DNA from: Erythrobacteraceae bacterium | GTDB taxonomy: Bacteria > Pseudomonadota > Alphaproteobacteria > Sphingomonadales > Sphingomonadaceae | NCBI GenBank assembly: GCA_027486035.1 | Contig: JAIXPX010000034.1 | Span: 1 to 64,000 of the forward strand | DNA: 64,000 bases | Reading direction: 5' to 3' | Shown: positions 1 through 64,000 of the stretch, in pieces | Numbering within the stretch: position 1 is the stretch's first letter | How the letters are laid out: each line of letters opens with the position of its first letter | Program-made: the position numbers and the translations under genes | The notes under the pieces: model-generated | Told to the model about the DNA's origin: nothing | What the model saw: the letters and a program-made list of their open reading frames with translations, nothing else | Database searches by the model: none

Positions 1-192
1 AAGACCAAGAGCGGTGTGAAGAAGCGCTTCAAGATCACCGCCACCGGCAAGGTCAAGCACGGCGTCGCTGGCAAGCGTCACCGCCTGATCAGCCACAATG
101 CGAAGTATATCCGCACCAACCGCGGCACCTCGGTCCTGTCGGCCAATGATACGCCGACGATCAAGAAGTGGGCGCCCTACGGGCTGGATTGA
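1..192 (+). CDS. rpmI: 50S ribosomal protein L35 (5' truncated by window edge)
   Basis: The reading frame is open from the first base and ends at TGA 190-192, giving 63 codons. The bL35 family is about 65-67 residues, so only the first few codons are missing. The protein is very basic, and [13 protein letters not shown] and KRHRLISHN are typical L35 blocks. bL35 binds 23S rRNA in the large subunit. rplT follows after 51 bases on the same strand, the usual rpmI-rplT pair. Identity is secure; only the start lies outside the window. Confidence 0.95.
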
Positions 193-243
193 TGCGAGCG
201 GGGCCACGGCCCTCACGCACCTTAGAAACAAGGATATACTGAT

Positions 244-603
244 ATGGCACGCGTCAAACGGGGTGTTACCACCCGCGCCAAGCACAAGCGGATTCTGGAC
301 CAGGCCAAGGGCTATCGTGGTCGCCGCAAGAACACCATCCGCATCGCCCGTCAGGCGGTCGAGAAGGCGGGCCAGTACGCCTACCGCGACCGCAAGGTGA
401 AGAAGCGGACCTTCCGTGCTCTCTGGATCCAGCGCATCAACGCTGCGGTCCGCATGGAAGGCCTGACCTATTCGCAGTTCATGCATGGCATCAAGCTCGC
501 CGGCATCGAGCTCGACCGCAAGGCGATGGCCGATCTCGCCATGAACGAAGGCGGCGCCTTCAAGGCCGTGATCCAGCAGGCGAAGGCCGCTCTGCCGGCC
601 TGA
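244..603 (+). CDS. rplT: 50S ribosomal protein L20
   Basis: The protein has 119 residues, matching the bL20 family (about 118). It begins [15 protein letters not shown] and carries the basic N-terminal extension ([20 protein letters not shown]) followed by the globular C-terminal domain. bL20 is an early 23S rRNA binding protein needed for 50S assembly. A purine-rich AAGGATA precedes the ATG. In many bacteria rpmI-rplT runs straight into pheST. Here a hairpin terminator and an AraC-type gene intervene, so pheST probably has its own promoter. Confidence 0.98.
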
Positions 604-670
604 CGCCGGCGAAGACGACGCTGCCGGCCTCACGCCGGCGGGGGCCTCGGCCTCAGCGCACAGAAACAAG

Positions 671-706
671 GGGCGGGTTCCTTCGCGGGAGCCCGCCCTG
701 AATTTT
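671..706 (+). terminator. Rho-independent terminator after rplT
   Basis: GGCGGGTTCC and GGAGCCCGCC pair around a short TTCGC-type loop, with one G-T pair, and are followed by AATTTT. The position, about 70 bases past the rplT stop, suits the end of the rpmI-rplT transcript. Confidence 0.75.
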
Positions 707-742
707 GGCTAGCTTGTAGAAACGCGACGCCTGCGCTTAAGT

Positions 743-1672
743 GTGCCGGTGGGTGAGGGACGTGACAAGCAGACCAGGCGGGAACGGGATCCGGCGCAGG
801 CGCCGCGGCTGACGGCCGAGTTCCGCGAGCCGCCCGAGGCCTTTGCGGGCTGCTTCACCACCTTCTACCACCTGACCCTCGATCTGCCCGAGGGTGCGGG
901 GCCGGTCACCGACTACCTCCAGCCCGAATGGGCCAATATCCGCTTCTTCTGCGGACACCCCCCCGATGCCGAGATCGCCGGGAGCCGCGTGAGCGGCGCG
1001 CGCTTTGTCGCCACCGGGGCAAGCTCGCTGCCCTGCCGCTTCACGCTCGGCCCGACCCAGATGTGGGGCGTGGGCTTCCTGCCGCTTGGCTGGGCGCGGT
1101 TTTTCGGGACCGATGCGAGCCCTCTCACCAACCTCATATGCGACGGGGCGACCCACCCGGTCTTCTCCCGTTTTGCCGGCCTGGCCGAGGCGCTGTGCGA
1201 TCCGGGGGCGAGCATCGAGGAGCAATATGATGCGCTCGTCGCCGGGATGGCCGCAGCGATGCGACCGGGCCGGGACGATGCCCGCATCGCCCGCGTCCAT
1301 GCGGCGCTGGTCAGCGGCGCGGTTGCCTCGGTCGCAGAGCTGGCAGAGACCTGCGCGATGAGCACGCGCACCCTCGAGCGGATCTGCACGCGCCATTTCG
1401 GCTTTGCCCCCAAGCTGCTGTTGCGCCGCCAGCGTTTCATGCGCAGTCTCACCGCCTTCATGCTCCAGCCCGCTGCCCGCTGGACCAAGGCAATGGACGC
1501 CGACTATCATGACCAGGCGCAGTTCACGCGCGAGTTCCGCGAGTTCATGACCATGAACCCGACCGAATATGCCGCGCTCGATCACCCGATCCTCACCTCC
1601 TTCATGGAGGCGCGCGCGCGGATCTGGGGCAGCCCTGCGCAGACTCTCGATCGGCCGCCGCCCTTGCGCTGA
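743..1672 (+). CDS. AraC-family transcriptional regulator
   Basis: This is a 309-residue protein. The C-terminal part (about residues 195-275) has the double helix-turn-helix of AraC/XylS regulators: VAELAETCAMSTRTLERICT, then FGFAPKLLLRRQRFMRSL, then the HDQAQFTREFREFMTMNPTEY block. The N-terminal 190 residues are the effector or dimerisation part and I do not recognise a ligand class. The start is a GTG without a clear Shine-Dalgarno sequence. The next in-frame ATG would remove about 110 residues, so a GTG start close to this one is likely. It sits between rplT and pheS, which is not its usual company. Its target cannot be read from the sequence. Confidence 0.82.
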   Translation: MPVGEGRDKQTRRERDPAQAPRLTAEFREPPEAFAGCFTTFYHLTLDLPEGAGPVTDYLQPEWANIRFFCGHPPDAEIAGSRVSGARFVATGASSLPCRFTLGPTQMWGVGFLPLGWARFFGTDASPLTNLICDGATHPVFSRFAGLAEALCDPGASIEEQYDALVAGMAAAMRPGRDDARIARVHAALVSGAVASVAELAETCAMSTRTLERICTRHFGFAPKLLLRRQRFMRSLTAFMLQPAARWTKAMDADYHDQAQFTREFREFMTMNPTEYAALDHPILTSFMEARARIWGSPAQTLDRPPPLR

Positions 1673-1770
1673 AGCGACGCACCTGTCCGGGGCCCTCTCC
1701 CTTTGCAATGCGCCCCATTTGCCGCTAGCGGGCGGCGGCGCAATTACCCCCGGGCAGAACCGACACGACC

Positions 1771-2871
1771 ATGACCGACATCACATCCCAGACCGAGGCC
1801 GCGCTGGCCGCGATCGCCGCCGCCAGCGATCTTGATGCGCTCGAGGCGGAGCGGCTCGAGACGCTCGGCAAGAAGGGCTGGGTGAGCCTTGCCCTCAAGA
1901 CCCTTGGCGGCATGAGCCCCGAGGAGCGCAACGCGGCCGCCCCCGCAATCCAGTCGGCCCGGGCCAGCATCTCCGAGGCGCTTGATGCCAGGAAGGCCGC
2001 GCTCGAGGCTGCTGCGCTCGAAGAGCAGCTTGCGCGCGAGACCATCGACCTGACGCTGCCCGCGCAAGCCGCGCCCAGGGGCTCGGTGCATCCGGTCTCG
2101 CAGGTCATGGACGAACTGGCGGAAATCTTCGCCGATCTCGGCTTTGCCGTCGCCACGGGCCCCGAGATCGAGGACGACTGGCACAACTTCACCGCGCTCA
2201 ACATGGACGAAACCCACCCCGCGCGGGCGATGCACGACACGTTCTACTTCGCCGACAAGACCACCGACGGGAAGGATGTGCTCTTGCGCACCCACACCTC
2301 GCCAGTGCAGATCCGCGCGATGCTGGATCAGGGCGCGCCGATCCGCATCATTGCGCCGGGCCGCGTCTACCGCTCGGACAGCGACGCCACCCACACGCCG
2401 ATGTTCCATCAGGTCGAAGGTCTGGTGATCGACCGCGACATTCACCTCGGCCACCTCAAGTGGACGCTCGAGACCTTTTTCAAGGCCTTCTTCGAGCGCG
2501 AGGACATCGTACTGCGCCTGCGCCCGAGCTACTTCCCCTTCACCGAACCCAGCGTCGAGGTCGATGTCGGCTATTCGAACGAGGGAGGCCGCCGGGTCGT
2601 CGGCGGGCACGGCGATGCGCCGGGCCATGCGTGGATGGAAATCGGCGGCAGCGGGATGGTCAACGCCCGCGTGCTGGAATTCGCCGGGCTTGATCCTGCC
2701 GCGTGGCAGGGCTTTGCCTTCGGCCTCGGGATCGACCGCATCGCCATGCTCAAATACGGGATGAACGACCTGCGCGCCTTCTTCGACGGCGATGGCCGCT
2801 GGCTGGCGCATTACGGCTTCTCGCCGTTCGATCAGCCGACGCTGTCCGCTGGTGTGGGAGCGCGCGCATGA
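1771..2871 (+). CDS. pheS: phenylalanine--tRNA ligase alpha subunit
   Basis: This is a 366-residue class II aminoacyl-tRNA synthetase subunit that attaches Phe to tRNA-Phe as an alpha2-beta2 enzyme with PheT. The N-terminal coiled coil (about residues 1-95) is followed by the catalytic core: [19 protein letters not shown], the motif 2 region [20 protein letters not shown], and motif 3 [18 protein letters not shown]. Length agrees with alphaproteobacterial PheS. The stop overlaps the pheT start (ATGA), so the two subunits are translationally coupled. The upstream 98-bp gap shows no leader peptide or attenuator that I can defend. Confidence 0.97.
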
Positions 2872-5279
2872 AGTTCTCGCTGACCTGGCTCAAGGATTAC
2901 CTTGAAACGACCGCCACCGTGGCAGAAATCTGCGACGGGCTGAACGCCATCGGCCTTGAAGTCGAGGGTGTCGAAGACCCGGCTGACAAACTGGCGGGCT
3001 TCCGCATCGCCCACGTGCTGACCGCCGCGCGCCATCCCGATGCCGACAAGCTGCAGGTGCTGACGGTCGACACCGGAGACGGCCAGCCGCTGCAAGTCGT
3101 GTGCGGCGCGCCCAATGCCCGCGCCGGCATGAAGGGCGTGCTCGGCCTGCCCGGTGCGACCGTCCCCGCCAACGGCATGGTGCTGAGGAAGAGCGCGATC
3201 CGCGGCGTCGAGAGCAACGGGATGATGTGCTCGACCCGCGAGCTGGAGCTGGGCGATGATCACGACGGGATTATCGAACTGCCCGAGGATGCGCCGGTCG
3301 GCACGGCCTTTGCCGATTATCACGGTGCCGATCCGGTGATCGAGGTGGCGGTGACGCCGAACCGTCCGGATTGCATGGGGGTCTATGGCATCGCCCGCGA
3401 TCTGGCAGCCAAGGGGCTGGGGACGCTGAAGCCGATCGCCATTCCCGCTTTCGCGGCGAGCGGCGCGTGCCCGGTCGAAATCCGCACCGATGACGCCGAG
3501 GGCTGCCCCGCCTTCTATGGCCGCGTGGTGACGGGGGTGAAGAACGGCCCCTCGCCCGATTGGCTTCAGGCGCGGCTGAAGAGCGCAGGCCAACGCCCGA
3601 TCTCGCTGCTGGTGGACCTCACCAACTACCTGATGCTCGGCTACGGGCGTCCGGCGCACGCCTATGACCTCGCCAAGCTTTCCGGCGCGGTGGTCGCCCG
3701 CCGCGCCAAGGCTGGCGAGGAGGTGCTGGCGCTTAACGAGAAGACCTATACGCTCGATGCCGAGATGATGGTGATCGCCGACGACAAGGGCGTCCACGAC
3801 ATTGCCGGGATCATGGGCGGCGAGCATTCGGGGGTTTCGGACGAGACGACCGACGTGCTGCTCGAAATCGCCTATTTCGACCCCGCCCGCATCGGCGCGA
3901 CCGGGCGCAAGCTGGGCCTGTCCTCCGACGCCCGCACGCGGTTCGAGCGCGGGGTGGACCCGGAGTTCCTCGATCAGGGCCTCGATCTGCTGACCGGGCT
4001 GATCGTGGAGCTGGCAGGCGGCACGCCGAGCGAGGCCGTTCGCGCCGGTTCGCCGCCGAGCGCCGCCAAGGTCGTCGCCTTCGATCCGGGCCTGACGCTC
4101 CGTCTCGGCGGGGTGGAGGTGCCCGAGGCCGAACAGAAGCGCATCCTCGAAAGCCTCGGCTTCACCCTGGACGCCGATTGGCCAAAGAACCCTGACGTCA
4201 CCTGCCCGCTGCGCCGTCACGACATCGAAGGCCCGGCCGATCTGGTCGAGGAGGTCGTGCGCATCCACGGGCTCGAGAAGGTTGCGAGTGTCGCGCTTCC
4301 CCGCGTGGAAGGCGTCGCCCGTCCGACCGCCACGGCCCAGCAAAAGCTGGAACGGGGCCTGCGCCGCGCTGCCGCTGCCAGCGGGCTCAACGAGGCAGTG
4401 ACCTGGAGTTTCCTGCCGACATGGGCAGCCGAGCACTTTGCCTCGGACCAGCCCCTCTGGGTGCTCGCCAACCCGATCAGCGAGGATCTCAAGGCGATGC
4501 GTCCCTCGCTGCTTCCGGGCTTGCTGATGGCGGCCAAGCGCAACGCCGATCGCGGCGCGGCGGCATCACGCCTGTTCGAGATCGGGCGGCGCTATTTCCG
4601 TGGGCCTAACGGCCTCAGCGACGAGAAGCCGACGCTCGGCATCGTGCTGGCGGGCGAGAAGACCCCGCGCGGCTGGCAGAGCGGCAAGGCCAAGAGCTTC
4701 GACGCCTATGACGCCAAGGCGCTGGCGCTCCAATTGCTCGAAGCGGCGGGCGCTCCGGTCGGCAATCTGATGGTGATGGGCGAGGCGGGCGCACAGTTCC
4801 ACCCCGGCCAGTCGGCGACGCTCAGGCTTGGCCCCAAGGTGGTGCTGGCGCGCTTCGGGATGGTGCATCCTTCGACGCTCAAGGCCTTCGACGCCGACGG
4901 GCCGATTGCCGCGGTCGAGCTGTTCCTCGACGCGATCCCGGCCCGGAAAAACCTGACTCAGGGCGCGGCCTTTGCCCGCCCGGGCTTCACGCCGCCCGCG
5001 CTGCAAGCCGTGACCCGCGACTTCGCCTTCCTCGTCCCCGCTGCCCTCGCGGCGGGCGATCTGGTGCGCGCGGTGCAGGGTGCCGACAAGGCGAGCATCA
5101 CCGCCGTGCGGGTGTTCGACGTCTTCCAGGGCCAGGGCGTGCCCGAGGGCCACAAGTCCATCGCCGTCGAAGTCACGCTCCAGCCGGGCGAGGCCAGCTT
5201 CAAGGACGCCGAATTGAAGGCCATAGCCGAGAAGGTGGTCGCGGCGGCGGCCAAGCTCGGCGGGGAGCTGCGCGGATGA
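2868..5279 (+). CDS. pheT: phenylalanine--tRNA ligase beta subunit
   Basis: The protein has 803 residues, starting [15 protein letters not shown] at the ATG that overlaps the pheS stop. The longer track ORF (from 2703) is only an upstream frame extension. Domains in order are: a tRNA-binding B1/OB domain (about 40-150, [32 protein letters not shown]), B3/B4 editing domain (about 205-380), B5 (about 400-475), the catalytic-like core, and a C-terminal anticodon-binding FDX-ACB domain ([20 protein letters not shown]). It forms the tetrameric PheRS with PheS. The stop overlaps the next gene start (ATGA). Confidence 0.97.
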
Positions 5280-6022
5280 CCAAGACCGCTTTCGTCACCG
5301 GCGCCACCGCCGGGATCGGCCTTGCCACCGTCCGCCGCCTCGTCGCCGATGGCTGGCGCTGCGTCGCCACCGGGCGGCGGCAGGAGCGGCTCGACGCGCT
5401 CGTCGCGGAGCTGGGCGCGGACAAGGTGCACCCCGCCTGCTTCGACGTGCGTGATACACAAGCGCTCGATGCTGTTCTCGCAAGCCTGCCCGAGGCCTTC
5501 CGCGACATCGATCTGCTGGTGAACAATGCCGGTCTCGCGCAAGGGCTGTCGGCAGCGCAGAACGCCAATCTCGATGATTGGCAGACCATGATCGACACCA
5601 ATGTCACCGCGATGGTGGTGCTGACCCGCAAGCTCCTGCCCGGTCTGATCGAACGCAAGGGCGCGATCATCGCCATCGGCTCGGTCGCGGGGAGCTACAT
5701 CTATCCGGGCGGCAACGTCTATGCGGGGTCCAAGGCCTTTGTGAACCACTTCACGCTCGCGCTGCGCGCCGACCTCCACGGCACCGGCGTGCGCGTCACC
5801 AGCATCGAGCCGGGCATGGTCGAGACCGAGTTCACCCTCGTGCGCACCGGCAGCCAGGAGGCCAGCGACAAGCTCTACGCGGGCGTCAATCCGATGACGG
5901 GCGAGGACATTGCCGACACCATCGGCTGGATCGCGACCCTGCCGCCGCATCTCAACATCAACCGGATCGAACTGATGCCGGTCAACCAGGACTTCGCGGG
6001 CTTCCGCGTCGCGCGCGACTGA
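5276..6022 (+). CDS. YdfG-like SDR, NADP-dependent 3-hydroxy acid dehydrogenase
   Basis: This is a 248-residue classical short-chain dehydrogenase. The cofactor motif TGATAGIG at the N-terminus is followed by CVATGRRQERL, where the Arg pair suggests NADP(H). Further motifs are NNAGLA, the catalytic Ser block AIGSVAGSYIYPGGNVY, and the YxxxK motif in YAGSKAF. The sequence tracks E. coli YdfG (3-hydroxypropionate/L-allo-threonine dehydrogenase) closely by recall, including IEPGMVETEF and the LPPHLNINRIELMPVNQ tail. ATG overlaps the pheT stop, so it is co-transcribed with pheST. Substrate is inferred from family only. Confidence 0.9.
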   Translation: MTKTAFVTGATAGIGLATVRRLVADGWRCVATGRRQERLDALVAELGADKVHPACFDVRDTQALDAVLASLPEAFRDIDLLVNNAGLAQGLSAAQNANLDDWQTMIDTNVTAMVVLTRKLLPGLIERKGAIIAIGSVAGSYIYPGGNVYAGSKAFVNHFTLALRADLHGTGVRVTSIEPGMVETEFTLVRTGSQEASDKLYAGVNPMTGEDIADTIGWIATLPPHLNINRIELMPVNQDFAGFRVARD

Positions 6023-6028
6023 TCCCAC

Positions 6029-7549
6029 ATGACGAGCAACCGCCGCACCTTCGCGATCATCTCGCACCCTGACGCGGGCAAGACCACGCTGACCGAGAAG
6101 CTGCTGCTACAGGGCGGCGCGATCCACCTTGCGGGCGAGGTCAAGGCGCGCGGGGCTGCGCGGCGGGCGCGGTCGGACTGGATGAAGATCGAGCAGCAGC
6201 GCGGGATCTCGGTCACATCCTCGGTGATGACGTTCCAGAAAGACGGGATCGTCTTCAACCTGCTCGACACGCCGGGCCACGAGGACTTCTCGGAGGACAC
6301 CTATCGCACGCTGACGGCGGTCGACAGCGCCGTGATGGTGATCGATGCGGCCAAGGGTATCGAGCCGCAGACCCGCAAGCTGTTCGAGGTCTGCCGCTTG
6401 CGCTCCGTGCCGATCATCACCTTCGTCAACAAGGTTGACCGCGAGGGCCGCGATCCCTTCGAAACGCTGGACGAGGTGGCCGACATGCTGGCGCTCGACG
6501 TCAGCCCACAGATGTGGCCGATCGGCATGGGCGGCGAGTTCGAGGGGCTGCTCGATTTCGCCACCGGCACCGTCAGCCGCCCCGAGGGGCCGAGCCGCGA
6601 GTTCCTCGGCACCCGCGACACCGCCGCCATCCCCCAGCGCTTTGCCGACGAGATCGAGCTGGCGCGCGGCGGCTATCCGGAATTCGACATCGACGCCTTC
6701 CGCCACGGCGATCTGACGCCGGTCTATTTCGGATCGGCGCTCAAGAACTTCGGTGTCACCGAATTGATCGACGCCATCGCCCGCTACGCCCCGTCGCCCC
6801 GGCCTCAGCCTGCGGGTGAGGAACAGATCAGCCCGGAGCGCGACGAGGTGACCGGCTTCATCTTCAAGGTGCAGGCCAATATGGACCCCAACCACCGCGA
6901 CCGCATTGCCTTCATGCGGCAGGTCTCGGGCACCTTCAAACGCGGCATGAAGCTGACGCCGAGCGGGCTCGGCAAGCCGATAGCGGTGCACTCGCCGATC
7001 CTGTTCTTCGCGCAGGACCGCGAGCTGGCCGACACGGCGGAAGCGGGCGATATCATCGGCATTCCGAACCATGGGACGCTCAGGGTCGGCGATACCCTGT
7101 CGGAGCGCAATCAGGTGCGCTTCACGGGCCTGCCCAACTTCGCGCCGGAAATCCTGCGCCGCGTGCAGCTGAGGGACCCGACCAAGACCAAGCAGTTGCG
7201 CAAGGCCTTGGACGACCTCTCCGAAGAGGGCGTGATCCAGGTGTTCTACCCCGAGATCGGATCGGCCCACATCGTCGGCGTGGTCGGCCAGTTGCAGCTC
7301 GAGGTTCTGATCAGCCGCCTCGAGGCGGAATACAAGGTCGAAGCCGTGCTCGAACCCTCGCCCTTCGCCACGGCGCGCTGGATCAAGGGGGACGACAAGA
7401 CGCTCGACGAATTCGCCAGCTTCAACCGCGCGAACCTCGCCAAGGACCGTGACGGCGACCTCGTCTTCATGGCCAAGAGCCCGTGGGACGTGAGCTACCA
7501 GGTCGAGAAGAACCCGCAGCTGACCTTCTCGGCCACGAAGGAGCGGTAG
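6029..7549 (+). CDS. prfC: peptide chain release factor 3
   Basis: This is a 506-residue translational GTPase of the RF3 type, which recycles RF1/RF2 from the ribosome after termination. The G1 motif is AIISHPDAGKTTLTEKLLLQ. The switch region EQQRGISVTSSVM is RF3-specific, G3 is DTPGHEDFSEDTYRTL and G4 is NKVDREGRDP. Domain II starts near residue 270 (FIFKVQANMDPNHRDRIAFM), followed by the RF3 C-terminal domain. Length is slightly shorter than E. coli RF3 (529). It begins 6 bases after the SDR stop, so it belongs to the pheST-SDR transcription unit or is read from within it. Confidence 0.96.
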   Translation: MTSNRRTFAIISHPDAGKTTLTEKLLLQGGAIHLAGEVKARGAARRARSDWMKIEQQRGISVTSSVMTFQKDGIVFNLLDTPGHEDFSEDTYRTLTAVDSAVMVIDAAKGIEPQTRKLFEVCRLRSVPIITFVNKVDREGRDPFETLDEVADMLALDVSPQMWPIGMGGEFEGLLDFATGTVSRPEGPSREFLGTRDTAAIPQRFADEIELARGGYPEFDIDAFRHGDLTPVYFGSALKNFGVTELIDAIARYAPSPRPQPAGEEQISPERDEVTGFIFKVQANMDPNHRDRIAFMRQVSGTFKRGMKLTPSGLGKPIAVHSPILFFAQDRELADTAEAGDIIGIPNHGTLRVGDTLSERNQVRFTGLPNFAPEILRRVQLRDPTKTKQLRKALDDLSEEGVIQVFYPEIGSAHIVGVVGQLQLEVLISRLEAEYKVEAVLEPSPFATARWIKGDDKTLDEFASFNRANLAKDRDGDLVFMAKSPWDVSYQVEKNPQLTFSATKER

Positions 7550-7551
7550 GC

Positions 7552-8457
7552 TTGCGAGAGGGCGCGCTTCGCGGCATGGCAGGGGCCATGCACACCGCCG
7601 GCCCAACCTCGCAGACCTTCATCTCCCAGCGCCTCCGCCTGAACTATCTCGATTGGGGCGGCAGGGGGAAGCCGCCGCTTGTGTTGGTGCATGGCGGGCG
7701 CGACCACGCCCGCAGCTGGGACTGGACCGCCGAGGCCCTGCGCGAGGATTATCATGTCATCGCCATGGACCACCGCGGGCATGGCGATAGCGACTGGGTC
7801 TCCGACGGGGTCTATTCCGCCGCCGACATGGTCTATGACCTCGCGCAGCTGATCCACCAATTGGGCGTCGGCCCGGTCAGGATGGTGGCGCATTCGATGG
7901 GCGGCAATGTCGCGCTGCGCTATGCCGGCGCCTTCCCCGACATGGTGACGAAGCTCGTCGCGATCGAGGGGCTCGGCCCCTCGCCCGAATGGCGCGATAA
8001 GCAGCGCAGCCAACCTTACCCCGAACGCCTCGCCGAATGGATCGCAAAGAAGCGTCAGGCCGCCGGCCGCACCCCGCGCAAGTACGAGAGCATCGAGGCG
8101 GCCTTCGCGCGGATGATCGAGGAGAATGCCTACCTCACCGAGGAGCAGGCCCGCCACCTCACCGTCCACGGGGTCAACCGCAACGAGGACGGCACCTATA
8201 GCTGGAAATTCGATCCCCACCTCAATGTCTGGCCGGTCGAGGACATCGGCGACGAGTTCATCGAAGCGCTGTGGGGTGCGATCACCTGCCCCACCCTGCT
8301 GCTCTACGGAGCGGATAGCTGGGCCTCGAACCCGGAGAAGGACGGGCGGATCGCGCATTTCACGACCGCAAGCGTGATCGAGTTCGAGAAGGCCGGCCAC
8401 TGGCTGCACCACGACCAGTTCGACCGCTTCATTGCGACCTTGCGCGCGTTTCTCTGA
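7552..8457 (+). CDS. alpha/beta fold hydrolase
   Basis: The fold shows LVLVHGGRDHARSWDWTAEAL (oxyanion loop after strand 3), DHRGHGDSDW, the nucleophile elbow AHSMGGNVALRYA (GxSxG form HSMGG) and a C-terminal His in EKAGHWLHHDQFDRF. An acid follows the YGADSW strand. I place the start at TTG 7552, because AAGGAG at 7538-7543, inside the end of prfC, lies 8 bases before it. ATG codons at 7576 and 7588 are alternatives with weaker sites. The protein is 301 residues from this start. The substrate is unknown. Tight coupling to prfC is visible, but a functional link is not implied. Confidence 0.88.
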   Translation: MREGALRGMAGAMHTAGPTSQTFISQRLRLNYLDWGGRGKPPLVLVHGGRDHARSWDWTAEALREDYHVIAMDHRGHGDSDWVSDGVYSAADMVYDLAQLIHQLGVGPVRMVAHSMGGNVALRYAGAFPDMVTKLVAIEGLGPSPEWRDKQRSQPYPERLAEWIAKKRQAAGRTPRKYESIEAAFARMIEENAYLTEEQARHLTVHGVNRNEDGTYSWKFDPHLNVWPVEDIGDEFIEALWGAITCPTLLLYGADSWASNPEKDGRIAHFTTASVIEFEKAGHWLHHDQFDRFIATLRAFL

Positions 8458-8480
8458 AGGGTACGAAGTCTGCCTTATTT

Positions 8481-8500
8481 TTGATCACAAGATCAATTTT
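8481..8500 (+). terminator. Possible weak terminator or operator palindrome
   Basis: TTGATC-ACAA-GATCAA is a perfect 6-bp inverted repeat followed by TTTT, 23 bases after the hydrolase stop. The stem is AT-rich and weak. It could instead be a regulator site upstream of glnK. Confidence 0.35.
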
Positions 8501-8549
8501 TAGGCAGTGGCGCCTGTGGGGCGGCGAAAAATTGCTCCGCTTCCTCTGA

Positions 8550-8969
<420 letters not shown>

Positions 8970-8982
8970 GGGGACCCAATCG

Positions 8983-10401
8983 ATGAAGCGCATTCTCTCC
9001 AATCTTGCGATGGCAGCGACCGGGGCGGCGCTGCTCGCCGCGCCGGCCATGGCCGCACCTGCGGCGACGCCCGCACCCTTTGTGCCCACCGCCGAGATGG
9101 TCGACAAGGGCGACGTTGCCTGGATGATGGTCTCGACCGCCTTCGTCCTGATGATGAGCGTCCCCGCCCTTGCGCTGTTCTACGGCGGCCTAGTGCGCGC
9201 CAAGAACATGCTGAGCGTCCTCATGCAGGTGCTCACCATCGTCTGCGTGGCGGCGCTGGTGTGGTTCGGCTGGGGCTATTCGATGGCCTTCACCTCGACC
9301 GGCACCCCCTTCCCGACGCTGTTCGGCGGGCTCGACAAGGCCTTCCTCAAAGGTGTCAGCGTCACCTCGCTCGCGGCGACCTTCTCGAACGGGGTTTACC
9401 TGCCCGAGCTGGTCTTCGTGATGTTCCAGATGACCTTCGCCTGCATTACCCCGGCGCTGATCGTCGGCGCCTTTGCCGAGCGCGTGAAGTTCACCCCGCT
9501 GATCATCTTTGTGGTCGCGTGGATGACCCTCGCCTACTTCCCGATCGCGCACATGGTCTGGTATTGGGCCGGCCCTGACTTTCTCCACGCCGCGCCGACC
9601 GACATGGGCCTGCTGTGGGGCTGGGGCGCGCTCGACTTCGCCGGCGGCACCGTGGTGCACATCAACGCCGGGATCGCAGGGCTCATCGGCTGCCTCGTGA
9701 TCGGCCCGCGCATCGGTCACGGCAAGGAGCCCATGCCGCCGCACAGCCTGGTCATGACCATGATCGGGGCCAGCCTGCTGTGGATCGGCTGGTTCGGGTT
9801 CAACGCCGGCTCGGCGCTCGAATCCAACGCCTTCGCCGCTCTTGCCTTCATCAACACCTTCGTCGCCACCGCGGCAGCCGGTGTGGCCTGGGCGGTGATC
9901 GAGAAGGTTGCGCACGGCAAGCCTTCGCTGCTCGGCGGCGTGTCGGGTGTGGTGGCCGGTCTGGTCGCGATCACTCCGGCGGCGGGCTTCGCCCATCCTG
10001 GCACCGCGATCATCCTCGGCGCTGTCGCCTCGCTGATCTGCTACTTCTTCGTCACCACGGTGAAGAACAAGCTCAAGTATGACGACACGCTCGACGTGTT
10101 CGGCATCCATGCGGTCGGCGGGATCGTCGGCGCGATCGGCACCGGCATCGTCGCCGACCCGGCGCTCGGTGGTCAGGGCTGGATCGACTACACCGCTCCG
10201 GTGGCCAAGGCGGGCGAGTTCGATCTCGTCGGCCAGGTCATCACCCAGTGCTGGGCGGTCGGCACCACCGTCGCGTGGACCAGCGTCGTCTCGGCGGGGC
10301 TGTTCCTTGCCCTCAAGTACACCATCGGGCTGCGCCCCGACGCCGAAGCCGAAACCAACGGCCTCGACATCACCGAACACGGGGAGCGCGCCTACAACTA
10401 A
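8983..10401 (+). CDS. amtB: ammonium transporter
   Basis: This is a 472-residue Amt/Rh channel. The start at 8983 gives a cleavable signal peptide (KRILSNLAMAATGAALLAAPAMA), as known for AmtB precursors. About 11 membrane segments follow. Signature blocks include MLMSVPALALFYGGLVRAKN, the inner pore histidines in the DFAGGTVVHINAGIAGL and DVFGIHAVGGIVGAIGTG segments, and LLWIGWFGFNAGSAL. It conducts ammonium/ammonia across the inner membrane when nitrogen is scarce and is blocked by unmodified GlnK. It forms a two-gene operon with glnK. Three hairpins follow its stop. Confidence 0.97.
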   Translation: MKRILSNLAMAATGAALLAAPAMAAPAATPAPFVPTAEMVDKGDVAWMMVSTAFVLMMSVPALALFYGGLVRAKNMLSVLMQVLTIVCVAALVWFGWGYSMAFTSTGTPFPTLFGGLDKAFLKGVSVTSLAATFSNGVYLPELVFVMFQMTFACITPALIVGAFAERVKFTPLIIFVVAWMTLAYFPIAHMVWYWAGPDFLHAAPTDMGLLWGWGALDFAGGTVVHINAGIAGLIGCLVIGPRIGHGKEPMPPHSLVMTMIGASLLWIGWFGFNAGSALESNAFAALAFINTFVATAAAGVAWAVIEKVAHGKPSLLGGVSGVVAGLVAITPAAGFAHPGTAIILGAVASLICYFFVTTVKNKLKYDDTLDVFGIHAVGGIVGAIGTGIVADPALGGQGWIDYTAPVAKAGEFDLVGQVITQCWAVGTTVAWTSVVSAGLFLALKYTIGLRPDAEAETNGLDITEHGERAYN

Positions 10402-10408
10402 TCCGGGA

Positions 10409-10452
10409 GCATCGCGCAAAAAGTGGGCACCGGTTTTTGCCCTTCGCGATGC
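10409..10452. repeat. Palindromic element with CGCAAAAAGTGGGCACCGG core
   Basis: GCATCGCG at the left pairs with CGCGATGC at the right. In between, GCAAAAA and TTTTTGC flank GTGGGCACCGG. Elements with this CAAAA-GTGGG-ACCGGTTTTTGC core are dispersed in many alphaproteobacterial genomes (recall, not searched). It starts 8 bases after the amtB stop and could help to stabilise or end that transcript. Confidence 0.6.
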
Positions 10453-10476
10453 GACCAGCAAAGAAACACCAAGCTT

Positions 10477-10517
10477 GGCGGGGGGAGGCCTCTCTCTCCC
10501 TCTCCCCTCCCCCCGCC
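10477..10517. other. Perfect 12-bp inverted repeat with pyrimidine loop
   Basis: GGCGGGGGGAGG and CCTCCCCCCGCC pair perfectly around a 17-base loop made only of C and T. This is the second of three hairpins after amtB. There is no T-run behind it, so it is not a simple terminator. Confidence 0.55.
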
Positions 10518-10554
10518 TCACCTTGTTCCTCCTGCGAACGAACAGACTGATTAT

Positions 10555-10588
10555 GGCCGGAGCAGCGAAAGCTCTCCGGCCTTTTTTT
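10555..10588 (+). terminator. Rho-independent terminator downstream of amtB
   Basis: GGCCGGAG and CTCCGGCC form a perfect 8-bp stem followed by TTTTTTT. It lies about 150 bases after the amtB stop and 10 bases before a parS site, so it would keep transcription out of parS. Confidence 0.87.
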
Positions 10589-10597
10589 GTTTGGTGA

Positions 10598-10613
10598 TGT
10601 TTCACGTGAAACA
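10598..10613. other. parS chromosome partition site (perfect)
   Basis: TGTTTCACGTGAAACA is a perfect 16-bp palindrome identical to the parS consensus bound by ParB/Spo0J-type proteins. It is intergenic, between the amtB terminator and a phased repeat array. ParB loads here as a clamp and recruits ParA and SMC. No parAB genes are in the window. Confidence 0.92.
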
Positions 10614-10640
10614 GTCCCCCAGACCCGCGGCGAGAGGGGG

Positions 10641-10690
10641 CCAGCAGGAGTCTAGAGGGGGTCTGGAGGGGGTCTAGGCAGGGCCTAACC
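10641..10690. repeat. 11-bp phased CT(A/G) repeat array next to parS
   Basis: CTAG, CTGG, CTAG and CTAA start at 10652, 10663, 10674 and 10685, exactly 11 bases apart, in the context GTCTRGAGGGG. The array begins about 28 bases right of parS. The same kind of array follows the parS at 51681. The intergenic stretch 10402-10768 holds no gene that I can support. Confidence 0.55.
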
Positions 10691-10768
10691 GGCGCGCGCG
10701 CGGGGATGGAAGGGGCCTGACACGGTCAGGCTCCATCAACGCCCGCGCCCGCCGCGCGAGGGCCGAAA

Positions 10769-12352
10769 CTACTCGGCCGCCATCACGAAGTCGGCGCACC
10801 TTTCGCCGATCATGATGCTCGGCGCGTTGGTGTTGCCGCTGACGATCTTGGGCATCACGCTGGCATCCGCGACCCACAGCCCTTCGAGCCCGTTGAGCTT
10901 GAGCGTGGGGTTGACCACCGCATCCGCATCGCTCCCCATCCGGCAGGTGCCGACGGGGTGGTAGACGGTGTCCGCCCGCGCGCGGATGAGCGCGTCGAGC
11001 GCCGCGTCGTCATTGAGGTCGACGGGGTGACGGTCCTTGGGACCGAAGGCTTGCATCGGCGGCGCCTCGGCGATGCGATGCGAGAGACGCACGCCGGCGC
11101 GCAGCACCGCCATGTCGCGCTCGTCATCGAGGAAGTTGGGGTCGATCACCGGCGCCGCTGCCGCATCCGCACTCCCCAGCCGCACGGTCCCGCGGCTCTC
11201 GGGCCGCAGCACGCAGGCGTGGAGCGAGAAGCCGTGCGCCTTCACCTTCTCGCGCCCGTGATCCTCCAGCACCGCGGGGACAAAGTGCCACTGCACGTCC
11301 GGCGCGGGGCTATCGGGCATGACGGTCCAGAAGCCGCCCGCCTCGGCATAACAGGTCGTCATCACCCCGGTGCGCTTCATTCGGTGCTCGACCATCGCGG
11401 CGGCCATGCGCAGTGTGCCCTTGAGGGTGCTGCCGATCGGCACGTCGCTGTCCGTCTCCCAGCCCGAGACGTAGTCGATGTGGTCCTGGAGGTTCCCACC
11501 CACTGCCGGCCGGTCGAGCACCACATCGATGCCGTGGGCCTTGAGGTGCTCTGCCGGACCGATGCCGGAGAGCATGAGAATCTGGGGGGAGTTGAACGCG
11601 CCTGCCGAAAGAATCACGCCGCGCCGCGCCAGCAGCGTCTCGCGCTTGCCCTTGCGCAGGATCTGGACGCCGGTCACGCGCCCGCCCTCGATCACCAGCT
11701 TCTCGACCAGCGTATCGGTGCGCACCGACACATTGCCCTGGTCGCGGACCGGCTCCACATAGGCGCGCGCCGCCGACCAGCGCTCGCCCTTGTGCTGGGT
11801 CACCTGGTAGAGGCCGAAGCCGTCCTGGCGCTCGCCGTTGAAATCCGTGCTGGTGCGCAGCTGGAGCGCTGCGGCGGCCTCCACGAAAGCGCGGCTTGCG
11901 GGATTGGCGTGCTTCTGGTCCTCGACGAACAGCGGTCCGCCGTGGCCGTGGAAGTCGTCGCCCCCGCGCTCGTTCGCCTCGGCACGCTTGAAGTAGGGAA
12001 GCACGTCATCATAGGCCCAGCCGGCGCACCCCTCGGCTGCCCAGTTGTCGTAATCCCAGCGGTTGCCGCGGATATAGACCATCGCGTTGATCGCCGAGGA
12101 GCCGCCAAGCCCGCGCCCGCGCGGCTGATAGCCGGTGCGGCCATTGAGGCCCTTCTGCGGCACGGTCTCGTAGCGGTAGTTCGACGCCTGCGGAATGAAC
12201 GGCATGAAGCCCGGCGTCTTGACCCAGACGTTGTTGTTATGCCCGCCTGCCTCGATGAGGCACACCCGCCGCGTACCGTCGACCGAAAGGCGGCCGGTTA
12301 CGGCGCTGCCGGCGCTGCCGCCGCCGATGACGATGTAGTCGAAACTTTCCAT
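10769..12352 (-). CDS. GMC family FAD-dependent oxidoreductase
   Basis: This is a 527-residue glucose-methanol-choline oxidoreductase. The N-terminal FAD-binding fold is YIVIGGGSAGSAVTGRL. The two GMC signatures are GRGLGGSSAINAMVYIRGN (about residues 79-97) and GAFNSPQILMLSGIGPAEHL (about 250-270). The C-terminal catalytic His region is YHPVGTCRMGSDADAV, followed by the second FAD contact GLWVADASVMPKIVSGNTNA. AGGGAGAG precedes the ATG. It most resembles choline dehydrogenase/AlkJ-type alcohol dehydrogenases; the alcohol substrate is not determined. The next gene upstream on the same strand is a sterol-desaturase-like hydroxylase, so an oxidation series on lipids or alcohols is possible. Confidence 0.92.
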   Translation of the reverse strand: MESFDYIVIGGGSAGSAVTGRLSVDGTRRVCLIEAGGHNNNVWVKTPGFMPFIPQASNYRYETVPQKGLNGRTGYQPRGRGLGGSSAINAMVYIRGNRWDYDNWAAEGCAGWAYDDVLPYFKRAEANERGGDDFHGHGGPLFVEDQKHANPASRAFVEAAAALQLRTSTDFNGERQDGFGLYQVTQHKGERWSAARAYVEPVRDQGNVSVRTDTLVEKLVIEGGRVTGVQILRKGKRETLLARRGVILSAGAFNSPQILMLSGIGPAEHLKAHGIDVVLDRPAVGGNLQDHIDYVSGWETDSDVPIGSTLKGTLRMAAAMVEHRMKRTGVMTTCYAEAGGFWTVMPDSPAPDVQWHFVPAVLEDHGREKVKAHGFSLHACVLRPESRGTVRLGSADAAAAPVIDPNFLDDERDMAVLRAGVRLSHRIAEAPPMQAFGPKDRHPVDLNDDAALDALIRARADTVYHPVGTCRMGSDADAVVNPTLKLNGLEGLWVADASVMPKIVSGNTNAPSIMIGERCADFVMAAE

Positions 12353-12376
12353 GATCTCTCCCTTTGGCGGGGGAGA

Positions 12377-13339
12377 CTAGAAAGCTTCGCGGGCCTCTGC
12401 AATCGCGTTTCGATCAGCCACTGAAGTTGCGATTGGTGCAACCTGTGTGCCCCTTCTCGCCTGCCACTTGGCCCGGATCATGTCGGAGGTGAGGCGGCTG
12501 CCATCATGGCTCCAGCCGGGCTCGCGCAGCAGGTAGGAAAGCTTGTGCCGCCACGGCGCGCGGGCGATGTCGGCGAGCATCCCGATCCATTCGTGGAACA
12601 CCGCCCAGAGCAGGTTGAAACTGCCTAGTTGCTTCACGATCCCATAGCGGATCGGCTCGTCATCGACCTCGGGCGTGAAGGTGCCGAACATCCGGTCCCA
12701 GATGATGAATACCCCCGCATAGTTCCGGTCGAGATAGCGCGGATTGGTGGCGTGGTGGACGCGGTGGTGCGAGGGCGTGTTCATCACCGCCTCGAACCAC
12801 GCCGGCATCCGCTTGATCGCCTCGGTGTGGATCCAGAACTGGTAGATGAGATTGAACCCGCCGCAGATCGCGATCATCGCCGGGTGGAAGCCCAGCAGCA
12901 CCAGCGGCACCGCGAACAGGAAGCCGAAGGTCAGCGAACCCGTCCATGTCTGCCTGAGCGCGGTGGAGAGGTTGTAGTGCTGTGAGGAATGGTGGTTCAC
13001 ATGCGCCGCCCACATCCAGCGGATGCGGTGTCCGGCGCGGTGGACCCAGTAATACTTCAGATCGTCGAGCACGAAGCAGACCGGCCAGGCCCACCACAGG
13101 GCCCACCATTGCGGGCCGAAGTCGAACAGGCGGTAGCCATAAGTCTCGATGAACACGGTCACCGCAAACCCGCCCAGTAGCGCGCCTGCCACGGTCGAGC
13201 CGAGGCCGAAGGCGAGGCTGACCAGGGTGTCCTTGGGCTCGTAGGCTTCCGGCGCGCGGAATTTCGCCCAGATCATCTCGGCCAGCACCGCCACGACGAA
13301 CAGCGGCACGGCATATTGGGTGGGGTTGAGATCAGGCAT
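12377..13339 (-). CDS. sterol desaturase / fatty acid hydroxylase family protein
   Basis: This is a 320-residue integral membrane di-iron protein. Four or more hydrophobic segments surround the histidine clusters of the superfamily: HRAGH, HVNHHSSQHYN and HRVHHATNPRYLDRNYAGV, then the family block FGTFTPE. These histidines would bind two irons and activate O2 for C-H hydroxylation or desaturation of a lipid. Bacterial members act on carotenoids, hopanoids, ornithine lipids or sterol-like compounds; which of these applies cannot be told here. Its start overlaps the end of the upstream small protein by 8 bases, indicating one operon with 13332-13751. Confidence 0.9.
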   Translation of the reverse strand: MPDLNPTQYAVPLFVVAVLAEMIWAKFRAPEAYEPKDTLVSLAFGLGSTVAGALLGGFAVTVFIETYGYRLFDFGPQWWALWWAWPVCFVLDDLKYYWVHRAGHRIRWMWAAHVNHHSSQHYNLSTALRQTWTGSLTFGFLFAVPLVLLGFHPAMIAICGGFNLIYQFWIHTEAIKRMPAWFEAVMNTPSHHRVHHATNPRYLDRNYAGVFIIWDRMFGTFTPEVDDEPIRYGIVKQLGSFNLLWAVFHEWIGMLADIARAPWRHKLSYLLREPGWSHDGSRLTSDMIRAKWQARRGTQVAPIATSVADRNAIAEAREAF

Positions 13340-13751
13340 CCTGCGGCCTGTCTACTCGATTGATCGCCACGGCCCAAGCCTGCGCATCGGGCAGATCGAG
13401 AAACACCTTGCCGAACCGCGCTTCGCCGCAGTCGACCTCGAGCCCGGTCGAGCCCTGGTCGCGCCACAGTCGAGCGGCGGCGTCGGGGCCGAGGATGCGC
13501 CCGGCAAAGCGGTTACCGTGGCGCTTGATCACCATGATGCGTCCAGCGGCATCGCGAGCGAGCGCGGCGCGGCCAGCAACATCGCGGCTTTCGGCGACAG
13601 GGGCAAAGCCATCCACCACCTCACCTGCGGCGCGGCGCACGGCTTCCTCGCTGTCGAGCCGCGGGGTGCCGCCCAGCTTCATCCACCACGCCAGCCCCAC
13701 CAGGGCCAGGATCGCGACCAGCGAGCCGGCGGTCTGCAGCAGCAGGTCCAT
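13332..13751 (-). CDS. hypothetical protein with N-terminal membrane anchor
   Basis: This is a 139-residue protein I do not recognise. Residues 5-24 (LQTAGSLVAILALVGLAWWM) form one hydrophobic helix. The remainder is soluble and Ala/Arg-rich, with DAAGRIMVIKRHGNRFAGRIL and CGEARFGKVFLDLPDAQAWA. The N-in anchor would leave the C-terminal domain facing one side of the inner membrane. It is sandwiched between the DUF442 phosphatase (10 bases upstream) and the hydroxylase (8-base overlap), so it is certainly part of that operon. Codon structure agrees with a real gene. Confidence 0.72.
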   Translation of the reverse strand: MDLLLQTAGSLVAILALVGLAWWMKLGGTPRLDSEEAVRRAAGEVVDGFAPVAESRDVAGRAALARDAAGRIMVIKRHGNRFAGRILGPDAAARLWRDQGSTGLEVDCGEARFGKVFLDLPDAQAWAVAINRVDRPQDA

Positions 13752-13761
13752 CGGCGGCGCC

Positions 13762-14193
13762 TCAGCGCGCCGCGAGCATGTCGATCAGGCTGCGAATCGG
13801 GCTGACGTCGTAGCCCGCTTGTGCGGCGGCGCGTGCAATGGCATCGGGGGTCTCGCCCTGCTTGGCGGCGGCGAGCGCCCACAGCAGGGTCGAACGGGTG
13901 CCCGAGCGGCAATAGGCGAGAATCGGTCCCTCGGCCTGGTCGAGCGCGGCGATCATGGCATCGACCTGCGGCTCGCTGAAGCCGGAATGGCCGACCGGGA
14001 TCGCCACATAATTCAGCCCGGCAGCGGCGGCCGCATCGGCGATTGCGTCGCCCTGCGGGGCCGAGGGCTCCTCGCCATCGGGACGATTATTGACGATCGT
14101 GGTCACCCCGAGCGCGGCGGCGGCCGCGATGTCTGCGAGCGCAAGTTGCGGGCTGACCAGCACATTTTCCGTGATGCGGCGAAATTCGCTCAT
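13762..14193 (-). CDS. DUF442 / TIGR01244 family phosphatase-like protein
   Basis: This is a 143-residue protein of the beta-lactamase-hydrolase-like phosphatase family. It starts with the ITENVLVSPQLALADI block. GVTTIVNNRPDGEEPSAPQ is the conserved family segment. AYCRSGTRS is a Cys-X5-Arg loop of the dual-specificity phosphatase fold. Family members sit in sulfide or lipid oxidation operons, and some are fused to persulfide dioxygenases. Here the neighbours are a membrane hydroxylase and a GMC oxidoreductase. The enzymatic role is unproven. It leads the minus-strand operon and is divergent from the cold-shock gene. Confidence 0.86.
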   Translation of the reverse strand: MSEFRRITENVLVSPQLALADIAAAAALGVTTIVNNRPDGEEPSAPQGDAIADAAAAAGLNYVAIPVGHSGFSEPQVDAMIAALDQAEGPILAYCRSGTRSTLLWALAAAKQGETPDAIARAAAQAGYDVSPIRSLIDMLAAR

Positions 14194-14461
14194 GATCCGA
14201 CCTGTCTTCCCCTCTCGTCCTGAGCTTTCTCATGCCCAAAGGTGCCGCTTCGCACAAGCTCCGGCAGGGACGCGGGGGGAGGGCTCCGCCGTCCTGCCCC
14301 GGGGCTGCCGTTATTTCGTTCGCAAAGCTGGCTTTTGTGCGCTATAGCCCGCGCACGTGCGCTCCGGACATCAGGCTGGCGCGTCTGTGTCCGGTGCGGC
14401 TCACTGTCCACGACACCGGCACAATGGAGGACGGGCAGTGTGGCAAGGTACATACTGATCT

Positions 14462-15241
14462 ATGGGTTACGATAGGGGACGCCGGCGCGGCCGCGACAAG
14501 CGCGACGGTTTCGGCGAAGATGGTTTCGATCCGTTTGGCGGCGGTAATGATGGCTACGCGCCCCCGCGCGATTTCGGCGGCGGTGGTGATCGCTTTGGCG
14601 GTGGCGGCGACCGGTTCGGTGGCGGCGGCGATCGCTACGGCGGCGGCGGCGGCGGCGGCGGCGGTGGTCCCCGTGGCGGCTTCGGCGGCGGCCCGCGTGG
14701 CCCCGGCGGCCCCGGCGGCGGCGGTGGCGGCGGCGGTTTCAGCCGCATGCCCGCGCAGATCGTCGGTACCGGCAAGGGTACGGTGAAGTTCTTCAACACC
14801 CAGAAGGGCTTTGGCTTCATCCAGCAGGAAGGCGGCGGTGAGGACGTGTTCGTCCATATCAGCGCGGTCGAGCGTGCCGGTCTCGAAGGCCTCGCCGAGG
14901 GGCAGGAGCTCCAGTACAATCTGGTCGATCGTGGCGGCAAGGTGTCGGCGCAGGATCTCCAGGTGGTCGGCGACGTGATCGCCGTGGCGGCAAAGCCCGC
15001 TGCGCCGCAGCGCGAGCTGACCGGCGAACGGGCCAAGGGCACGGTCAAGTTCTTCAACGCGATGAAGGGCTTCGGCTTCCTCGTCCGTGATGACGGCCAG
15101 CCCGATGCCTTCGTCCACATCAGCGCGGTCGAGCGTTCGGGGCTGTCGGCTCTCAACGAGGGCGAGCGTTATGAATTCGATCTCGAAGTCGATCGACGCG
15201 GAAAGTATTCCGCCGTCAATCTGGCACCGATCGAAGGCTGA
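14462..15241 (+). CDS. Glycine-rich protein with two cold-shock domains
   Basis: This is a 259-residue protein. The first 95 residues are low complexity, rich in Gly, Arg, Asp and Phe/Tyr, with three near-copies of GGGGDRFG/GGGGDRYG. Two cold-shock domains follow, each with the RNP1/RNP2 pattern: GKGTVKFFNTQKGFGFI ... EDVFVHISAVERAGL (about 103-168), and KGTVKFFNAMKGFGFL ... DAFVHISAVERSGL (about 190-255). Such proteins bind single-stranded RNA/DNA and melt RNA structure. The Gly/Arg-rich arm is unusual for a bacterial Csp and recalls plant glycine-rich CSPs. The underlying DNA is a GGC-rich imperfect repeat. A 268-bp divergent intergenic region carries the promoter. Confidence 0.93.
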   Translation: MGYDRGRRRGRDKRDGFGEDGFDPFGGGNDGYAPPRDFGGGGDRFGGGGDRFGGGGDRYGGGGGGGGGGPRGGFGGGPRGPGGPGGGGGGGGFSRMPAQIVGTGKGTVKFFNTQKGFGFIQQEGGGEDVFVHISAVERAGLEGLAEGQELQYNLVDRGGKVSAQDLQVVGDVIAVAAKPAAPQRELTGERAKGTVKFFNAMKGFGFLVRDDGQPDAFVHISAVERSGLSALNEGERYEFDLEVDRRGKYSAVNLAPIEG

Positions 15242-15306
15242 CCCGGCCTGAACCGCACCCCTCGCGGTTTGACCAAGGGGCAGCGGAAGATTAAACGGTA
15301 AAGCGG

Positions 15307-15340
15307 ATGGCGGCTCTGGTTCAGGGCCGCCATTTGCGTT
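15307..15340 (+). terminator. Terminator after the cold-shock gene
   Basis: ATGGCGGC and GCCGCCAT form a perfect 8-bp stem with an 11-base loop, followed by TTGCGTTTCTT. It separates the cold-shock gene from argD. Confidence 0.62.
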
Positions 15341-15377
15341 TCTTCTCTCCACCAATCCAGTTTCAGGAAGCAAGCCC

Positions 15378-16577
15378 ATGTCGATACCAGCGCTCATGCC
15401 CGTCTATCCGCGTTGCGGTGTCCGGCCGGTGCGCGGCGAGCATTGTCACCTGATCGGAGAGGACGGCACGCGCTACCTCGACTTCGCGAGCGGCATCGCG
15501 GTGAACCTCCTCGGCCACTCGCACGAGGGGCTGATCTCCGCGATCCAGCAGCAGGCCGCGACGCTGATGCACGTCTCGAACCTTTACGGCAGCCCCCAGG
15601 GCGAGCGCCTGGCGCAGTGGCTGGTCGACACAACCTTCGGCGACACGGTGTTTTTCACCAATTCGGGCGCCGAGGCGGTCGAGGCCGCGATCAAGACCGC
15701 GCGCGCCTATCACCAGAACGCGGGCGATGCAGGCGAGGCGAACCGGTTCGAGATCATCACCTTCCACAACGCCTTCCATGGCCGCACGATGGCAACCATC
15801 AGCGCCTCGAACCAGGAGAAGATGCACCACGGCTTCTCGCCGCTGCTCGCCGGGTTCAAATATGCGCCGTTCGACGATCTGGAAGCGGCCAAGGCGCTGA
15901 TCGGGCCGAACACGGCCGGCATCATGGTCGAACCGATCCAGGGCGAAGGCGGCATCCGGCCCGCCTCGCAGGCATTCATGGAGGGGCTCCGGGCGCTGTG
16001 CGACGAGCACGGGCTGATGCTGATTCTCGATGAAGTGCAATGCGGCGTCGCGCGGACCGGCAAGCTCTATGCCTACGAGCATTACGGGATCGAACCCGAC
16101 ATCCTCGCCACTGCCAAGGGCATCGGCGGCGGCTTCCCGATGGGCGCCTGCATCGCCACCGAGAAGGCTGCGCGCGGCATGACCTTCGGCACCCACGGCT
16201 CGACCTATGGGGGCAACCCGCTGGCCATGGCTGCGGGCACGGCGGTGATGGAAGCCGTGGCCAACGACGCGTTCCTTGCAGCGGTCGCGGAGAAGGGCGA
16301 GCGCCTGCGCGCCCGGCTCGAGCAGTTCATCGGCAACTATCCCGAGCTCTTCGAGCTGGTGCGCGGCAAGGGCCTGATGCTCGGCCTTAAGATGAAGATG
16401 GAGAGCCGGCCCTTCTACGTCCACCTGCGCGACAATCACCAGCTGCTGACGGTGGCGGCGGGCGACAACACGATCCGTATCCTCCCGCCGCTGGTGATCG
16501 GCGATGCCGAGATGGACGAGTTCCTCGACAAGCTCTCGGCCGGCGCGGCGAGCTTCAAGGTGCCCGAGGCAGCATGA
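15378..16577 (+). CDS. argD: acetylornithine aminotransferase
   Basis: This is a 399-residue class III PLP aminotransferase. It shows [15 protein letters not shown] near the start, [18 protein letters not shown] (phosphate-binding loop), FHNAFHGRT, the cofactor Asp in [14 protein letters not shown], and the PLP lysine in [14 protein letters not shown]. It converts N-acetylglutamate semialdehyde to N-acetylornithine in arginine synthesis, and may also serve lysine (DapC) synthesis as in many bacteria. argF follows with an ATGA overlap. This argD-argF-hslO order is common in sphingomonads by recall. Confidence 0.95.
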
Positions 16578-17527
16578 GCGGGGCGGGGGCAGCGAGCTAT
16601 CGTCACTTCCTCGATCTCGGCGATGCCGGGGGCGATGCCATCGCGGCCATGCTGAACGACGCCCTGGACCGCAAGGCGGCGCGTGCGGGCCTGCCGAAAG
16701 GCGCGCCCGATGCCGATGCGCCGCTCAAGGGCCGCGTGCTGGCGCTGGTGTTCGAGAAGAACTCGACCCGCACCCGCGTCAGCTTCGACATCGCGATGCG
16801 CCAGCTCGGCGGCACGGTGCTGCTGCTCGATTCGGCTTCGAGCCAGCTCGGGCGGGGTGAAACCATCGCCGATACGGCGCGGGTGCTGAGCCGGATGGTC
16901 GACGGCATCATGCTGCGCACCGACGATCATGCCAAGATCGAGGAAATGGCGGCCCACGCGACGGTGCCGGTGATCAATGGCCTGACCGACATGTCGCATC
17001 CCTGTCAGATTGTTGCCGATCTGCTCACCGTGATCGAACACGGCAAGGCGCTGCCCGGACTGGAAGTGGCGTGGTTCGGGGATGGCAACAACGTGCTGCA
17101 CTCGATCCTCGAGGCAGCCGGGCTGTTCAGGTTCAACGTCCGTGTGGCGGTGCCGGAGGGCTACGAGCCCGACCCGGCCTTCGTGGACCTGGCCCGCGCG
17201 GGCGGTGCGCAGGTGACTCTGACCCGGGATGCAGCCGAAGCCGCCCGCGGGGCTGACGTGATCGTCACCGACACGTGGATATCGATGGGGCAGGCGCACG
17301 CCGAGGCGAAGCTCGCGGCGATGGCGCCTTTTCAGGTCAACGCTGCGCTGATGGCGTTGGCCAAGCCCGATGCCGTGTTTCTCCATTGTCTGCCCGCCCA
17401 TGTCGGGGAGGAAGTCAGCGAAGACGTGTTCGAGGGGGCGCAGTCGGTGGTCTTCGACGAGGCCGAGAATCGCATCCACGCACAGAAATCCGTGCTGCTA
17501 TGGGCGTTCGGGGTGCTTCACGGCTGA
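16574..17527 (+). CDS. argF: ornithine carbamoyltransferase
   Basis: This is a 317-residue carbamoyltransferase making citrulline from ornithine and carbamoyl phosphate in the cytoplasm. Motifs are the carbamoyl-phosphate loop [24 protein letters not shown], the ornithine-binding DTWISMGQ and the C-terminal [20 protein letters not shown]. An insertion-free trimeric type length is seen. The start overlaps argD (ATGA), so expression of the two arginine genes is coupled. Confidence 0.96.
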
Positions 17528-17569
17528 CGATCGGGCGGGGGGCTTTCGCCTGACGCGAATGATCCCCAT

Positions 17570-18478
17570 ATGGCCGGCATGGCTGACACGACCGACCTCA
17601 CCGAGACCTTCTCCGACGTCCTGATGGGCTTCACCCTTCCGGCCCGCAGTGCGCGCGGGCGCATCGTGCGGCTCGAAGGCGTGCTCGAGCAGGTGCTCGC
17701 GGCGCATGATTATCCTGCACCGATCACCCACCTTCTCGGAGAAGCGCTGGTGCTGGTCGCGCTGATGGGCGGGCTGCTCAAGGGCGAGCAGGCGCAAATG
17801 ACCATGCAGGCGCAGACCCAGGGCGGGACCATCAGCCTGCTGGTCTGTGATTACCGCGACGGCGCAGTGCGCGGCTATGCCGATTTCGACGCGGTGCGGC
17901 TGGCGAAGCTGGGCGCGAACCCCTCGCTCGAGGCGCTGTTCGGGGATGGCTATCTCGGCATCACATTCGAGACCGAAGGCCGCCAGCGCTATCAGGGAAT
18001 CGTGCCGCTGGAAGGCGATAGCCTCGCTGCCGCCTGCGAGAGCTATTTCAGCCAATCCGAGCAGATCCCGACACTGATCCGCGTCGCCAGCCGCGCCGGT
18101 GCCGGCGGACGGACGGCGGCGGGCATCCTCATCCAGCACCTGCCTGAAGGCGAGGAGGGGCGCGAGCGGCTGCATGTGCGGATGGATCACCCCGATTGGG
18201 AACATGTCGCCATCCTCGCCGGCACGACCGGGCACGACGAGCTGCTCGACCAGAGCCTGTCGCTCGAAGGCATCGTCTGGCGGCTGTTCCACGAAGAGGA
18301 CGAGGTACGCGTGCAAGCCGGCGCTAGGATATCGCGCGGGTGCCGCTGCAGCACCGCGCATTACGAGGCGGTGATCGCGCGCTTCCCGCCCGAGGAACAG
18401 GCTGAGATGCGTGGGCCCGACGGGGTTATCGCTGTCGACTGCGCTTTCTGCTCGCGCAGTTTCGCTTTGGCGATCTGA
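17570..18478 (+). CDS. hslO: Hsp33 redox-regulated holdase chaperone
   Basis: This is a 302-residue protein with the Hsp33 core (HLLGEALVLVALMGGLLKGE, LVCDYRDGAVRGYADFD) and the C-terminal zinc site: CRC near residue 260 and CAFC near residue 292, the CxC-X(n)-CxxC redox switch. Under oxidative unfolding stress the cysteines form disulfides, zinc leaves, and the chaperone becomes active. A second ATG (17579) is an alternative start. It follows argF by 42 bases on the same strand. Confidence 0.95.
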   Translation: MAGMADTTDLTETFSDVLMGFTLPARSARGRIVRLEGVLEQVLAAHDYPAPITHLLGEALVLVALMGGLLKGEQAQMTMQAQTQGGTISLLVCDYRDGAVRGYADFDAVRLAKLGANPSLEALFGDGYLGITFETEGRQRYQGIVPLEGDSLAAACESYFSQSEQIPTLIRVASRAGAGGRTAAGILIQHLPEGEEGRERLHVRMDHPDWEHVAILAGTTGHDELLDQSLSLEGIVWRLFHEEDEVRVQAGARISRGCRCSTAHYEAVIARFPPEEQAEMRGPDGVIAVDCAFCSRSFALAI

Positions 18479-18561
18479 AGGGCATCGACAAATCTGGCGG
18501 ATCGGTCAAAACCACCGATTTATGCAAGAGCCCAGAACGGGATAGTGGCATGAGGAGAGCG

Positions 18562-18981
18562 ATGAGCGATCGAACCGACAGCACACGGCACGCACTCGCG
18601 CTCGGCGGCTTGGTGTCCGTGGCGGCGATCTTTCTCGCGCTGCCGGTGCTCGCTCAGGGGCAGGGCCTGGCGATGCTGGGCACGCTCAGCAAGGGCGAGT
18701 GGACGGTCAAGCAGCGCGGCGGTGCAGCCGACCGCAAGATCTGCCTACGCACGGGCGCCGAGCTGATCCAGCTCATGCACCGCGAGAGCGGATGCAGCCA
18801 GTTCGTGGTGGAGGACGGCGCTGCCCGGGTGACGGTGCAGTACACCTGCCCGGGCAACGGCTATGGCCGCACCAGCATCCGGCGCGAGACTGCCGGGCTG
18901 GTGCAGATCGAAAGCCAAGGCATCCATGGCGGGATGCCCTTCGAGATGACAGCCGAGGCACGCCGTAGCGGATCCTGCTGA
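18562..18981 (+). CDS. DUF3617-like exported small protein
   Basis: The protein has about 139 residues from ATG 18562, which has GAGGAG just upstream; the track start at 18550 has nothing comparable. An N-terminal hydrophobic stretch ending LPVLAQG looks like a signal peptide. The mature part has the pattern of DUF3617: GEWTVKQR, paired cysteines (KICLRTG, SGCSQFVVEDG, YTCPGNGYGRTSIRRET) and a last Cys at the end. Function in this family is unknown; it is probably periplasmic with disulfides. It is flanked by hslO and queC without overlap. Confidence 0.75.
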   Translation: MSDRTDSTRHALALGGLVSVAAIFLALPVLAQGQGLAMLGTLSKGEWTVKQRGGAADRKICLRTGAELIQLMHRESGCSQFVVEDGAARVTVQYTCPGNGYGRTSIRRETAGLVQIESQGIHGGMPFEMTAEARRSGSC

Positions 18982-19023
18982 GCGCGCGTTGGCCTTCGCC
19001 CCCTTGCGTGGTAGGGGCGCGCC

Positions 19024-19722
19024 ATGACTGGATCGGAATACAAGGCTGGAAAGCCGCTGGCGGTGGTGCTGTTGTCCGGGGGCCTGGATTCCATGGTGAC
19101 CGCAGCCCTTGCGCAGGAAGCCGGCTTTATCGTCCATGCTCTCAGCGTCGACTACGGGCAGCGCCACAAGCTCGAGCTGCAATCCGCCGCACACATCGCC
19201 GCGCGGCTTGGCCTTGCCAGGCACACCCCGATCGCGCTCGATCTGCGCGCGTTCGGCGGGTCCGCCCTGACCGATGCGATCGAGGTCCCCAAGGGCGGGG
19301 TCGGAGATGACATTCCGGTCACCTACGTGCCGGCGCGCAATCTCGTGTTTCTCGCGTTGACGACTGCCTGCGCCGAGGCGGCGGGCGCGCGCGACGTCTT
19401 TATCGGGGTCAATGCGCTCGACTATTCGGGCTATCCCGATTGCCGGCCGGCGTTCATCGCCAGCTTTGCCGAAACGGCGCGGCTTGGCACCAAGGCCGGG
19501 GTCGAGGGTGCGCCCTTCACGATCCACGCGCCGCTCCAGCACATGACCAAGGCCGATATCGCCCGGGAATGCGCGCGGCTAGGTCTCGATCCGGCGTGGA
19601 GCTGGTCATGCTACGACCCAGCGCCCGAGGGGATCGCCTGCGGCTTGTGCGATTCCTGCCGCTTGCGGAAAAAGGGTTTTGCCGAGGCCGGGATTGTCGA
19701 TAGCACACCCTACAAGGCGTGA
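19024..19722 (+). CDS. queC: 7-cyano-7-deazaguanine synthase
   Basis: This is a 232-residue enzyme that converts CDG to preQ0, with ATP and ammonia, on the path to queuosine in tRNA. The PP-loop is VLLSGGLDSMVTAALA. The sequence YVPARNLVFLALTTACAEAAG and the NALDYSGYPDCRP block are typical. The zinc site is SWSCYDPAPEGIACGLCDSCRLR (four Cys). No queD, queE or queF lies beside it. It is probably monocistronic or read with the MFS gene 48 bases downstream. Confidence 0.96.
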   Translation: MTGSEYKAGKPLAVVLLSGGLDSMVTAALAQEAGFIVHALSVDYGQRHKLELQSAAHIAARLGLARHTPIALDLRAFGGSALTDAIEVPKGGVGDDIPVTYVPARNLVFLALTTACAEAAGARDVFIGVNALDYSGYPDCRPAFIASFAETARLGTKAGVEGAPFTIHAPLQHMTKADIARECARLGLDPAWSWSCYDPAPEGIACGLCDSCRLRKKGFAEAGIVDSTPYKA

Positions 19723-19770
19723 CTGGCCGCGTGCCGGTCTTGAGCAAGCATACGGGATAGGGGATCGATC

Positions 19771-21324
19771 TTGAGCGAGGACACCACGGCGGCGCCGGAT
19801 CGCAGCGAGGCGCCTGCGTCCGCTTACAGCTGGTATGTGCTGGGCGTGCTGGTTGTGGTCTACATCCTCAACTTCATCGACCGCCAAATTCTCGCGATCC
19901 TTGCGGTCGACATCAAGCGCGACCTGGGTCTGAATGACCAGCAGCTCGGATTTCTGGGGGGTGCCGCCTTTGCGGTGTTCTACGCGTTGTTCGGCGTGCC
20001 GCTTGGGCGGCTGGCGGATCGCTGGCACCGGGTACGGCTGCTGACCATCGGCCTTGTGCTGTGGTCGACGATGACTGCCCTGTCGGGCTTCACGCGCAAT
20101 TTCCTCACCCTGTCGCTCGCGCGGATGGGCGTGGGGGTGGGCGAGGCGACAGCCAGCCCGACCGCCTATTCGCTGATCTCGGACTATTTCCCCTCGCGCC
20201 AGCGCGCGACCGCCTTGGCGATCTATTCCTCGGGGCTGTACATCGGCGGGGGGGTGTCGCTGTTGATCGGGGCCAAGATCTCGAAGATCTGGGACGCGGC
20301 CTATCCCGGCGGCGGGATCGGCGGTCTGGTCGGGTGGCAGGCTGCCTTCGTCGCGGTGGGATTGCCGGGAGTCCTGCTCGCCATTTGGGTGGCATCCCTG
20401 CGAGAGCCAGCGCGTCAGCCCGATGCAGCGAGCGGCGAGCGCCATCCGCTGATCGATTTCTTCATCGACCTGTCGACGCTGCTGCCGCCGCTCACCTTTG
20501 TCCACGCGATGCGGCGCGGGGTGCAGGCAGCACTCGTCAATCTGGCGATGGCGGCGGCCATGACCGGCTTTGCATTGACGATGATCGAGCTGACAGGAAA
20601 CGTCCCGCAATGGTCGGCGATCGCGTTCGGCTACTATGCCGTGTTCTCCTGGGCCTCGACCTTGCGGCAACAGGACCCTGCGACGTTCCGGCTGATCTGG
20701 GGAACACCCGCCTTCATCTGCACCGCACTGGGATATGGGTTGGTGTCGCTCGGAGCCTATGCGCTCGCACTTTGGTCGGCACCTTATGCCGAGACGGTTC
20801 TGAAGCTGCCGAAGGACGAACTGGCCTTCGTGCTTGGCGGCTGCGGCGCGGCGTCCGGCTTCCTCGGGGTGATCCTCGGCGGGCACATGTCGGATTGGCT
20901 GCGGCAGCGCAATCCCTCGGGCCGCATCCTCGTGGTAATGTTCGGCATTCTGGCACCGATCATTCCGATCTGGGTCGGCTTCACGACAGAGAGCGCGCTC
21001 CTGTTCTATGTGATGAATTTTCTCGCCGGGATGTTCGCAGCGACTGCGCTTGGCGCGGCGGCAGCGACGACGCAAGACCTGGTTCTGCCGCGCATGCGAG
21101 GAACGGCGACCGCCTCGTTCTTCCTTGCCACCACCCTCGTGGGCCTGGGACTTGGGCCCTATATGGTCGGCGCGATTTCCGATCTGAGCGGAAGTCTGCG
21201 GACGGGCGTATTGTCGCTTATCGGCGTGGCGCCGATCTCGCTCGCCTTGCTGATCTACGCCTATCGCGCCCTCCCCCAAGCGGAAGCGACCATTGCCGAG
21301 CGGGCACGCGCGGCCGGGGAGTGA
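19771..21324 (+). CDS. MFS transporter (spinster-like)
   Basis: This is a 517-residue major facilitator protein with about 12 membrane segments. The first helix holds YILNFIDRQILAILAVDIK, a spinster/sphingolipid-transporter-type opening. The motif A loop is GVPLGRLADRWHRVRLL, and GVGEATASPTAYSLISDYFP is motif D-like. The start is TTG with AGGGGA eight bases upstream. Substrate is unknown; the spinster family includes lipid and aromatic-acid exporters. A bidirectional terminator separates it from the convergent ompA-like gene. Confidence 0.9.
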   Translation: MSEDTTAAPDRSEAPASAYSWYVLGVLVVVYILNFIDRQILAILAVDIKRDLGLNDQQLGFLGGAAFAVFYALFGVPLGRLADRWHRVRLLTIGLVLWSTMTALSGFTRNFLTLSLARMGVGVGEATASPTAYSLISDYFPSRQRATALAIYSSGLYIGGGVSLLIGAKISKIWDAAYPGGGIGGLVGWQAAFVAVGLPGVLLAIWVASLREPARQPDAASGERHPLIDFFIDLSTLLPPLTFVHAMRRGVQAALVNLAMAAAMTGFALTMIELTGNVPQWSAIAFGYYAVFSWASTLRQQDPATFRLIWGTPAFICTALGYGLVSLGAYALALWSAPYAETVLKLPKDELAFVLGGCGAASGFLGVILGGHMSDWLRQRNPSGRILVVMFGILAPIIPIWVGFTTESALLFYVMNFLAGMFAATALGAAAATTQDLVLPRMRGTATASFFLATTLVGLGLGPYMVGAISDLSGSLRTGVLSLIGVAPISLALLIYAYRALPQAEATIAERARAAGE

Positions 21325-21435
21325 CGCGGCAAGCCTGCCCGAGCGGGGGCTGTCGGCGCGCTGGAGCCGGGTTCCGGTATCGAGGCGGAGGCGCTGCGGT
21401 TCTATCCGGCTGACACCAGATGTCCGATGACAACG

Positions 21436-21475
21436 AAAAAGGGGGGCTGGATTGCTCCAGCCCCCCTTTCTTTTT
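21436..21475. terminator. Bidirectional terminator between MFS gene and porin gene
   Basis: GGGGGGCTGG-ATTGCT-CCAGCCCCCC has a perfect 10-bp stem with AAAAA on the left and TTTCTTTTT on the right, so it can end transcripts from both convergent genes. Confidence 0.93.
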
Positions 21476-21495
21476 CTGTGCTTGGTCGGCCGAGC

Positions 21496-22647
21496 TTACA
21501 TGCCCGAACCCGGGCCGTAGGTCACTTCGACGCGACGGTTCTGAGCTTCGCGGACGCCGTCTGCAGTCGGGACCCGCGGCGAGCCCTCACCGAACGACTG
21601 GGTGGTCATCCGAGCCTCGGGGATACCGCGGCCGCCGAGGTAACCACGAACCGTATCGGCACGACGCTGCGCCAGGCCGAGGTTGTACTTCGGGGTGCCT
21701 GCGCGGTCGGTGTGACCGGCCAGCATGACCTTGGCGGTGCCGCAGTTGGCATAGGCGCTTGCGGCGCTGTCGAGAATGCGCGCGGCTTCAGGGGTGATGT
21801 CCGACTTGTCGAAGTCGAAGAACACGATGTACGGACCGGTGTTGCACGGCACGACCGGCGGAGCCGGCGGGGCCGGAGGCGGCGGCGGCGGAGCCACAGG
21901 AGCCGGTGCGGGAGCCGGTGCCACGGCGACCGCTTCAGGCGCCGGAGCCGGCTTGGCGCCACCGAAGTTGTAGGTCAGCGTCCCGAGCAGCGAGTGGCTG
22001 GTCATGTTGGTGTCGAGAGGGCGACCGATCGGATCGACAATGCCGACTTCCGGCATGTTGAAGTAGCGATACTTCAGGCCCACGTCCCACTTGCTGCTGA
22101 GCGGGGCGCGAATGCCCGCGAGAAGCTGCCAGGCGAAGCCGGTGTCCGCATCGTTCCAGATGCCGGGCGTGTTGGCGCTGACGCTGCCAATCATGTCGAC
22201 GCGTGCGATGCCGACACCGCCGCCGAAGAAGCCCTGCAAGCCATCATCGGCCCCGAAGTCGAACAGGGCATTGGCCATGAAGCTGAGCGCGTTCAGGTCG
22301 CCTGTCGCCGGGCGGGTGTCGGTGAAGCGGGTGAAGGTGCCCCCAGCGACCGGGCTGAGTGCAAGACCGACGTTGCCGGCGCTGACTTCCTTGAGCTTGG
22401 CGGTGCGATAGCCGACTTCGGCCTCGAGCCGGAAGGAACCGAAGTCATGGCCAACGATACCGGCCATGTCGTACCCGAGGCGATAGTTGGACTTGGCATT
22501 ATCGGCTACGCCGTTCACGTCGATCTGCTGATCTTCGATGAGCATGATGCCGCTGTTGCCTTCGATGTACCACTGATCGTCGCGGGCCATCGCAGGCGTG
22601 GCCAGCGCGGTCGAGGCCATCGCCATTCCAATGACGAGATTGCGCAT
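21496..22647 (-). CDS. OmpA family outer membrane protein
   Basis: The protein has 383 residues from ATG 22647, with AGGGGA upstream; the 12 extra track residues are not part of the signal peptide. The signal peptide is MRNLVIGMAMASTALATPAMA. An eight-stranded beta-barrel follows to about residue 235. Then comes a Pro/Ala hinge (PAPAPAPVAPPPPPPAPP) and the OmpA/MotB peptidoglycan-binding domain (FFDFDKSDITPEAARILD, GHTDRAGTPKYNLGLAQRRA, NRRVEVTY). It tethers outer membrane to cell wall. About 150 bp of AT-richer upstream sequence likely contains a strong promoter. Confidence 0.95.
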   Translation of the reverse strand: MRNLVIGMAMASTALATPAMARDDQWYIEGNSGIMLIEDQQIDVNGVADNAKSNYRLGYDMAGIVGHDFGSFRLEAEVGYRTAKLKEVSAGNVGLALSPVAGGTFTRFTDTRPATGDLNALSFMANALFDFGADDGLQGFFGGGVGIARVDMIGSVSANTPGIWNDADTGFAWQLLAGIRAPLSSKWDVGLKYRYFNMPEVGIVDPIGRPLDTNMTSHSLLGTLTYNFGGAKPAPAPEAVAVAPAPAPAPVAPPPPPPAPPAPPVVPCNTGPYIVFFDFDKSDITPEAARILDSAASAYANCGTAKVMLAGHTDRAGTPKYNLGLAQRRADTVRGYLGGRGIPEARMTTQSFGEGSPRVPTADGVREAQNRRVEVTYGPGSGM

Positions 22648-22797
22648 ATCCAGAAATCCCCTTTTTGGTGTAAGCTGACGCATAATCCTTCTTTATCTTC
22701 TACCTGTAGCCGAGGCAAGTCGCCAAAGGCGGCCGCGTGTTGCAGGAATGTCTCAATTCCTTGTGGGCGGTATTTGCCCGATGCGCGTTCGATGCGT

Positions 22798-23196
22798 CTA
22801 GCCCGTCAGAATTCCGAGAGCCTTCAGGGCAGCAATGAGGGCGCTTATGGCGGTCCGGGCTTCCGCATCGACGATCGTGCCGCCCGACGGCAAGGGAGGG
22901 GCCAGAGCTACTTTCCAGCCCGACCGGAAAACCATCACTGCTTCGGCAGCCTGATCGAACAATGCCGTCCCCTGGACAGGCTCGATGAAGTGCCAGTCGC
23001 CGGCGATGCGCACCGCAACGCGATCCTCGCGCCCCGTCCAGGCCCCTGACGCGGGTGCCTTGATCCGGTAGCTCTCGCCGTCAGCCGCTGCGGCGGGAGG
23101 TGCGGATTGAGATGCCTTGACCGTGCGCATCTGGAGCGCGTCGAGCAGGCAGAGGGACTGGTTGACGAAGAACTCCTTCTGCGCCTGTCCCGCTAG
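22798..23196 (-). pseudogene. DUF2793 protein fragment, last gene of a GTA cluster
   Basis: The frame reads LAGQAQKEFFVNQSLCLLDA, then PPAAAADGESYRI and GAWTGREDRVAVRIAGDWHFIEP. These are DUF2793 blocks, a protein found at the 3' end of sphingomonad and Erythrobacter GTA clusters. The track ORF starts at the internal ATG 23130, but homology-like sequence continues upstream to 23196, where it meets the large-terminase sequence with no start codon. I infer that the original N-terminus was lost in a deletion that joined the two ends of the cluster. Whether a shortened product is made is unknown. Confidence 0.75.
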
Positions 23197-23653
23197 CGTG
23201 GCTGTGCTGCGGTCCGCGCAGTGCCTCGGGCTCGGCGGCGGAAAACAGCTGCGCCTGCGCTCCGCTGGGAAAGCGGATGCGGTGGAGCGAGGGCTCGTAG
23301 ACCAGCTTGCGGTCGGGACCGTAAACCGCCAGCAGCCCGCTGTCTCCCTCCACCATCACGGCGCGCGCTTCGGCTAGCGAGGCCGAGACCAGCGCGATGC
23401 GGGCATCGGGATTGGTATCGGCGATCATCCGCACCCATTCGGCGCCCGCACGGGTCTTGCCGAAGCCGCGTCCGGCCATGATCATCCAGATGCGCCAATT
23501 GCCCGGCGGAGGAAGCTGTTCATCGCGCGCGGCAAATTCCCAGAGGTAATCGAAACCGTTCCGTTCGGTCTGGTCCAGTTTCTTGCTGAGTGCGCGCCGG
23601 AACTGGTCGCCATCCTCGGATTCTTCCGTGAGGTCGTCATAGGGGCGGCTCAT
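23081..23653 (-). pseudogene. GTA large terminase, N-terminal fragment only
   Basis: Residues 1 to about 152 match the GTA/phage large terminase ATPase: WRIWMIMAGRGFGKTRAGAEW (Walker A GRGFGKT), ARIALVSASLAEARAVMVEG, and LFSAAEPEALRGPQHSH. After HSHA the frame runs into a compositionally different tail (PLPARRAPDAHGQGIS) that is the DUF2793 sequence read in the wrong frame. The Walker B, motor coupling and nuclease domain, normally another 270 or so residues, are absent. The start overlaps the small-terminase stop (ATGA). It is non-functional for DNA packaging. Confidence 0.82.
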
Positions 23654-24111
23654 GCCGGCTTGCTTTCGGCTGCCGCCTTCTGGCGTGCCATGCGCCGCCG
23701 GATGTCTTCGATCTTGCGGTCGATCGATGCCCGCACTTCGGCAGCGCTCACATCGCGGACCTGGCCTGCGCCGCGCGTCTGGGTCTCGCGCTGGGTGGCG
23801 AGCAGGCGGATGGCGTTGGCGAAGTCGAACCTGTCGCCGTTTGCCGTCATCAGATCGCCCTCGCGCAGGCGGCGGATGACCTCGAGTTCGAGGTTGATAT
23901 AGCCGTCGGCCATGGCGGCCTGCCAGGCGCGTGCGAAGTCCGGTTCGGCGCGGCGGGCATGGTGGGCGCGGGCGGGCGTGACGCAGGCGGCATCGGCGGC
24001 GAGGGCGACGTTGGACGTCACGACGAGTGTTTCGAGGAAGCGTTTGCGCCAGTGGCGCCCCGGGGTGGTGGTATCGCTGCGCGAGGATCGGGCAGGCACG
24101 GGATCGGCCAT
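23650..24111 (-). CDS. GTA small terminase-like protein
   Basis: The protein has 153 residues from ATG 24111 (MADPVPARSSRSD). The upstream track residues lie in the leader. A helix-turn-helix-like part, RKRFLETLVVTSNVALAADA, then ARAHHARRAEPDFARAWQAAM, matches the TerS family gene that opens alphaproteobacterial GTA clusters. The C-terminal half is charged and helical (RASIDRKIEDIRRRMARQ). It appears intact although its partner TerL is truncated. TerS normally binds DNA and presents it to TerL. It is the first gene of the collapsed cluster and has a good promoter. Confidence 0.8.
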   Translation of the reverse strand: MADPVPARSSRSDTTTPGRHWRKRFLETLVVTSNVALAADAACVTPARAHHARRAEPDFARAWQAAMADGYINLELEVIRRLREGDLMTANGDRFDFANAIRLLATQRETQTRGAGQVRDVSAAEVRASIDRKIEDIRRRMARQKAAAESKPA

Positions 24112-24201
24112 CGGCACCTCTCCATGTGGCGGACGCAAGAAAGGCGGCGCTCCGTTTCCGGAGGGCCGCCTGGGGGCGAATCGCAATTTCTCGATGATGC
24201 C

Positions 24202-24253
24202 CTCTGATAACCAGAGAGCGTCACGATGTCAAGAAAAATAACCGATCCGGTTA
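24202..24253 (-). promoter_or_regulatory. Putative promoter and two palindromes upstream of the GTA remnant
   Basis: Read on the minus strand, TTGACA (24232-24227), a 17-bp spacer and TATCAG (24209-24204) form a good sigma-70 promoter for the small-terminase gene. CTCTG-ATAAC-CAGAG (24202-24216) is a palindrome covering the -10 element. TAACCG-ATC-CGGTTA (24239-24253) is another just upstream of the -35. Both could be operators. Confidence 0.55.
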
Positions 24254-24282
24254 ATTGACGCTCCGGTCGGTGCGGGGAGGGC

Positions 24283-25509
24283 TCAGATGATTCCGATCGC
24301 CTTGCCTGCGCGTTCAAACATGCCGAGAATGGTCTGGACCTGTTCGGCAGAATGCTCCGCGCACAGCGAGCAGCGCAGCAAGGTCATGCCCGCCGGGGTC
24401 GCCGGGGGACGGGCGAGGTTGACGTAGAGACCCTCCTTGAGCAGCGCCTCCCACATCATCGCGCCGCGTTCGAGATCGGGCATGATCACGGCGATGATCG
24501 CGCTCTGCGGCGTCTCGGTGCCGAGCTTGAAGCCGAGATCGATGAGCCCCTTGTGCAGCGTGCGGCTGTTCTCCCACAGGTGCGCGCGCTTGTTGCCGCC
24601 ATGCATCAGCTTGCGGATCGAGGTGGCCGAGCTCGCCATCACGCTCGGTGGAAGGGCGGCCGTGAAGACATAGGGACGGCACACCAGGCGCATCACCTCG
24701 AACTTCGGGTGGTTCGAGACGCAGAAGCCCCCGACAGTGCCGACGCTTTTCGAGAAGGTGCCGATGATGAAATCGACGTCATCAAGAACGCCCTGCTCCT
24801 CGGCGACGCCGCGGCCGTGTTCGCCGATGAAGCCCATCGAGTGCGCTTCGTCGACCAGCACCATCGCGCCGTTTTCCTTGGCGATGCGGACCATCTCCTT
24901 GAGCGGGGCGACATCGCCCATCATCGAATAGACGCCTTCGAGCACCACCAGCTTGCCCGCGCCTTCCGGGATACGCTTCAGGCGCTTTTCCAGCGCCTCG
25001 ATGTCGTTGTGCTTGAAGGGCACGACCTCGGCCTTGCCCATCGCGCAGCCATCATAGATCGAGGCATGGCTGTCGATGTCGAGGATGATGTAGTCACCCT
25101 TGCCCGCCAGCGTCGAGATGATCCCGAGGTTCGCCTGGTAGCCGGTGGAGAAGACCATCGCGTGGTCCATCCCGTAGAATTCGCGCAGCGCCGCCTCGAC
25201 GTCGCGGTGGTCGCGGAAGGTGCCGTTCAACACGCGGCTGCCGGTGGTGCCGGCGCCGAAGCTCTCCATCGCCTCCTTGCCCGCCGCGATCACGTCCGGG
25301 TCGAAGGTCATCCCCATGTAGTTGTAGGTGCCCAGCAGGATCGTGTCGCGCCCGTTGCAGATCGCGCGGGTGGGCGAGAGCACCTGCTCCATCACGAGGT
25401 TGAACGGATCCTCGACACCTGCGGCAAGCAGCTGCTCGCGGGTCTGGATGATCGGATCGAACTTCGACAGAAGGTCGACGGGCTGGGCAGTGGTCAGGGT
25501 TTCGCTCAT
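24283..25509 (-). CDS. spt: serine palmitoyltransferase
   Basis: This is a 408-residue soluble alpha-oxoamine synthase (PLP). It condenses L-serine with palmitoyl-CoA or acyl-ACP to 3-ketodihydrosphingosine, the first step of sphingolipid synthesis. Blocks shared with the Sphingomonas paucimobilis enzyme (recall) include LLGTYNYMGMTFDPDVIAAG, GDYIILDIDSHASIYDGC, LVDEAHSMGFIGEHGRGV, the PLP lysine in GTFSKSVGTVGGF, and ARPPATPAGMTLLRCSLCAEH. It lies directly behind a dedicated ACP gene (12 bases). The downstream ceramide genes are not next to it here. Confidence 0.95.
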   Translation of the reverse strand: MSETLTTAQPVDLLSKFDPIIQTREQLLAAGVEDPFNLVMEQVLSPTRAICNGRDTILLGTYNYMGMTFDPDVIAAGKEAMESFGAGTTGSRVLNGTFRDHRDVEAALREFYGMDHAMVFSTGYQANLGIISTLAGKGDYIILDIDSHASIYDGCAMGKAEVVPFKHNDIEALEKRLKRIPEGAGKLVVLEGVYSMMGDVAPLKEMVRIAKENGAMVLVDEAHSMGFIGEHGRGVAEEQGVLDDVDFIIGTFSKSVGTVGGFCVSNHPKFEVMRLVCRPYVFTAALPPSVMASSATSIRKLMHGGNKRAHLWENSRTLHKGLIDLGFKLGTETPQSAIIAVIMPDLERGAMMWEALLKEGLYVNLARPPATPAGMTLLRCSLCAEHSAEQVQTILGMFERAGKAIGII

Positions 25510-25521
25510 GGGAGGCCCTTA

Positions 25522-25764
25522 TCAGCTATCCTGCAGCTTGTGGACTGCCGCGACAAGCTGGCCCCAGTTTTCGATCTCGGCCTGCTGGTTCATCGAGATG
25601 ATGACGTCGAAGGCGTCCTCGATCTCGGCGACGAAATCCATCACGGTGAGGCTGTCGAATTCGAGATCGCCGGCAAAGGTGGTCGCGTCCTCGATGGCGA
25701 TTCCCTTCTTGTTGAAGGGTTCGACGAGAGCGCGGATACGGTTATCGACGTCTGCGGGGGTCAT
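25522..25764 (-). CDS. acyl carrier protein of the sphingolipid pathway
   Basis: This 80-residue protein has the phosphopantetheine site in GDLEFDSLTVMDF (Ser38) and the four-helix ACP pattern. It is more divergent than housekeeping AcpP (no DSLDTVE motif). It sits 12 bases upstream of spt on the same strand. In Caulobacter and relatives an ACP is encoded beside spt and supplies acyl chains for long-chain base synthesis, so I infer the same role. It is divergent from the DUF5706 gene. Confidence 0.88.
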   Translation of the reverse strand: MTPADVDNRIRALVEPFNKKGIAIEDATTFAGDLEFDSLTVMDFVAEIEDAFDVIISMNQQAEIENWGQLVAAVHKLQDS

Positions 25765-25886
25765 GGGCAGGGTGCCTTCGTGCGGATCGGTTGTCGGGCG
25801 GGCGCTTGCCCGGTATTACGTTTGCAAAGCGGCGGATGATGCAGCTTGTCAAGCTTTGGCCGCGTGCCGCGCGATCCGGGGGGGTT

Positions 25887-26474
25887 ATGGGGGATAAGGG
25901 GATGCAGCCGAAAGCGGGGATCGATCCGGCCGGAGCCGCGCCCTCCATGCCATCGCCCTCGGGCTATTCGAACCACGCGATCCACCTCGTGCGCACCAGC
26001 CAGCAGCTCAACCTGATGCTGAGCCAGATGGCCGACGCCAAGGCCTCGATCCTGATGGGGGCGACCTTCCTCGTCTTCACCATCGCGGTGGGCCAGGCGA
26101 GGAACGGCTCGCTGCCGATCTCGCTCGGGGTGCTGGCGCTGTTTGCCTTCGTTTCGGCGATGTGCGCGGTCTTTGCCGTGCTGCCCTCGATCAGCAGCCC
26201 GACCTCGGCCCGGCTCAACGACGGCAAGCCCAACAAGCTGTTCTTCGGCTACTTCACCCATATGGACGAGGACGCATGGACCGACAGCATCCTCGCCGAA
26301 CTGCACGCCGACGAGACGGTGTTCCGCACCATGCTGCACGACATCTACCAGAACGGGCAGGTGCTCCAGCGCAAGAAGTACCGCTACCTCGCCTATGCCT
26401 ACAAGACCTTCATGGCGGGGCTGACGATCACCGCGATCACCTTCGCCATCGAATATGCCGCGAGCTTCGGCTGA
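25887..26474 (+). CDS. Pycsar effector-like (DUF5706) membrane protein
   Basis: The protein has about 195 residues from ATG 25887 (25902 is also possible). The track start at 25791 lies only 27 bases from the divergent ACP start and adds an unlikely basic leader. Residues 20-55 contain HAIHLVRTSQQLNLMLSQ, then MADAKASILMGATFLVFTIA. This coiled segment leads into the first membrane helix and resembles DUF5706, the domain of the Pycsar effector PycTM. A second helix (VLALFAFVSAMCAVFAVLP) and a C-terminal hydrophobic helix follow. PycTM opens the membrane when cUMP/cCMP signals phage infection. No PycC cyclase is nearby, so a defence role is unproven. Confidence 0.65.
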   Translation: MGDKGMQPKAGIDPAGAAPSMPSPSGYSNHAIHLVRTSQQLNLMLSQMADAKASILMGATFLVFTIAVGQARNGSLPISLGVLALFAFVSAMCAVFAVLPSISSPTSARLNDGKPNKLFFGYFTHMDEDAWTDSILAELHADETVFRTMLHDIYQNGQVLQRKKYRYLAYAYKTFMAGLTITAITFAIEYAASFG

Positions 26475-26476
26475 GG

Positions 26477-26839
26477 TCACACCAGCGCGTTCACCGCGTT
26501 CATGAAGGGGCCGATCGAGACCGGCTTGGAGAGATAGCCCTCGGCGCCGGCGGCGCGGATGCGTTCCTCGTCGCCCTTGGCCGCGAAGGCCGTCACCGCC
26601 AGCACCGGGATGCGCGCCAGCCGGCGGTCGCGCTTGGCCGCCTCGATCAGGTCGACGCCCGAAATGCCGCCCAGCTGGATGTCCATGATAATGAGATCGG
26701 GCGAGACCGCGCGCGCCGTGTCGAGCACCATGTGGCCCTCGGCCACCGGTTCGACCTCGAAGCCGTTCGCCTTGAGCACATCGCAGAACAATTTCCTGTT
26801 GAGGTCATTGTCCTCGACAACCATGATCCGCTTTGTCAC
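26477..26839 (-). CDS. divK: single-domain response regulator DivK
   Basis: This is a 120-residue receiver domain with no output domain. It has acidic pocket Asp10, phospho-acceptor Asp53 in LIIMDIQLGGISG, Thr/Ser switch in VTAFAAKGDEERIR, and Lys in YLSKPVSI. Similarity to Caulobacter DivK is close by recall (VEDNDLNRKLF, MDIQL-ISG, VTAFA-KGDEERIR). DivK controls the PleC/DivJ-CckA-CtrA cell-cycle pathway. It is convergent with the DUF5706 gene (2 bases apart) and overlaps the start of the divergent DUF3572 gene. Confidence 0.92.
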   Translation of the reverse strand: MTKRIMVVEDNDLNRKLFCDVLKANGFEVEPVAEGHMVLDTARAVSPDLIIMDIQLGGISGVDLIEAAKRDRRLARIPVLAVTAFAAKGDEERIRAAGAEGYLSKPVSIGPFMNAVNALV

Positions 26840-27170
26840 TGAACGCCCCGTTTATCTCCCGCTAACCAACTATACCCTCGCGAAGGACAGGACAATCCCG
26901 CATCACCCCGCATCCGAGCCGACGCAGCCGCAGGTTCTGGCGCTGGCGGCGCTCGGCTGGGTGCTGGAGAGCGAGGAGCGTGCGGCGCGCTATCTTGAAC
27001 TTACCGGCCTTGATCCCGAATCTCTGCGCGCCGGACTGGGCGATCCGGCGATCCTCGCTTCCCCCCTCGAATTTCTCGCCAACCACGAACCCGATCTGAT
27101 CCGCGCCGCCGAGGCACTGGCTGTCACGCCCGAGGAACTGGTCGCCGCCAAGGACGCTTTGCAATCATGA
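26823..27170 (+). CDS. DUF3572 family protein
   Basis: This 115-residue protein is all-helical and acidic. VLALAALGWVLESEERAARYLELTGL, then DPAILASPLEFLANHEPDLIRAAEALAVTPEELVAA is the DUF3572 pattern found in alphaproteobacteria, often next to divK. Function is unknown. The only usable start in this frame is ATG 26823, which overlaps the divergent divK start by 17 bases. A later non-ATG start cannot be excluded. The stop overlaps the HAD gene (ATGA). Confidence 0.78.
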   Translation: MIRFVTERPVYLPLTNYTLAKDRTIPHHPASEPTQPQVLALAALGWVLESEERAARYLELTGLDPESLRAGLGDPAILASPLEFLANHEPDLIRAAEALAVTPEELVAAKDALQS

Positions 27171-27787
27171 CCCGCCCCCTGATCATTTCCGACTGCGACG
27201 AAGTGCTACTGCACATGGTCGCGCCCTTCAAGGACTGGCTGGAGGCCTCGCAGGGCGTGAGCTTCAACCTCGAGGGCCATAATTTCGCCGAGGCGCTGCG
27301 CTGGCAGGCGAGCGGCGAATTGCTGGCCCCGCCCGATATCTGGAAGATGCTGCGCAGCTTCTTCGACAACGAGATGGACTCGCAGATGCCCATCGCCGGC
27401 GCTGTCGAGGGGATCAACACCCTGGCCGAGAAGGCCGACGTGGTGATCCTCACGAACCTTGTCGATAATCACCGCGATGCGCGGGCCGAGCAGCTCGCCA
27501 AGGTCGGCATCAACGCCCGGGTCTTCACCAACCAGGGCCCCAAGGGCCCGGCGCTGAAGGCGATCATCGAGGAATACGCGCCCACACGTGCGCTGTTCAT
27601 TGACGATCTGGCCCAGCACCATGCGTCCGTGGCCGAAATCACCCCGGACGTGACCCGGCTTCACCTGTGCGGCGAGCCGATGATCGCCCATGCCATTGAT
27701 TGCGCCCACAAGGCGGGCCACGCCCATTCGCGGATCGACCGCTGGGACGAGGCGCTGCCCTGGCTGCTCGAACGACTGGAGGACTGA
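27167..27787 (+). CDS. HAD-superfamily hydrolase
   Basis: This 206-residue protein has HAD motif I as SDCDEVLL (nucleophile Asp and general acid Asp as DxD), motif II LTN (VVILTNLVDNH), motif III Lys in NQGPKGPALKAI, and motif IV FIDD. A small helical cap lies between motifs I and II. It is a probable small-molecule phosphatase; the substrate is unknown. The start overlaps DUF3572 and RidA follows after 3 bases, so it is firmly inside a five-gene operon. Confidence 0.88.
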   Translation: MTRPLIISDCDEVLLHMVAPFKDWLEASQGVSFNLEGHNFAEALRWQASGELLAPPDIWKMLRSFFDNEMDSQMPIAGAVEGINTLAEKADVVILTNLVDNHRDARAEQLAKVGINARVFTNQGPKGPALKAIIEEYAPTRALFIDDLAQHHASVAEITPDVTRLHLCGEPMIAHAIDCAHKAGHAHSRIDRWDEALPWLLERLED

Positions 27788-27790
27788 CCC

Positions 27791-28246
27791 ATGAGCTACA
27801 CTGCCAAACTCGCCGAACTCGGCATCACCCTGCCCAAGGCTGCCGCGCCGGTCGCCAGCTATGTGCCGGTGGTGGTGAGCGGCGGCATGGCCTTTGTCTC
27901 GGGACAGCTTCCCTTCGTGGATGGCGCAGTCGTGACCGGGCGGCTGGGCGATGATGTCAGCGTCGAGGACGGCAAGGCCGCCGCGCGCGCCTGCGGGCTG
28001 ATGATCGTGGCCCAGCTTCAGGCCGCCGGATTGCTCGATCAGGTCGAGCGGGTGGTGAAGCTCGGCGCCTTCATCAACTGCACCGCCGATTTCATCCAGC
28101 AGCCCGAAGTCGCCAATGGCGCATCGGACCTGATGGAGCAGATCTTCGGCGGTGCCGGCCAGCACGCCCGCGCTGCCGTGGGCGTCCCCGCCCTGCCGCG
28201 CGGCGCAGCGGTCGAGGTCGATGCGGTGGTCGCATTGCGAGCATGA
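27791..28246 (+). CDS. RidA family protein
   Basis: This is a 151-residue YjgF/YER057c/UK114 protein of the longer kind. MSYTAKLAELGITLPKAA, then PVVVSGGMAFVSGQLPF (the ADGLVFVSGQ-type block), and the C-terminal GGAGQHARAAVGVPALPRGAAVEVDAV carrying the Arg that binds imine substrates. RidA hydrolyses reactive enamine/imine intermediates from PLP enzymes. The stop overlaps the GDPD start (ATGA). Confidence 0.93.
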   Translation: MSYTAKLAELGITLPKAAAPVASYVPVVVSGGMAFVSGQLPFVDGAVVTGRLGDDVSVEDGKAAARACGLMIVAQLQAAGLLDQVERVVKLGAFINCTADFIQQPEVANGASDLMEQIFGGAGQHARAAVGVPALPRGAAVEVDAVVALRA

Positions 28247-28971
28247 CCGCAAGGCCCGCTCCGGACTGGCTGACCGGGTGGGAGTTTGCCCACCGCGGTC
28301 TGCATGGACCGGGGGGGGCGGAGAACTCGCTCGCCGCCGCCGAAGGCGCGATCGCGCGCGGCATGGGGATCGAGTGCGATATCCAGATGTCCGCCGACGG
28401 GGTGCCGATCGTGTTCCACGATTGGGAGCTGTCGCGCCTCACCTCCGTCGAGGGCATGGTCGGCGCGCAGACAGCCGCCGCGCTCGAGGCGCTGCACCTG
28501 CTCGGAACGGATCAGCACCCATCGCGGCTGGTGGATTTCCTCGTGGTGATTGCCGGGCAGGTGCCGCTGCTGGTCGAGATCAAGTCGCTGCCGGACTATG
28601 ATGTGACGCCCTCGTGCAAGGCTGTGGCCAGCGCAATCGCCGACTACGAAGGTGCTGTTGCGGTTATGAGTTTCGATCCACGTGTGCCAGAATGGTTCGC
28701 TCACAACGCGCCTGATGGGATACGAGGGCTGGTCGGCACCGACACCCACGAGAACGGCTTTCAGGGCGTGTGGCGCAAGCCAGACGTCCTGTCGCAAGCG
28801 CAGCCCGATTTCCTCGCCATCGACGTGCGCGATCTCCACCGGCCCGAGGCGGCAGCGTGGCGCGCCGCAGGCCATCCGCTGCTGACATGGACGGTCCGCT
28901 CGCCCGACACGCGGGCGAGCGGCCTTGCCCTTGCCGATGCGCTGATCGCGGAAGGGGAGGGGCTGGCGTGA
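28243..28971 (+). CDS. glycerophosphodiester phosphodiesterase
   Basis: This is a 242-residue TIM-barrel GDPD enzyme. The catalytic motif is EFAHRGLHGP ... ENSL, the metal ligands are in GIECDIQMSADGVPIVFHD, and LVEIKSLP is a further conserved strand. It hydrolyses glycerophosphodiesters from phospholipid turnover to glycerol-3-phosphate and an alcohol. No signal peptide is present, so it is cytoplasmic. Its stop is shared with the GTG start of the next gene. Confidence 0.93.
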   Translation: MTARPAPDWLTGWEFAHRGLHGPGGAENSLAAAEGAIARGMGIECDIQMSADGVPIVFHDWELSRLTSVEGMVGAQTAAALEALHLLGTDQHPSRLVDFLVVIAGQVPLLVEIKSLPDYDVTPSCKAVASAIADYEGAVAVMSFDPRVPEWFAHNAPDGIRGLVGTDTHENGFQGVWRKPDVLSQAQPDFLAIDVRDLHRPEAAAWRAAGHPLLTWTVRSPDTRASGLALADALIAEGEGLA

Positions 28972-30116
28972 GCGACGCCCCGGACGAAGGTGGCCTCACC
29001 GTCCGCATTGCAAGCTCGGTCGGCACCTTCGATGCGGCCGAATGGAACGCGCTCGGCGGGAATGACAATCCCTTCGTCAGCCACGAATTCCTCACCGCGA
29101 TGGAGGATTCGGGGTCGGTCGGCCCCGGCACCGGCTGGGAGCCTGCGCCCATCGTCATCACCGGCGCGGACGGCAGACTGCTGGCGGCGATGCCCGCCTA
29201 TGCCAAGGGGCACAGCCAGGGCGAATATGTCTTCGACCATGCCTGGGCCGACGCCTGGCACCGCGCGGGCGGGCGCTACTACCCCAAGCTCCAGATCGCC
29301 GCGCCCTTCACGCCTGCGACCGGCCCGCGGCTGCTGCTCAGCGACGCGAGCTTCGCCCCGCACCTCCTCAAGGGCGCCGAGGCGGTTTGCCTGCAGAACA
29401 CGCTTTCCAGCGCCCATGCGACCTTCATCGACCCCGCCCAGCTTCCGCTGTTCGAACAGGCAGGCTGGATGCCGCGCGCCGACATCCAGTTCCACTGGTT
29501 CAACCGCGACTACGGCAGCTTCGAGGATTTCCTCGGGGCGCTCTCGTCGCGGAAACGCAAGGACCTGCGCAAGGAACGCGCGGCCGCGACCGAGGGGCTG
29601 ACGATCCGTCACCTCACCGGCAGCGACATCCGCGAGGAGCACTGGGACGCTTTCTGGGTGTTCTATCAGGACACTGGCGCGAGGAAGTGGGGGAGCCCCT
29701 ATCTGACCCGCGAGGCCTTCAGCCTGCTTGGGCAGAGGATGGGGGAGCGGATCGTGCTGATCCTCGCCTATGACGGCGAGGACGCCATCGCCGGGGCGCT
29801 GAACTTCGCCGGAAGGGATGCGCTCTACGGGCGCTACTGGGGCTGCACCCGCGAGGTGCGCTTCCTCCATTTCGAGCTGTGCTACTATCAGGCGATCGAC
29901 ATTGCGATCGCGCGCGGCCTCGCGCGGGTCGAGGCGGGCGCGCAGGGCGGGCACAAGCTCGCCCGTGGTTACGTGCCGGTGCAGACCTGGTCGGCGCACT
30001 GGATTGCCGATCCCGGCTTCCGCAGCGCTGTTGCCGATTTCCTCGAACGCGAACGCGCCGGGGTGGCGAGCGACCAGCTCTATCTCGGCAGCCGCACGCC
30101 CTTCAAGAAGGGTTAG
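28968..30116 (+). CDS. DUF482 / FemAB-like acyltransferase-fold protein
   Basis: The protein has 382 residues from GTG 28968, which overlaps the GDPD stop and has GGGGAGGGG upstream. The long track extension is a shadow. Blocks typical of the family (COG3146, GNAT-like) are NPFVSHEFLTAMEDSGSVG, DHAWADAWHRAGGRYYPKLQ, GRYWGCTREVRFLHFELCYY and EAGAQGGHKLARGYVPVQTWSAHW. The family is often annotated as peptidoglycan biosynthesis or recognition, but no reaction has been shown. It is the last gene of the operon; it overlaps the convergent Sel1 gene by 4 bases. Confidence 0.88.
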   Translation: MSDAPDEGGLTVRIASSVGTFDAAEWNALGGNDNPFVSHEFLTAMEDSGSVGPGTGWEPAPIVITGADGRLLAAMPAYAKGHSQGEYVFDHAWADAWHRAGGRYYPKLQIAAPFTPATGPRLLLSDASFAPHLLKGAEAVCLQNTLSSAHATFIDPAQLPLFEQAGWMPRADIQFHWFNRDYGSFEDFLGALSSRKRKDLRKERAAATEGLTIRHLTGSDIREEHWDAFWVFYQDTGARKWGSPYLTREAFSLLGQRMGERIVLILAYDGEDAIAGALNFAGRDALYGRYWGCTREVRFLHFELCYYQAIDIAIARGLARVEAGAQGGHKLARGYVPVQTWSAHWIADPGFRSAVADFLERERAGVASDQLYLGSRTPFKKG

Positions 30117-30442
30117 GCGGCGCGCAGCGTGCCTTCGGCAAGCCACTGGCGCGCGCGGCGCTGGGCTTCGGCGATTTCGCGGGCGGTCATCTCGTCGGCG
30201 ATGCTGGCCCGGCAATCGGCGGCTTCCTCGTGGCCGCGCGCGGCGGCGAGGTTGAACCACTTGTGCGCTTCGATGAGGTCGCAGGGCGCGCCGTTGCTAC
30301 CCATCGAGAAAGCCACCCCCAGGTCGAAGCAGGCCCCCGCCTGACCCCTGCCAGCCTCGGCCAGCCAGGCTCCAAGCACGCCTTCGCGGCGTGTTTCATG
30401 TGAAACATTGGCAGAAGCCGTGGCGATCGCGATGACGGTCAT
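30113..30442 (-). CDS. Sel1-like repeat protein
   Basis: This 109-residue protein has one clear Sel1-type TPR-like helical pair, LGVAFSMGSNGAPCDLIEAHKWFNLAAARGH, followed by a charged helix (REIAEAQRRARQWLAE). Short Sel1 proteins mediate protein contacts; no partner is evident. The N-terminal codons NVSHET are written by a near-perfect parS sequence, see 30392. Bases 30443-30719 upstream hold no gene that I can support, only the promoter regions of this gene and dksA. Confidence 0.8.
   Translation of the reverse strand: MTVIAIATASANVSHETRREGVLGAWLAEAGRGQAGACFDLGVAFSMGSNGAPCDLIEAHKWFNLAAARGHEEAADCRASIADEMTAREIAEAQRRARQWLAEGTLRAA
30392..30407. other. parS-like site inside a coding sequence
   Basis: TGTTTCATGTGAAACA differs from the perfect parS palindrome by one central base (C to T). 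It lies in codons 12-17 of the Sel1-like gene. Coding parS sites with this kind of single change are known to bind ParB in other bacteria. Confidence 0.7.
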
Positions 30443-30719
30443 GATGCAGTCCCCTCAGTCACCCGGCCACCGCCCCCGGCGGTCTCCGGTTCTGCGAGAA
30501 TTGCGGCCTTCATGGTCAAGAAATGATTAACGCAATCCGCGCCTGCGACCCTCGCGCTTTAGCCCCAGCCCATTTCCCAAACCCGCTTGTGCGCCTCAGG
30601 CCCCTTGCCTATAGGGCGCCCAGTGCTTTCCGCTTGCTGGGACCAAGTGAGCCAATGAAAAAATTCAGGGCGTCAGGACGCGATGGTCTTCCCAGCGGCT
30701 CACGGGACGAGAGAGCTTG

Positions 30720-31178
30720 ATGCCAACCACAGCGTCTGACGACATCGATATCCTCGAGAAAGCCAAGCGGCTGCTCGCGCCGGACTACGTCCCGGGCGAG
30801 GACGAGGAATACATGAACGAGCGCCAGCAGGCCTATTTCCGGATGCTGCTGATCGAATGGAAGCGCTCGATCCATTCCGCCGCGGGGCAGACGCTGCAAT
30901 CGCTTCAGGACGGGCCGATCCGCGAGGCCGATCTCACCGACCGCGCCTCGAGCGAGACCGACTGGGGCATCGAACTGCGCACCCGCGACCGGCAGCGCAA
31001 GCTCGTCTCCAAGATCGATGCGGCGCTGCGACGCATCGATTCGGGCGAGTACGGCTATTGCGAGGTCACGGGCGATCCGATCGGCCTGAGACGCCTCATT
31101 GCCCGTCCGGTGGCGACCATGACCGTCGAGGCGCAGGAAGCGCACGAGCGCCGCGAGAAGGTGTCGCGGGACGACTGA
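30720..31178 (+). CDS. dksA: RNA polymerase-binding transcription factor DksA
   Basis: The protein has 152 residues from ATG 30720. The long coiled coil (MNERQQAYFRMLLIEWKRSI) ends in the tip motif DLTDRAS, the DxxDxA acidic tip that reaches the polymerase secondary channel. The C-terminal finger reads GEYGYCEVTGDPIGLRRLIARP. Only one of the four zinc cysteines remains, as in many alphaproteobacterial DksA proteins. It works with ppGpp in the stringent response. Confidence 0.95.
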   Translation: MPTTASDDIDILEKAKRLLAPDYVPGEDEEYMNERQQAYFRMLLIEWKRSIHSAAGQTLQSLQDGPIREADLTDRASSETDWGIELRTRDRQRKLVSKIDAALRRIDSGEYGYCEVTGDPIGLRRLIARPVATMTVEAQEAHERREKVSRDD

Positions 31179-31353
31179 TCGAAACCGGACCACAATGTGC
31201 CGGGCTGGCACAGGTCTGAAGCCCCGGTGCCTACCGGAACGCCTTATTTACCAGTCGTTTATCCAAATCTGGTTAGAGTACGCGCCGGTTTTCGCACCGG
31301 CTGCCCTCGTAGTGCGCGCGCCGGGTCTGTCAATGCAGGGAGGCGATCGGCGC

Positions 31354-31737
31354 ATGACGGAAGCAGATGCACGCAGCGCTCCGCGTGACAGCCTGTTCAT
31401 GCTCGCCGATCTGCGTGTCGAGCAGAGCGCCGAGGCCCGCCGGGTGCGTGTCCGGAACCTGTCCGACGCCGGCATGATGGGCGAAGGACAGATACGCATA
31501 CAGCGAGGAAATCGTGTTGCCGTGGAGTTGCGCAGCGTCGGTACCGTCTATGGCACGGTCGCGTGGGTGCAGGACGACCGTTTTGGCGTGGCATTCGATC
31601 ACGACATCGATTCGCAGAAGGCGCGTCGTCCGCTTCAGGTGCCTGACGATCCTGTTGCAGCCATCGTGGGCCGCTCTTGGCTGCACCGTGCCTCCATGGA
31701 GCCGCCGCCGCCGGAGGGCCCTGTCCGGAAAATCTGA
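31354..31737 (+). CDS. PilZ domain protein
   Basis: The protein has 127 residues from ATG 31354, with GGGAGG ten bases upstream. Upstream track residues do not look coding. The domain begins RDSLFMLADLRV, then RRVRVRNLSDAGMMGEG, with the RxxxR and (D/N)xSxxG type elements of the c-di-GMP-binding PilZ fold, and ends in VAWVQDDRFGVAFDHDID. It lacks a partner output domain, so it is probably a c-di-GMP adaptor. ATG 31333 is an alternative start. Confidence 0.82.
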   Translation: MTEADARSAPRDSLFMLADLRVEQSAEARRVRVRNLSDAGMMGEGQIRIQRGNRVAVELRSVGTVYGTVAWVQDDRFGVAFDHDIDSQKARRPLQVPDDPVAAIVGRSWLHRASMEPPPPEGPVRKI

Positions 31738-31817
31738 AGACGTTGTGCCCAACAGTCCACCTTCTCCGGCACCCCGGAAGCTGACCTGCGCTCCCTGACC
31801 TGCTAGGCCCGAACGCG

Positions 31818-33281
31818 ATGCGAATCTGGCTGACCCTGCTTGGCGTTCTGACACTTTCATCCTGCAGCCCCTCGGGCGGAGGGGGCCCGGTCGAGGTCGC
31901 CATTATCGGTACGCCAGATAGTCTCTCCCAACGCGGTGCACGGCTCGCGCCACCGGCCCAGCATGTCCTGGCCGCGACAACCGAAGGCCTGGTCGCCCTC
32001 GACGAGGCCGGGCAGGTCGTGCCCGCCATCGCCGAGCGCTGGATCGTCACAGACGACGGATTGAGCTACATCTTCCGCCTGCGAGACAATGGCTTGCCCG
32101 GTGGCGGCGAGATCACAGCCACCGACGTGCGCCAGCAGCTCCGCGATGCGATCGTCCGGGTGCGCGGAACCTCGCTCGGGCTCGACCTCGCGGTGCTGCG
32201 CGATATCCGCGCGATGACTGGCCGCGTGATCGAGGTGCGTCTCGATGCCCCCATGCCCGATTTCCTGCGGCTCCTTGCCCAGCCCGAGCTCGGCCTTGTC
32301 AAGAATGGCAAGGGCGGCGGACCGATGACCATCGCGCGCAGCAACGACAGGACAGGCGCGATTCTGACGGCGCTGCCGCCCGAAAGTCGCGGCCTGCCTG
32401 CGCGCAAGGACTGGGAGGAACTGGCTCGGCCCGTGGCTGTGCGAGCGCTTCCCACCCGAGAAGCTGTCGATGCCTTTTCGCGCGGCGATGTGGATCTGGT
32501 GCTCGGCGGCAGCCTCGTCGATTTCCCGCAAGCGGAGGCGGGACCGCTTTCACGGGGGACGATCCAGGTCGATCCGGCGCTCGGCTTGCTCGGGCTGGTT
32601 GTGCGCCGCGAAACCGATCTGCTGGCAGATCCCGGCCGCCGCGAGGCTCTCTCGATGGCAATCGACCGTGCTGCGCTGATCCAGAGCTTCAGCATCAGCG
32701 GCTGGCGCGAAAGCAGCTGGATCGTCCCGCCTGACGCCTTCGTGGACCCTCGATACGGAACTGACCGGTGGAACGGAGCCTCGTTGGAGGACCGCCGCGA
32801 GGTGGCCGCCAAACGGATCCGCGCCTGGTCCCGATCAGGGCGGGAAGCGCTTGTGCGCGTTTCCCTTCCGGACGGGCCGGGGAGCGATCTGCTGCTCGCC
32901 CGCCTGGCGGAGGACTGGGGCCAGATCGGGGTCGGCGTGAGGCGGGCACGACGCGGCGAGGGGGCCGATCTCGAGCTGCGCGACACGCTGGCCCGCTATG
33001 GCTCGCCGCGCTGGTACCTCAACCAGTTCCATTGCAGCCTCGGCCAAGGGCTTTGCTCGCCCAAGGCCGACGCTCTGGTGCGCCTCTCGCTGACCGAACG
33101 CGATCCTGCGGTGCGCGAGCGCCTGCTGGCCGAGGCCCACTCCGCACTGGTCCAGCGCGAGGTCTACATCCCGCTTGGCGCACCGGTACGCTGGTCGCTG
33201 GTGCGCGGGTCGCTTCGCAACTACCTCGCCAATGCCTGGGGGCTGCACCCCTTGTTCCCGCTTTCGCAGCCCACCACATGA
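31818..33281 (+). CDS. Peptide/nickel-type ABC transporter substrate-binding lipoprotein
   Basis: This is a 487-residue SBP_bac_5 protein. The signal peptide ends in the lipobox LSSC (residues 13-16), so it is anchored by a lipidated Cys. LAATTEGLVALDEAGQVVPAIAERW and DGLSYIFRLRDNGLPGGGEITATDV are the conserved N-terminal blocks, and GRREALSMAIDRAALI is the DppA/OppA-type lobe 2 signature. No permease or ATPase genes are nearby, so this is an orphan binding protein, either using a remote transporter or acting as a sensor or receptor. The stop overlaps the DUF4112 start. Confidence 0.88.
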   Translation: MRIWLTLLGVLTLSSCSPSGGGGPVEVAIIGTPDSLSQRGARLAPPAQHVLAATTEGLVALDEAGQVVPAIAERWIVTDDGLSYIFRLRDNGLPGGGEITATDVRQQLRDAIVRVRGTSLGLDLAVLRDIRAMTGRVIEVRLDAPMPDFLRLLAQPELGLVKNGKGGGPMTIARSNDRTGAILTALPPESRGLPARKDWEELARPVAVRALPTREAVDAFSRGDVDLVLGGSLVDFPQAEAGPLSRGTIQVDPALGLLGLVVRRETDLLADPGRREALSMAIDRAALIQSFSISGWRESSWIVPPDAFVDPRYGTDRWNGASLEDRREVAAKRIRAWSRSGREALVRVSLPDGPGSDLLLARLAEDWGQIGVGVRRARRGEGADLELRDTLARYGSPRWYLNQFHCSLGQGLCSPKADALVRLSLTERDPAVRERLLAEAHSALVQREVYIPLGAPVRWSLVRGSLRNYLANAWGLHPLFPLSQPTT

Positions 33282-33709
33282 GGCGCATGGACACGACCGA
33301 CCAACGCCGCGCCCGGCCCATGGGCTTCGCCGTTCAGACCGGCACCGACCCCGCCTCGGTGCGCGCGCGGGTCGTCGCGATGGAGCGCCTGCTCGAGCGC
33401 AGTCTGACCATTCCCGGCATCGACGTGTCTGTCGGTCTCGACGCGCTGGTTGGCCTTGTGCCGGTGCTGGGCGAGGTGCTGACCGCCGCAATGGGCACCT
33501 ACATCGTCTGGGAGGCCCGCAACCTCGGCCTGCCGAAATGGAAGCTCGCGCGGATGGGGGCGAATGTGCTGTTCGACACCGCGATCGGCGCGATCCCCGT
33601 GATCGGCGATGCTGCGGACCTGCTGTTCCGCTCGAACAGCAAGAACCTGCGCATCCTCCTGAACCATATCGACAAGCACCACCCGCAGGCCCGGGTGATC
33701 GAGGGCTAG
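33278..33709 (+). CDS. DUF4112 membrane protein
   Basis: This is a 143-residue protein starting at the ATG overlapping the stop of the binding protein; ATG 33287 is also possible. The core IDVSVGLDALVGLVPVLGEVL, then ANVLFDTAIGAIPVIGDAADLLFRSNSKN is the DUF4112 signature: two amphipathic or membrane segments with Gly-Asp turns. Function is unknown. Confidence 0.88.
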   Translation: MRRMDTTDQRRARPMGFAVQTGTDPASVRARVVAMERLLERSLTIPGIDVSVGLDALVGLVPVLGEVLTAAMGTYIVWEARNLGLPKWKLARMGANVLFDTAIGAIPVIGDAADLLFRSNSKNLRILLNHIDKHHPQARVIEG

Positions 33710-33745
33710 TTCCCTTGTCCCTCGCGCCGCGCTAGGGGCAAGAGC

Positions 33746-34537
33746 ATGACCGCCGACGTCACCTACGCCAGCTATCTTGATCTCGGCCGCATCCTCGCGG
33801 CCCAGCATCCCGCCTCCGAGACGCATGACGAGATGCTGTTCATCATCGTCCATCAGGCGAGCGAGCTGTGGCTCAAGCTATGCCTCCATGAACTGACCGC
33901 CGCGCGCGCATGCATCGAGGCTGACGACCTGCGTCCCGCCTTCAAGATGCTGGCGCGGGTAGCGCGGGCGCAGCAGCAGTTGATCCAGAGCTGGGACGTG
34001 CTTTCGACCATGACCCCGCATGACTACTCGGCCATCCGCCCGCACCTCGGCCCCTCGAGCGGGTTCCAGTCGGCGCAGTACCGGATGATGGAATTCATGC
34101 TCGGCGGGCGCGACGGGAAGCACGTCCGGCTCCACAAGTCGAACGCCGACTGGGCCGAGCGGCTCGAGGCCGAAGCGTCCCGCGCCAGCCTCTACGACGC
34201 GGCGATCCGCCTCCTGGCGCGTCGGGGCTTTGCCATCGACGAAGGCGTGATGGCGCGCGATCTGGCTGCGGCCTATGCGCCAGACCCGAGCGTCGAGGCC
34301 GCGTGGGCGGCGATCTATCGTGATCCGCAGAGCCACTGGGACCTCTACGAGCTCGCCGAGAAGCTGGTCGATCTCGAATACCACTTCCAGCGCTGGCGCT
34401 TTGGTCATCTGAAGACGGTCGAGCGCATCATCGGCTTCAAGCGCGGCACTGGCGGGACGGCCGGAGTGCCCTATCTGGAAGGCGTGCTGAAGCAGACGTT
34501 CTTCCCCGAGCTCCTCAGCGTCAGGACCGCCATATGA
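33746..34537 (+). CDS. kynA: tryptophan 2,3-dioxygenase
   Basis: This is a 263-residue heme enzyme that opens the indole ring of L-Trp to N-formylkynurenine. It shows YASYLDLGRIL, the active-site His block HDEMLFIIVHQASELWLKL, the substrate-binding SSGFQSAQYRMMEFMLG, the heme-ligand region LEYHFQRWRFGHLKTVERIIG and the tail KRGTGGTAGVPYLE. It overlaps kynU by ATGA. No kynurenine formamidase (kynB) is next to it. Confidence 0.96.
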   Translation: MTADVTYASYLDLGRILAAQHPASETHDEMLFIIVHQASELWLKLCLHELTAARACIEADDLRPAFKMLARVARAQQQLIQSWDVLSTMTPHDYSAIRPHLGPSSGFQSAQYRMMEFMLGGRDGKHVRLHKSNADWAERLEAEASRASLYDAAIRLLARRGFAIDEGVMARDLAAAYAPDPSVEAAWAAIYRDPQSHWDLYELAEKLVDLEYHFQRWRFGHLKTVERIIGFKRGTGGTAGVPYLEGVLKQTFFPELLSVRTAI

Positions 34538-35757
34538 CCCCCGAACAGCGCGGCGCCGAATTCGATGCGGCCGATCCGCTCGCCGGATACCGCGAGCGGT
34601 TCATCCTGCCCGAAAACGTCATCTACCTCGACGGCAATTCGTTGGGAGCGCTGCCCAAGGACACGCCCGAAACCGTGCAACGGGTGGTCGAAGACCAGTG
34701 GGGAGAGGGTCTGATCCGTTCCTGGAACAGCGCGGGCTGGTTCGACATGGCGAGCCGCATCGGCGGCAAGATCGCGCCCCTGATCGGTGCGGCCCCGCAC
34801 GAAGTGATCGTCTGCGATTCGACCAGCGTGAACCTGTTCAAGCTGATCGCCGCTGCGCTCAAGATGCGCCCGGGCCGCAAGGTGGTGCTCTCCGAACCCG
34901 GCAACTTCCCGACCGACCTCTACATGATCGCCGGGCTCGAGGCGCAGGGCCTCGCCACCCGGCGGCTGGCACCGCGCGAGACGCTTGCCGAGGCGCTCGA
35001 CGGGGACGTCGCGCTGCTGCTGCTCACGCATGTCCACTACAAGACCGGTGCGATGCACGACATGGTGGCGCTGACCCGTGCGGCGCACGCCGCCGGCGCC
35101 CTGGTGCTGTGGGATCTATCGCATTCGACGGGCGCGATGCCGGTCGACCTCGATGGAGCGGGCGCGGACTTTGCGGTCGGCTGCGGTTACAAGTACCTGT
35201 GCGGCGGGCCGGGCGCACCGGCCTTTGCCTATGTCGCCGAGCGGCATCAGGCAGCGTTGCAACAGCCGCTGACCGGCTGGTTCGGCCACGCCGCGCCCTT
35301 TGCCTTCTCCGACGACTACGCTGGCGCGCCGGGGATCGCGCGGATGCAATGCGGCACGCCCCCCGTCCTCGGCCTCGCGGCGCTCGAGGTGGGGGTCGAT
35401 CTGATCGCCGAGATCGGCGTCGGACGGCTCTACGAAAAGTCGCAGGCGCTCTCTGGCTTTTTCCTCGATTGTCTGAAGGCGCACAAGGTCGACCTCGAAC
35501 TGGTCAGCCCGCCGCGCAGCGACCAGCGCGGGAGCCAGCTCTGCTTCCGCGCGCCCCACGCCCATGCGATCTGCCAGGCGCTGATCGCAAGGGGCGTGAT
35601 CGGCGACTTCCGCGATCCCGACGTGCTGCGATTGGGCTTCGCGCCCGCCTATCTGAGCTTCGCCGACATGGCCGCCGCCGCCCGCCACCTCGCCGAGGTG
35701 CTGGCGAGCGGCGAATGGCAGCGCGCGGAGTTCAATCAGCGCGCTGCGGTGACCTAG
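34534..35757 (+). CDS. kynU: kynureninase
   Basis: This is a 407-residue PLP enzyme cleaving kynurenine to anthranilate and alanine. Evidence: VIYLDGNSLGALPKDTPE at the N-terminus, VCDSTSVNLFKLIAAAL, the cofactor Asp in LVLWDLSHSTGAMPVDL, and the PLP Lys in GCGYKYLCGGPGAPAF. The gene is translationally coupled to kynA. Together they take tryptophan to anthranilate if a formamidase exists elsewhere. Confidence 0.96.
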   Translation: MTPEQRGAEFDAADPLAGYRERFILPENVIYLDGNSLGALPKDTPETVQRVVEDQWGEGLIRSWNSAGWFDMASRIGGKIAPLIGAAPHEVIVCDSTSVNLFKLIAAALKMRPGRKVVLSEPGNFPTDLYMIAGLEAQGLATRRLAPRETLAEALDGDVALLLLTHVHYKTGAMHDMVALTRAAHAAGALVLWDLSHSTGAMPVDLDGAGADFAVGCGYKYLCGGPGAPAFAYVAERHQAALQQPLTGWFGHAAPFAFSDDYAGAPGIARMQCGTPPVLGLAALEVGVDLIAEIGVGRLYEKSQALSGFFLDCLKAHKVDLELVSPPRSDQRGSQLCFRAPHAHAICQALIARGVIGDFRDPDVLRLGFAPAYLSFADMAAAARHLAEVLASGEWQRAEFNQRAAVT

Positions 35758-35846
35758 CCGACCGCGCTATCGGTCCGCAGGGCCGCAAGCGCACGCGCGC
35801 GAGCCGCAGGTGCCCCGGAGCGAAGCGTAGGGAATAGCGCCGAGGA

Positions 35847-35868
35847 CGAAGGCGCGGATGCGCCTTCG
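35847..35868. terminator. Hairpin between convergent kynU and SDR genes
   Basis: CGAAGGCGC-GGAT-GCGCCTTCG is a perfect 9-bp stem. It lies 4 bases before the end of the minus-strand SDR gene and about 90 bases past kynU. It lacks a proper T-run, so termination is likely but not certain. Confidence 0.5.
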
Positions 35869-35871
35869 CAA

Positions 35872-36771
35872 TCAAACAGTCCGCTCAGCCTTGTCCTTCT
35901 CGTTCGTCCCCTTGATCATCGCCCGCATCTGCTCCCATTCGGCATCGCCGAGCGCGCTGAGCATCGGATAGAACGTCCCGCCATTGGCCTGGAAGCCCGC
36001 GCCGTCGATGGCGATGGTCTGGCCGTTCACGTACTCCGCGCCCGGCCCCATCAGGAACACCGCGAGGTTGGCGAGTTCGTGCATCTCGCCCGCGCGGCCC
36101 ATGGGATTGAGGCTGTTGCCCGAATTGCCGCCCGCGCCGCCCGGATGCAGCCGCGCGCTCATTCCCTTGGTCGGGAAGAGCCCCGGCGCGATGGCGTTGA
36201 ACCTCAGGCCATAGCGGCCCCACTCGGTCGCAAGGCTCTGGGTCATGGCGTTGATCGCGGGCTTGGACATGGCGGAAGGCACCACGAAGGCGCTGCCCGA
36301 CCACACCCAGGTGGTGAGGATCGACAGGAAGCTCGCCTTCTTCTTCTCCGCGATCAGCCGCTTGCCGATGTCGAGCGTCACGTAGAAGGTGCCGCGCATG
36401 ACGATGTCGGCGATGGCGTTGAAGCCGTTCACGGACAGGTCCTCGGTGCGGCTGATGAAGTTGCCGGCCGCGTTGTTGACGACGCCGGTGAGCGCGCCGC
36501 CATCGGCCCAGATCGCATCGACCATCGCGTGAATGGCGTCGGCATCCCGGATATCGCAGGCATGGCCCACGATCTTGCCGCCATGCAGTTTCGTCAGCTC
36601 TTCGGCGGTCTCGTCGAGCTTGTTCTGCCGCCGACCGCAGATGTAGACGGTCGCGCCGAGCTTCAGGAAGGCCTCGGCCATTTCGCGCCCGAGCCCGGTG
36701 CCGCCGCCGGTCACCAGAATGCGCTCGCCCGTCATCAGGCCTTCGCGGAACATCAGCTTTGAAACGTCCAT
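35872..36771 (-). CDS. SDR oxidoreductase, 2,4-dienoyl-CoA reductase-like
   Basis: The protein has 299 residues from ATG 36771; the track extension MLRSARNDD is a translated repeat element. The NADP-binding motif is LVTGGGTGLG followed by ICGRRQNKL. Then VNNAAGNFISRTEDLS appears. The usual YxxxK is replaced by SAMSK in VPSAMSKPAINAMTQ, the SxxxK form of the dienoyl-CoA reductase branch. GQTIAIDGAGF closes the fold. It likely acts on an unsaturated acyl-CoA in the beta-oxidation part of this island. Confidence 0.88.
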   Translation of the reverse strand: MDVSKLMFREGLMTGERILVTGGGTGLGREMAEAFLKLGATVYICGRRQNKLDETAEELTKLHGGKIVGHACDIRDADAIHAMVDAIWADGGALTGVVNNAAGNFISRTEDLSVNGFNAIADIVMRGTFYVTLDIGKRLIAEKKKASFLSILTTWVWSGSAFVVPSAMSKPAINAMTQSLATEWGRYGLRFNAIAPGLFPTKGMSARLHPGGAGGNSGNSLNPMGRAGEMHELANLAVFLMGPGAEYVNGQTIAIDGAGFQANGGTFYPMLSALGDAEWEQMRAMIKGTNEKDKAERTV

Positions 36772-36791
36772 TGTGCTTCCCTCAAGTTGGT

Positions 36792-36875
36792 CGTCATTGC
36801 GAGCGGAGCGAAGCAATCCAGAGTGGTTCGTATGGCGCTCTGGATCGCGGCGCCGCTGCGCGGCTCGCGATGACG
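36792..36875. repeat. REP-like palindromic element (copy 1)
   Basis: CGTCATTGCGAGC at the left pairs with GCTCGCGATGACG at the right (12 of 13). CCAGAG and CTCTGG form an inner arm. It contains the typical AGCGAAGCAATCCAGAG string and separates the SDR gene from the acyl-CoA dehydrogenase gene. Confidence 0.85.
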
Positions 36876-36884
36876 GTTAGTCTG

Positions 36885-38093
36885 TCAAAGCCCCAGTACG
36901 GTTTTGGCAATGATGTTCTTCTGCACCTCGTCCGAGCCACCGAAGATCGTGGAGGCACGGTTGTTGAGGTACTTGCCCATCGCGGTCTGGGCATATTCGC
37001 TGCCGACGGGTTCGGGGGCCTCGTTGCCGTAAAGCGGGCGCTCGAGCGGCAATTGCAGCGCGTCGGGACCCAGCAGTTCGAGGCGGAGCACATCGACCTT
37101 CTGGCCAAGGTTCGACCCCAGCAGCTTGACCAGCGAGGTCTGCGGCCCGGGCGCGCGGCCCTTGGCGAGCTCGGCGAGGATGCGCAGTTCGGTCACTTCC
37201 AGCGCCTCGGCTTCGAGGCGAACGCGGGCAAGCCGGTCGCGGAAGCGCGGGTCATGCGCAATCGCGCCGTTGACGCCCGAGGGCTGGCTCTGGGCGAGAT
37301 TTTCGAGCCGGTCGATGCTCTGGAGCAGGCGGGGGGCATAGCACGACCCGCCGCGCTCGTTTTCGAGCAGGAACTTGGCGATGGTCCAGCCCTGGCCCTC
37401 CGCGCCGATGCGGTTCTCTTGCCGTGTTCTGGCGTCGGTGAAGAACACCGCATTGACCTCGTGATCGCCGGACATCGAGTGGATCGGGGTCACCTCGACA
37501 CCCGGCTGATCCATCGGGACGAGCACGAAGCTGATCCCCTGCTGCTTCTTGACCGTGGCATCGGTGCGCACGAGCGCGAAGATCCAGTCGGCGTGGTGCG
37601 CGTGGGTTGTCCAGATCTTGGAGCCGTTGATGACATATTCGTCGCCATCAAGCCGTGCCGTGGTCTTGAGGCTGGCGAGGTCGGAGCCCGAGCCGGGTTC
37701 CGAATAGCCCTGGCACCAGTAATCGTCGCCCGACAGGATCCCGGGCAGGAAGCGGGCCTTCTGTTCGGGCGTGCCGAATTCGCAGATTACCGGGCCGACG
37801 AGGCGCAGACCGAGGATCGCGAGCGCAGGGGCACCGGCGAGGGCGCATTCCTTCTCGAAGATGAACTTCTGCGTCGGGGTCCAGCCGGTGCCGCCGTCCT
37901 CCTTGGGCCAGTGCGGAGCGACCCAGCCCTGACGGTAAAGGATGCGGTGCCACTCCATGCCGATATCGGGCTCGACAAACACTCCGGGCGTGCGGCGTGC
38001 GCCATCGCGCAGCCGCTCGGGCAGGTTGTCCTTGAGGAAGGCGCGGACTTCCTCGCGGAAGGCGATGTCCTCAGGGGAGAAGTCCATATCCAT
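36885..38093 (-). CDS. acyl-CoA dehydrogenase (large, about 400 aa)
   Basis: The protein has 402 residues from ATG 38093 (MDMDFSPEDIAFREEVRAFL). It has the ACAD fold: N-terminal helices, beta domain with GYSEPGSGSDLASLKTTA and INGSKIWTTHAHHADW, and C-terminal helices ending NNRASTIFGGSDEVQKNIIAKTVLGL. The FAD enzyme introduces a 2,3 double bond into an acyl-CoA. A second, smaller ACAD (41255-42337) lies in the same strand group. In steroid side-chain catabolism such large/small pairs form alpha2-beta2 enzymes, and I infer the same here. Confidence 0.92.
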   Translation of the reverse strand: MDMDFSPEDIAFREEVRAFLKDNLPERLRDGARRTPGVFVEPDIGMEWHRILYRQGWVAPHWPKEDGGTGWTPTQKFIFEKECALAGAPALAILGLRLVGPVICEFGTPEQKARFLPGILSGDDYWCQGYSEPGSGSDLASLKTTARLDGDEYVINGSKIWTTHAHHADWIFALVRTDATVKKQQGISFVLVPMDQPGVEVTPIHSMSGDHEVNAVFFTDARTRQENRIGAEGQGWTIAKFLLENERGGSCYAPRLLQSIDRLENLAQSQPSGVNGAIAHDPRFRDRLARVRLEAEALEVTELRILAELAKGRAPGPQTSLVKLLGSNLGQKVDVLRLELLGPDALQLPLERPLYGNEAPEPVGSEYAQTAMGKYLNNRASTIFGGSDEVQKNIIAKTVLGL

Positions 38094-38121
38094 TGCATTC
38101 GGTCCCGTAAGAATTCGTCGA

Positions 38122-38877
38122 TCAGGCACCGTCTCTCATGGCCCAGCGGATCGTGCGCCGCAGCAGGTCATAATAGACGTCATAATTCCAGGCGCACATT
38201 TCCTTGTGCGGGTAGAAATCGGCCATGCCGGGAAGGTCGTAGTGCCCGCGACAATGGCCCAGAGCGTTATATACGATCCGACCCTCCCCAATATCCCTCG
38301 TATAAACGATAGGAACCGTGGTCCTGGGCCACTGGCTCTGGGTGAATCCGGTCGCCTCGCCCTCGAAGGTGGTTTGCATCAGGGTTTCGATGGGGGCCGT
38401 GGTCTTTGACAGGTAAAGCTCGTCCACCACCTCGAAATCCTCGATCCCCCGGGTCAGCTCGTGGTCCTTGTTGACCACCTCGACCGGAAACTTGTCGATC
38501 GGCGGATGAGCGACGAATTGCGTGCCGAGCATTTCCATCACGTCGGGCCGCGCGTCCGGCGCGTCCACCAGCCCCTCGGCGGTGAAGACGAGGATCGAGT
38601 TGGTGCCGTGGAGCGCCATCCACTTGCCGCCCTTATCGAGCCACGCCTTGAGCTGCTGCGCCTGCTCCGGAGTCGGCATCAGGTCGCAGGTGTAGGTGAT
38701 GAGGAAGCGGCACTGGTCGAGCCGCTCCAGGCCCGAATAGTCCGCCGCCACAGTGGTTCGGATATGCGGGTGCTCGGCCAGCAGCTTGAGGATCTCGAGC
38801 CGGGGGTAGTCGATATCGTGATACTTGCCCGCGGCGATGAAATGCGCGTCGATGCGGGTGGCGGGTTGTTCGGCCAT
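38122..38877 (-). CDS. ThuA domain protein (first copy)
   Basis: This is a 251-residue protein with the ThuA/class I glutamine-amidotransferase-like fold: YHDIDYPRLEILKLLAEHPHIRTTVAADYSGLERLD, LITYTCDLMPTPEQAQ, WMALHGTNSIL (the HGT/S loop), and KDHELTRGIEDFEVVDELYLSK. The LGHCRGHYDLPGMADFYP tail is also family-like. Family members include a proposed trehalose-utilisation protein and sugar or cyclic-ketone modifying enzymes; no reaction is assigned here. It lies between an ACAD and an SDR gene in the same direction. Confidence 0.85.
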   Translation of the reverse strand: MAEQPATRIDAHFIAAGKYHDIDYPRLEILKLLAEHPHIRTTVAADYSGLERLDQCRFLITYTCDLMPTPEQAQQLKAWLDKGGKWMALHGTNSILVFTAEGLVDAPDARPDVMEMLGTQFVAHPPIDKFPVEVVNKDHELTRGIEDFEVVDELYLSKTTAPIETLMQTTFEGEATGFTQSQWPRTTVPIVYTRDIGEGRIVYNALGHCRGHYDLPGMADFYPHKEMCAWNYDVYYDLLRRTIRWAMRDGA

Positions 38878-38883
38878 AGTGAA

Positions 38884-39651
38884 TTAGCTCCTGATCGACC
38901 CGCCGCCATCAACAGTAAGATCGCAGCCCGTTGTGAAGCTCGCCTCGTCGCTGGCGAGAAAGACGACGGCGCGCGCCACTTCCTCGGGCTCGCCGATGCG
39001 GTTCATCGGGTGGGTCGCGGCGAAATTGGTCTCGATGTTCTCCGGCGTGTCGGCACCCGAGAACTTGTAGCGGTTGTACATCGGCGTGCGGATCGCGCCG
39101 GGGTGGACCATGTTGGCCCGGATCGGCAGGCCCCGCTCGGCAAGGTCGAGCGCCACGGATTGCGTGAGGCCCCTCAGGCCTGTCTTGGAAGCGGAGTAAG
39201 CCGCCACGAATGACGCAGGACGCAGCGCGATCATCGAGCCGATGTTGACGATCGCGCAGGGCTCGCCGCTCGCCTCCATCGCCGGGATCGCGGCGCGCAT
39301 CCCGTAGAAGGGGCCGTGGAGATTGATGTCGATGGTGCGCTCCCAGACGTCGAGCGCGCCCTCGGGGACGTTGCCGGGTTCGGAAATGCCGGCGATGTTG
39401 CACAGCACGGTGAGCTTGCCGAAGCGTGCGCGGGTGGCGGCGACAGCGGCTTCCCACTGCGCAAGCTCTCGCACGTCTAATGCCGTTGCGGCCGCGCGCT
39501 CACCCAGTTCGGCGGCGAGCTCCTGCGCCTTTTCGAGCTGCACATCGCCCAGCATCACGCTGCCGCCCTCGGCCACGATCAGCCGTGCGACCGCTGCGCC
39601 GATCCCCTCCGCGCCGCCCGAGACAAGCGCGACCTTGCCCTCCATCCGCAT
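38884..39651 (-). CDS. SDR family oxidoreductase
   Basis: This is a 255-residue classical SDR. It has ALVSGGAEGIGAAVARL at the N-terminus with an acidic residue after strand 2 (LGDVQLEKAQEL, suggesting NAD+), NIAGISEPGNVPEGAL, the Ser block NIGSMIALRPASFVAAYSASKTG with YxxxK, and the C-terminal TTGCDLTVDGGGSIRS. It resembles hydroxysteroid-type dehydrogenases. It is 6 bases from ThuA and 3 bases from the thiolase-like gene, so it belongs to one operon. Confidence 0.9.
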   Translation of the reverse strand: MRMEGKVALVSGGAEGIGAAVARLIVAEGGSVMLGDVQLEKAQELAAELGERAAATALDVRELAQWEAAVAATRARFGKLTVLCNIAGISEPGNVPEGALDVWERTIDINLHGPFYGMRAAIPAMEASGEPCAIVNIGSMIALRPASFVAAYSASKTGLRGLTQSVALDLAERGLPIRANMVHPGAIRTPMYNRYKFSGADTPENIETNFAATHPMNRIGEPEEVARAVVFLASDEASFTTGCDLTVDGGGSIRS

Positions 39652-39653
39652 GG

Positions 39654-40805
39654 CTATTCGCGCTCCAGAATCGCGACGCCCGAAAGGCCCGGGGCGCCAT
39701 AGACGTGGGAGTAGCCGAACCTCGGCTTGCCGGGCACCTGCCGCTCACCGGCGCGCTGGCGCAATTGGGTGACGTTCTCGTAGACCTGCCTCAGGCCCGA
39801 GGCGCCGATCGGCTCCCCGCAGGCGAGGCAGCCGCCGTCGGTGTTGACGGGGAGCTTGCCGCCGATCTCGGTCCAGCCGTTCGCCAGCCACTCCTCCTGC
39901 TCGCCGTCCTTGCAGAAGCCGTTTTCGGCCATGTGCATGATCTCCGCGCCGCTTTCGGTGTCCTGAAGCTGGGCGACGGAGATGTCCTCCGGCCCGATGC
40001 CGGCCTTTTCGAACGCAGCCTGCGAAGCGAGCACGGTCGGCTTGCCGCCCTCCTCGATGCTGATCCCGGCCTGGAACACCTCGAAGGAGTTGGGCGGACG
40101 GGTCTTCACCGCCACGGCGCGGATCTTCACACCGTCCGCACCCAGTTCCTTCATCTTCTTTTCGGACGCAAGGATCAGCGCCACCGCGCCCTCGGCGGGT
40201 GAGCAGAACATGTATTTGGTCAGCGGATCATTGATCATCGGCGCGTTCATGATCGTGTCGAGATCGACCGGGCTGCGCCGCCAGGCGTGGGGCGTGATCG
40301 TGCCGTTGCGGAAGGCCTTCTCGGCCACCCGCCCGAGCGTCGTGCGGCTGATCCCGTGCAATTGCATATAGCGCTGGATCTTTAGGGCGAAGAACTGCGT
40401 CGTCAGCATCATGCCGGTCTGGCCGTACCATTCGGGGAGGCCATAATCGGAAGGCTTGGCGTTGAACGCGCCGCGCGGGTGCTTGTCGAAGCCCACGGCA
40501 AGCGCGAGGTCGTACATCCCGCTGGCGATCGCCTGCTGCGAGGCGGCGAGCGCGCTGCCGCCGGTGGCGCAGCCATTGGCGACGTTGGTGAAGGGGAGGC
40601 TGGTCAGCCCCAGCTCGTTGACCATGATGTCGGCATTGCCCGCCGCCGCCGAGCCGCCATAGGCGCACTCGATGTCGGGCCATTCAAGCCCCGCATCGGT
40701 CAGTGCCTCGCGCACGGCATAGACGCCCTGTTCCCGGCCCGAGCGGCTGTCGGTGCGGCCGAAGGGATGGATGCCTGCGCCGATGATATAGACGTTCTCG
40801 CTCAT
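39654..40805 (-). CDS. Thiolase-fold protein, Ltp-like (probable aldolase partner of DUF35)
   Basis: This 383-residue protein begins VYIIGAGIHPFGRTDSRSG. The nucleophile loop is retained as NVANGCATGGSALAAS, but the usual thiolase C-terminal GHP is changed to GEP in GGCLACGEPIGASGLRQVYE. Proteins of this type (lipid-transfer-protein/SCP2-thiolase branch) pair with DUF35 proteins and, in steroid degraders, act as retro-aldolases on side-chain CoA esters rather than as thiolases. It overlaps the DUF35 gene by 4 bases. Assignment to the branch is by motif and context. Confidence 0.86.
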   Translation of the reverse strand: MSENVYIIGAGIHPFGRTDSRSGREQGVYAVREALTDAGLEWPDIECAYGGSAAAGNADIMVNELGLTSLPFTNVANGCATGGSALAASQQAIASGMYDLALAVGFDKHPRGAFNAKPSDYGLPEWYGQTGMMLTTQFFALKIQRYMQLHGISRTTLGRVAEKAFRNGTITPHAWRRSPVDLDTIMNAPMINDPLTKYMFCSPAEGAVALILASEKKMKELGADGVKIRAVAVKTRPPNSFEVFQAGISIEEGGKPTVLASQAAFEKAGIGPEDISVAQLQDTESGAEIMHMAENGFCKDGEQEEWLANGWTEIGGKLPVNTDGGCLACGEPIGASGLRQVYENVTQLRQRAGERQVPGKPRFGYSHVYGAPGLSGVAILERE

Positions 40806-41227
40806 GCGGCCTCACTCCTAGCTTGGGCGACGGGACGGAAGGCGAAGGTGTCGTAGCGCGCATTGAACGGCACGATGCAGAAATCGAGCTCCATGCCGAG
40901 GTGGAGGTCCTCGAGGCGCGCATCGACGATCCGGCTCTCGACGATCACCTCGCCGGGCAATTCGACATAGCCGAGCAGAAAGGGCACGAAATCGGGCGGG
41001 CCTTCGCCGGGACCGGAGCCGGGGCCTTCATAGGGCTCCTTCGGCAGGAAGCCTTGGCTTGTCCACGACCACAGCTTGCCCCGGCGCGAAAGCTTGCAGG
41101 GCTCCACGCCCTCCGCAGCATCACCCACCGGCATCGGAAAGACGATCTGGCCCGAAGGCAGGCGTCCGCCGATCAGGTGCGGCTGCGCCCCGTCGCTCCA
41201 CAGGTTCGGGTCGATCTTTTCGCCCAT
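40802..41227 (-). CDS. DUF35 OB-fold protein
   Basis: This 141-residue protein has an N-terminal part corresponding to the rubredoxin-like zinc ribbon (PHLIGGRLPSGQIVFPMP), but only one Cys (VEPCKLSRRG) remains of the usual four, so zinc is probably not bound. The OB-fold follows: GKLWSWTSQGF, FLLGYVELPGEVIVESRIV, LGMELDFCIVPF. DUF35 proteins scaffold or channel acyl-CoA substrates for thiolase-like partners. Its stop overlaps the Ltp-like start. Confidence 0.88.
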   Translation of the reverse strand: MGEKIDPNLWSDGAQPHLIGGRLPSGQIVFPMPVGDAAEGVEPCKLSRRGKLWSWTSQGFLPKEPYEGPGSGPGEGPPDFVPFLLGYVELPGEVIVESRIVDARLEDLHLGMELDFCIVPFNARYDTFAFRPVAQARSEAA

Positions 41228-41254
41228 GTCTCAGTTCCCTCCAGCCCGCGCGCG

Positions 41255-42337
41255 TCAGGCCGCGAGCGCATATTCCGCAAGCACGGTGTCGACGTCGCCG
41301 AACAGGCGGGCGAGCACCATCACGCGCTTCATCGCATGGCCGATGGCGAGCTCGTCGGTGATCCCCATGCCCCCGTGCATCTGCACCGCCTCGCGGGCGA
41401 TGGCGTCGGCATTCTCGGCGATGAAGGCCTTTGCTCCGGCGGCGGCGCGCTGCCACTTCGCCGTGTCGGCCCGGTCGGTGAGTGCGGCCCGGTAGAGCAT
41501 CGAGCGGGCCTGCTCCTCCCTGGCGTAGGCATCGACGAGACGATGCTGGAGCGCCTGGAAGCTGCCGATCGCCACGCCGAACTGCTCGCGTTCCTTCACA
41601 TAGGCGAGCGTATCATCGAGCAGCCGCTGCCCGAGTCCGACCATTTCGGCGGCGGCATAGAGGCGGATTCCGGCGGCGACCGTCTCGAGGTCTGCCGGGC
41701 CGAGCGAAAGCTTCGCGGATGCGGGCGTGCGGGTGAGCTTGATCTCGCCCGCGATGCTGCCATCGGCCAGGCGATAGGCGCGCACTTCGAGGCCGGGCGC
41801 TCCACGCGGCACCAGGAAGCAGGCCGTGTCCCCGCCGCGATCGGCGGTGACGATGAACAGGTCGGCAAGCAGCGCGCCCATCACCATGGTCTTTTCGCCC
41901 GTGAGAGCGAAGCCTTCCCCGGAGGCTTCCGCCTTCATGCCCTTGGCCTTGAGGCTGTAGCGCTGGCCGCGCTCGGTCCAGGCGAGGGTGGCGATGGTGG
42001 TGCCGGAGAGCACGCCTTCGAGCGCCTCGGCAGCACCGCCGCGCTCCAGCAGCAGCGCGGGCAGGATGCCATGTTCGAGCAGCGGATCGGGCGCATTGGC
42101 CTTGCCGATGGCTTCGCACACCAGCGCCAGATCGAGCGCCGAGCCGCCCATGCCGCCCGCATCCTCGCCTGCGGCAAGCGCGATCAGGCCCATCTCCGCG
42201 AGGCTCTGCCAGCGCTCCCGATCATAGCCGGTGGGCGACAGGCGCAAGCGACGCCGTGCCTCGACATCGATCGGCGCGGCGAAGCGCTCGACCGAGGTCA
42301 CGAACATCTGCTGTTCTTCGGAAAGGTCGAAATTCAT
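41255..42337 (-). CDS. acyl-CoA dehydrogenase (small, 360 aa)
   Basis: This 360-residue protein begins MNFDLSEEQQMFVTSVERFA. It has EAIGKANAPDPLLEHGILPALL, the VYVKEREQFG-type helix as YVKEREQFGVAIGSFQALQHRLVD, and the C-terminal QMHGGMGITDELAIGHAMKRVMVL, the FAD-contacting QxxGGxG motif that the larger ACAD of this cluster lacks. That complementarity fits a heterotetramer like the steroid side-chain enzymes ChsE1-ChsE2. It lies 27 bases from DUF35 and 5 bases from the P450, all one direction. Confidence 0.92.
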   Translation of the reverse strand: MNFDLSEEQQMFVTSVERFAAPIDVEARRRLRLSPTGYDRERWQSLAEMGLIALAAGEDAGGMGGSALDLALVCEAIGKANAPDPLLEHGILPALLLERGGAAEALEGVLSGTTIATLAWTERGQRYSLKAKGMKAEASGEGFALTGEKTMVMGALLADLFIVTADRGGDTACFLVPRGAPGLEVRAYRLADGSIAGEIKLTRTPASAKLSLGPADLETVAAGIRLYAAAEMVGLGQRLLDDTLAYVKEREQFGVAIGSFQALQHRLVDAYAREEQARSMLYRAALTDRADTAKWQRAAAGAKAFIAENADAIAREAVQMHGGMGITDELAIGHAMKRVMVLARLFGDVDTVLAEYALAA

Positions 42338-42342
42338 GGGTC

Positions 42343-43584
42343 TCAGGCTTTCCGGGTGAACGTGATCGGCAGGTGCGTAACGCCGCGCAGAAGGATGTTG
42401 GGGAGGATGCGGATTTCGTTCTCGTCCGCCACCGCGAAGTTATCGAGCCGTTCGAGCAGCTCGTCGAAAGCGACCAGCATCTCCTTGCGGGAAAGCATGT
42501 TGCCCACGCACATGTGCGGCCCCTTGCCGAAGGAGAGGTGCGTGCGGGCGTTGGTGCGCTCGATGTCGAACCTGTCCGGGTCGGGGAACTTCTTGGGGTC
42601 GCGGTTGGCCGCGGCATAGCGCAATTGGACCACGGCGCCCGCCGGGATTGCCATGCCGCCGAGCTCGGTGTCGGCCTTGACGATCCGCCACATCCCCGCA
42701 GTCGGGGTCTCGTAGCGCAGCGCCTCCTCGACGAGGTTGCCGAGCAGCTTGGGATCGCGGCCACCGGCGGCCGCCTTGGCCTTGGCCATCTGGTCGGGGT
42801 TGCGGATCAATTGGAGGAGCCCGCCCGCGAGCGTCGAGGTCGTGGTCTCGTTACCCGCCACCATGAACTGCTGCATCAGAGACATGATCTCGGGGTCCGA
42901 AAGCGGCGTCTCGCCCTCGACCCGCGCCTCGACGAGATCGGTGAGGAGGTCATTGCCCCCGTTGGCCTTGCGGTCGTCGATCAGGCCCTTGATGTAGTGC
43001 TGGAACTCCACGAGGCTGCGGGCGCATTCGAGCTTGCGCTGGTGATCGACCATCTGGCTGAAGCGGTCGACCGCCGCGTCCGACCACGCCTTCACCCGCT
43101 TGGGGTCATCCTCCAGCCCGATCTGCCCGGCGATCATCGCCACCGGTAGCGGCACGCCGAATTCCTCGACGAACTCGCATTCTCCCTTGTCCGCGAAGGC
43201 CTCGATCAGCTCGATCGACTTGGCCCGCATATCTGCCTCGATCGCGTTCACGCGCGGGGCCGAAAAGGCGAGGTTGACGAGTTTGCGGTTGCGGGTGTGG
43301 ACGGGGTGGTCGGCGGTCAGGAGGGTGGGGAGATCGGGCCAACCCTCGGCGAGGATCGCCTGGATCTCCTCGTCGGCCTCGCGGCCCATCAACGCTGTGA
43401 AATCATTCGAGAAGATCTCGGGCTTGGCTGCCGCGTCGCTGCACAGGTCGTAGGAATAGACGACCCAGGTGTTCATGCCTTCGAGATGCTCGATCGCGAT
43501 ACCGGCATCGTGCACCGCCCGGTAATGGTCGAACGGATCGATCAGCGTTTCTGGCGCGAACACATTGCCTTGGGGCTTGTTCAT
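42343..43584 (-). CDS. cytochrome P450 (first copy)
   Basis: The protein has 413 residues from ATG 43584, which has GGAG nine bases upstream; the GTG at 43611 is the track start. The I-helix is MVAGNETTTSTLAGG, the K-helix ExxR is in VEEALRYETPTAG, and the heme Cys loop is LSFGKGPHMCVGNMLSRKEM. It is a soluble bacterial class I P450 needing a ferredoxin and reductase encoded elsewhere. It is the first gene of the operon running down to the first ACAD. The type is like P450s that hydroxylate terpenoids, steroids or fatty acids. Confidence 0.94.
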   Translation of the reverse strand: MNKPQGNVFAPETLIDPFDHYRAVHDAGIAIEHLEGMNTWVVYSYDLCSDAAAKPEIFSNDFTALMGREADEEIQAILAEGWPDLPTLLTADHPVHTRNRKLVNLAFSAPRVNAIEADMRAKSIELIEAFADKGECEFVEEFGVPLPVAMIAGQIGLEDDPKRVKAWSDAAVDRFSQMVDHQRKLECARSLVEFQHYIKGLIDDRKANGGNDLLTDLVEARVEGETPLSDPEIMSLMQQFMVAGNETTTSTLAGGLLQLIRNPDQMAKAKAAAGGRDPKLLGNLVEEALRYETPTAGMWRIVKADTELGGMAIPAGAVVQLRYAAANRDPKKFPDPDRFDIERTNARTHLSFGKGPHMCVGNMLSRKEMLVAFDELLERLDNFAVADENEIRILPNILLRGVTHLPITFTRKA

Positions 43585-43685
43585 TGGTGGCGGCTCCGGA
43601 CCCTTGGACACTACGGACGAAGCCTAAACAAACCGCTGCCCCGGTTGCGATGCGCTAATGTGTTAGGATCGTGCAGCCTGACCGC

Positions 43686-44060
43686 TCAGCCCGCGAATTC
43701 CCTTTGGAATTCAAGCATGTCGAAATAGTCGCGCCAGCCGGTGATGCGGCCGTCCGCGCCAACATCGAAGGTGCCCATCACACGGATCGCGGCGCGGCGG
43801 CCGTCCTTGAAGTGGAAGATGTCGGTGCGCTCGGTGAGGACGGTGTTGCCGTTCGCCGCGATGGCATGGGTCTGCCAGTCGCAGCGCGCGACATTGGCGA
43901 GGAAGCCCTCGACCATCGCGCGCATCGCCGTGGCGCCGTGGATCGGCTCCATCGGCACGTTGTGATAGACGATGTCCTCGGCGCACAGCGCCAGCATCGC
44001 GTCGATATCGCAGGCATTCCAATGGCTGATGAAGGCTTCGACGGTGGCTTGCGGGGTCAT
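43686..44060 (-). CDS. Limonene-1,2-epoxide hydrolase-like protein
   Basis: This 124-residue SnoaL/NTF2-fold protein starts at ATG 44060, overlapping the ThuA stop. LTERTDIFHFKDGRRAAIRVMGTFDV and GRITGWRDYFDMLEF carry the Asp-Arg-Asp residues of the limonene epoxide hydrolase family. Such enzymes add water to an epoxide or alicyclic intermediate without covalent intermediate. This is a strong pointer to alicyclic substrate metabolism. Confidence 0.85.
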   Translation of the reverse strand: MTPQATVEAFISHWNACDIDAMLALCAEDIVYHNVPMEPIHGATAMRAMVEGFLANVARCDWQTHAIAANGNTVLTERTDIFHFKDGRRAAIRVMGTFDVGADGRITGWRDYFDMLEFQREFAG

Positions 44061-44821
44061 GCGGTTCCTCCCGAGGTGTATGCGAGCGCTTGGGCGAGAA
44101 TCTGGCGCACGTGAGGGTTGGCGTAGGTCGCGGGGCCGTCGCCGAATTGCAGGTAGACGAGCGGCGCGGGGCAGGTGCGGCTCTCCCAGGCGACGCAATC
44201 GCTGCCTCGCGGGTGATCCCACCCTTGGTTGCTGAACATCGCGCCTGCCACCGCTTGCGCGGCGGAGTAGAAATTGGCAGCCGTGAAGGCGAAGCCCTCG
44301 GCGCGCACCAGCGGGGTGAGGGCGCTCTCGTCAATGGGGCAGAGGTAGAGCTCGTCGGTGACGGGAAAGCTGGCAGGCAGGCCGCGCGTCACCGGGTGAT
44401 CGGCAAGGATGTGCGCCTGGTAGGCGACATCGTGGCGGTAGCCCGAGTCCGGACCATGCGCCCCCGGCTGGTAATGGAACTGCCCGCCGAGCCATGCGTG
44501 CCACTCCGGCCATTCCGCCCACCCCGCGAGCGCATGATGCATCGCCGCAGCGCCCCTGCCGCTGGCGAAGCGGGCCGCGATGGACTCGCGCAAAGCGGGC
44601 GAGGGCGGGCGCGTCGTCACCTTCCCGTCGCCGAAGCTGTAGCCCGCCATATCGTAGAACAGCAGCGCATCGGCAGCGCGGATGGCATCCGCCGCGTCCG
44701 CCTCGCCGCCCTCGGGGTGGACGAGGTGCGTGATCGCCCAATCCCCCAGCGCGCCGAGCAGCGCGTCGAACGGCCCGGCCTCGTAGGGGTGCCCTCCCGA
44801 CAGGACCAGCAGGGAGCGCAT
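44057..44821 (-). CDS. ThuA domain protein (second copy)
   Basis: This is a 254-residue ThuA-like protein beginning RSLLVLSGGHPYEAGPFDALLGAL. It has LLFYDMAGYSFGDGK, AAMHHALAGWAEWPEWHAWLGG and AHILADHPVTRGLPASFPVTDELYLCP, with a VAWESRTCPAPLVYLQFGDGP tail. It is clearly related to, but diverged from, the copy at 38122. It shares bases with both neighbours (ATGA with the epoxide-hydrolase-like gene, TGATG with the reductase). The catalytic role is unknown. Confidence 0.84.
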   Translation of the reverse strand: MRSLLVLSGGHPYEAGPFDALLGALGDWAITHLVHPEGGEADAADAIRAADALLFYDMAGYSFGDGKVTTRPPSPALRESIAARFASGRGAAAMHHALAGWAEWPEWHAWLGGQFHYQPGAHGPDSGYRHDVAYQAHILADHPVTRGLPASFPVTDELYLCPIDESALTPLVRAEGFAFTAANFYSAAQAVAGAMFSNQGWDHPRGSDCVAWESRTCPAPLVYLQFGDGPATYANPHVRQILAQALAYTSGGTA

Positions 44822-45831
44822 CAGGCTATCTTGAGGATCATCTTGCCGTCATTCGTCCCCGCGAACAGCCGCATGAAGCTGTCGAAGGCATTCTCCAGCC
44901 CCTCGTCGATATGCTCGTCGATGGTGAGTTTGCCCTGTGCCGCCCAGATGCCCATCTGCGCCGCGCCCTCGGCAAAGCGGGGGACGTAGTCGGCCACCAG
45001 CAGACCCCTGATGTGGGCGCGCTTGACGATCAGCTGCCACAGGTTGCGGATGCCGCGCGGCTCGGTGTTGTACTCGCTGATGAGCCCGCACAACCCGACG
45101 CGCGAGTGCAGGTTCAGGTTCATCAGCCCCGCATCGAGGATAATCCCGCCGACATTCTCGAAGATCACGTCCACCCCCTCGGGGCAGGCTGCGGCGATGG
45201 CGGCGGTGAGCGCGGCTTCATCCTTGCCGCGGTAGTCGATGGCAGCGTCGAAGCCGTATTTCTCCGTGAGCCGCGCGCACTTCGCGGGGCCGCCCGCGAT
45301 GCCGACCGCGCGGCAGCCGTGGATCTTGGCAAGCTGGCCGACAAGGCTTCCGACCGCGCCGGCCGCGCCGGTCACCAGCACGGTCTCGCCTGGCTTGGGC
45401 TCGCACACCTCGAGGAAGCCGAAATAGGCCGTCATCCCCACCGCGCCGAAGATCGAGAGGTAGTTGGTGACGCTCGGCACGAGGCCGGGATCGATCGGCT
45501 GGGTGAAGCCGCCGGCGACGCCGATCGAGTAGTCCTCGAGCGCGTTCAACCCCATCACCCACTGGCCGGGCGCGAACCCCTCGGCGCGGCTTTCCTCGAC
45601 TACGCCGATGGTGCTCGCCCGCACCGGATCGCCGAGCGGGATCGGCGGCATGTAGTTGCCCTCGGCATCCATCCAGCCGCGCATGGCCGGATCGAGCGAG
45701 GCGTAGTGGTTGCGGATCAGGAATTGCCCCTCTTCCAGCGCGGGGGTCGGCTCGGTGACGAGTTCGAAGTCGTCCTGCACTGGGGTGCCGTTCGGGCGGC
45801 GCTGCAGAAGGAAGCGGCGGTTGGTGGGCAT
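44821..45831 (-). CDS. NADP-dependent medium-chain reductase (first copy)
   Basis: This is a 336-residue zinc-free MDR of the prostaglandin-reductase/CurA type: NHYASLDPAMRGWMDAEGNYMPP, MTAYFGFLEVCEPKPGETVLVTGAAGAVGSLVGQLAK, CRAVGIAGGPAKCARL, DVIFENVGGIILDAGL. It would reduce an alpha,beta-unsaturated carbonyl with NADPH. Its paralogue lies at 48238 on the other strand. Confidence 0.93.
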   Translation of the reverse strand: MPTNRRFLLQRRPNGTPVQDDFELVTEPTPALEEGQFLIRNHYASLDPAMRGWMDAEGNYMPPIPLGDPVRASTIGVVEESRAEGFAPGQWVMGLNALEDYSIGVAGGFTQPIDPGLVPSVTNYLSIFGAVGMTAYFGFLEVCEPKPGETVLVTGAAGAVGSLVGQLAKIHGCRAVGIAGGPAKCARLTEKYGFDAAIDYRGKDEAALTAAIAAACPEGVDVIFENVGGIILDAGLMNLNLHSRVGLCGLISEYNTEPRGIRNLWQLIVKRAHIRGLLVADYVPRFAEGAAQMGIWAAQGKLTIDEHIDEGLENAFDSFMRLFAGTNDGKMILKIA

Positions 45832-45856
45832 ATCTGTCTTTCGTTTCGAGAGGGGG

Positions 45857-47998
45857 TCAGGCCGGTTCGAGCTTCACCGGGATGGCGCTCTGGAGCGACT
45901 GGCCGGTGATCGGGTCGTAATCGACCACCTCGCTGACAAGGCGGTTGGTCGAGGAGCCGCGTTCCCGGACGTCGTCCTTCCCCGCATCGGCATCGCCATA
46001 GGCATGCGCCATCGAGACGATCCCGCGCCGCACCTTGTCGCTCGCCTTGACGACCCCGTGGATCGTCGCATGGGGCGAGGTGATCGCGACCAGCCCGCCT
46101 TCCTCCAGCCCCAGCGCCGCGATGTCATCCGGGTGGATATAGGCGGGGTTGGTGGTGGTTTTGGCCTGCAATTTCTTGAGCGGATGGCCGATCGAGTTGA
46201 ACCGCGTCTTCGAGCGCCGCGAGATCAGGCGGAAGTCGAAGCCCGCTCTGTTCGCCGGATTGGCGGCATAGCGCAGGATCTGCGACGGCATCGCGCCCAC
46301 AGCAAGATCGAAGCGGTGGAACGCGCCCTCGTCGACCGGCTCCACCACGGGGTGCTTCTCGGGATAGATCACCGCCGCGCCGCCGTTCGCCTGGCAGTCC
46401 GCGCGCACCTGGCTGGGCGGCACAAGGCAGCCCGTGACCGCCAGATCAAGGAATTCCTGCTTCGTCGGCTTGCGATCCATCGGCAGTGGCCCGCCGGCGA
46501 GGTTCATCTGGATCCCGAGGTGGTGCGCGAGCGTCCAGAACATTTCGTATTCGTCGATGCAGTCTCCCGGCGGTGCGACCACGGCCTCGGTGTAGCGGGC
46601 ATAGGGCTCCTCGTGCCACCATTCGGAGAGGCTGGTGATGTCCTCGCGCTCGAGGCATTGCGAGGGCGCGAGCACCACGTCGGCGCGCTTGGCGCTGGCG
46701 CTCATCCATGGGTCGATCTGCACGAACAGCTCGAGATCATCGAGGGCGCGGACCATCTTGGCTTGATCGGGGAAGCCCACCACCGGGTTCCCGCCGACCG
46801 AGATCAGCGCACGCACCTGCCCGTCGCCGGGGGTGAGGATCTCGTCGGCGAGCACGTTGCAAGGCATCTCCCAGCCGAGATGCCCCAGCCCGCGGAAGCG
46901 CGATTTCGGCATCCCCTCGGCGCCGAACATCGGCACGGGCGGGCCGACCTGGGCGCGGCGCGCGGTCTGGTACGGGCTGAACACCCCGGGGATCGCGGCT
47001 TTCTCGCCCTCTTGCTTGAAGCGGGCGCAGATCGTGTTGAGGCACACGACCAAATATTCAGTAAGCGTCCCGTTGCCCGCCATTTCGGGGCCGGTGCCGG
47101 TCACCGCGCAGCCCTTGGTCCCGCTCGCAAACATCCGTGCGGCGGCGACGAGCTGGTCCTTGTCGAGCCCGGCACGCTCCGCTGCCACCTCGGGCGGGAA
47201 GGCCTTTACCGCCTCGGCGAGTTCATCGAAGCCGTCGACGTGAGCCGCGACGAAATTGCGGTCGTAGAGCCCTTCGGCGATGATGACGTTGAGCATTCCT
47301 GCCAGCATCGCCGGATCCTCGCCGGGCTTCACGGGCAGGTAGATATCGGCGAGCCGCGCCACGTCGCTTTCGCGCGGATCGGCGACGATCAGCTTGAGCC
47401 CCTTGGCCTTCTGGTCGCGGATGCGGCGCGAGGGGCTGAACGGGGGTACCCCGCCGACGGGCGCATAGTGCGAGACAATCGGGTTGTTGCCGATGAAGAA
47501 GGCGACATCGCTTTCCGAGAAGGTGTTCGGCCCCGCCATCCACTTGCCGTAGCGGGCGGTGGTGAAGACCTTGGCGGGCTGGTCGAGCGTCACCGAGGTG
47601 TAGAAGTTGCGGCTCCCCACCGCATTGGCGAAGCTCAGCGAGGCGGCCATCGCGGCCGAATTCTGGAAGCCCCCCGAACCCATGAACACCGCCACCGAAT
47701 GCGGGCCATGGCGGTCGATGATCCGCCGCAGTTCGCTCGCCACGTGAGCGAGCGCCTCGGGCATGGGGGTGGAGACGAAGGCGCCAGCGGCATTGCGCAC
47801 CAGCGAATGGTGCAGGCGGTTTTCGGAATTGTGGCTGTCAGGCAGTTCCCGGCCCTTCATGCAGGTATAGCCACCATAGGCCGGATCCTGCGGATCCCCG
47901 CGCACCTCGGCAACCTTTCCATCCACCACGTCGACTTCCATCGCGCAGTTGGCATGGCAGAAACGGCAGAAGGTCTTGTGAGTCTGAACACCCATCAT
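45857..47998 (-). CDS. Molybdopterin-dependent oxidoreductase
   Basis: This is a 713-residue DMSO-reductase-family catalytic subunit. The N-terminal 4Fe-4S site is CRFCHANC then Cys after 27 residues (CMKG). Mo-bis-PGD binding follows with FIGNNPIVSHYAPVGG, LKLIVADPRESDVARLADIYLPVKPGEDPAML and the C-terminal YIHPDDIAALGLEEGGLVAI. No twin-arginine signal is seen, so it is cytoplasmic. No iron-sulfur or membrane subunit is next to it. Start: ATGATG at 47998, with GGGGAGAG upstream; the extra track residues are leader. The substrate is unknown. Confidence 0.92.
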   Translation of the reverse strand: MMGVQTHKTFCRFCHANCAMEVDVVDGKVAEVRGDPQDPAYGGYTCMKGRELPDSHNSENRLHHSLVRNAAGAFVSTPMPEALAHVASELRRIIDRHGPHSVAVFMGSGGFQNSAAMAASLSFANAVGSRNFYTSVTLDQPAKVFTTARYGKWMAGPNTFSESDVAFFIGNNPIVSHYAPVGGVPPFSPSRRIRDQKAKGLKLIVADPRESDVARLADIYLPVKPGEDPAMLAGMLNVIIAEGLYDRNFVAAHVDGFDELAEAVKAFPPEVAAERAGLDKDQLVAAARMFASGTKGCAVTGTGPEMAGNGTLTEYLVVCLNTICARFKQEGEKAAIPGVFSPYQTARRAQVGPPVPMFGAEGMPKSRFRGLGHLGWEMPCNVLADEILTPGDGQVRALISVGGNPVVGFPDQAKMVRALDDLELFVQIDPWMSASAKRADVVLAPSQCLEREDITSLSEWWHEEPYARYTEAVVAPPGDCIDEYEMFWTLAHHLGIQMNLAGGPLPMDRKPTKQEFLDLAVTGCLVPPSQVRADCQANGGAAVIYPEKHPVVEPVDEGAFHRFDLAVGAMPSQILRYAANPANRAGFDFRLISRRSKTRFNSIGHPLKKLQAKTTTNPAYIHPDDIAALGLEEGGLVAITSPHATIHGVVKASDKVRRGIVSMAHAYGDADAGKDDVRERGSSTNRLVSEVVDYDPITGQSLQSAIPVKLEPA

Positions 47999-48101
47999 GT
48001 CTCTCCCCGACAATATGCGGGAGACTACCACAGGGTGAGGTGCGCTCGACTGACACTTTTGTCCGTGGAGAGGCGGGTTTGGCCCCTCCATTAGCCTTCC
48101 T

Positions 48102-48213
48102 CGTCACCCTGAACCTGTTTCAGGGTCTATCGCTCCCCACGCACCGGCGGAAAGGGCCGCAGGATGGATGCTGGAAGCGAAGCTGTGCTTGCACAAAAAA
48201 GTTCAGCATGACG
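48102..48213. repeat. Dispersed repeat with CGTCACCCTGAAC / TTCAGCATGACG ends
   Basis: The left end CGTCACCCTGAACCTGTTTC, with a GAACCTGTTTCAGGGT hairpin, pairs imperfectly with the right end GTTCAGCATGACG. This family is common in sphingomonad genomes by recall. It lies between the divergent molybdoenzyme and reductase genes. Confidence 0.75.
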
Positions 48214-48237
48214 AGAATTCAGATCGGAGAGCAAGAT

Positions 48238-49242
48238 ATGCCCACCACCACCCGCCAATGGCTTCTCAACGGACACCCGCGCAGCCGCCAGATCGACATC
48301 GAGAATGACTTCAGGCTCGTCACCACCGAGCTCCCCGATCCCGGCCCGGGCGAGATGCTCTTGAAGCTGCATTATCTCGGCTTCGATCCGGCGCAGAAGG
48401 GCTGGATGGAGAACATCGCCGACTACGTTGCCCCCATGAACATCGGCGATGTGATGCGCGGCAGCGGGATCGGCGAGGTCGTGGCGTCGAACGGCGGGCG
48501 CTTCGCCGTGGGCGACCTGCTGTTCGGCACCACCGGCTGGACCGAATACCTCGTCACTGATGGCAAGGAGCTGACCAAGGTCGATACCGAGCTCTCGCCC
48601 ACGGCTGTGCTCTCGGTGCTGGGGACCACCGGCCTCACGGCCTATTGCGGGCTGTTCAAGGTTGGTAAGCCCGTGGCGGGCGATACGGTTCTGGTTTCCG
48701 GCGCGGCCGGCGCGACCGGGAGCATTGTCGGCCAGCTCGCCAAGATCGCCGGGTGCCGCGTGATCGGCATCGCGGGCGGACAGGACAAGTGCGACTGGCT
48801 GGTGCGCGAGGCGGGTTATGACGCCGCGATCGACTACAAGGCGGGCAATGTGAAGCAGCAGATCCGTGAGCTTGCCCCGCGCGGCGTGGACGTGATCTAC
48901 GACAACGTGGGCGGCAAGATCCTCAACGACATGCTCGCCTGCATCGCTACGGGCGCTCGTGTGGTGATCTGCGGCGGGATCAGCCGCTACGAGACCGGCA
49001 CGCTGCCTGCCGGCCCGGAGAACTACTTCAACCTCGTGTTCCGCCGCGGCACTATGGCGGGCTTCATCGTGCTCGACTGGGCAAGCGAATTCCCCGGCAT
49101 CCGCAAGCGGCTCGAGGGTTTCGTCAAGGATGGTAGCCTGAAATATCAGGAAGACATCCAGCACGGCTTCGAGAACGCCCCGCAGACCTTGCAGCGCCTG
49201 TTCGGCGGGCTCAACCGCGGCAAGCAGATGCTGAAGCTTTAG
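48238..49242 (+). CDS. NADP-dependent medium-chain reductase (second copy)
   Basis: The protein has 334 residues from ATG 48238 (MPTTTRQWLLNGHPRSRQID). The longer track ORF reads through the repeat element. LHYLGFDPAQKGWMENIADYV, LTAYCGLFKVGKPVAGDTVLVSGAAGATGSIVGQLAK and IYDNVGGKILNDMLACI show the same CurA/prostaglandin-reductase class as 44821. Its C-terminal tail GLNRGKQMLKL also matches the family. It is flanked by two repeat elements. Confidence 0.93.
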   Translation: MPTTTRQWLLNGHPRSRQIDIENDFRLVTTELPDPGPGEMLLKLHYLGFDPAQKGWMENIADYVAPMNIGDVMRGSGIGEVVASNGGRFAVGDLLFGTTGWTEYLVTDGKELTKVDTELSPTAVLSVLGTTGLTAYCGLFKVGKPVAGDTVLVSGAAGATGSIVGQLAKIAGCRVIGIAGGQDKCDWLVREAGYDAAIDYKAGNVKQQIRELAPRGVDVIYDNVGGKILNDMLACIATGARVVICGGISRYETGTLPAGPENYFNLVFRRGTMAGFIVLDWASEFPGIRKRLEGFVKDGSLKYQEDIQHGFENAPQTLQRLFGGLNRGKQMLKL

Positions 49243-49250
49243 ATTTCCCT

Positions 49251-49335
49251 CGTCATTGCGAGCCGCAGGCGAAGCCATCCATGGACTGACGTGCCGGCCA
49301 TGGATTGCCGCGTCGCTTGGCTCCTCGCAATGACG
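49251..49335. repeat. REP-like palindromic element (copy 2)
   Basis: CGTCATTGCGAG at the left pairs with CTCGCAATGACG at the right (perfect 12 bp). CCATCCATGG and CCATGGATTG form inner pairing. It lies between the convergent reductase and mobA genes. Confidence 0.85.
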
Positions 49336-49338
49336 AAG

Positions 49339-49845
49339 TTACGGTAGATCCTCTGGAAAATTCACGTTCATCAGCGGTGCGGGCAGATCAACCCGCCGCG
49401 CGCCGATATGGTCTGCGAAGCGGTAGAGCGACCGGCCGCCGCCGGCGATGAAGGCCTCAAGCGCGGGGCCTGCCTCGACGGGCCACAGCCCCACCACAGG
49501 CTGGCTTTCGACGATGGCCGCGCCCTCACCGGCCAGCATCCGGACAAGGTCATGCGGCAGGTTGGGCACATCCACTCCGGCGGACAGCACGCCCGCAAAC
49601 CCCCGCTCTCCCGCATGACGCAGTGCCGCCGCCAGCCCGCCGAGCGGGCCAAGCCCCGGCCCGGGCCAATCGGGAAGGCAGGCAAAGCCGGGCTCCTCGC
49701 GCCCGCAGACCACCACAGCCTTGCACTGGGCCGCAAGCGCGGCGGCAACGCGGTCGATCAGCCTTGCGCCATCGTAGAGCGCCTGCGCCTTGTCGCTACC
49801 GAACCGCCGTGCCTGTCCGCCGGCGAGGATCGCGCCCAGAATCAA
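49339..49845 (-). CDS. mobA: molybdenum cofactor guanylyltransferase
   Basis: The protein has about 168 residues in a nucleotidyltransferase fold. It begins ILGAILAGGQARRFGSDKAQAL, the LAGG-x(3)-R-(F/M)G-x-(D)K signature of MobA. GPGLGPLGGLAAALRHA and SAGVDVPNLPHDLVRML follow (Asp for Mg), then PLMNVNFPEDL, the usual NINTPEDL-type end. I choose TTG 49845 as start because upstream residues overlap the ABM gene. MobA adds GMP to Mo-MPT to make bis-MGD, the cofactor that the molybdoenzyme at 45857 needs. Confidence 0.88.
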   Translation of the reverse strand: MILGAILAGGQARRFGSDKAQALYDGARLIDRVAAALAAQCKAVVVCGREEPGFACLPDWPGPGLGPLGGLAAALRHAGERGFAGVLSAGVDVPNLPHDLVRMLAGEGAAIVESQPVVGLWPVEAGPALEAFIAGGGRSLYRFADHIGARRVDLPAPLMNVNFPEDLP

Positions 49846-49853
49846 GGGGCCGC

Positions 49854-50195
49854 TTAGTCGAAGGCTTCGGTGGCGACGCCCTGGTCGTTGTAGACCGGGC
49901 CTTCGGCATCGACCCGGTACTTGCGGCTGACCGCTGCCGTGATCCCGAACTGGCCGATATGGTCGCGCATCCCCGTGTAGGCCGGGTCGCGGAAATGGGC
50001 GGCGAGATCCTCCTCGCTTTCCCACTCCTCGAAGACGTTGACCCGCGCGGGGTTCATCGAGCAGGCGCTCCAGTCGTAGTGGATGCAGCCCTTCTCCGCC
50101 AGCGCCGCCTCGATATGCGGGCGGGCGCGGCGCAGAGCCTCCTCGCGCTGGGCCGGATCGAGGTCGATCTGGGCGGAAATCACGATCTTTGCCAC
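49854..50195 (-). CDS. ABM-fold putative monooxygenase (first copy)
   Basis: This 113-residue protein begins with a GTG that follows AGGAG (MAKIVISAQIDLDPAQREEAL). HIEAALAEKGCIHYDWSACSMNPARVNVFEEWESEEDLAAHF is the antibiotic-biosynthesis-monooxygenase dimeric ferredoxin-like fold with the conserved WES segment. Family members oxidise quinols without cofactor or act as stress proteins. It lies 8 bases upstream of mobA. Confidence 0.88.
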   Translation of the reverse strand: MAKIVISAQIDLDPAQREEALRRARPHIEAALAEKGCIHYDWSACSMNPARVNVFEEWESEEDLAAHFRDPAYTGMRDHIGQFGITAAVSRKYRVDAEGPVYNDQGVATEAFD

Positions 50196-50223
50196 TTTTT
50201 TCTCCTGCGGTTCAGACCGCCCG

Positions 50224-50288
50224 CTCTGCCTCCCCGCCCGGCCACCACAGCATAGTGGTACACGTGGTGGCCGGGTGGGGAGGCAGAG
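50224..50288. repeat. Long inverted repeat: 25-bp arms, 15-base loop
   Basis: CTCTGCCTCCCCGCCCGGCC-ACCAC at 50224-50248 and its complement at 50264-50288 match at 24 of 25 positions (one G-T type difference). The loop is AGCATAGTGGTACAC. It lies between the SnoaL gene and the ABM gene, both minus strand. No T-run follows on that strand. Confidence 0.85.
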
Positions 50289-50324
50289 AGGACGATGTGC
50301 GGTTCGCGTCAGCGAAGCCGAAAG

Positions 50325-50729
50325 CTAAATGCCGAATTCGGCGATGATCCTGAACTTGCGGCTGGTGAACAGCCAGCGGCCATCGATTTTGGCCAGCTCG
50401 TCCTCGTAGAGCCCGCCGACATGGCGCGCCTTGCCCTCCTTGGGCTTGAGGATCTCCTGCGTCTGGACACGGGCCCTGGCGGTGTTTCCGGTGACCTCGA
50501 TCATGCAGGGCACGCAGTGGAAGCTCACCGCCTCGAGGCCGCTCATCGCCCCGTTCCAGAAGGCGACGATCGCCTCCTTGCCCTTGGTCTGGTGACCCAT
50601 CAGGTCCCAGTCCGCATCGTCCGCCCAGACGGTCGCCCAGGTTGCGGCGTCGATCCGCACCACGCCATCGGCATAGGTGCCGTTCAGTTCCTGGATCGCC
50701 ACGCGATCCTCGAGGGGTCCGGTAAACAT
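50325..50729 (-). CDS. SnoaL-like (NTF2-fold) protein
   Basis: This 134-residue protein has the single-domain NTF2 fold: EDRVAIQELNGTYADGVVRIDAATWATVWADDADWDL, then MIEVTGNTARARVQTQEIL and LYEDELAKIDGRWLFTSRKFRII. Proteins of this kind are small isomerases, dehydratases or hydrolases of polyketide, steroid or terpenoid intermediates. The specific reaction is unknown. It is upstream of the long hairpin. Confidence 0.86.
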   Translation of the reverse strand: MFTGPLEDRVAIQELNGTYADGVVRIDAATWATVWADDADWDLMGHQTKGKEAIVAFWNGAMSGLEAVSFHCVPCMIEVTGNTARARVQTQEILKPKEGKARHVGGLYEDELAKIDGRWLFTSRKFRIIAEFGI

Positions 50730-50854
50730 CTCGCTCTCTCCCTTGTCGGGACCAGCTATCGGGCGCGAGGGGGCGCAGCGACAATGCCCACTTTTGGCAA
50801 GGGTCCGAGGATGCCGCGGCGTGTTACTCCGCCGCCCGAGAGAGGAGACTCGTG

Positions 50855-51664
50855 ATGGGACAATTGCAGGGCAAGACCGCGGTCATTCTGGGGGCGGCAT
50901 CGGAAGGCAACATGGGCCAGACCATCGCCCGCCTGTTCGCGCAGGAAGGCGCGAAGGTCATGGTCGCAGGCCGCAAGGAAGCGCCGCTCGCTGCGTTAGC
51001 TGCTGAATTAAAAGGCGAATATGCGCTGTGTGATATCGCCAAGAAGCCCGAGGTCAACGCCATGGCCGACAAGGCGGTGGCCGCTTTCGGGCGGGTCGAT
51101 ATCGCCATCAACACCACCGGCTGGGGCCTGCTCGCCAGCCTCGAGGAGATCACCGACGAACAGCTCGACCAGATCGTCGATCTCCAGTTCAAGGGGGTGC
51201 ACCACTTCCTGCAGGCCTTCGTGCGGGTCATGAGCGCGCAGGCACCCACTGGCGGATCGCTGATCTCGCTGTCCTCGGCGACGACCAAGGCGATCATCAC
51301 CAACCACGCCGCCTATATCGGCACCAAGCGCGGCTCCGAGGCGCTGATCGAGTGTGTTGCCAATGATTACGGGCACTTGGGAATCAAGGCTAACACCGTC
51401 TCGCCCGCTTTTACCGATAGCCCCATGACCCACGAGAGCTTTCAGGTGCCCGGGCTCACCGATGCCTTCCTGCCGCGCTACCCGATGGGCCGGCTCAACA
51501 CGGTCGACGATGTCGCCCATGCCTGCCTCTGGCTCAGCACCGACCAGGCCTATGTGACGGGGGCGAATATCCAGCCCAATGGCGGCCTCATCATGCGCGG
51601 CAATCCGCAGGCCCATGATGTTGCCGCAGCGGTCGGGGCGGCGATGGCGAAGTTACAGCAGTAA
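50855..51664 (+). CDS. SDR family oxidoreductase
   Basis: The protein has 269 residues from ATG 50855 with GAGGAG nine bases upstream (GTG 50852 is the track start). The glycine motif is atypical: LGAASEGNMGQTIARLF. It has NTTGWGLLASLEEIT, a Ser block LISLSSATTKAIITNHAAYIGTKRG with Y-x3-K, and the end YVTGANIQPNGGLIMRG. It is the only plus-strand gene between two minus-strand groups; a parS follows its stop. Confidence 0.88.
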   Translation: MGQLQGKTAVILGAASEGNMGQTIARLFAQEGAKVMVAGRKEAPLAALAAELKGEYALCDIAKKPEVNAMADKAVAAFGRVDIAINTTGWGLLASLEEITDEQLDQIVDLQFKGVHHFLQAFVRVMSAQAPTGGSLISLSSATTKAIITNHAAYIGTKRGSEALIECVANDYGHLGIKANTVSPAFTDSPMTHESFQVPGLTDAFLPRYPMGRLNTVDDVAHACLWLSTDQAYVTGANIQPNGGLIMRGNPQAHDVAAAVGAAMAKLQQ

Positions 51665-51680
51665 AACCGGCGGGCGGCAT

Positions 51681-51696
51681 TGTTTCACGTGAAACA
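51681..51696. other. parS chromosome partition site (perfect)
   Basis: TGTTTCACGTGAAACA is identical to the site at 10598 and to the ParB consensus. It is intergenic between two convergent SDR genes, where readthrough is low. Confidence 0.92.
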
Positions 51697-51713
51697 CTGC
51701 CGCCGATGCCCCG

Positions 51714-51802
51714 CTGGAACCAGCCTGGAGCGCGCCTGAACGCGTCTGGAGGGGGCCTGGAGGGGGTCTGGAACGCGCTGGAGCCGCGCTGCTGCCCGCC
51801 TA
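51714..51802. repeat. Helically phased CTGGA repeat array next to parS
   Basis: CTGG, CTGA or CTAG begins at 51714, 51725, 51736, 51746, 51757, 51768, 51778, 51789 and 51800: intervals of 11, 11, 10, 11, 11, 10, 11 and 11 bases. The common unit is GYCTGGAGGGG. It fills the space between parS and the stop codon of the convergent SDR. Confidence 0.62.
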
Positions 51803-52576
51803 GTACTGCGCCGTCCCGCCATCGACGCTGATCTGCTGGCCGGTGATCCCGCCGCCCGCCTCGCTGGCGAGCAGCACCGCCACGGCGGCCACTTCCTCGA
51901 CCGTGTTCGGCCGCTTGATCGCGGCTTCCTGCGCGAAGAGGTCGATCATCTCCTCGAACTCGAGCCCCATCGCCTTGGCGGTGGCGGGTCCGTTGTTCCT
52001 GATGATGTCGGTGATGACGATGCCCGGGCAGATCGCGTTGACCGTCACGCCCGCCGCACCCACTTCGCGTGCGAGGCTCTTGGTCATCCCGTTCACCGCG
52101 TGCTTGGCGGCGCTGTAAGCGGTCAGCACCGGCTTGCCGTGCTTGCCCTCCATCGAGGAGATGTTGATGATCCGCCCGAAGCCCTTCTCCAGCATGGTCG
52201 GCAGCGCCCGGCGCGAGGCCCAGAAGGTCGAATAGACGTTCCACTTCATCGCCTCGTCGAAGGCGTGGTCGGAAAGGTTGACGAGCGGCTGCAGATCGCC
52301 CGCGCCGCCCGCATTGTTGACCAGAATGTCGAGCGTCCCGAAATGCGCCGCCACCTTGTCGACGAAGCCCTCGAGATCGGACTGGCTCATGACATCGCCT
52401 GCGACGAACAGCGCGTTTGCGCCCGCCCCCAGCTCCGCGAGCACCTTGGCGCCCTTTTCGGCATTGCGCGCGAAGAGCGCGACCCTGGCGCCCTCGGCCA
52501 GAAACGCCTCGGCGATGCCGCGCCCCATGCCTGCCGTGCCCCCGGTGATCGCGGCGACCTTTCCTGCCAGTTTCAT
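51800..52576 (-). CDS. SDR family oxidoreductase
   Basis: The protein has 258 residues from ATG 52576; the track extension is a translated REP element. It has AAITGGTAGMGRGIAEAF, ARNAEKGAKV, NNAGGAGDLQPLVNL, NISSMEGKHGKPVLTAYSAAKHAVNG (Ser, YxxxK), NAICPGIVITDI, and GQQISVDGGTAQY. It resembles 3-oxoacyl reductase/hydroxysteroid dehydrogenase-type SDRs. The stop codon lies in the last unit of the phased repeat array. Confidence 0.91.
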   Translation of the reverse strand: MKLAGKVAAITGGTAGMGRGIAEAFLAEGARVALFARNAEKGAKVLAELGAGANALFVAGDVMSQSDLEGFVDKVAAHFGTLDILVNNAGGAGDLQPLVNLSDHAFDEAMKWNVYSTFWASRRALPTMLEKGFGRIINISSMEGKHGKPVLTAYSAAKHAVNGMTKSLAREVGAAGVTVNAICPGIVITDIIRNNGPATAKAMGLEFEEMIDLFAQEAAIKRPNTVEEVAAVAVLLASEAGGGITGQQISVDGGTAQY

Positions 52577-52588
52577 GTGTTTTCCTCT

Positions 52589-52630
52589 CGTCATTGCGAG
52601 GAGCCGCAGGCGACGCGGCTCGCAATGACG
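52589..52630. repeat. REP-like palindromic element, short form (copy 3)
   Basis: CGTCATTGCGAG and CTCGCAATGACG are complementary ends only 42 bp apart, so this copy lacks the long middle of the other copies. It lies in the divergent region between SDR and flavoprotein genes. Confidence 0.82.
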
Positions 52631-52714
52631 GGTTAAAGAGCATCGCGAACACAAACGCACCTTGCCAAAATGACGGGTTGCCGCGCGGCCCTTCCGGGGC
52701 GTCTAACCACGGGC

Positions 52715-54346
52715 ATGAGCGAAGTGGACGTCATCATTCTCGGGACAGGGGCGGCCGGCATGGCCGCCGCGCTGGCGGCGCACGATGCGGGCGCATCGGT
52801 CGCGCTGGTCGAGCGGTGGGACCGTATCGGCGGCACCTCGGCAATCTCGGGCGGCGTGATCTGGGTGGCGGACAATCCCCGGATGCGCGCGGCCGGTATG
52901 AGCGATTCCCGCGAGGACGCGCTCGCCTATTTCCGCAGCCTGGACCACGGTGATCTCGTCCCCGAAACGCTCGAAGCCTTCGTCGACCGCGGGCCGGAGG
53001 CGCTGGCCTTTCTGGAAGACGCCGGCGCGCTCGCCGTCTCGGTGCTGCCGGGCTATCCCGACTATTACACCGACCGCCCGGGCGCGAAGCCGCAAGGTAG
53101 CCGCGCGCTCGACCATGATCTGTTCGATCTGACGACGCTCGGCGAATGGGCGACGAAAATCTATGCGATCGAGGAACCCAAGCCGCTGATGCTGCGCGAG
53201 ACGCCGCTGGGTGGCGCGAGCGCGATGCCGCCCATGGAGGTGCTGGGCCAGCGCATGGCGGCGCGGCAATGCGGCTTCGGGCAGGCGATGGTCGCGCGGC
53301 TCTTGAAGGCCTGCCTGACGCGCGGGATCGAGCCCATCCTCGGGGTGGAGACGAAGCGGCTGGTCAGGGACGGCGAGCGCATCACCGGCATCGAGGGCAC
53401 GAAGGACGGCGCGCCCTTCGCGCTGGCCGCGCGGCGCGGGGTGATCATCACCACCGGCGGCTTCGAATGGGACGCGGAGGCACGCCAGACCTTCCTGCGC
53501 GGCCCCGTCACCGCGCCCGCCAGCCCGCCCACCGGCACGGGCGGCGGATTGAAGCTGGCGATGGCGGCAGGCGCGAAGCTCGGCAACATGACGAGCGCCT
53601 GGTGGGCGCCCACGTTGGTGACGCCGGACGCGCCCTGGGCCAGCGGCGAGCCACGCGCGCAGATCATTCTGATCGAGCGCACCGTGCCCCATTCGATCAT
53701 GGTCAACCGCTCGGGCCAGCGCTTCTGCAACGAGGCGGCGAATTACTCGGCGCTGGGCGGGGTGTTCCACCAGTTCGACCCGGCGACCTACGATTACGCC
53801 AACCTGCCCGCCTGGCTCATCTTCGACGCGCAATATGCCGCGCGCTATCCGCTCGGCACGCGACAGCCGGGCCAGCCGATGCCTGACTGGGTGGCGCGGG
53901 CCGATACGCTGGAAGGGCTGGCCGGGGAGATCGGCCTTGAGGCAGACGCGCTGGTGGAGACCGTGGCCCGCTTCAACGTCCATGCCGATGAAGGCCGCGA
54001 TCCGGAATTCGGGCGCGGCAACAGCGCCTATGACCACTTCTACGGCGACCGCTCACGGGCCAAAGAAAAGGGGGGCGCGGCGGTAACGCTCGGGGCGATC
54101 CGGGAAGCGCCGTTCTACGCGGTCGAGATCAGCTCGGGACTGCTCGGCACCAATGGCGGGCCGAGGACGGACGGGCAGGCGCGCATTCTGGGCCATGACG
54201 GGGCGCCGATCCCCGGATTGCTGGGCGCGGGCAATGCCATCGCCTGTCCCACCGGCGGGATCTACGCGGGCGCGGGCGGCACACTCGGCCCGGCGCTGAC
54301 CTTCGGCTATATTGCCGGGCGGACTGCGGCTTTGGCGAACGCCTAA
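52715..54346 (+). CDS. FAD-dependent oxidoreductase, 3-ketosteroid dehydrogenase-like
   Basis: The protein has 543 residues from ATG 52715 (MSEVDVIILGTGAAGMAAAL, dinucleotide motif GTGAAGMAAALAAHDAG). It has RIGGTSAISGGVIWVADNP, RRGVIITTGGFEWDAEARQ, a catalytic domain with MVNRSGQRFCNEAANYSALGG, and the C-terminal GLLGAGNAIACPTGGIYAGAGGTLGPALTFGYIAGR. The architecture is that of the KstD/fumarate-reductase flavoprotein family, which dehydrogenates ring A of 3-ketosteroids or related cyclic ketones. The exact substrate is inference. Confidence 0.88.
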   Translation: MSEVDVIILGTGAAGMAAALAAHDAGASVALVERWDRIGGTSAISGGVIWVADNPRMRAAGMSDSREDALAYFRSLDHGDLVPETLEAFVDRGPEALAFLEDAGALAVSVLPGYPDYYTDRPGAKPQGSRALDHDLFDLTTLGEWATKIYAIEEPKPLMLRETPLGGASAMPPMEVLGQRMAARQCGFGQAMVARLLKACLTRGIEPILGVETKRLVRDGERITGIEGTKDGAPFALAARRGVIITTGGFEWDAEARQTFLRGPVTAPASPPTGTGGGLKLAMAAGAKLGNMTSAWWAPTLVTPDAPWASGEPRAQIILIERTVPHSIMVNRSGQRFCNEAANYSALGGVFHQFDPATYDYANLPAWLIFDAQYAARYPLGTRQPGQPMPDWVARADTLEGLAGEIGLEADALVETVARFNVHADEGRDPEFGRGNSAYDHFYGDRSRAKEKGGAAVTLGAIREAPFYAVEISSGLLGTNGGPRTDGQARILGHDGAPIPGLLGAGNAIACPTGGIYAGAGGTLGPALTFGYIAGRTAALANA

Positions 54347-55677
54347 CCTTCCCCCACCCACCGATCAATCGTATCGTGGAAGAACCGCACCCGCGCTTCC
54401 TGCCCCGCCAGATGCCCGCCCTTGTAGCCCCGTGAGCGCAGGCCTTTTTGCTGCTCGCTCCAGATCCTCACGTCCTGATCGATGCCGGGGCCGCAGGAAA
54501 GCTCGCCCACCACGCCGCGCTGGTGCGGCACCGGAACCGTGCGATCGACCTCCTGTCCCATCGAATAGGCGTAGTAGCGATCGACGCCCTCGGGGAACCA
54601 GGTGAAGTACCACATGTCGAAATAGCAGCGCTCGGGATCGGTCGGGTGCGGATCGGCGCGCAGCCAGATGCAGCCGTCGGGCTTCAGGCTGAAGGAGATG
54701 TTGGGGAAGATCGTGTAGTGGAAGTGATCGGTCAGCTGGGCATCGTGGAAATGCGCGAAGTCGTAGCCCTTCTGCGCCCCCTTCTCGCGCTTGGCCTGCT
54801 GGAGCGCCTCGCGGGTGCGCAGCGGATCATCGCGGAAGTCTTCCGGATCGAGCCCCCAATAGGTCAGCTCGCGGCTCATCATCTCGAGCACCGTATCGGT
54901 GTGTCCGCGCAAGCTGCGTGCCGGGCGTGATCCGGGCATGAACATGCGCGCATGGCCGTGCGGCGCGTAGAGATCGAACTGGCACTCCTTGTAGCTCTGC
55001 TCCATCACGAAGCGCGTCTGCGGGTGGACGAAAGGCAGGTGGTAGCTTTCGTTGAAATTGTCCTGCACGCACTTCCAGTTCCAGTCGCCTTCCAGCGTGA
55101 CCCAGTGGGTGCGGTGCATCTGCTCCATGCGGTAGCCCGCGATCTGGTGCGCCACCGGGCCGAGGTGGTCGGCGAGCGGGGTGGCGGCGGGATCGAGATT
55201 GACCCAGACGAAGCTCGCAAAGACCTCGCACTTCACCTCTTCCAGCCGCACCTTGCCGCAAGGGTTGCCGCCGGCGAAATCCTCGGGGCAGGGGACGAAG
55301 TTGAGCTCGCCCTCCTGGGAGAAGCGCCAGCCGTGATAGGAACAGGCAAGGCGCTTGGAGTGGCCCTCCTCCTCCATCACGAGGCGTTTTCCGCGATGCG
55401 GGCAGACATTGTAGAAGGCGCGGATCTGCCCGTCCTCGCCATGGGTGACGAGGATGGATTCGCGCCCGATGTCATAGGTGAAGAAGTCGCCGGGCTTGGC
55501 GACCTGGCTCGCGAGGCCCCCGATCAGCCAGGCCTTGCTCCAGATCCCGTCCCACTCGCGGTCCATGAACTCGCGCGACCAGTAGCGGCTGCCGTCGATC
55601 GGCCTGTTCGAAAGCCGTGGCATCGGCTGCGGCGTGACATCGATCCGCTGCGGCGCGGGCCTGAGCAGGGTCGCCAT
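54343..55677 (-). CDS. Rieske oxygenase alpha subunit
   Basis: This is a 444-residue ring-hydroxylating oxygenase large subunit. The Rieske 2Fe-2S site is CPHRGKRL then ACSYHGW (C-x-H, 17 residues, C-x2-H) near residue 92. The mononuclear iron site includes DNFNESYHLPFVHPQT (E/D-x-YHLPxVH form), with the C-terminal Asp nearer the end. No beta subunit or ferredoxin gene is adjacent, so it may be an alpha3 type like KshA. It overlaps the convergent flavoprotein end by 4 bases and lies 1 base from P450 copy 2, in one operon. Confidence 0.93.
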   Translation of the reverse strand: MATLLRPAPQRIDVTPQPMPRLSNRPIDGSRYWSREFMDREWDGIWSKAWLIGGLASQVAKPGDFFTYDIGRESILVTHGEDGQIRAFYNVCPHRGKRLVMEEEGHSKRLACSYHGWRFSQEGELNFVPCPEDFAGGNPCGKVRLEEVKCEVFASFVWVNLDPAATPLADHLGPVAHQIAGYRMEQMHRTHWVTLEGDWNWKCVQDNFNESYHLPFVHPQTRFVMEQSYKECQFDLYAPHGHARMFMPGSRPARSLRGHTDTVLEMMSRELTYWGLDPEDFRDDPLRTREALQQAKREKGAQKGYDFAHFHDAQLTDHFHYTIFPNISFSLKPDGCIWLRADPHPTDPERCYFDMWYFTWFPEGVDRYYAYSMGQEVDRTVPVPHQRGVVGELSCGPGIDQDVRIWSEQQKGLRSRGYKGGHLAGQEARVRFFHDTIDRWVGEG

Positions 55678-55678
55678 C

Positions 55679-56944
55679 TCAGCGCTTCTTCGCCTCGAAC
55701 TCGATATTCAGCTGCTTCAAGGACCGCAGCAGGAAGTGCGGGTGGTAGCTGAAGTCGTTCTGCCCTTCGGCGAACCCCATGTCCTCGAAGCGGTCGACCA
55801 CGGCCTGGAAGCCCCAGGTCAGCTCCCGCCGTGCCAGCGGCGCGCCGAGGCAGTGGTGCGTGCCCGACCCGAAGGCCATGTGCGCCCCCGCCTTGGGCCT
55901 CTCGAGATCGAGCTTCTCGGGGCATTCGAAGAAGCGCTCGTCGCGGTTCGCCGCCCCGTAGCGGACATTGACGACCGAGCCCGCCGGGATCGTCACGCCG
56001 TCCAGTTCCACATCCTTGTGGGTGAAGCGCATCAGGCTCTGCACCGGGCTTTCCAGCCTGAGCACCTCCTCGACGAAATTGCGCATATACTTGTCGGGAT
56101 CGGCCTTGAGCTTGGCCCACACGTCCTTGTTCTCGATCAGCAGCTTCATCCCCGCTGCGAGCGCGTTGGTGGTCGTCTCCGAGCCGCCGACGAAGGTGTC
56201 GGCCATCATCTCGGCGTGGAGTTCCTCGTCGGTGAGGGGCCGACCCCAGCCTCCGATCACGGTGTTGACCAGCACCGAAATCAGCGAGCCATCCGGCTCC
56301 TTGCGCAAGCGTTCGAAGATCGGCTGGAAATAGTGCTGCGCCTCGATCTCGCGGTCGACCATCTCGAGGTGCTTGTCCTCGGGCAGCATCAGCGAAATGC
56401 GGTGGAAGAAGGCGTCGGTCCAGCCCTTGATGCGCCACATGTCCTCGCGCTTGGCGCCCATCTGCTCGCCGATGATGAACAGCGGCAGCGGCACGCAGAA
56501 CTGGCGCACCCAGTCGCATTTTCCGTCGTCGAGGAATTCGTCGATCAGCTCGTAGGCGAGGGTTTCGACGCGCGGGTCGATGTCCTTGATGCGGCTCGGC
56601 TTGAAGGCCTCGTTGAACATCGCGCGCATCTGCTTGTGGTTGGGATCGTCGCGTGCGGCGAGCGTCGGGCCGGGAAGCCAGCCCTTTTCCCTGAACCGCG
56701 CCGCGACCTTGCGCCCGCGTTCGGCATCGGTCGGGCTGGCGCGCATCAGCTCGTTCGCGGCGGTGGAGGGGAAGCGCTGCGGGTCCATCAGCACCTCGCG
56801 CACGTGATCGTAGCGGCTGACGACGTAGATCTGGGTGCCGGGGATGTTGTAGACCGGCGCCTCGTCGCGCAGCGTCTTGTACGCCTCATAGGGGCACTGC
56901 TGGAGTTCGGGATCGAAGAGGTTGATCTGGGGCTGCGAGTTCAT
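55679..56944 (-). CDS. cytochrome P450 (second copy)
   Basis: The protein has 421 residues from ATG 56944, which shares a base with the CMD-gene stop. The I-helix is FVGGSETTTNALAAG, the K-helix is VEEVLRLESPVQSLMRF, and the heme loop is MAFGSGTHHCLGAPLARREL. It is a soluble class I bacterial P450, distinct in sequence from the copies at 42343 and 57654. It would hydroxylate the same compound class as the neighbouring Rieske enzyme. Confidence 0.94.
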   Translation of the reverse strand: MNSQPQINLFDPELQQCPYEAYKTLRDEAPVYNIPGTQIYVVSRYDHVREVLMDPQRFPSTAANELMRASPTDAERGRKVAARFREKGWLPGPTLAARDDPNHKQMRAMFNEAFKPSRIKDIDPRVETLAYELIDEFLDDGKCDWVRQFCVPLPLFIIGEQMGAKREDMWRIKGWTDAFFHRISLMLPEDKHLEMVDREIEAQHYFQPIFERLRKEPDGSLISVLVNTVIGGWGRPLTDEELHAEMMADTFVGGSETTTNALAAGMKLLIENKDVWAKLKADPDKYMRNFVEEVLRLESPVQSLMRFTHKDVELDGVTIPAGSVVNVRYGAANRDERFFECPEKLDLERPKAGAHMAFGSGTHHCLGAPLARRELTWGFQAVVDRFEDMGFAEGQNDFSYHPHFLLRSLKQLNIEFEAKKR

Positions 56945-57531
56945 CAGCGCACCTCGATTGTGTCTGCGCCCCACGGGGCGATGGTCTCGGCGGTGCGGAA
57001 CGCCTCGGGCAGTTCCTCGACCATGTGGTATGTCGCCGCCAGCCGGCCGAAGCCCACGAAGAAGGCGACTGTCATGCCCAGCTCGACGATCTGGGCTTCG
57101 CTGAAGTGCTGGCGCAGGTCGGCATAGACCGCATCATTGATGGCGAGGTGGTCGGTCGCCATCAGCTCGCCATATCGGATCGCCGCCTTCTCCGCCGCCG
57201 AGAGGTTCTCCGCCTCCTGTGGGCGCTCCAGCGAACACACCAGGCCTTCCGTGACGCCGTCGGCCACCGCATCGGAATAGCGGATCGCCATGCAGGAGCG
57301 GCACTGGTTGAAGAAGGCGACGCGCAGCCGCACCAGTTCCACCAGCCGTTCGGGCAGGGAGCGATTGCGTTTCAGCGCCCCGCCGAAGCCCATCAGGCCC
57401 AGGGCCTGTTCGGGGCAATGCGCGAAGTAGCGCGTCAGGCCCTGTTCCAGATCGGTCAGATTGTCCGGCTGGATCGCCGCGACGAGGCGCGCGTCCCACT
57501 GGTCCGGCGCCAGCTTGGCAATTCGGCTCAC
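56944..57531 (-). CDS. Carboxymuconolactone decarboxylase-like protein
   Basis: This is a 195-residue AhpD/CMD-fold protein. The redox or catalytic segment is FFNQCRSCMAIRYSDA (CxxC) near residue 80, preceded by LVELVRLRVAF, and LSAAEKAAIRYGELMATDHLAI follows. Members act as peroxide reductases or decarboxylases. It heads the minus-strand group CMD-P450-Rieske (overlap TGATG). Confidence 0.88.
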   Translation of the reverse strand: MSRIAKLAPDQWDARLVAAIQPDNLTDLEQGLTRYFAHCPEQALGLMGFGGALKRNRSLPERLVELVRLRVAFFNQCRSCMAIRYSDAVADGVTEGLVCSLERPQEAENLSAAEKAAIRYGELMATDHLAINDAVYADLRQHFSEAQIVELGMTVAFFVGFGRLAATYHMVEELPEAFRTAETIAPWGADTIEVR

Positions 57532-57653
57532 GTCTCTCTCCCCGTCGGCCTCTTAAAAAAGGCCATTTCCGTAAGGTCGAGGCTGCGGGACAAGCGCTGC
57601 ATCAGCAATTGGCGGATTCGCTAAGCGAGACGCTGCCGCAGGGGAGAGGCGGA

Positions 57654-58964
57654 TTGCAGGCGAAACACCCGCGCAGCCTGGCAGAGGTCGACCTGTTCGC
57701 TCCGGGCGCGCAGGAACACTGGTACGCAGCCTACGCGATCCTCCATGCCGAGGCCCCGGTGCAGCGCCTCGCAGGGGAGGGGCTGACCCTGGGCAGCGAT
57801 GCTTTCGTCCTTACGAAATATGACGACGTGCGCCGCGTGGTGATGGACTGGGAACGCTTTCCCCCCACGCTCTCTCTGCTGGTCGCGCATATCCAGCAAT
57901 CGGGCGAGATGCCGAGCCACATTCCCGATATCGACGCGATGGTCGCGAGCATCGTCTCGCTGCGCCCGACGCCCGATCTGTGGCGCGCGCACAGGAAGGA
58001 GCTGACCGATCCGTGGGTCGGGCCGGGCTGCACGCGGCACGCGGGGATGATCACGGGGCACGTGGACGCTCTGATCGCCGGGATGCTGGCGAAGGCGCGC
58101 GCCGGGGAGCCGGTCGATTTCGTCGCCGATTTCGCCCGCCCCCTGCCGCAGCGGGTGATGGCGAGCGTGCTGGGCTTTCCGCTCGAGGACATCCCCCGGC
58201 TCGAACAATGGGGCAATGCGCAGGTCATGTCCTACGTGATCGGGACGAGCCACAAGAACATCCTCACCCCCGAACAGTCGGCCGAGAAGTTCCGGCTGCT
58301 GGCGGGGATGAAGGAATATGTCGCCGAGAAAACCCGTGAAAAGCGCGCCAACCCGCAGGACGACATGGTGAGCTTCCTCACCCAGGTCGAATATCAGGCG
58401 CTCGGGCGCAAGCTCACCGACGACGAGATCAATGGCGTGGTCTACGCCATGGTCATCGGCGGGCTCGAGACGACGCAATATGCCCTCGCCGAACAGGCGC
58501 AATTGCTGTGCGAGCGACCGGGGATGTTCGCGACCCTGCGCGGCGACCGCGCGTTGATCCGCACCTTCATCGAGGAGGGGATGCGGCTGCGCTCGCCGAC
58601 GCAGGGCCTCTCGACCCGCATCTGCGCCCGGGACGAGGTGTTCCAGGGCGTCCACGTCCCCGCTGGCTCGATGCTCCATCTCAGATGGGCCGCCGCCAAT
58701 ATCGACGCCGACGAGTTCGAAGACCCGCTCGACCTCAAACTCGACCGCAAGGCTGCCACCCGCCACCTCGCCTTCAGCCAGGGGCCGCGCTCCTGCCCGG
58801 GATCGAACATCTCGCGGCTCGAACAGATGATCGCGTGGGATAGGCTCGCCGACGCTTTCGCCGACCTCGCCTACGCATCGGGCAACGACTTCCGCCACCA
58901 GGGCGGGATCATGCTCGGCATCCACCGGCTGCTGCTCAACCTCACACCCATGGAGACGCCCTGA
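57654..58964 (+). CDS. cytochrome P450 (third copy)
   Basis: The protein has about 436 residues. The start is uncertain: the track uses TTG 57609, but TTG 57654 has GGGGAGAGG just upstream and is my choice. The I-helix is MVIGGLETTQYALAEQ, the K-helix is IEEGMRLRSPTQG, and the heme loop is LAFSQGPRSCPGSNISRLEQ. It is the most divergent of the three P450s. It is followed by ABM and SnoaL genes with overlapping codons. Confidence 0.9.
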   Translation: MQAKHPRSLAEVDLFAPGAQEHWYAAYAILHAEAPVQRLAGEGLTLGSDAFVLTKYDDVRRVVMDWERFPPTLSLLVAHIQQSGEMPSHIPDIDAMVASIVSLRPTPDLWRAHRKELTDPWVGPGCTRHAGMITGHVDALIAGMLAKARAGEPVDFVADFARPLPQRVMASVLGFPLEDIPRLEQWGNAQVMSYVIGTSHKNILTPEQSAEKFRLLAGMKEYVAEKTREKRANPQDDMVSFLTQVEYQALGRKLTDDEINGVVYAMVIGGLETTQYALAEQAQLLCERPGMFATLRGDRALIRTFIEEGMRLRSPTQGLSTRICARDEVFQGVHVPAGSMLHLRWAAANIDADEFEDPLDLKLDRKAATRHLAFSQGPRSCPGSNISRLEQMIAWDRLADAFADLAYASGNDFRHQGGIMLGIHRLLLNLTPMETP

Positions 58965-59365
58965 TGGCCACGCTGCTCGCCCATATCCAGATCAAGCCCG
59001 GCAAGGAGGCCAAGTGGGAGGCGATCATGCACGACATGATCAAACAGACCTTCGGCACCGAGGAGGGCGTGATCCGCTATGAATACTGGAAGGGGCAGGA
59101 GCCGCTGTCCTACTACTGCCTGCTCTCCTTCAGGGACAAGTGGGCCTTCTACCACCACCAGATGAGCGATCACCACGAGGGCCACGACTTCGCCGACGTG
59201 CTGGCGGGCATCAAGCTCGAATATGTCGGCCCGGTCGCGGGCGCGGGTGGCGGACTACCGCCGACCGAGGATCCGCCGCTGCCCCCCGATGCGAGCGAGG
59301 CCATGAAGACCGCCCAGGAGCGTTTCCCGCTCTCGATCCCCGCCTGGTGGAGCGAGCGGGCATGA
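58964..59365 (+). CDS. ABM-fold putative monooxygenase (second copy)
   Basis: This 133-residue protein begins MATLLAHIQIKPGKEAKWEA. YEYWKGQEPLSYYCLLSFRDKWAFYHHQMSDHH is the conserved His-rich half of the ferredoxin-like fold. A proline-rich tail (PPTEDPPLPPDAS) ends AWWSERA. Its start and end overlap P450-3 and the next SnoaL gene, so three genes are coupled. Confidence 0.82.
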   Translation: MATLLAHIQIKPGKEAKWEAIMHDMIKQTFGTEEGVIRYEYWKGQEPLSYYCLLSFRDKWAFYHHQMSDHHEGHDFADVLAGIKLEYVGPVAGAGGGLPPTEDPPLPPDASEAMKTAQERFPLSIPAWWSERA

Positions 59366-59892
59366 GCCCCGAACCCGCAAGCATGGCGCAACTCCAGCAG
59401 CTGCTCGACCGGCAGGCGATCACCGATGTGCTGCAACGCTATTCGCGCACGCTCGACTGGCTCGACGACGAGGGGCAGGCCGGCTGCTTCTGGCCCGATG
59501 CGCAGATCGATTACGGCTTCTTCACCGGCAGCGCGGCGGATTTCCTCCCCGTGGTGATGCAGATCGAACGTGCCAGCCAGCGGCGCTGGCATTTCCTGAG
59601 CACGCCCTCGATCGCATTCCAGGCGGCCGACCGGGCGAGCGTCGAATGCTACGGATTTGCCACGGGCATCCGCCAGCAGGACGATGGCACGTGGTCGGGC
59701 GGGCTCTATGGCGGCCGCTATCTCGACGAATTCGCCAGAAGGGACGGCGAATGGCGGATCGCGCGCCGCCGATACATCATGGACTGGAAGCTGCCGCTGG
59801 ACGATCAGCCCGGGAACGAGCCCAACCCCGATTTTCCCCTGCCGGTGCTCCAGATCATCGCCAGCGGCCACCCGGATTACCGGGCGATGTGA
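59362..59892 (+). CDS. SnoaL-like (NTF2-fold) protein
   Basis: This is a 176-residue protein from ATG 59362. LLDRQAITDVLQRYSRTLDWLDDEGQAGCFWPDAQIDYG is the SnoaL_4 start, and YGGRYLDEFARRDGEWRIARRRYIMDWK is the conserved end. Longer members of this family include beta subunits of ring-hydroxylating oxygenases and small dehydratases. It could serve the Rieske enzyme, but that is speculation. Confidence 0.86.
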   Translation: MSPEPASMAQLQQLLDRQAITDVLQRYSRTLDWLDDEGQAGCFWPDAQIDYGFFTGSAADFLPVVMQIERASQRRWHFLSTPSIAFQAADRASVECYGFATGIRQQDDGTWSGGLYGGRYLDEFARRDGEWRIARRRYIMDWKLPLDDQPGNEPNPDFPLPVLQIIASGHPDYRAM

Positions 59893-59900
59893 CCCTTGCC

Positions 59901-59982
59901 CGTCATTGCGAGCGCAGCGAAGCAATCCAGAGCGTCACGCGCCCCGCTCTGGATTGCCGCGGCCTTCGGCCTCGCACTGACG
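59901..59982. repeat. REP-like palindromic element (copy 4)
   Basis: It shares the string CGTCATTGCGAGCGCAGCGA with copy 1, differing by one base over this stretch. CCAGAG/CTCTGG form inner arms and GCACTGACG is the degenerate right end. It lies between convergent genes. Confidence 0.85.
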
Positions 59983-59986
59983 AGAA

Positions 59987-60340
59987 TTATTCCCCCGCCG
60001 GGTCCATGTAGTCGCGGTAATAGGTGAGCTTTCCGCCCTCGACCTTGTAGAGGCCGCATCCGCCGCGCGAGGGGCCGCCCTCGACGTGCATCGTCCAGCG
60101 CGCCCACACCGCATGATCGTCGCCGCAGATCTCGTCGACGGTGAACCTGATCTTCCGCTCCCCCATTTCCTCGACCATCTTGGTCATGAAGCCGAGGATC
60201 GCCTCGCGGCCGCGGTACTCGCCCCAGATCGGGTCTTCGAGAAAGGCGTCCTCGGCGAAAAGGGGCGCGAGTTTGGTGTAGTCGCCTGCGTCCTGGATGC
60301 GCCAGAATTCCTCGATCACGCGCTGTGCTTCGCCGGGCAT
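59987..60340 (-). CDS. SnoaL-like (NTF2-fold) protein
   Basis: The protein has 117 residues from ATG 60340, with GGAGAGAG before it. VIEEFWRIQDAGDYTKLAPLFAEDAFLEDPIWGEYRGREAI is a clear NTF2/SnoaL start, and GGCGLYKVEGGKLTYYRDYMDP the end. It is the fourth such small protein of the island. It is divergent from the CMD gene at 60461. Confidence 0.87.
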   Translation of the reverse strand: MPGEAQRVIEEFWRIQDAGDYTKLAPLFAEDAFLEDPIWGEYRGREAILGFMTKMVEEMGERKIRFTVDEICGDDHAVWARWTMHVEGGPSRGGCGLYKVEGGKLTYYRDYMDPAGE

Positions 60341-60460
60341 TGCTCTCTCCCTCGATGTTTCCTGCAATCTGCCATGGCCCGTGCGTCGCCAACCCCTGTG
60401 AAAATGGCGAGGGCGGGCAAGGGAGCCGGGACTGGTATTCTCCCGCCAAAGGAGACCTCC

Positions 60461-60994
60461 ATGTCGACCAGCCCGCGCCTATCCTCCGCCATTCCCGGAG
60501 AGCCGCCGCATTTCGGCTCGGTGCTCGCCCACCAGCCCGCAATCGCACAGAGCTTCTTCGCGCTCTATGGCCGGTTCTGGGGTTCGGACGTGCTCGCGGC
60601 GCGGATCAAGGAGGTCGCGCGGATGCGCAACGCCCGCGTCACCGAATGCGGGTTCTGCCGCAATGTCCGCTTCGACAAGGCGGTGGCGCAGGGCCTCGGC
60701 GAGGAAGTGGTGGACGACATCACCGACGGCTACGAGACCTCGCCCAAGCTGACCGACACCGAGAAGGCGGCGCTCAAGTTCACCGATGCGCTGATCCACG
60801 ATCCCGAACTGCTCACCGGCGATGCGCGCGCGGCGCTGCAGCGGCACCTCACCCCCGCGCAGATCGCCGAACTCGGCCTCGGCGTGACGCTGTTCCTTGC
60901 GCTCGCCAAGGCGCTGATCACGATGGGGCTGGAGCCCGAGACGATGGACCGCACCGTGCTGCCCACGCCCGCTGTGCTGGAGCCGGCAGAATGA
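60461..60994 (+). CDS. Carboxymuconolactone decarboxylase-like protein
   Basis: The protein has 177 residues from ATG 60461 with AAAGGAG upstream. RIKEVARMRNARVTECGFCRNVRFDKA holds the CxxC-type centre (CGFC), followed by LTDTEKAALKFTDALIHDPELL. A CMD/AhpD fold is expected. It overlaps the next gene (ATGA). Confidence 0.88.
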   Translation: MSTSPRLSSAIPGEPPHFGSVLAHQPAIAQSFFALYGRFWGSDVLAARIKEVARMRNARVTECGFCRNVRFDKAVAQGLGEEVVDDITDGYETSPKLTDTEKAALKFTDALIHDPELLTGDARAALQRHLTPAQIAELGLGVTLFLALAKALITMGLEPETMDRTVLPTPAVLEPAE

Positions 60995-61356
60995 GCGCCG
61001 TCTGCGCCGCCCTCACCGCTGATCCGGTGCTGGCCAGCCACTATGCCGACTTTCGGGACAAGACCGAGGCCGCGCTCGATCCGGCGCTGGTGGCTCTGGT
61101 CCGGCAGGCCGTGGCGGCCGCGCACGGGATGGGGACTGCACCTGACGAGGCCGGCCTTGACGCTGGCACCCGCACGGCCATCGCCTATGCGCGGCGCATG
61201 CCTTTCGAGCATACCGCGATCACCGATGCCGAGGCTGCGGCGGTCGTCGCCCATCTCGGCGAGGCGGGCTTCGTCGCCTTCTCGGTCCTCGCCGCGCTCG
61301 CCGATGCCGAATGCCGCGCGGCGCTGGTCGATCTGCCGGAGCTGGCGCGCGCCTGA
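60991..61356 (+). CDS. CMD-like helical protein without CxxC
   Basis: This 121-residue protein is helical and Ala-rich: PALVALVRQAVAAAHGMG, DAGTRTAIAYARRMPFEHTAITDAEAAAVVAHLGEAGFVAFSVLAALADAECR. The pattern resembles the second half of AhpD-like proteins, but no paired cysteines are present. It is probably a partner subunit of the CMD-like protein it overlaps. Confidence 0.75.
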   Translation: MSAVCAALTADPVLASHYADFRDKTEAALDPALVALVRQAVAAAHGMGTAPDEAGLDAGTRTAIAYARRMPFEHTAITDAEAAAVVAHLGEAGFVAFSVLAALADAECRAALVDLPELARA

Positions 61357-61422
61357 CAGCTTGTCGCAGCGGCGGCTTTGCGCCAGACGGGAGGCGACCC
61401 GCTTTCCGGATCGGAGACCTCC

Positions 61423-62196
61423 ATGCGCATCTTCGCCAGCGCGCTTCTTGTCGCCAGTTCTCTCGCGCTTGCCGGCTGCATCGGTGGCGGCGGGCCGCCC
61501 AAGCCGACCAAGCGTCAGGCCGCGATGATCGATCACGTGCTCGCCCGCGCGCCGGGGGCCGCGCAGCCGAGCACTATCGTCGCCGCCGAGCTCGCCTTCA
61601 GCCGCGCCGCCCGCGAGCGCGGGCAGTGGACCGCCTTCCGCGAATTCGCGGCACCCAATGCGAAAATCCACGGCGCGGCCGGGCCGTTCGAGGCCGGGCC
61701 GTGGCTGCTCGCCCAGATCGATCCCGAGGAGGCGGTGCAATGGGCGCCGCGCGTGGTGGTGATGAGCTGCGACGGGGCGCTGGCGGTCAGCAAGGGCCGG
61801 TTCCGCAATCCCGAGGGCACGGTCGGCAATTTCGTCACCGTATGGGAGCGGCAGGCCGACGGTGCATACCGCTATGTCTTCGATGTCGGCGGCGACGACA
61901 ACCCGCAGCCCCCGCCCAGGGCACGGGCCGAGGAGGGCGACATCATCGTGACCGCCCTCGAAGTCGTCCAGGGCCTCATTGCCTCCTGTCCGCGCCCCGG
62001 CGCTCCGGTCCCGCCCCCGCCCTCTGTGGCGGTCGGCGAGGAGGGCAAGGCAGGCGCCGTCCTGTCGCGCGACGGCACGCTGCGCTGGCGCTGGACCCAC
62101 GGTGCGGACGGCACGCGGTCCATCGCGGCGGACTATTTCCTCGATGGCCGCTGGGTCACCGCCATCGAACAAAGCCTTGCCCCGGCCAGCAAATGA
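61423..62196 (+). CDS. Putative lipoprotein of unknown function
   Basis: The protein has 257 residues from ATG 61423. The signal peptide ends in the lipobox LAGC (residues 16-19). AELAFSRAARERGQWTAFREFAAPNAKIHG resembles the start of NTF2-like exported proteins. A Pro-rich stretch (GAPVPPPPSVAVGEE) and RDGTLRWRWTHGADGTRSIAADYFLDGRW follow. I do not recognise a named family. It is likely anchored in the outer or inner membrane by the acylated Cys. Confidence 0.78.
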   Translation: MRIFASALLVASSLALAGCIGGGGPPKPTKRQAAMIDHVLARAPGAAQPSTIVAAELAFSRAARERGQWTAFREFAAPNAKIHGAAGPFEAGPWLLAQIDPEEAVQWAPRVVVMSCDGALAVSKGRFRNPEGTVGNFVTVWERQADGAYRYVFDVGGDDNPQPPPRARAEEGDIIVTALEVVQGLIASCPRPGAPVPPPPSVAVGEEGKAGAVLSRDGTLRWRWTHGADGTRSIAADYFLDGRWVTAIEQSLAPASK

Positions 62197-62214
62197 TGTG
62201 AGGGGCTGGGCGCA

Positions 62215-62844
62215 ATGGTTGTGACCGAGCTTTTCCTCTCAGCCTTTGTCACCCTGTTCGTGGTGATCGACCCGCCGGGATGCGCGCCGATCTATGCCGG
62301 GCTGACCAAGGGCGCTTCGGCGGCGCAGGCGCGCAGCATGGCGCTGCGCGCGACGCTGATCGCGGCCGCGATCCTGCTGGTCTTCGCGCTTTTCGGGCAG
62401 GAACTGCTCGGCGCGCTGCATATCGAGCTCAATTCCTTCCGCATCGCCGGAGGGCTGATGCTGTTCTTTATCGCCTTCGACATGGTCTTCGAGAAGCGCA
62501 CCCAGCGCCGCGAGAGCCGCGCCGAGAAGATCGCGCAGACGCCCGAGATCGAGGACGTCTCGGTCTTCCCCATGGCGATGCCGATGCTCGCCGGCCCGGG
62601 CGCGATCGCGGCGGTGATGCTGCTGATGAACGAGGCCGAAGGCTGGGGCGAGATGACCGAGGTTCTGGCCGCGCTCGTCGCGGTGCTGGCGATCACGGCG
62701 GCGGCACTGGTCGCCGCCGGGCCGCTCATCCGCCTGCTCGGCGACAAGGTCGAGGCGGTCATCACCCGGCTGCTCGGCGTGCTGCTGGCCGCGCTTGCGG
62801 CGCAATATGTGATCGACGGGCTGAAGGGCAGCTTCGGCATCTAG
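62215..62844 (+). CDS. MarC family integral membrane protein
   Basis: This is a 209-residue protein with about six membrane segments. ELFLSAFVTLFVVIDPPGCAPIYAGLTKG is the MarC signature opening with the DPP motif; IAGGLMLFFIAFDMVF and FPMAMPMLAGPGAIAAVMLLMNEAEG follow. MarC was once linked to multiple antibiotic resistance, but this was not confirmed; function is unknown. It is 18 bases after the lipoprotein gene. Confidence 0.93.
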   Translation: MVVTELFLSAFVTLFVVIDPPGCAPIYAGLTKGASAAQARSMALRATLIAAAILLVFALFGQELLGALHIELNSFRIAGGLMLFFIAFDMVFEKRTQRRESRAEKIAQTPEIEDVSVFPMAMPMLAGPGAIAAVMLLMNEAEGWGEMTEVLAALVAVLAITAAALVAAGPLIRLLGDKVEAVITRLLGVLLAALAAQYVIDGLKGSFGI

Positions 62845-62899
62845 CCCGCCGCGCCGCCTCGCACTAAGACCGGCGCGACCACACAGACAGGAAAGATCG

Positions 62900-63949
62900 A
62901 TGTTCAAGCATTTCGGCGGCTCGCTGCTGTTCACTCTCGCGGGCCTCGCGATCGGCGCGTGGTATGGCTGGGAGCTGACCGGCACCCTCGACGGAATGCT
63001 CGGCATCGTGTGGATCTGCGCCGTCCTCGCGGTGCTCGAAGTCTCGCTGTCCTTCGATAATGCCGCGGTCAACGCCTCGATCCTCAAGGATATGGACCCG
63101 GTCTGGCAGCGGCGCTTTCTGACCTGGGGGATCGCCATCGCCGTGTTCGGGATGCGGATCGTCTTTCCGCTGGTGATCGTGATGGTCGCTGCCAGCCTCG
63201 GCCCGGTCGAGGCGATGCGCCTCGCGCTCAACGAGCCGGCTGAATACCAGCGCATCGTCTCGGGCGCCCATGTCGGCCTGATGGCCTTCGGCGGGGCCTT
63301 CCTCGGCATGGTCGGGCTCAAGTATTTCTTCGATTCCGACAAGGACGTGAACTGGATCGACGCGATCGAGCGGCCGCTCGCCAAGGTTGCCAATATCGAG
63401 GCGATCGCCATCGGCCTCGTGCTCGCGGGCACCTGGGCGGTGTCGAGCGTGCTGCCGGAGGAAGAGGCGCTGACCTTCCTGATTGCCGCCATCGCGGGCC
63501 TGCTCACCTATCTTGGCGTCGAGATCGTCAACCACCTGCTCGAACCGCCCACGCCCAGCGCAGGCGATGTCGCCAAGGCGGGCTTCGGCGCCTTCCTCTA
63601 CCTCGAGGTGCTCGATGCAAGCTTCAGTTTCGACGGGGTGATCGGCGCCTTCGCGCTCACCAACAACCTCATCATCATCGCCATCGGCCTCGGCATCGGC
63701 GCGATGTTCGTTCGCTCGATGACGATCTTCCTCGTCAACAAGGGCACGATGAGCGAATACCGCTATCTCGAGCACGGGGCCTTCTACGCGATCATCGCGC
63801 TGGCGGTGATCATGTACCTCAACACCTTCGTGCACATCCCCGAGGTGATCACCGGGGTGATCGGCGCGGTGCTGATCGGGCTCGCCTTCTGGTCCTCGGT
63901 GAGGTGGAACCGGGCCAACCCGGAGCAGCCCGAGGATGCGCTCCGCTAG
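62900..63949 (+). CDS. DUF475 / TerC-like membrane protein
   Basis: This is a 349-residue polytopic protein with about nine hydrophobic segments. LAVLEVSLSFDNAAVNASILKDMDPVWQRRFLTWGI carries the TerC-type Asp-Asn motif in the first half, and YLEVLDASFSFDGVIGAFALTNN repeats it in the second half. This is a TerC-like transporter of unknown ion, possibly Mn or Ca. AGGAAAG lies upstream of the ATG. Its stop overlaps the stop of a probable convergent gene. Confidence 0.92.
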   Translation: MFKHFGGSLLFTLAGLAIGAWYGWELTGTLDGMLGIVWICAVLAVLEVSLSFDNAAVNASILKDMDPVWQRRFLTWGIAIAVFGMRIVFPLVIVMVAASLGPVEAMRLALNEPAEYQRIVSGAHVGLMAFGGAFLGMVGLKYFFDSDKDVNWIDAIERPLAKVANIEAIAIGLVLAGTWAVSSVLPEEEALTFLIAAIAGLLTYLGVEIVNHLLEPPTPSAGDVAKAGFGAFLYLEVLDASFSFDGVIGAFALTNNLIIIAIGLGIGAMFVRSMTIFLVNKGTMSEYRYLEHGAFYAIIALAVIMYLNTFVHIPEVITGVIGAVLIGLAFWSSVRWNRANPEQPEDALR

Positions 63950-64000
63950 GCCCAGTCGCCCAGCAGGGGGGAGAATTCGTCCACCCGGATCGCCTGCCAC
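63946..64000 (-). CDS. Possible 3' end of a convergent gene (cut by window edge)
   Basis: On the minus strand a frame is open from the window edge to TAG at 63948-63946 and reads WQAIRVDEFSPLLGDWA. It is only 17 codons, too short for identification. The overlap with the DUF475 stop is typical of convergent gene ends. The 378-residue minus-strand track ORF here is in another frame and is a shadow of DUF475. Confidence 0.35.
   Translation of the reverse strand, partial: WQAIRVDEFSPLLGDWA

Follow-up and report, generated by a model that had tools for sequence, protein, structure and literature searches.

One-sided, helically phased repeat arrays adjoin dispersed parS sites in a clade of Erythrobacter and Porphyrobacter

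The window, by which we mean the whole 64,000-nucleotide stretch that was analyzed, holds two perfect copies of the parS palindrome TGTTTCACGTGAAACA, at 51681-51696 and 10598-10613, both mentioned in a preliminary description. The first lies between two convergent genes for SDR-family dehydrogenases. The near gene (50852-51664, plus strand) has its 3' end 17 bp before parS, while the 3' end of the far gene (51800-52573, minus strand) faces an array, present on one flank only, whose 11-bp units have the consensus GGGGTCTRGMN and which runs outward from parS at 51709-51805 on the plus strand, its register fixed by the palindrome. The preliminary description had counted nine starts of CT(G/A)(G/A) to the right of this parS; CT does begin at 51714, 51725, 51736, 51746, 51757, 51768, 51778, 51789, and 51800, with exactly the spacings reported (11, 11, 10, 11, 11, 10, 11, and 11), but the eighth unit reads CTGC. 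The last unit had rightly been seen to form the stop codon of the convergent SDR gene, as CTA at 51800-51802 on the minus strand. The second parS carries the like array claimed for it, on the same side, at 10647-10690 (plus strand; CT at approximately 10652, 10663, 10674, and 10685, which are slots 2-5 of the register described below), its first unit being two slots further out than that of the 51681 array. A one-mismatch parS, TGTTTCATGTGAAACA (30392-30407, with 0.05 expected), has no array. Judged by flank sequence (L087), its apparent counterpart in the complete relative G153 is a perfect parS, also without an array. The site at 51681 has a counterpart in L086, likewise between both SDR genes.

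The window's own assembly (2.55 Mb in 52 contigs) contains 44 perfect 14-mer parS cores, or 62 when up to one mismatch is allowed. When the two flanks of every perfect site were read, arrays appeared at the majority of the dispersed sites (30 of the 44 perfect sites, against 42 of 55 in G153), and at none of the five perfect parS around gidA-rsmG-parA. In these two fully read genomes the parS near parAB lack arrays, and arrayless sites make up approximately a quarter to a third of the perfect copies. The preliminary description had asked whether the phased motif is equally frequent at control sites; it is not, as chains of at least three in-phase units occur at 33 of 98 parS flanks of the own genome vs. 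2 of 1572 control pieces. At the helical period, the 184 motif positions give a Rayleigh power of 93, and phasing is almost perfect among the 117 matches that score 5 bits or more against the unit matrix (power 103). The phased arrays are real and not a product of chance.

The unit matrix was obtained by expectation-maximization (EM) on 405 flanks, and reads GGGGTCTRRM with approximately 10.7 bits, the G-run and the TCT both being informative. A run shifted by half a turn is an invalid control, as the matrix re-registers itself. The unit, with the consensus GGGGTCTRGM(N), is confined to one flank and always reads outward from parS: outward matches outnumber inward ones by 117 to 13 in the own genome and by 174 to 19 in G153, and the flanks opposite the arrays at the same sites have only 6 and 5 matches, respectively. 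Arrays on both sides were found at only one of 169 array-bearing sites, a set made up of loci from named genomes that were picked for having arrays and of two whole genomes that were not so picked.

Measured from the parS core, the slots that units occupy are centered at 17.4, 28.1, 38.9, 49.8, 60.4, and 71.5 bp in the own genome and at 17.7, 28.3, 39.0, 49.7, 60.6, and 71.3 bp in G153 (overall: 17.5, 28.2, 38.9, 49.8, 60.5, and 71.3 bp), with a standard deviation of approximately 0.5 bp and a drift that does not grow out to 71 bp. The period from linear fits is 10.84 ± 0.03 bp in the own genome and 10.73 ± 0.03 bp in G153, and the Rayleigh estimate is 10.76 ± 0.05. Since occupancy is highest in slots two to four and drops past the sixth, it is the distance from parS that is fixed and not the phase alone. 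GG steps are phased and CC steps hardly so, and the A+T content of the array oscillates with an amplitude of 0.20-0.25. Several flanks in G163 retain the A+T phase but with other bases, for example CCTATAACCCG repeated, and have lost the G-run, leading us to suspect that recognition may be looser than the consensus. The proposal that parS is flanked by an array in phase with the helix, its units all on one face, holds well beyond the window: the feature is genome-wide, clade-wide, polar, and locked to parS.

A counterpart in G153 was identified for 34 of the 44 own parS, although two of these matches are weak. The side and polarity of the array are kept in all 18 orthologous pairs with scored arrays on both members, and yet the units of orthologous arrays fail to align base for base between the own genome and G153. 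Selection keeps the lattice at orthologous places, while the sequence of its units turns over. Across the order, many perfect parS were found only in this genus and, as the genus was sampled rather than exhausted, within that sample the expansion of parS is confined to a single Erythrobacter/Porphyrobacter ParB clade. ParB proteins of the clade have at least 77% identity to the own ParB, whereas those of other genus members, whose genomes have 0-2 perfect parS, have at most 70%. Oriented pairs of units 11 bp apart number 47, 45, and 41 in three clade genomes with many parS vs. none in six members of the genus that lack dispersed parS. Relatives that keep parS without the array, which the preliminary description had named as evidence against its proposal, do exist outside the clade, yet these also lack dispersed parS. 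When named genomes were scanned for parS plus array, the matches listed came only from Erythrobacter/Porphyrobacter isolates and from certain metagenome-assembled genomes (labeled Porphyrobacter, Erythrobacteraceae, Sphingomonadales, or Alphaproteobacteria); the culturable carriers among the matches listed are Erythrobacter colymbi, E. dokdonensis, E. sanguineus, and Porphyrobacter sp. AAP60.

Arrays tend to lie at gene ends. By a home-made and crude gene caller, in 54 of 66 cases (p = 2e-7) the far gene has its 3' end toward the array, as the near gene does in 43 of 66; this caller, trained on GC3-rich reading frames, replaced a first one that gave weaker orientation biases. No common function was seen among the genes flanking arrays, the neighbors tested being ordinary genes. 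A replichore polarity of the kind known for KOPS or Chi was rejected, as the side of the array relative to chromosome arm is even in G153 (~20/39). The parS sites span the G153 chromosome, and with one-mismatch copies included they are also present opposite the origin: between 2476 and 2855 kb there is no perfect parS, but one-mismatch parS with arrays are present, so that an apparent Noc-like exclusion from the terminus vanishes. Site spacing is indistinguishable from random, and a search for dif with the E. coli consensus gave no match.

Arrays that do not adjoin a perfect parS are of two kinds. In some, a parS that is decayed or has one mismatch lies upstream at the matching distance (L318, L323, L324, L325, L329, and L332-L334), and others have no recognizable parS (L319, L320, L321 with its counterpart L335, L322, L326, L257, and L242). 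The latter imply that the array also exists alone and that contact with ParB is not needed everywhere. Among the parS-less arrays, some lie between recA and alaS (L321:1476 and L335:1569), by lexA (L257:1501), and by recF (L320:1470), and a parS-linked array (L052) adjoins ssb; this is possibly coincidence, or possibly a link with recombination genes. There is also a second class of dispersed parS with no array and with a one-sided GAAC(A) exactly 7 bases past the parS core (e.g., L016:1569, L121:1541, and L073:1501). GAAC at this distance, which is one helical turn from the half-site, occurs at 10 of 51 non-array parS, and the two classes are almost mutually exclusive.

The own ParB (gene at L018:7565-8527) is an ordinary protein of 320 residues, and a cluster of parS adjoins gidA-rsmG-parA-parB. 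Residues that are fixed in the clade and different outside it cluster in the helix-turn-helix (HTH; own I175, V177, K181, M193, and M194), where they represent 5 of 26 positions vs. 8 of 235 elsewhere (p = 0.005). Own M193 aligns with Caulobacter position 179, one of the four positions that determine ParB/Noc specificity (PMC7383237). The association of the HTH substitutions with dispersed parS represents one evolutionary event and is no more than a correlation.

By their palindrome, which is identical to that of chromosomal ParABS systems, their ordinary ParB, and the cluster by gidA-rsmG-parA-parB, parS and ParB are ordinary members of such systems. However, chromosomal ParABS has few sites, near the origin, whereas here there are approximately 50 across the chromosome, about two thirds of them with a one-sided oriented lattice. 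Bacillus Noc and its binding sites (NBS) likewise present many palindromes of the ParB family scattered over the chromosome; to our knowledge, no array has been described at NBS. Unlike that system, the sites here are parS and not NBS, a palindrome that differs from parS at positions 1 and 6 (PMC7383237), and whereas NBS are absent from the terminus region, one-mismatch parS with arrays occupy it in G153. Plasmid centromeres offer a different likeness: R1 parC, which is read by ParR, consists of phased direct repeats, and P1 parS is composite. Like the array, these have head-to-tail repeats of approximately one turn or join accessory boxes to a ParB site, but in our clade it is a chromosomal parS of the ParB type that bears the repeats. 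MraZ boxes also resemble the array in being G-rich direct repeats about one turn apart. MraZ was rejected as the reader, however, as mraZ is missing from all eight Erythrobacter genomes tested (no PF02381 match in G000, G153, G161, G282, G272, G169, G162, or G331, with control genomes positive). No description of dispersed parS or of parS-linked arrays was found in the open-access papers searched.

What can be said plainly is that the lattice exists, that it is polar, one-sided, and locked to parS, and that its clade is one in which parS sites are scattered along the entire chromosome. A register held to within half a base for seven helical turns, together with one-sidedness and strict polarity, argues for a rigid, oriented assembly registered by ParB-parS. 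Our leading, still tentative explanation, to which we assign somewhat short of an even chance, is that the array is an oriented lattice of sites for a DNA-binding partner that docks head to tail beside ParB-parS and so gives parS a direction. ParB on parS would set the origin of the lattice, which would offer approximately four to six recognition sites per element, one per helical turn, and as far as ~75 bp every unit would be read from a single face of the helix. A dedicated protein would read the units and contact ParB, and this candidate partner would assemble head to tail on one flank of the ParB-parS complex. The symmetric parS would thereby gain direction, with sliding ParB-CTP clamps perhaps stopped or held on one side. 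The ~fifty ParB stations at gene ends could then serve as chromosome-organizing points, for condensin loading or nucleoid anchoring. Among the roles that the preliminary description had offered, a binding platform is the best supported; that of a spreading barrier or loader would also be compatible.

Two other readers each appear unlikely, if worth serious thought. The first is DNA gyrase, which might wrap the array. Gyrase sites of E. coli have two 47-bp flanks in which G+C varies with a period of 10.75 bp (PMC6379681). The array shares this alternation of base composition, with its A+T oscillation of 0.20-0.25 and its period of 10.73-10.84 bp, and its position at gene 3' ends (54/66) would suit gyrase as well. 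However, a period near 10.75 bp could equally be the in vivo helical repeat, and the gyrase motif is symmetric and strand-neutral, whereas the array has a sequence-specific unit and is one-sided and strictly polar; the arrays show neither two symmetric arms nor an aperiodic 36-bp gate joined to a second arm.

ParB itself, to which we would give about the same small chance, might instead read the units as weak half-sites on the helical face that it uses at parS, such that a one-sided ladder feeds or retains it. This is attractive because of the HTH changes, including that at the equivalent of Caulobacter position 179, and of the second parS class, in which a GAAC resembling a half-site lies one turn away on a single side. 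The units are moreover oriented like the outward half-site and fall close to its phase, and P. aeruginosa ParB binds half-parS sites (PMC10419367). Against this, GGGGTCTRGA is scarcely like GTGAAACA, the G-run is left unexplained, and as the clade retains perfect parS, ParB would need a second sequence preference.

We consider it quite improbable that the C-rich strand is a Rho utilization site, with RNA from the far gene presenting YC dimers every 11 nt and Rho halting transcription before this meets ParB-parS. The transcript would indeed be C-rich and G-poor with 11-nt spacing, which we take to resemble rut geometry, and the far gene's 3' end toward the array in 54 of 66 cases fits such a function. 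Conversely, a signal acting in RNA has no need of half-base register to parS, at least 12 of the 66 cases lack a called gene of this kind, and the strand bias is lost in some G163 arrays; Rho could account for the bias toward gene ends but would leave the register unexplained.

Less probable still is DNA that is intrinsically curved or easily melted, with no specific reader, which the preliminary description had also offered. Helical phasing and the G163 flanks that keep the A+T phase with other sequences speak for it, and the own genome has a slight excess of curvature with one parameter set. However, predicted curvature barely exceeds that of dinucleotide shuffles in the own genome (mean z 0.32 and 1.46) and does not exceed it in G153 (-0.24 and -0.07). 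Curvature requires neither strict polarity nor a 10-bit unit, and these, with the half-base locking, are why we favor an oriented protein lattice. That the arrays are a repetitive or mobile family without function is hardly credible, because despite the many similar copies, some of them without parS, it is place, side, and register that are conserved between species and not the unit sequences, and the 10/11 spacing matches the helical turn and not a constant copy length.

As the composite of parS and lattice departs from NBS/Noc, from the symmetric gyrase motif, from MraZ boxes, and from curved DNA, and as no description of it was found in the open-access papers searched, we cautiously regard it as a kind of its own, although its reader may yet belong to a known family. 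The oriented lattice beside ParB-parS suggests a previously undescribed protein assembly docking next to ParB. With more reserve than we attach to the docking itself, we propose that this Erythrobacter clade may have evolved a chromosome-wide organizing system of ~fifty directed ParB stations, in which a rigid, ParB-anchored, head-to-tail protein lattice on an oriented 10.75-bp repeat would make an undescribed composite centromere. Nothing in the parS palindrome sets a direction, and ParB clamps are believed to slide to either side, and so a directional element of half-base precision at dozens of parS would provide a handle on directional ParB spreading, condensin loading, or nucleoid anchoring. 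As carriers are culturable and close relatives without the array exist, the two can be compared directly.
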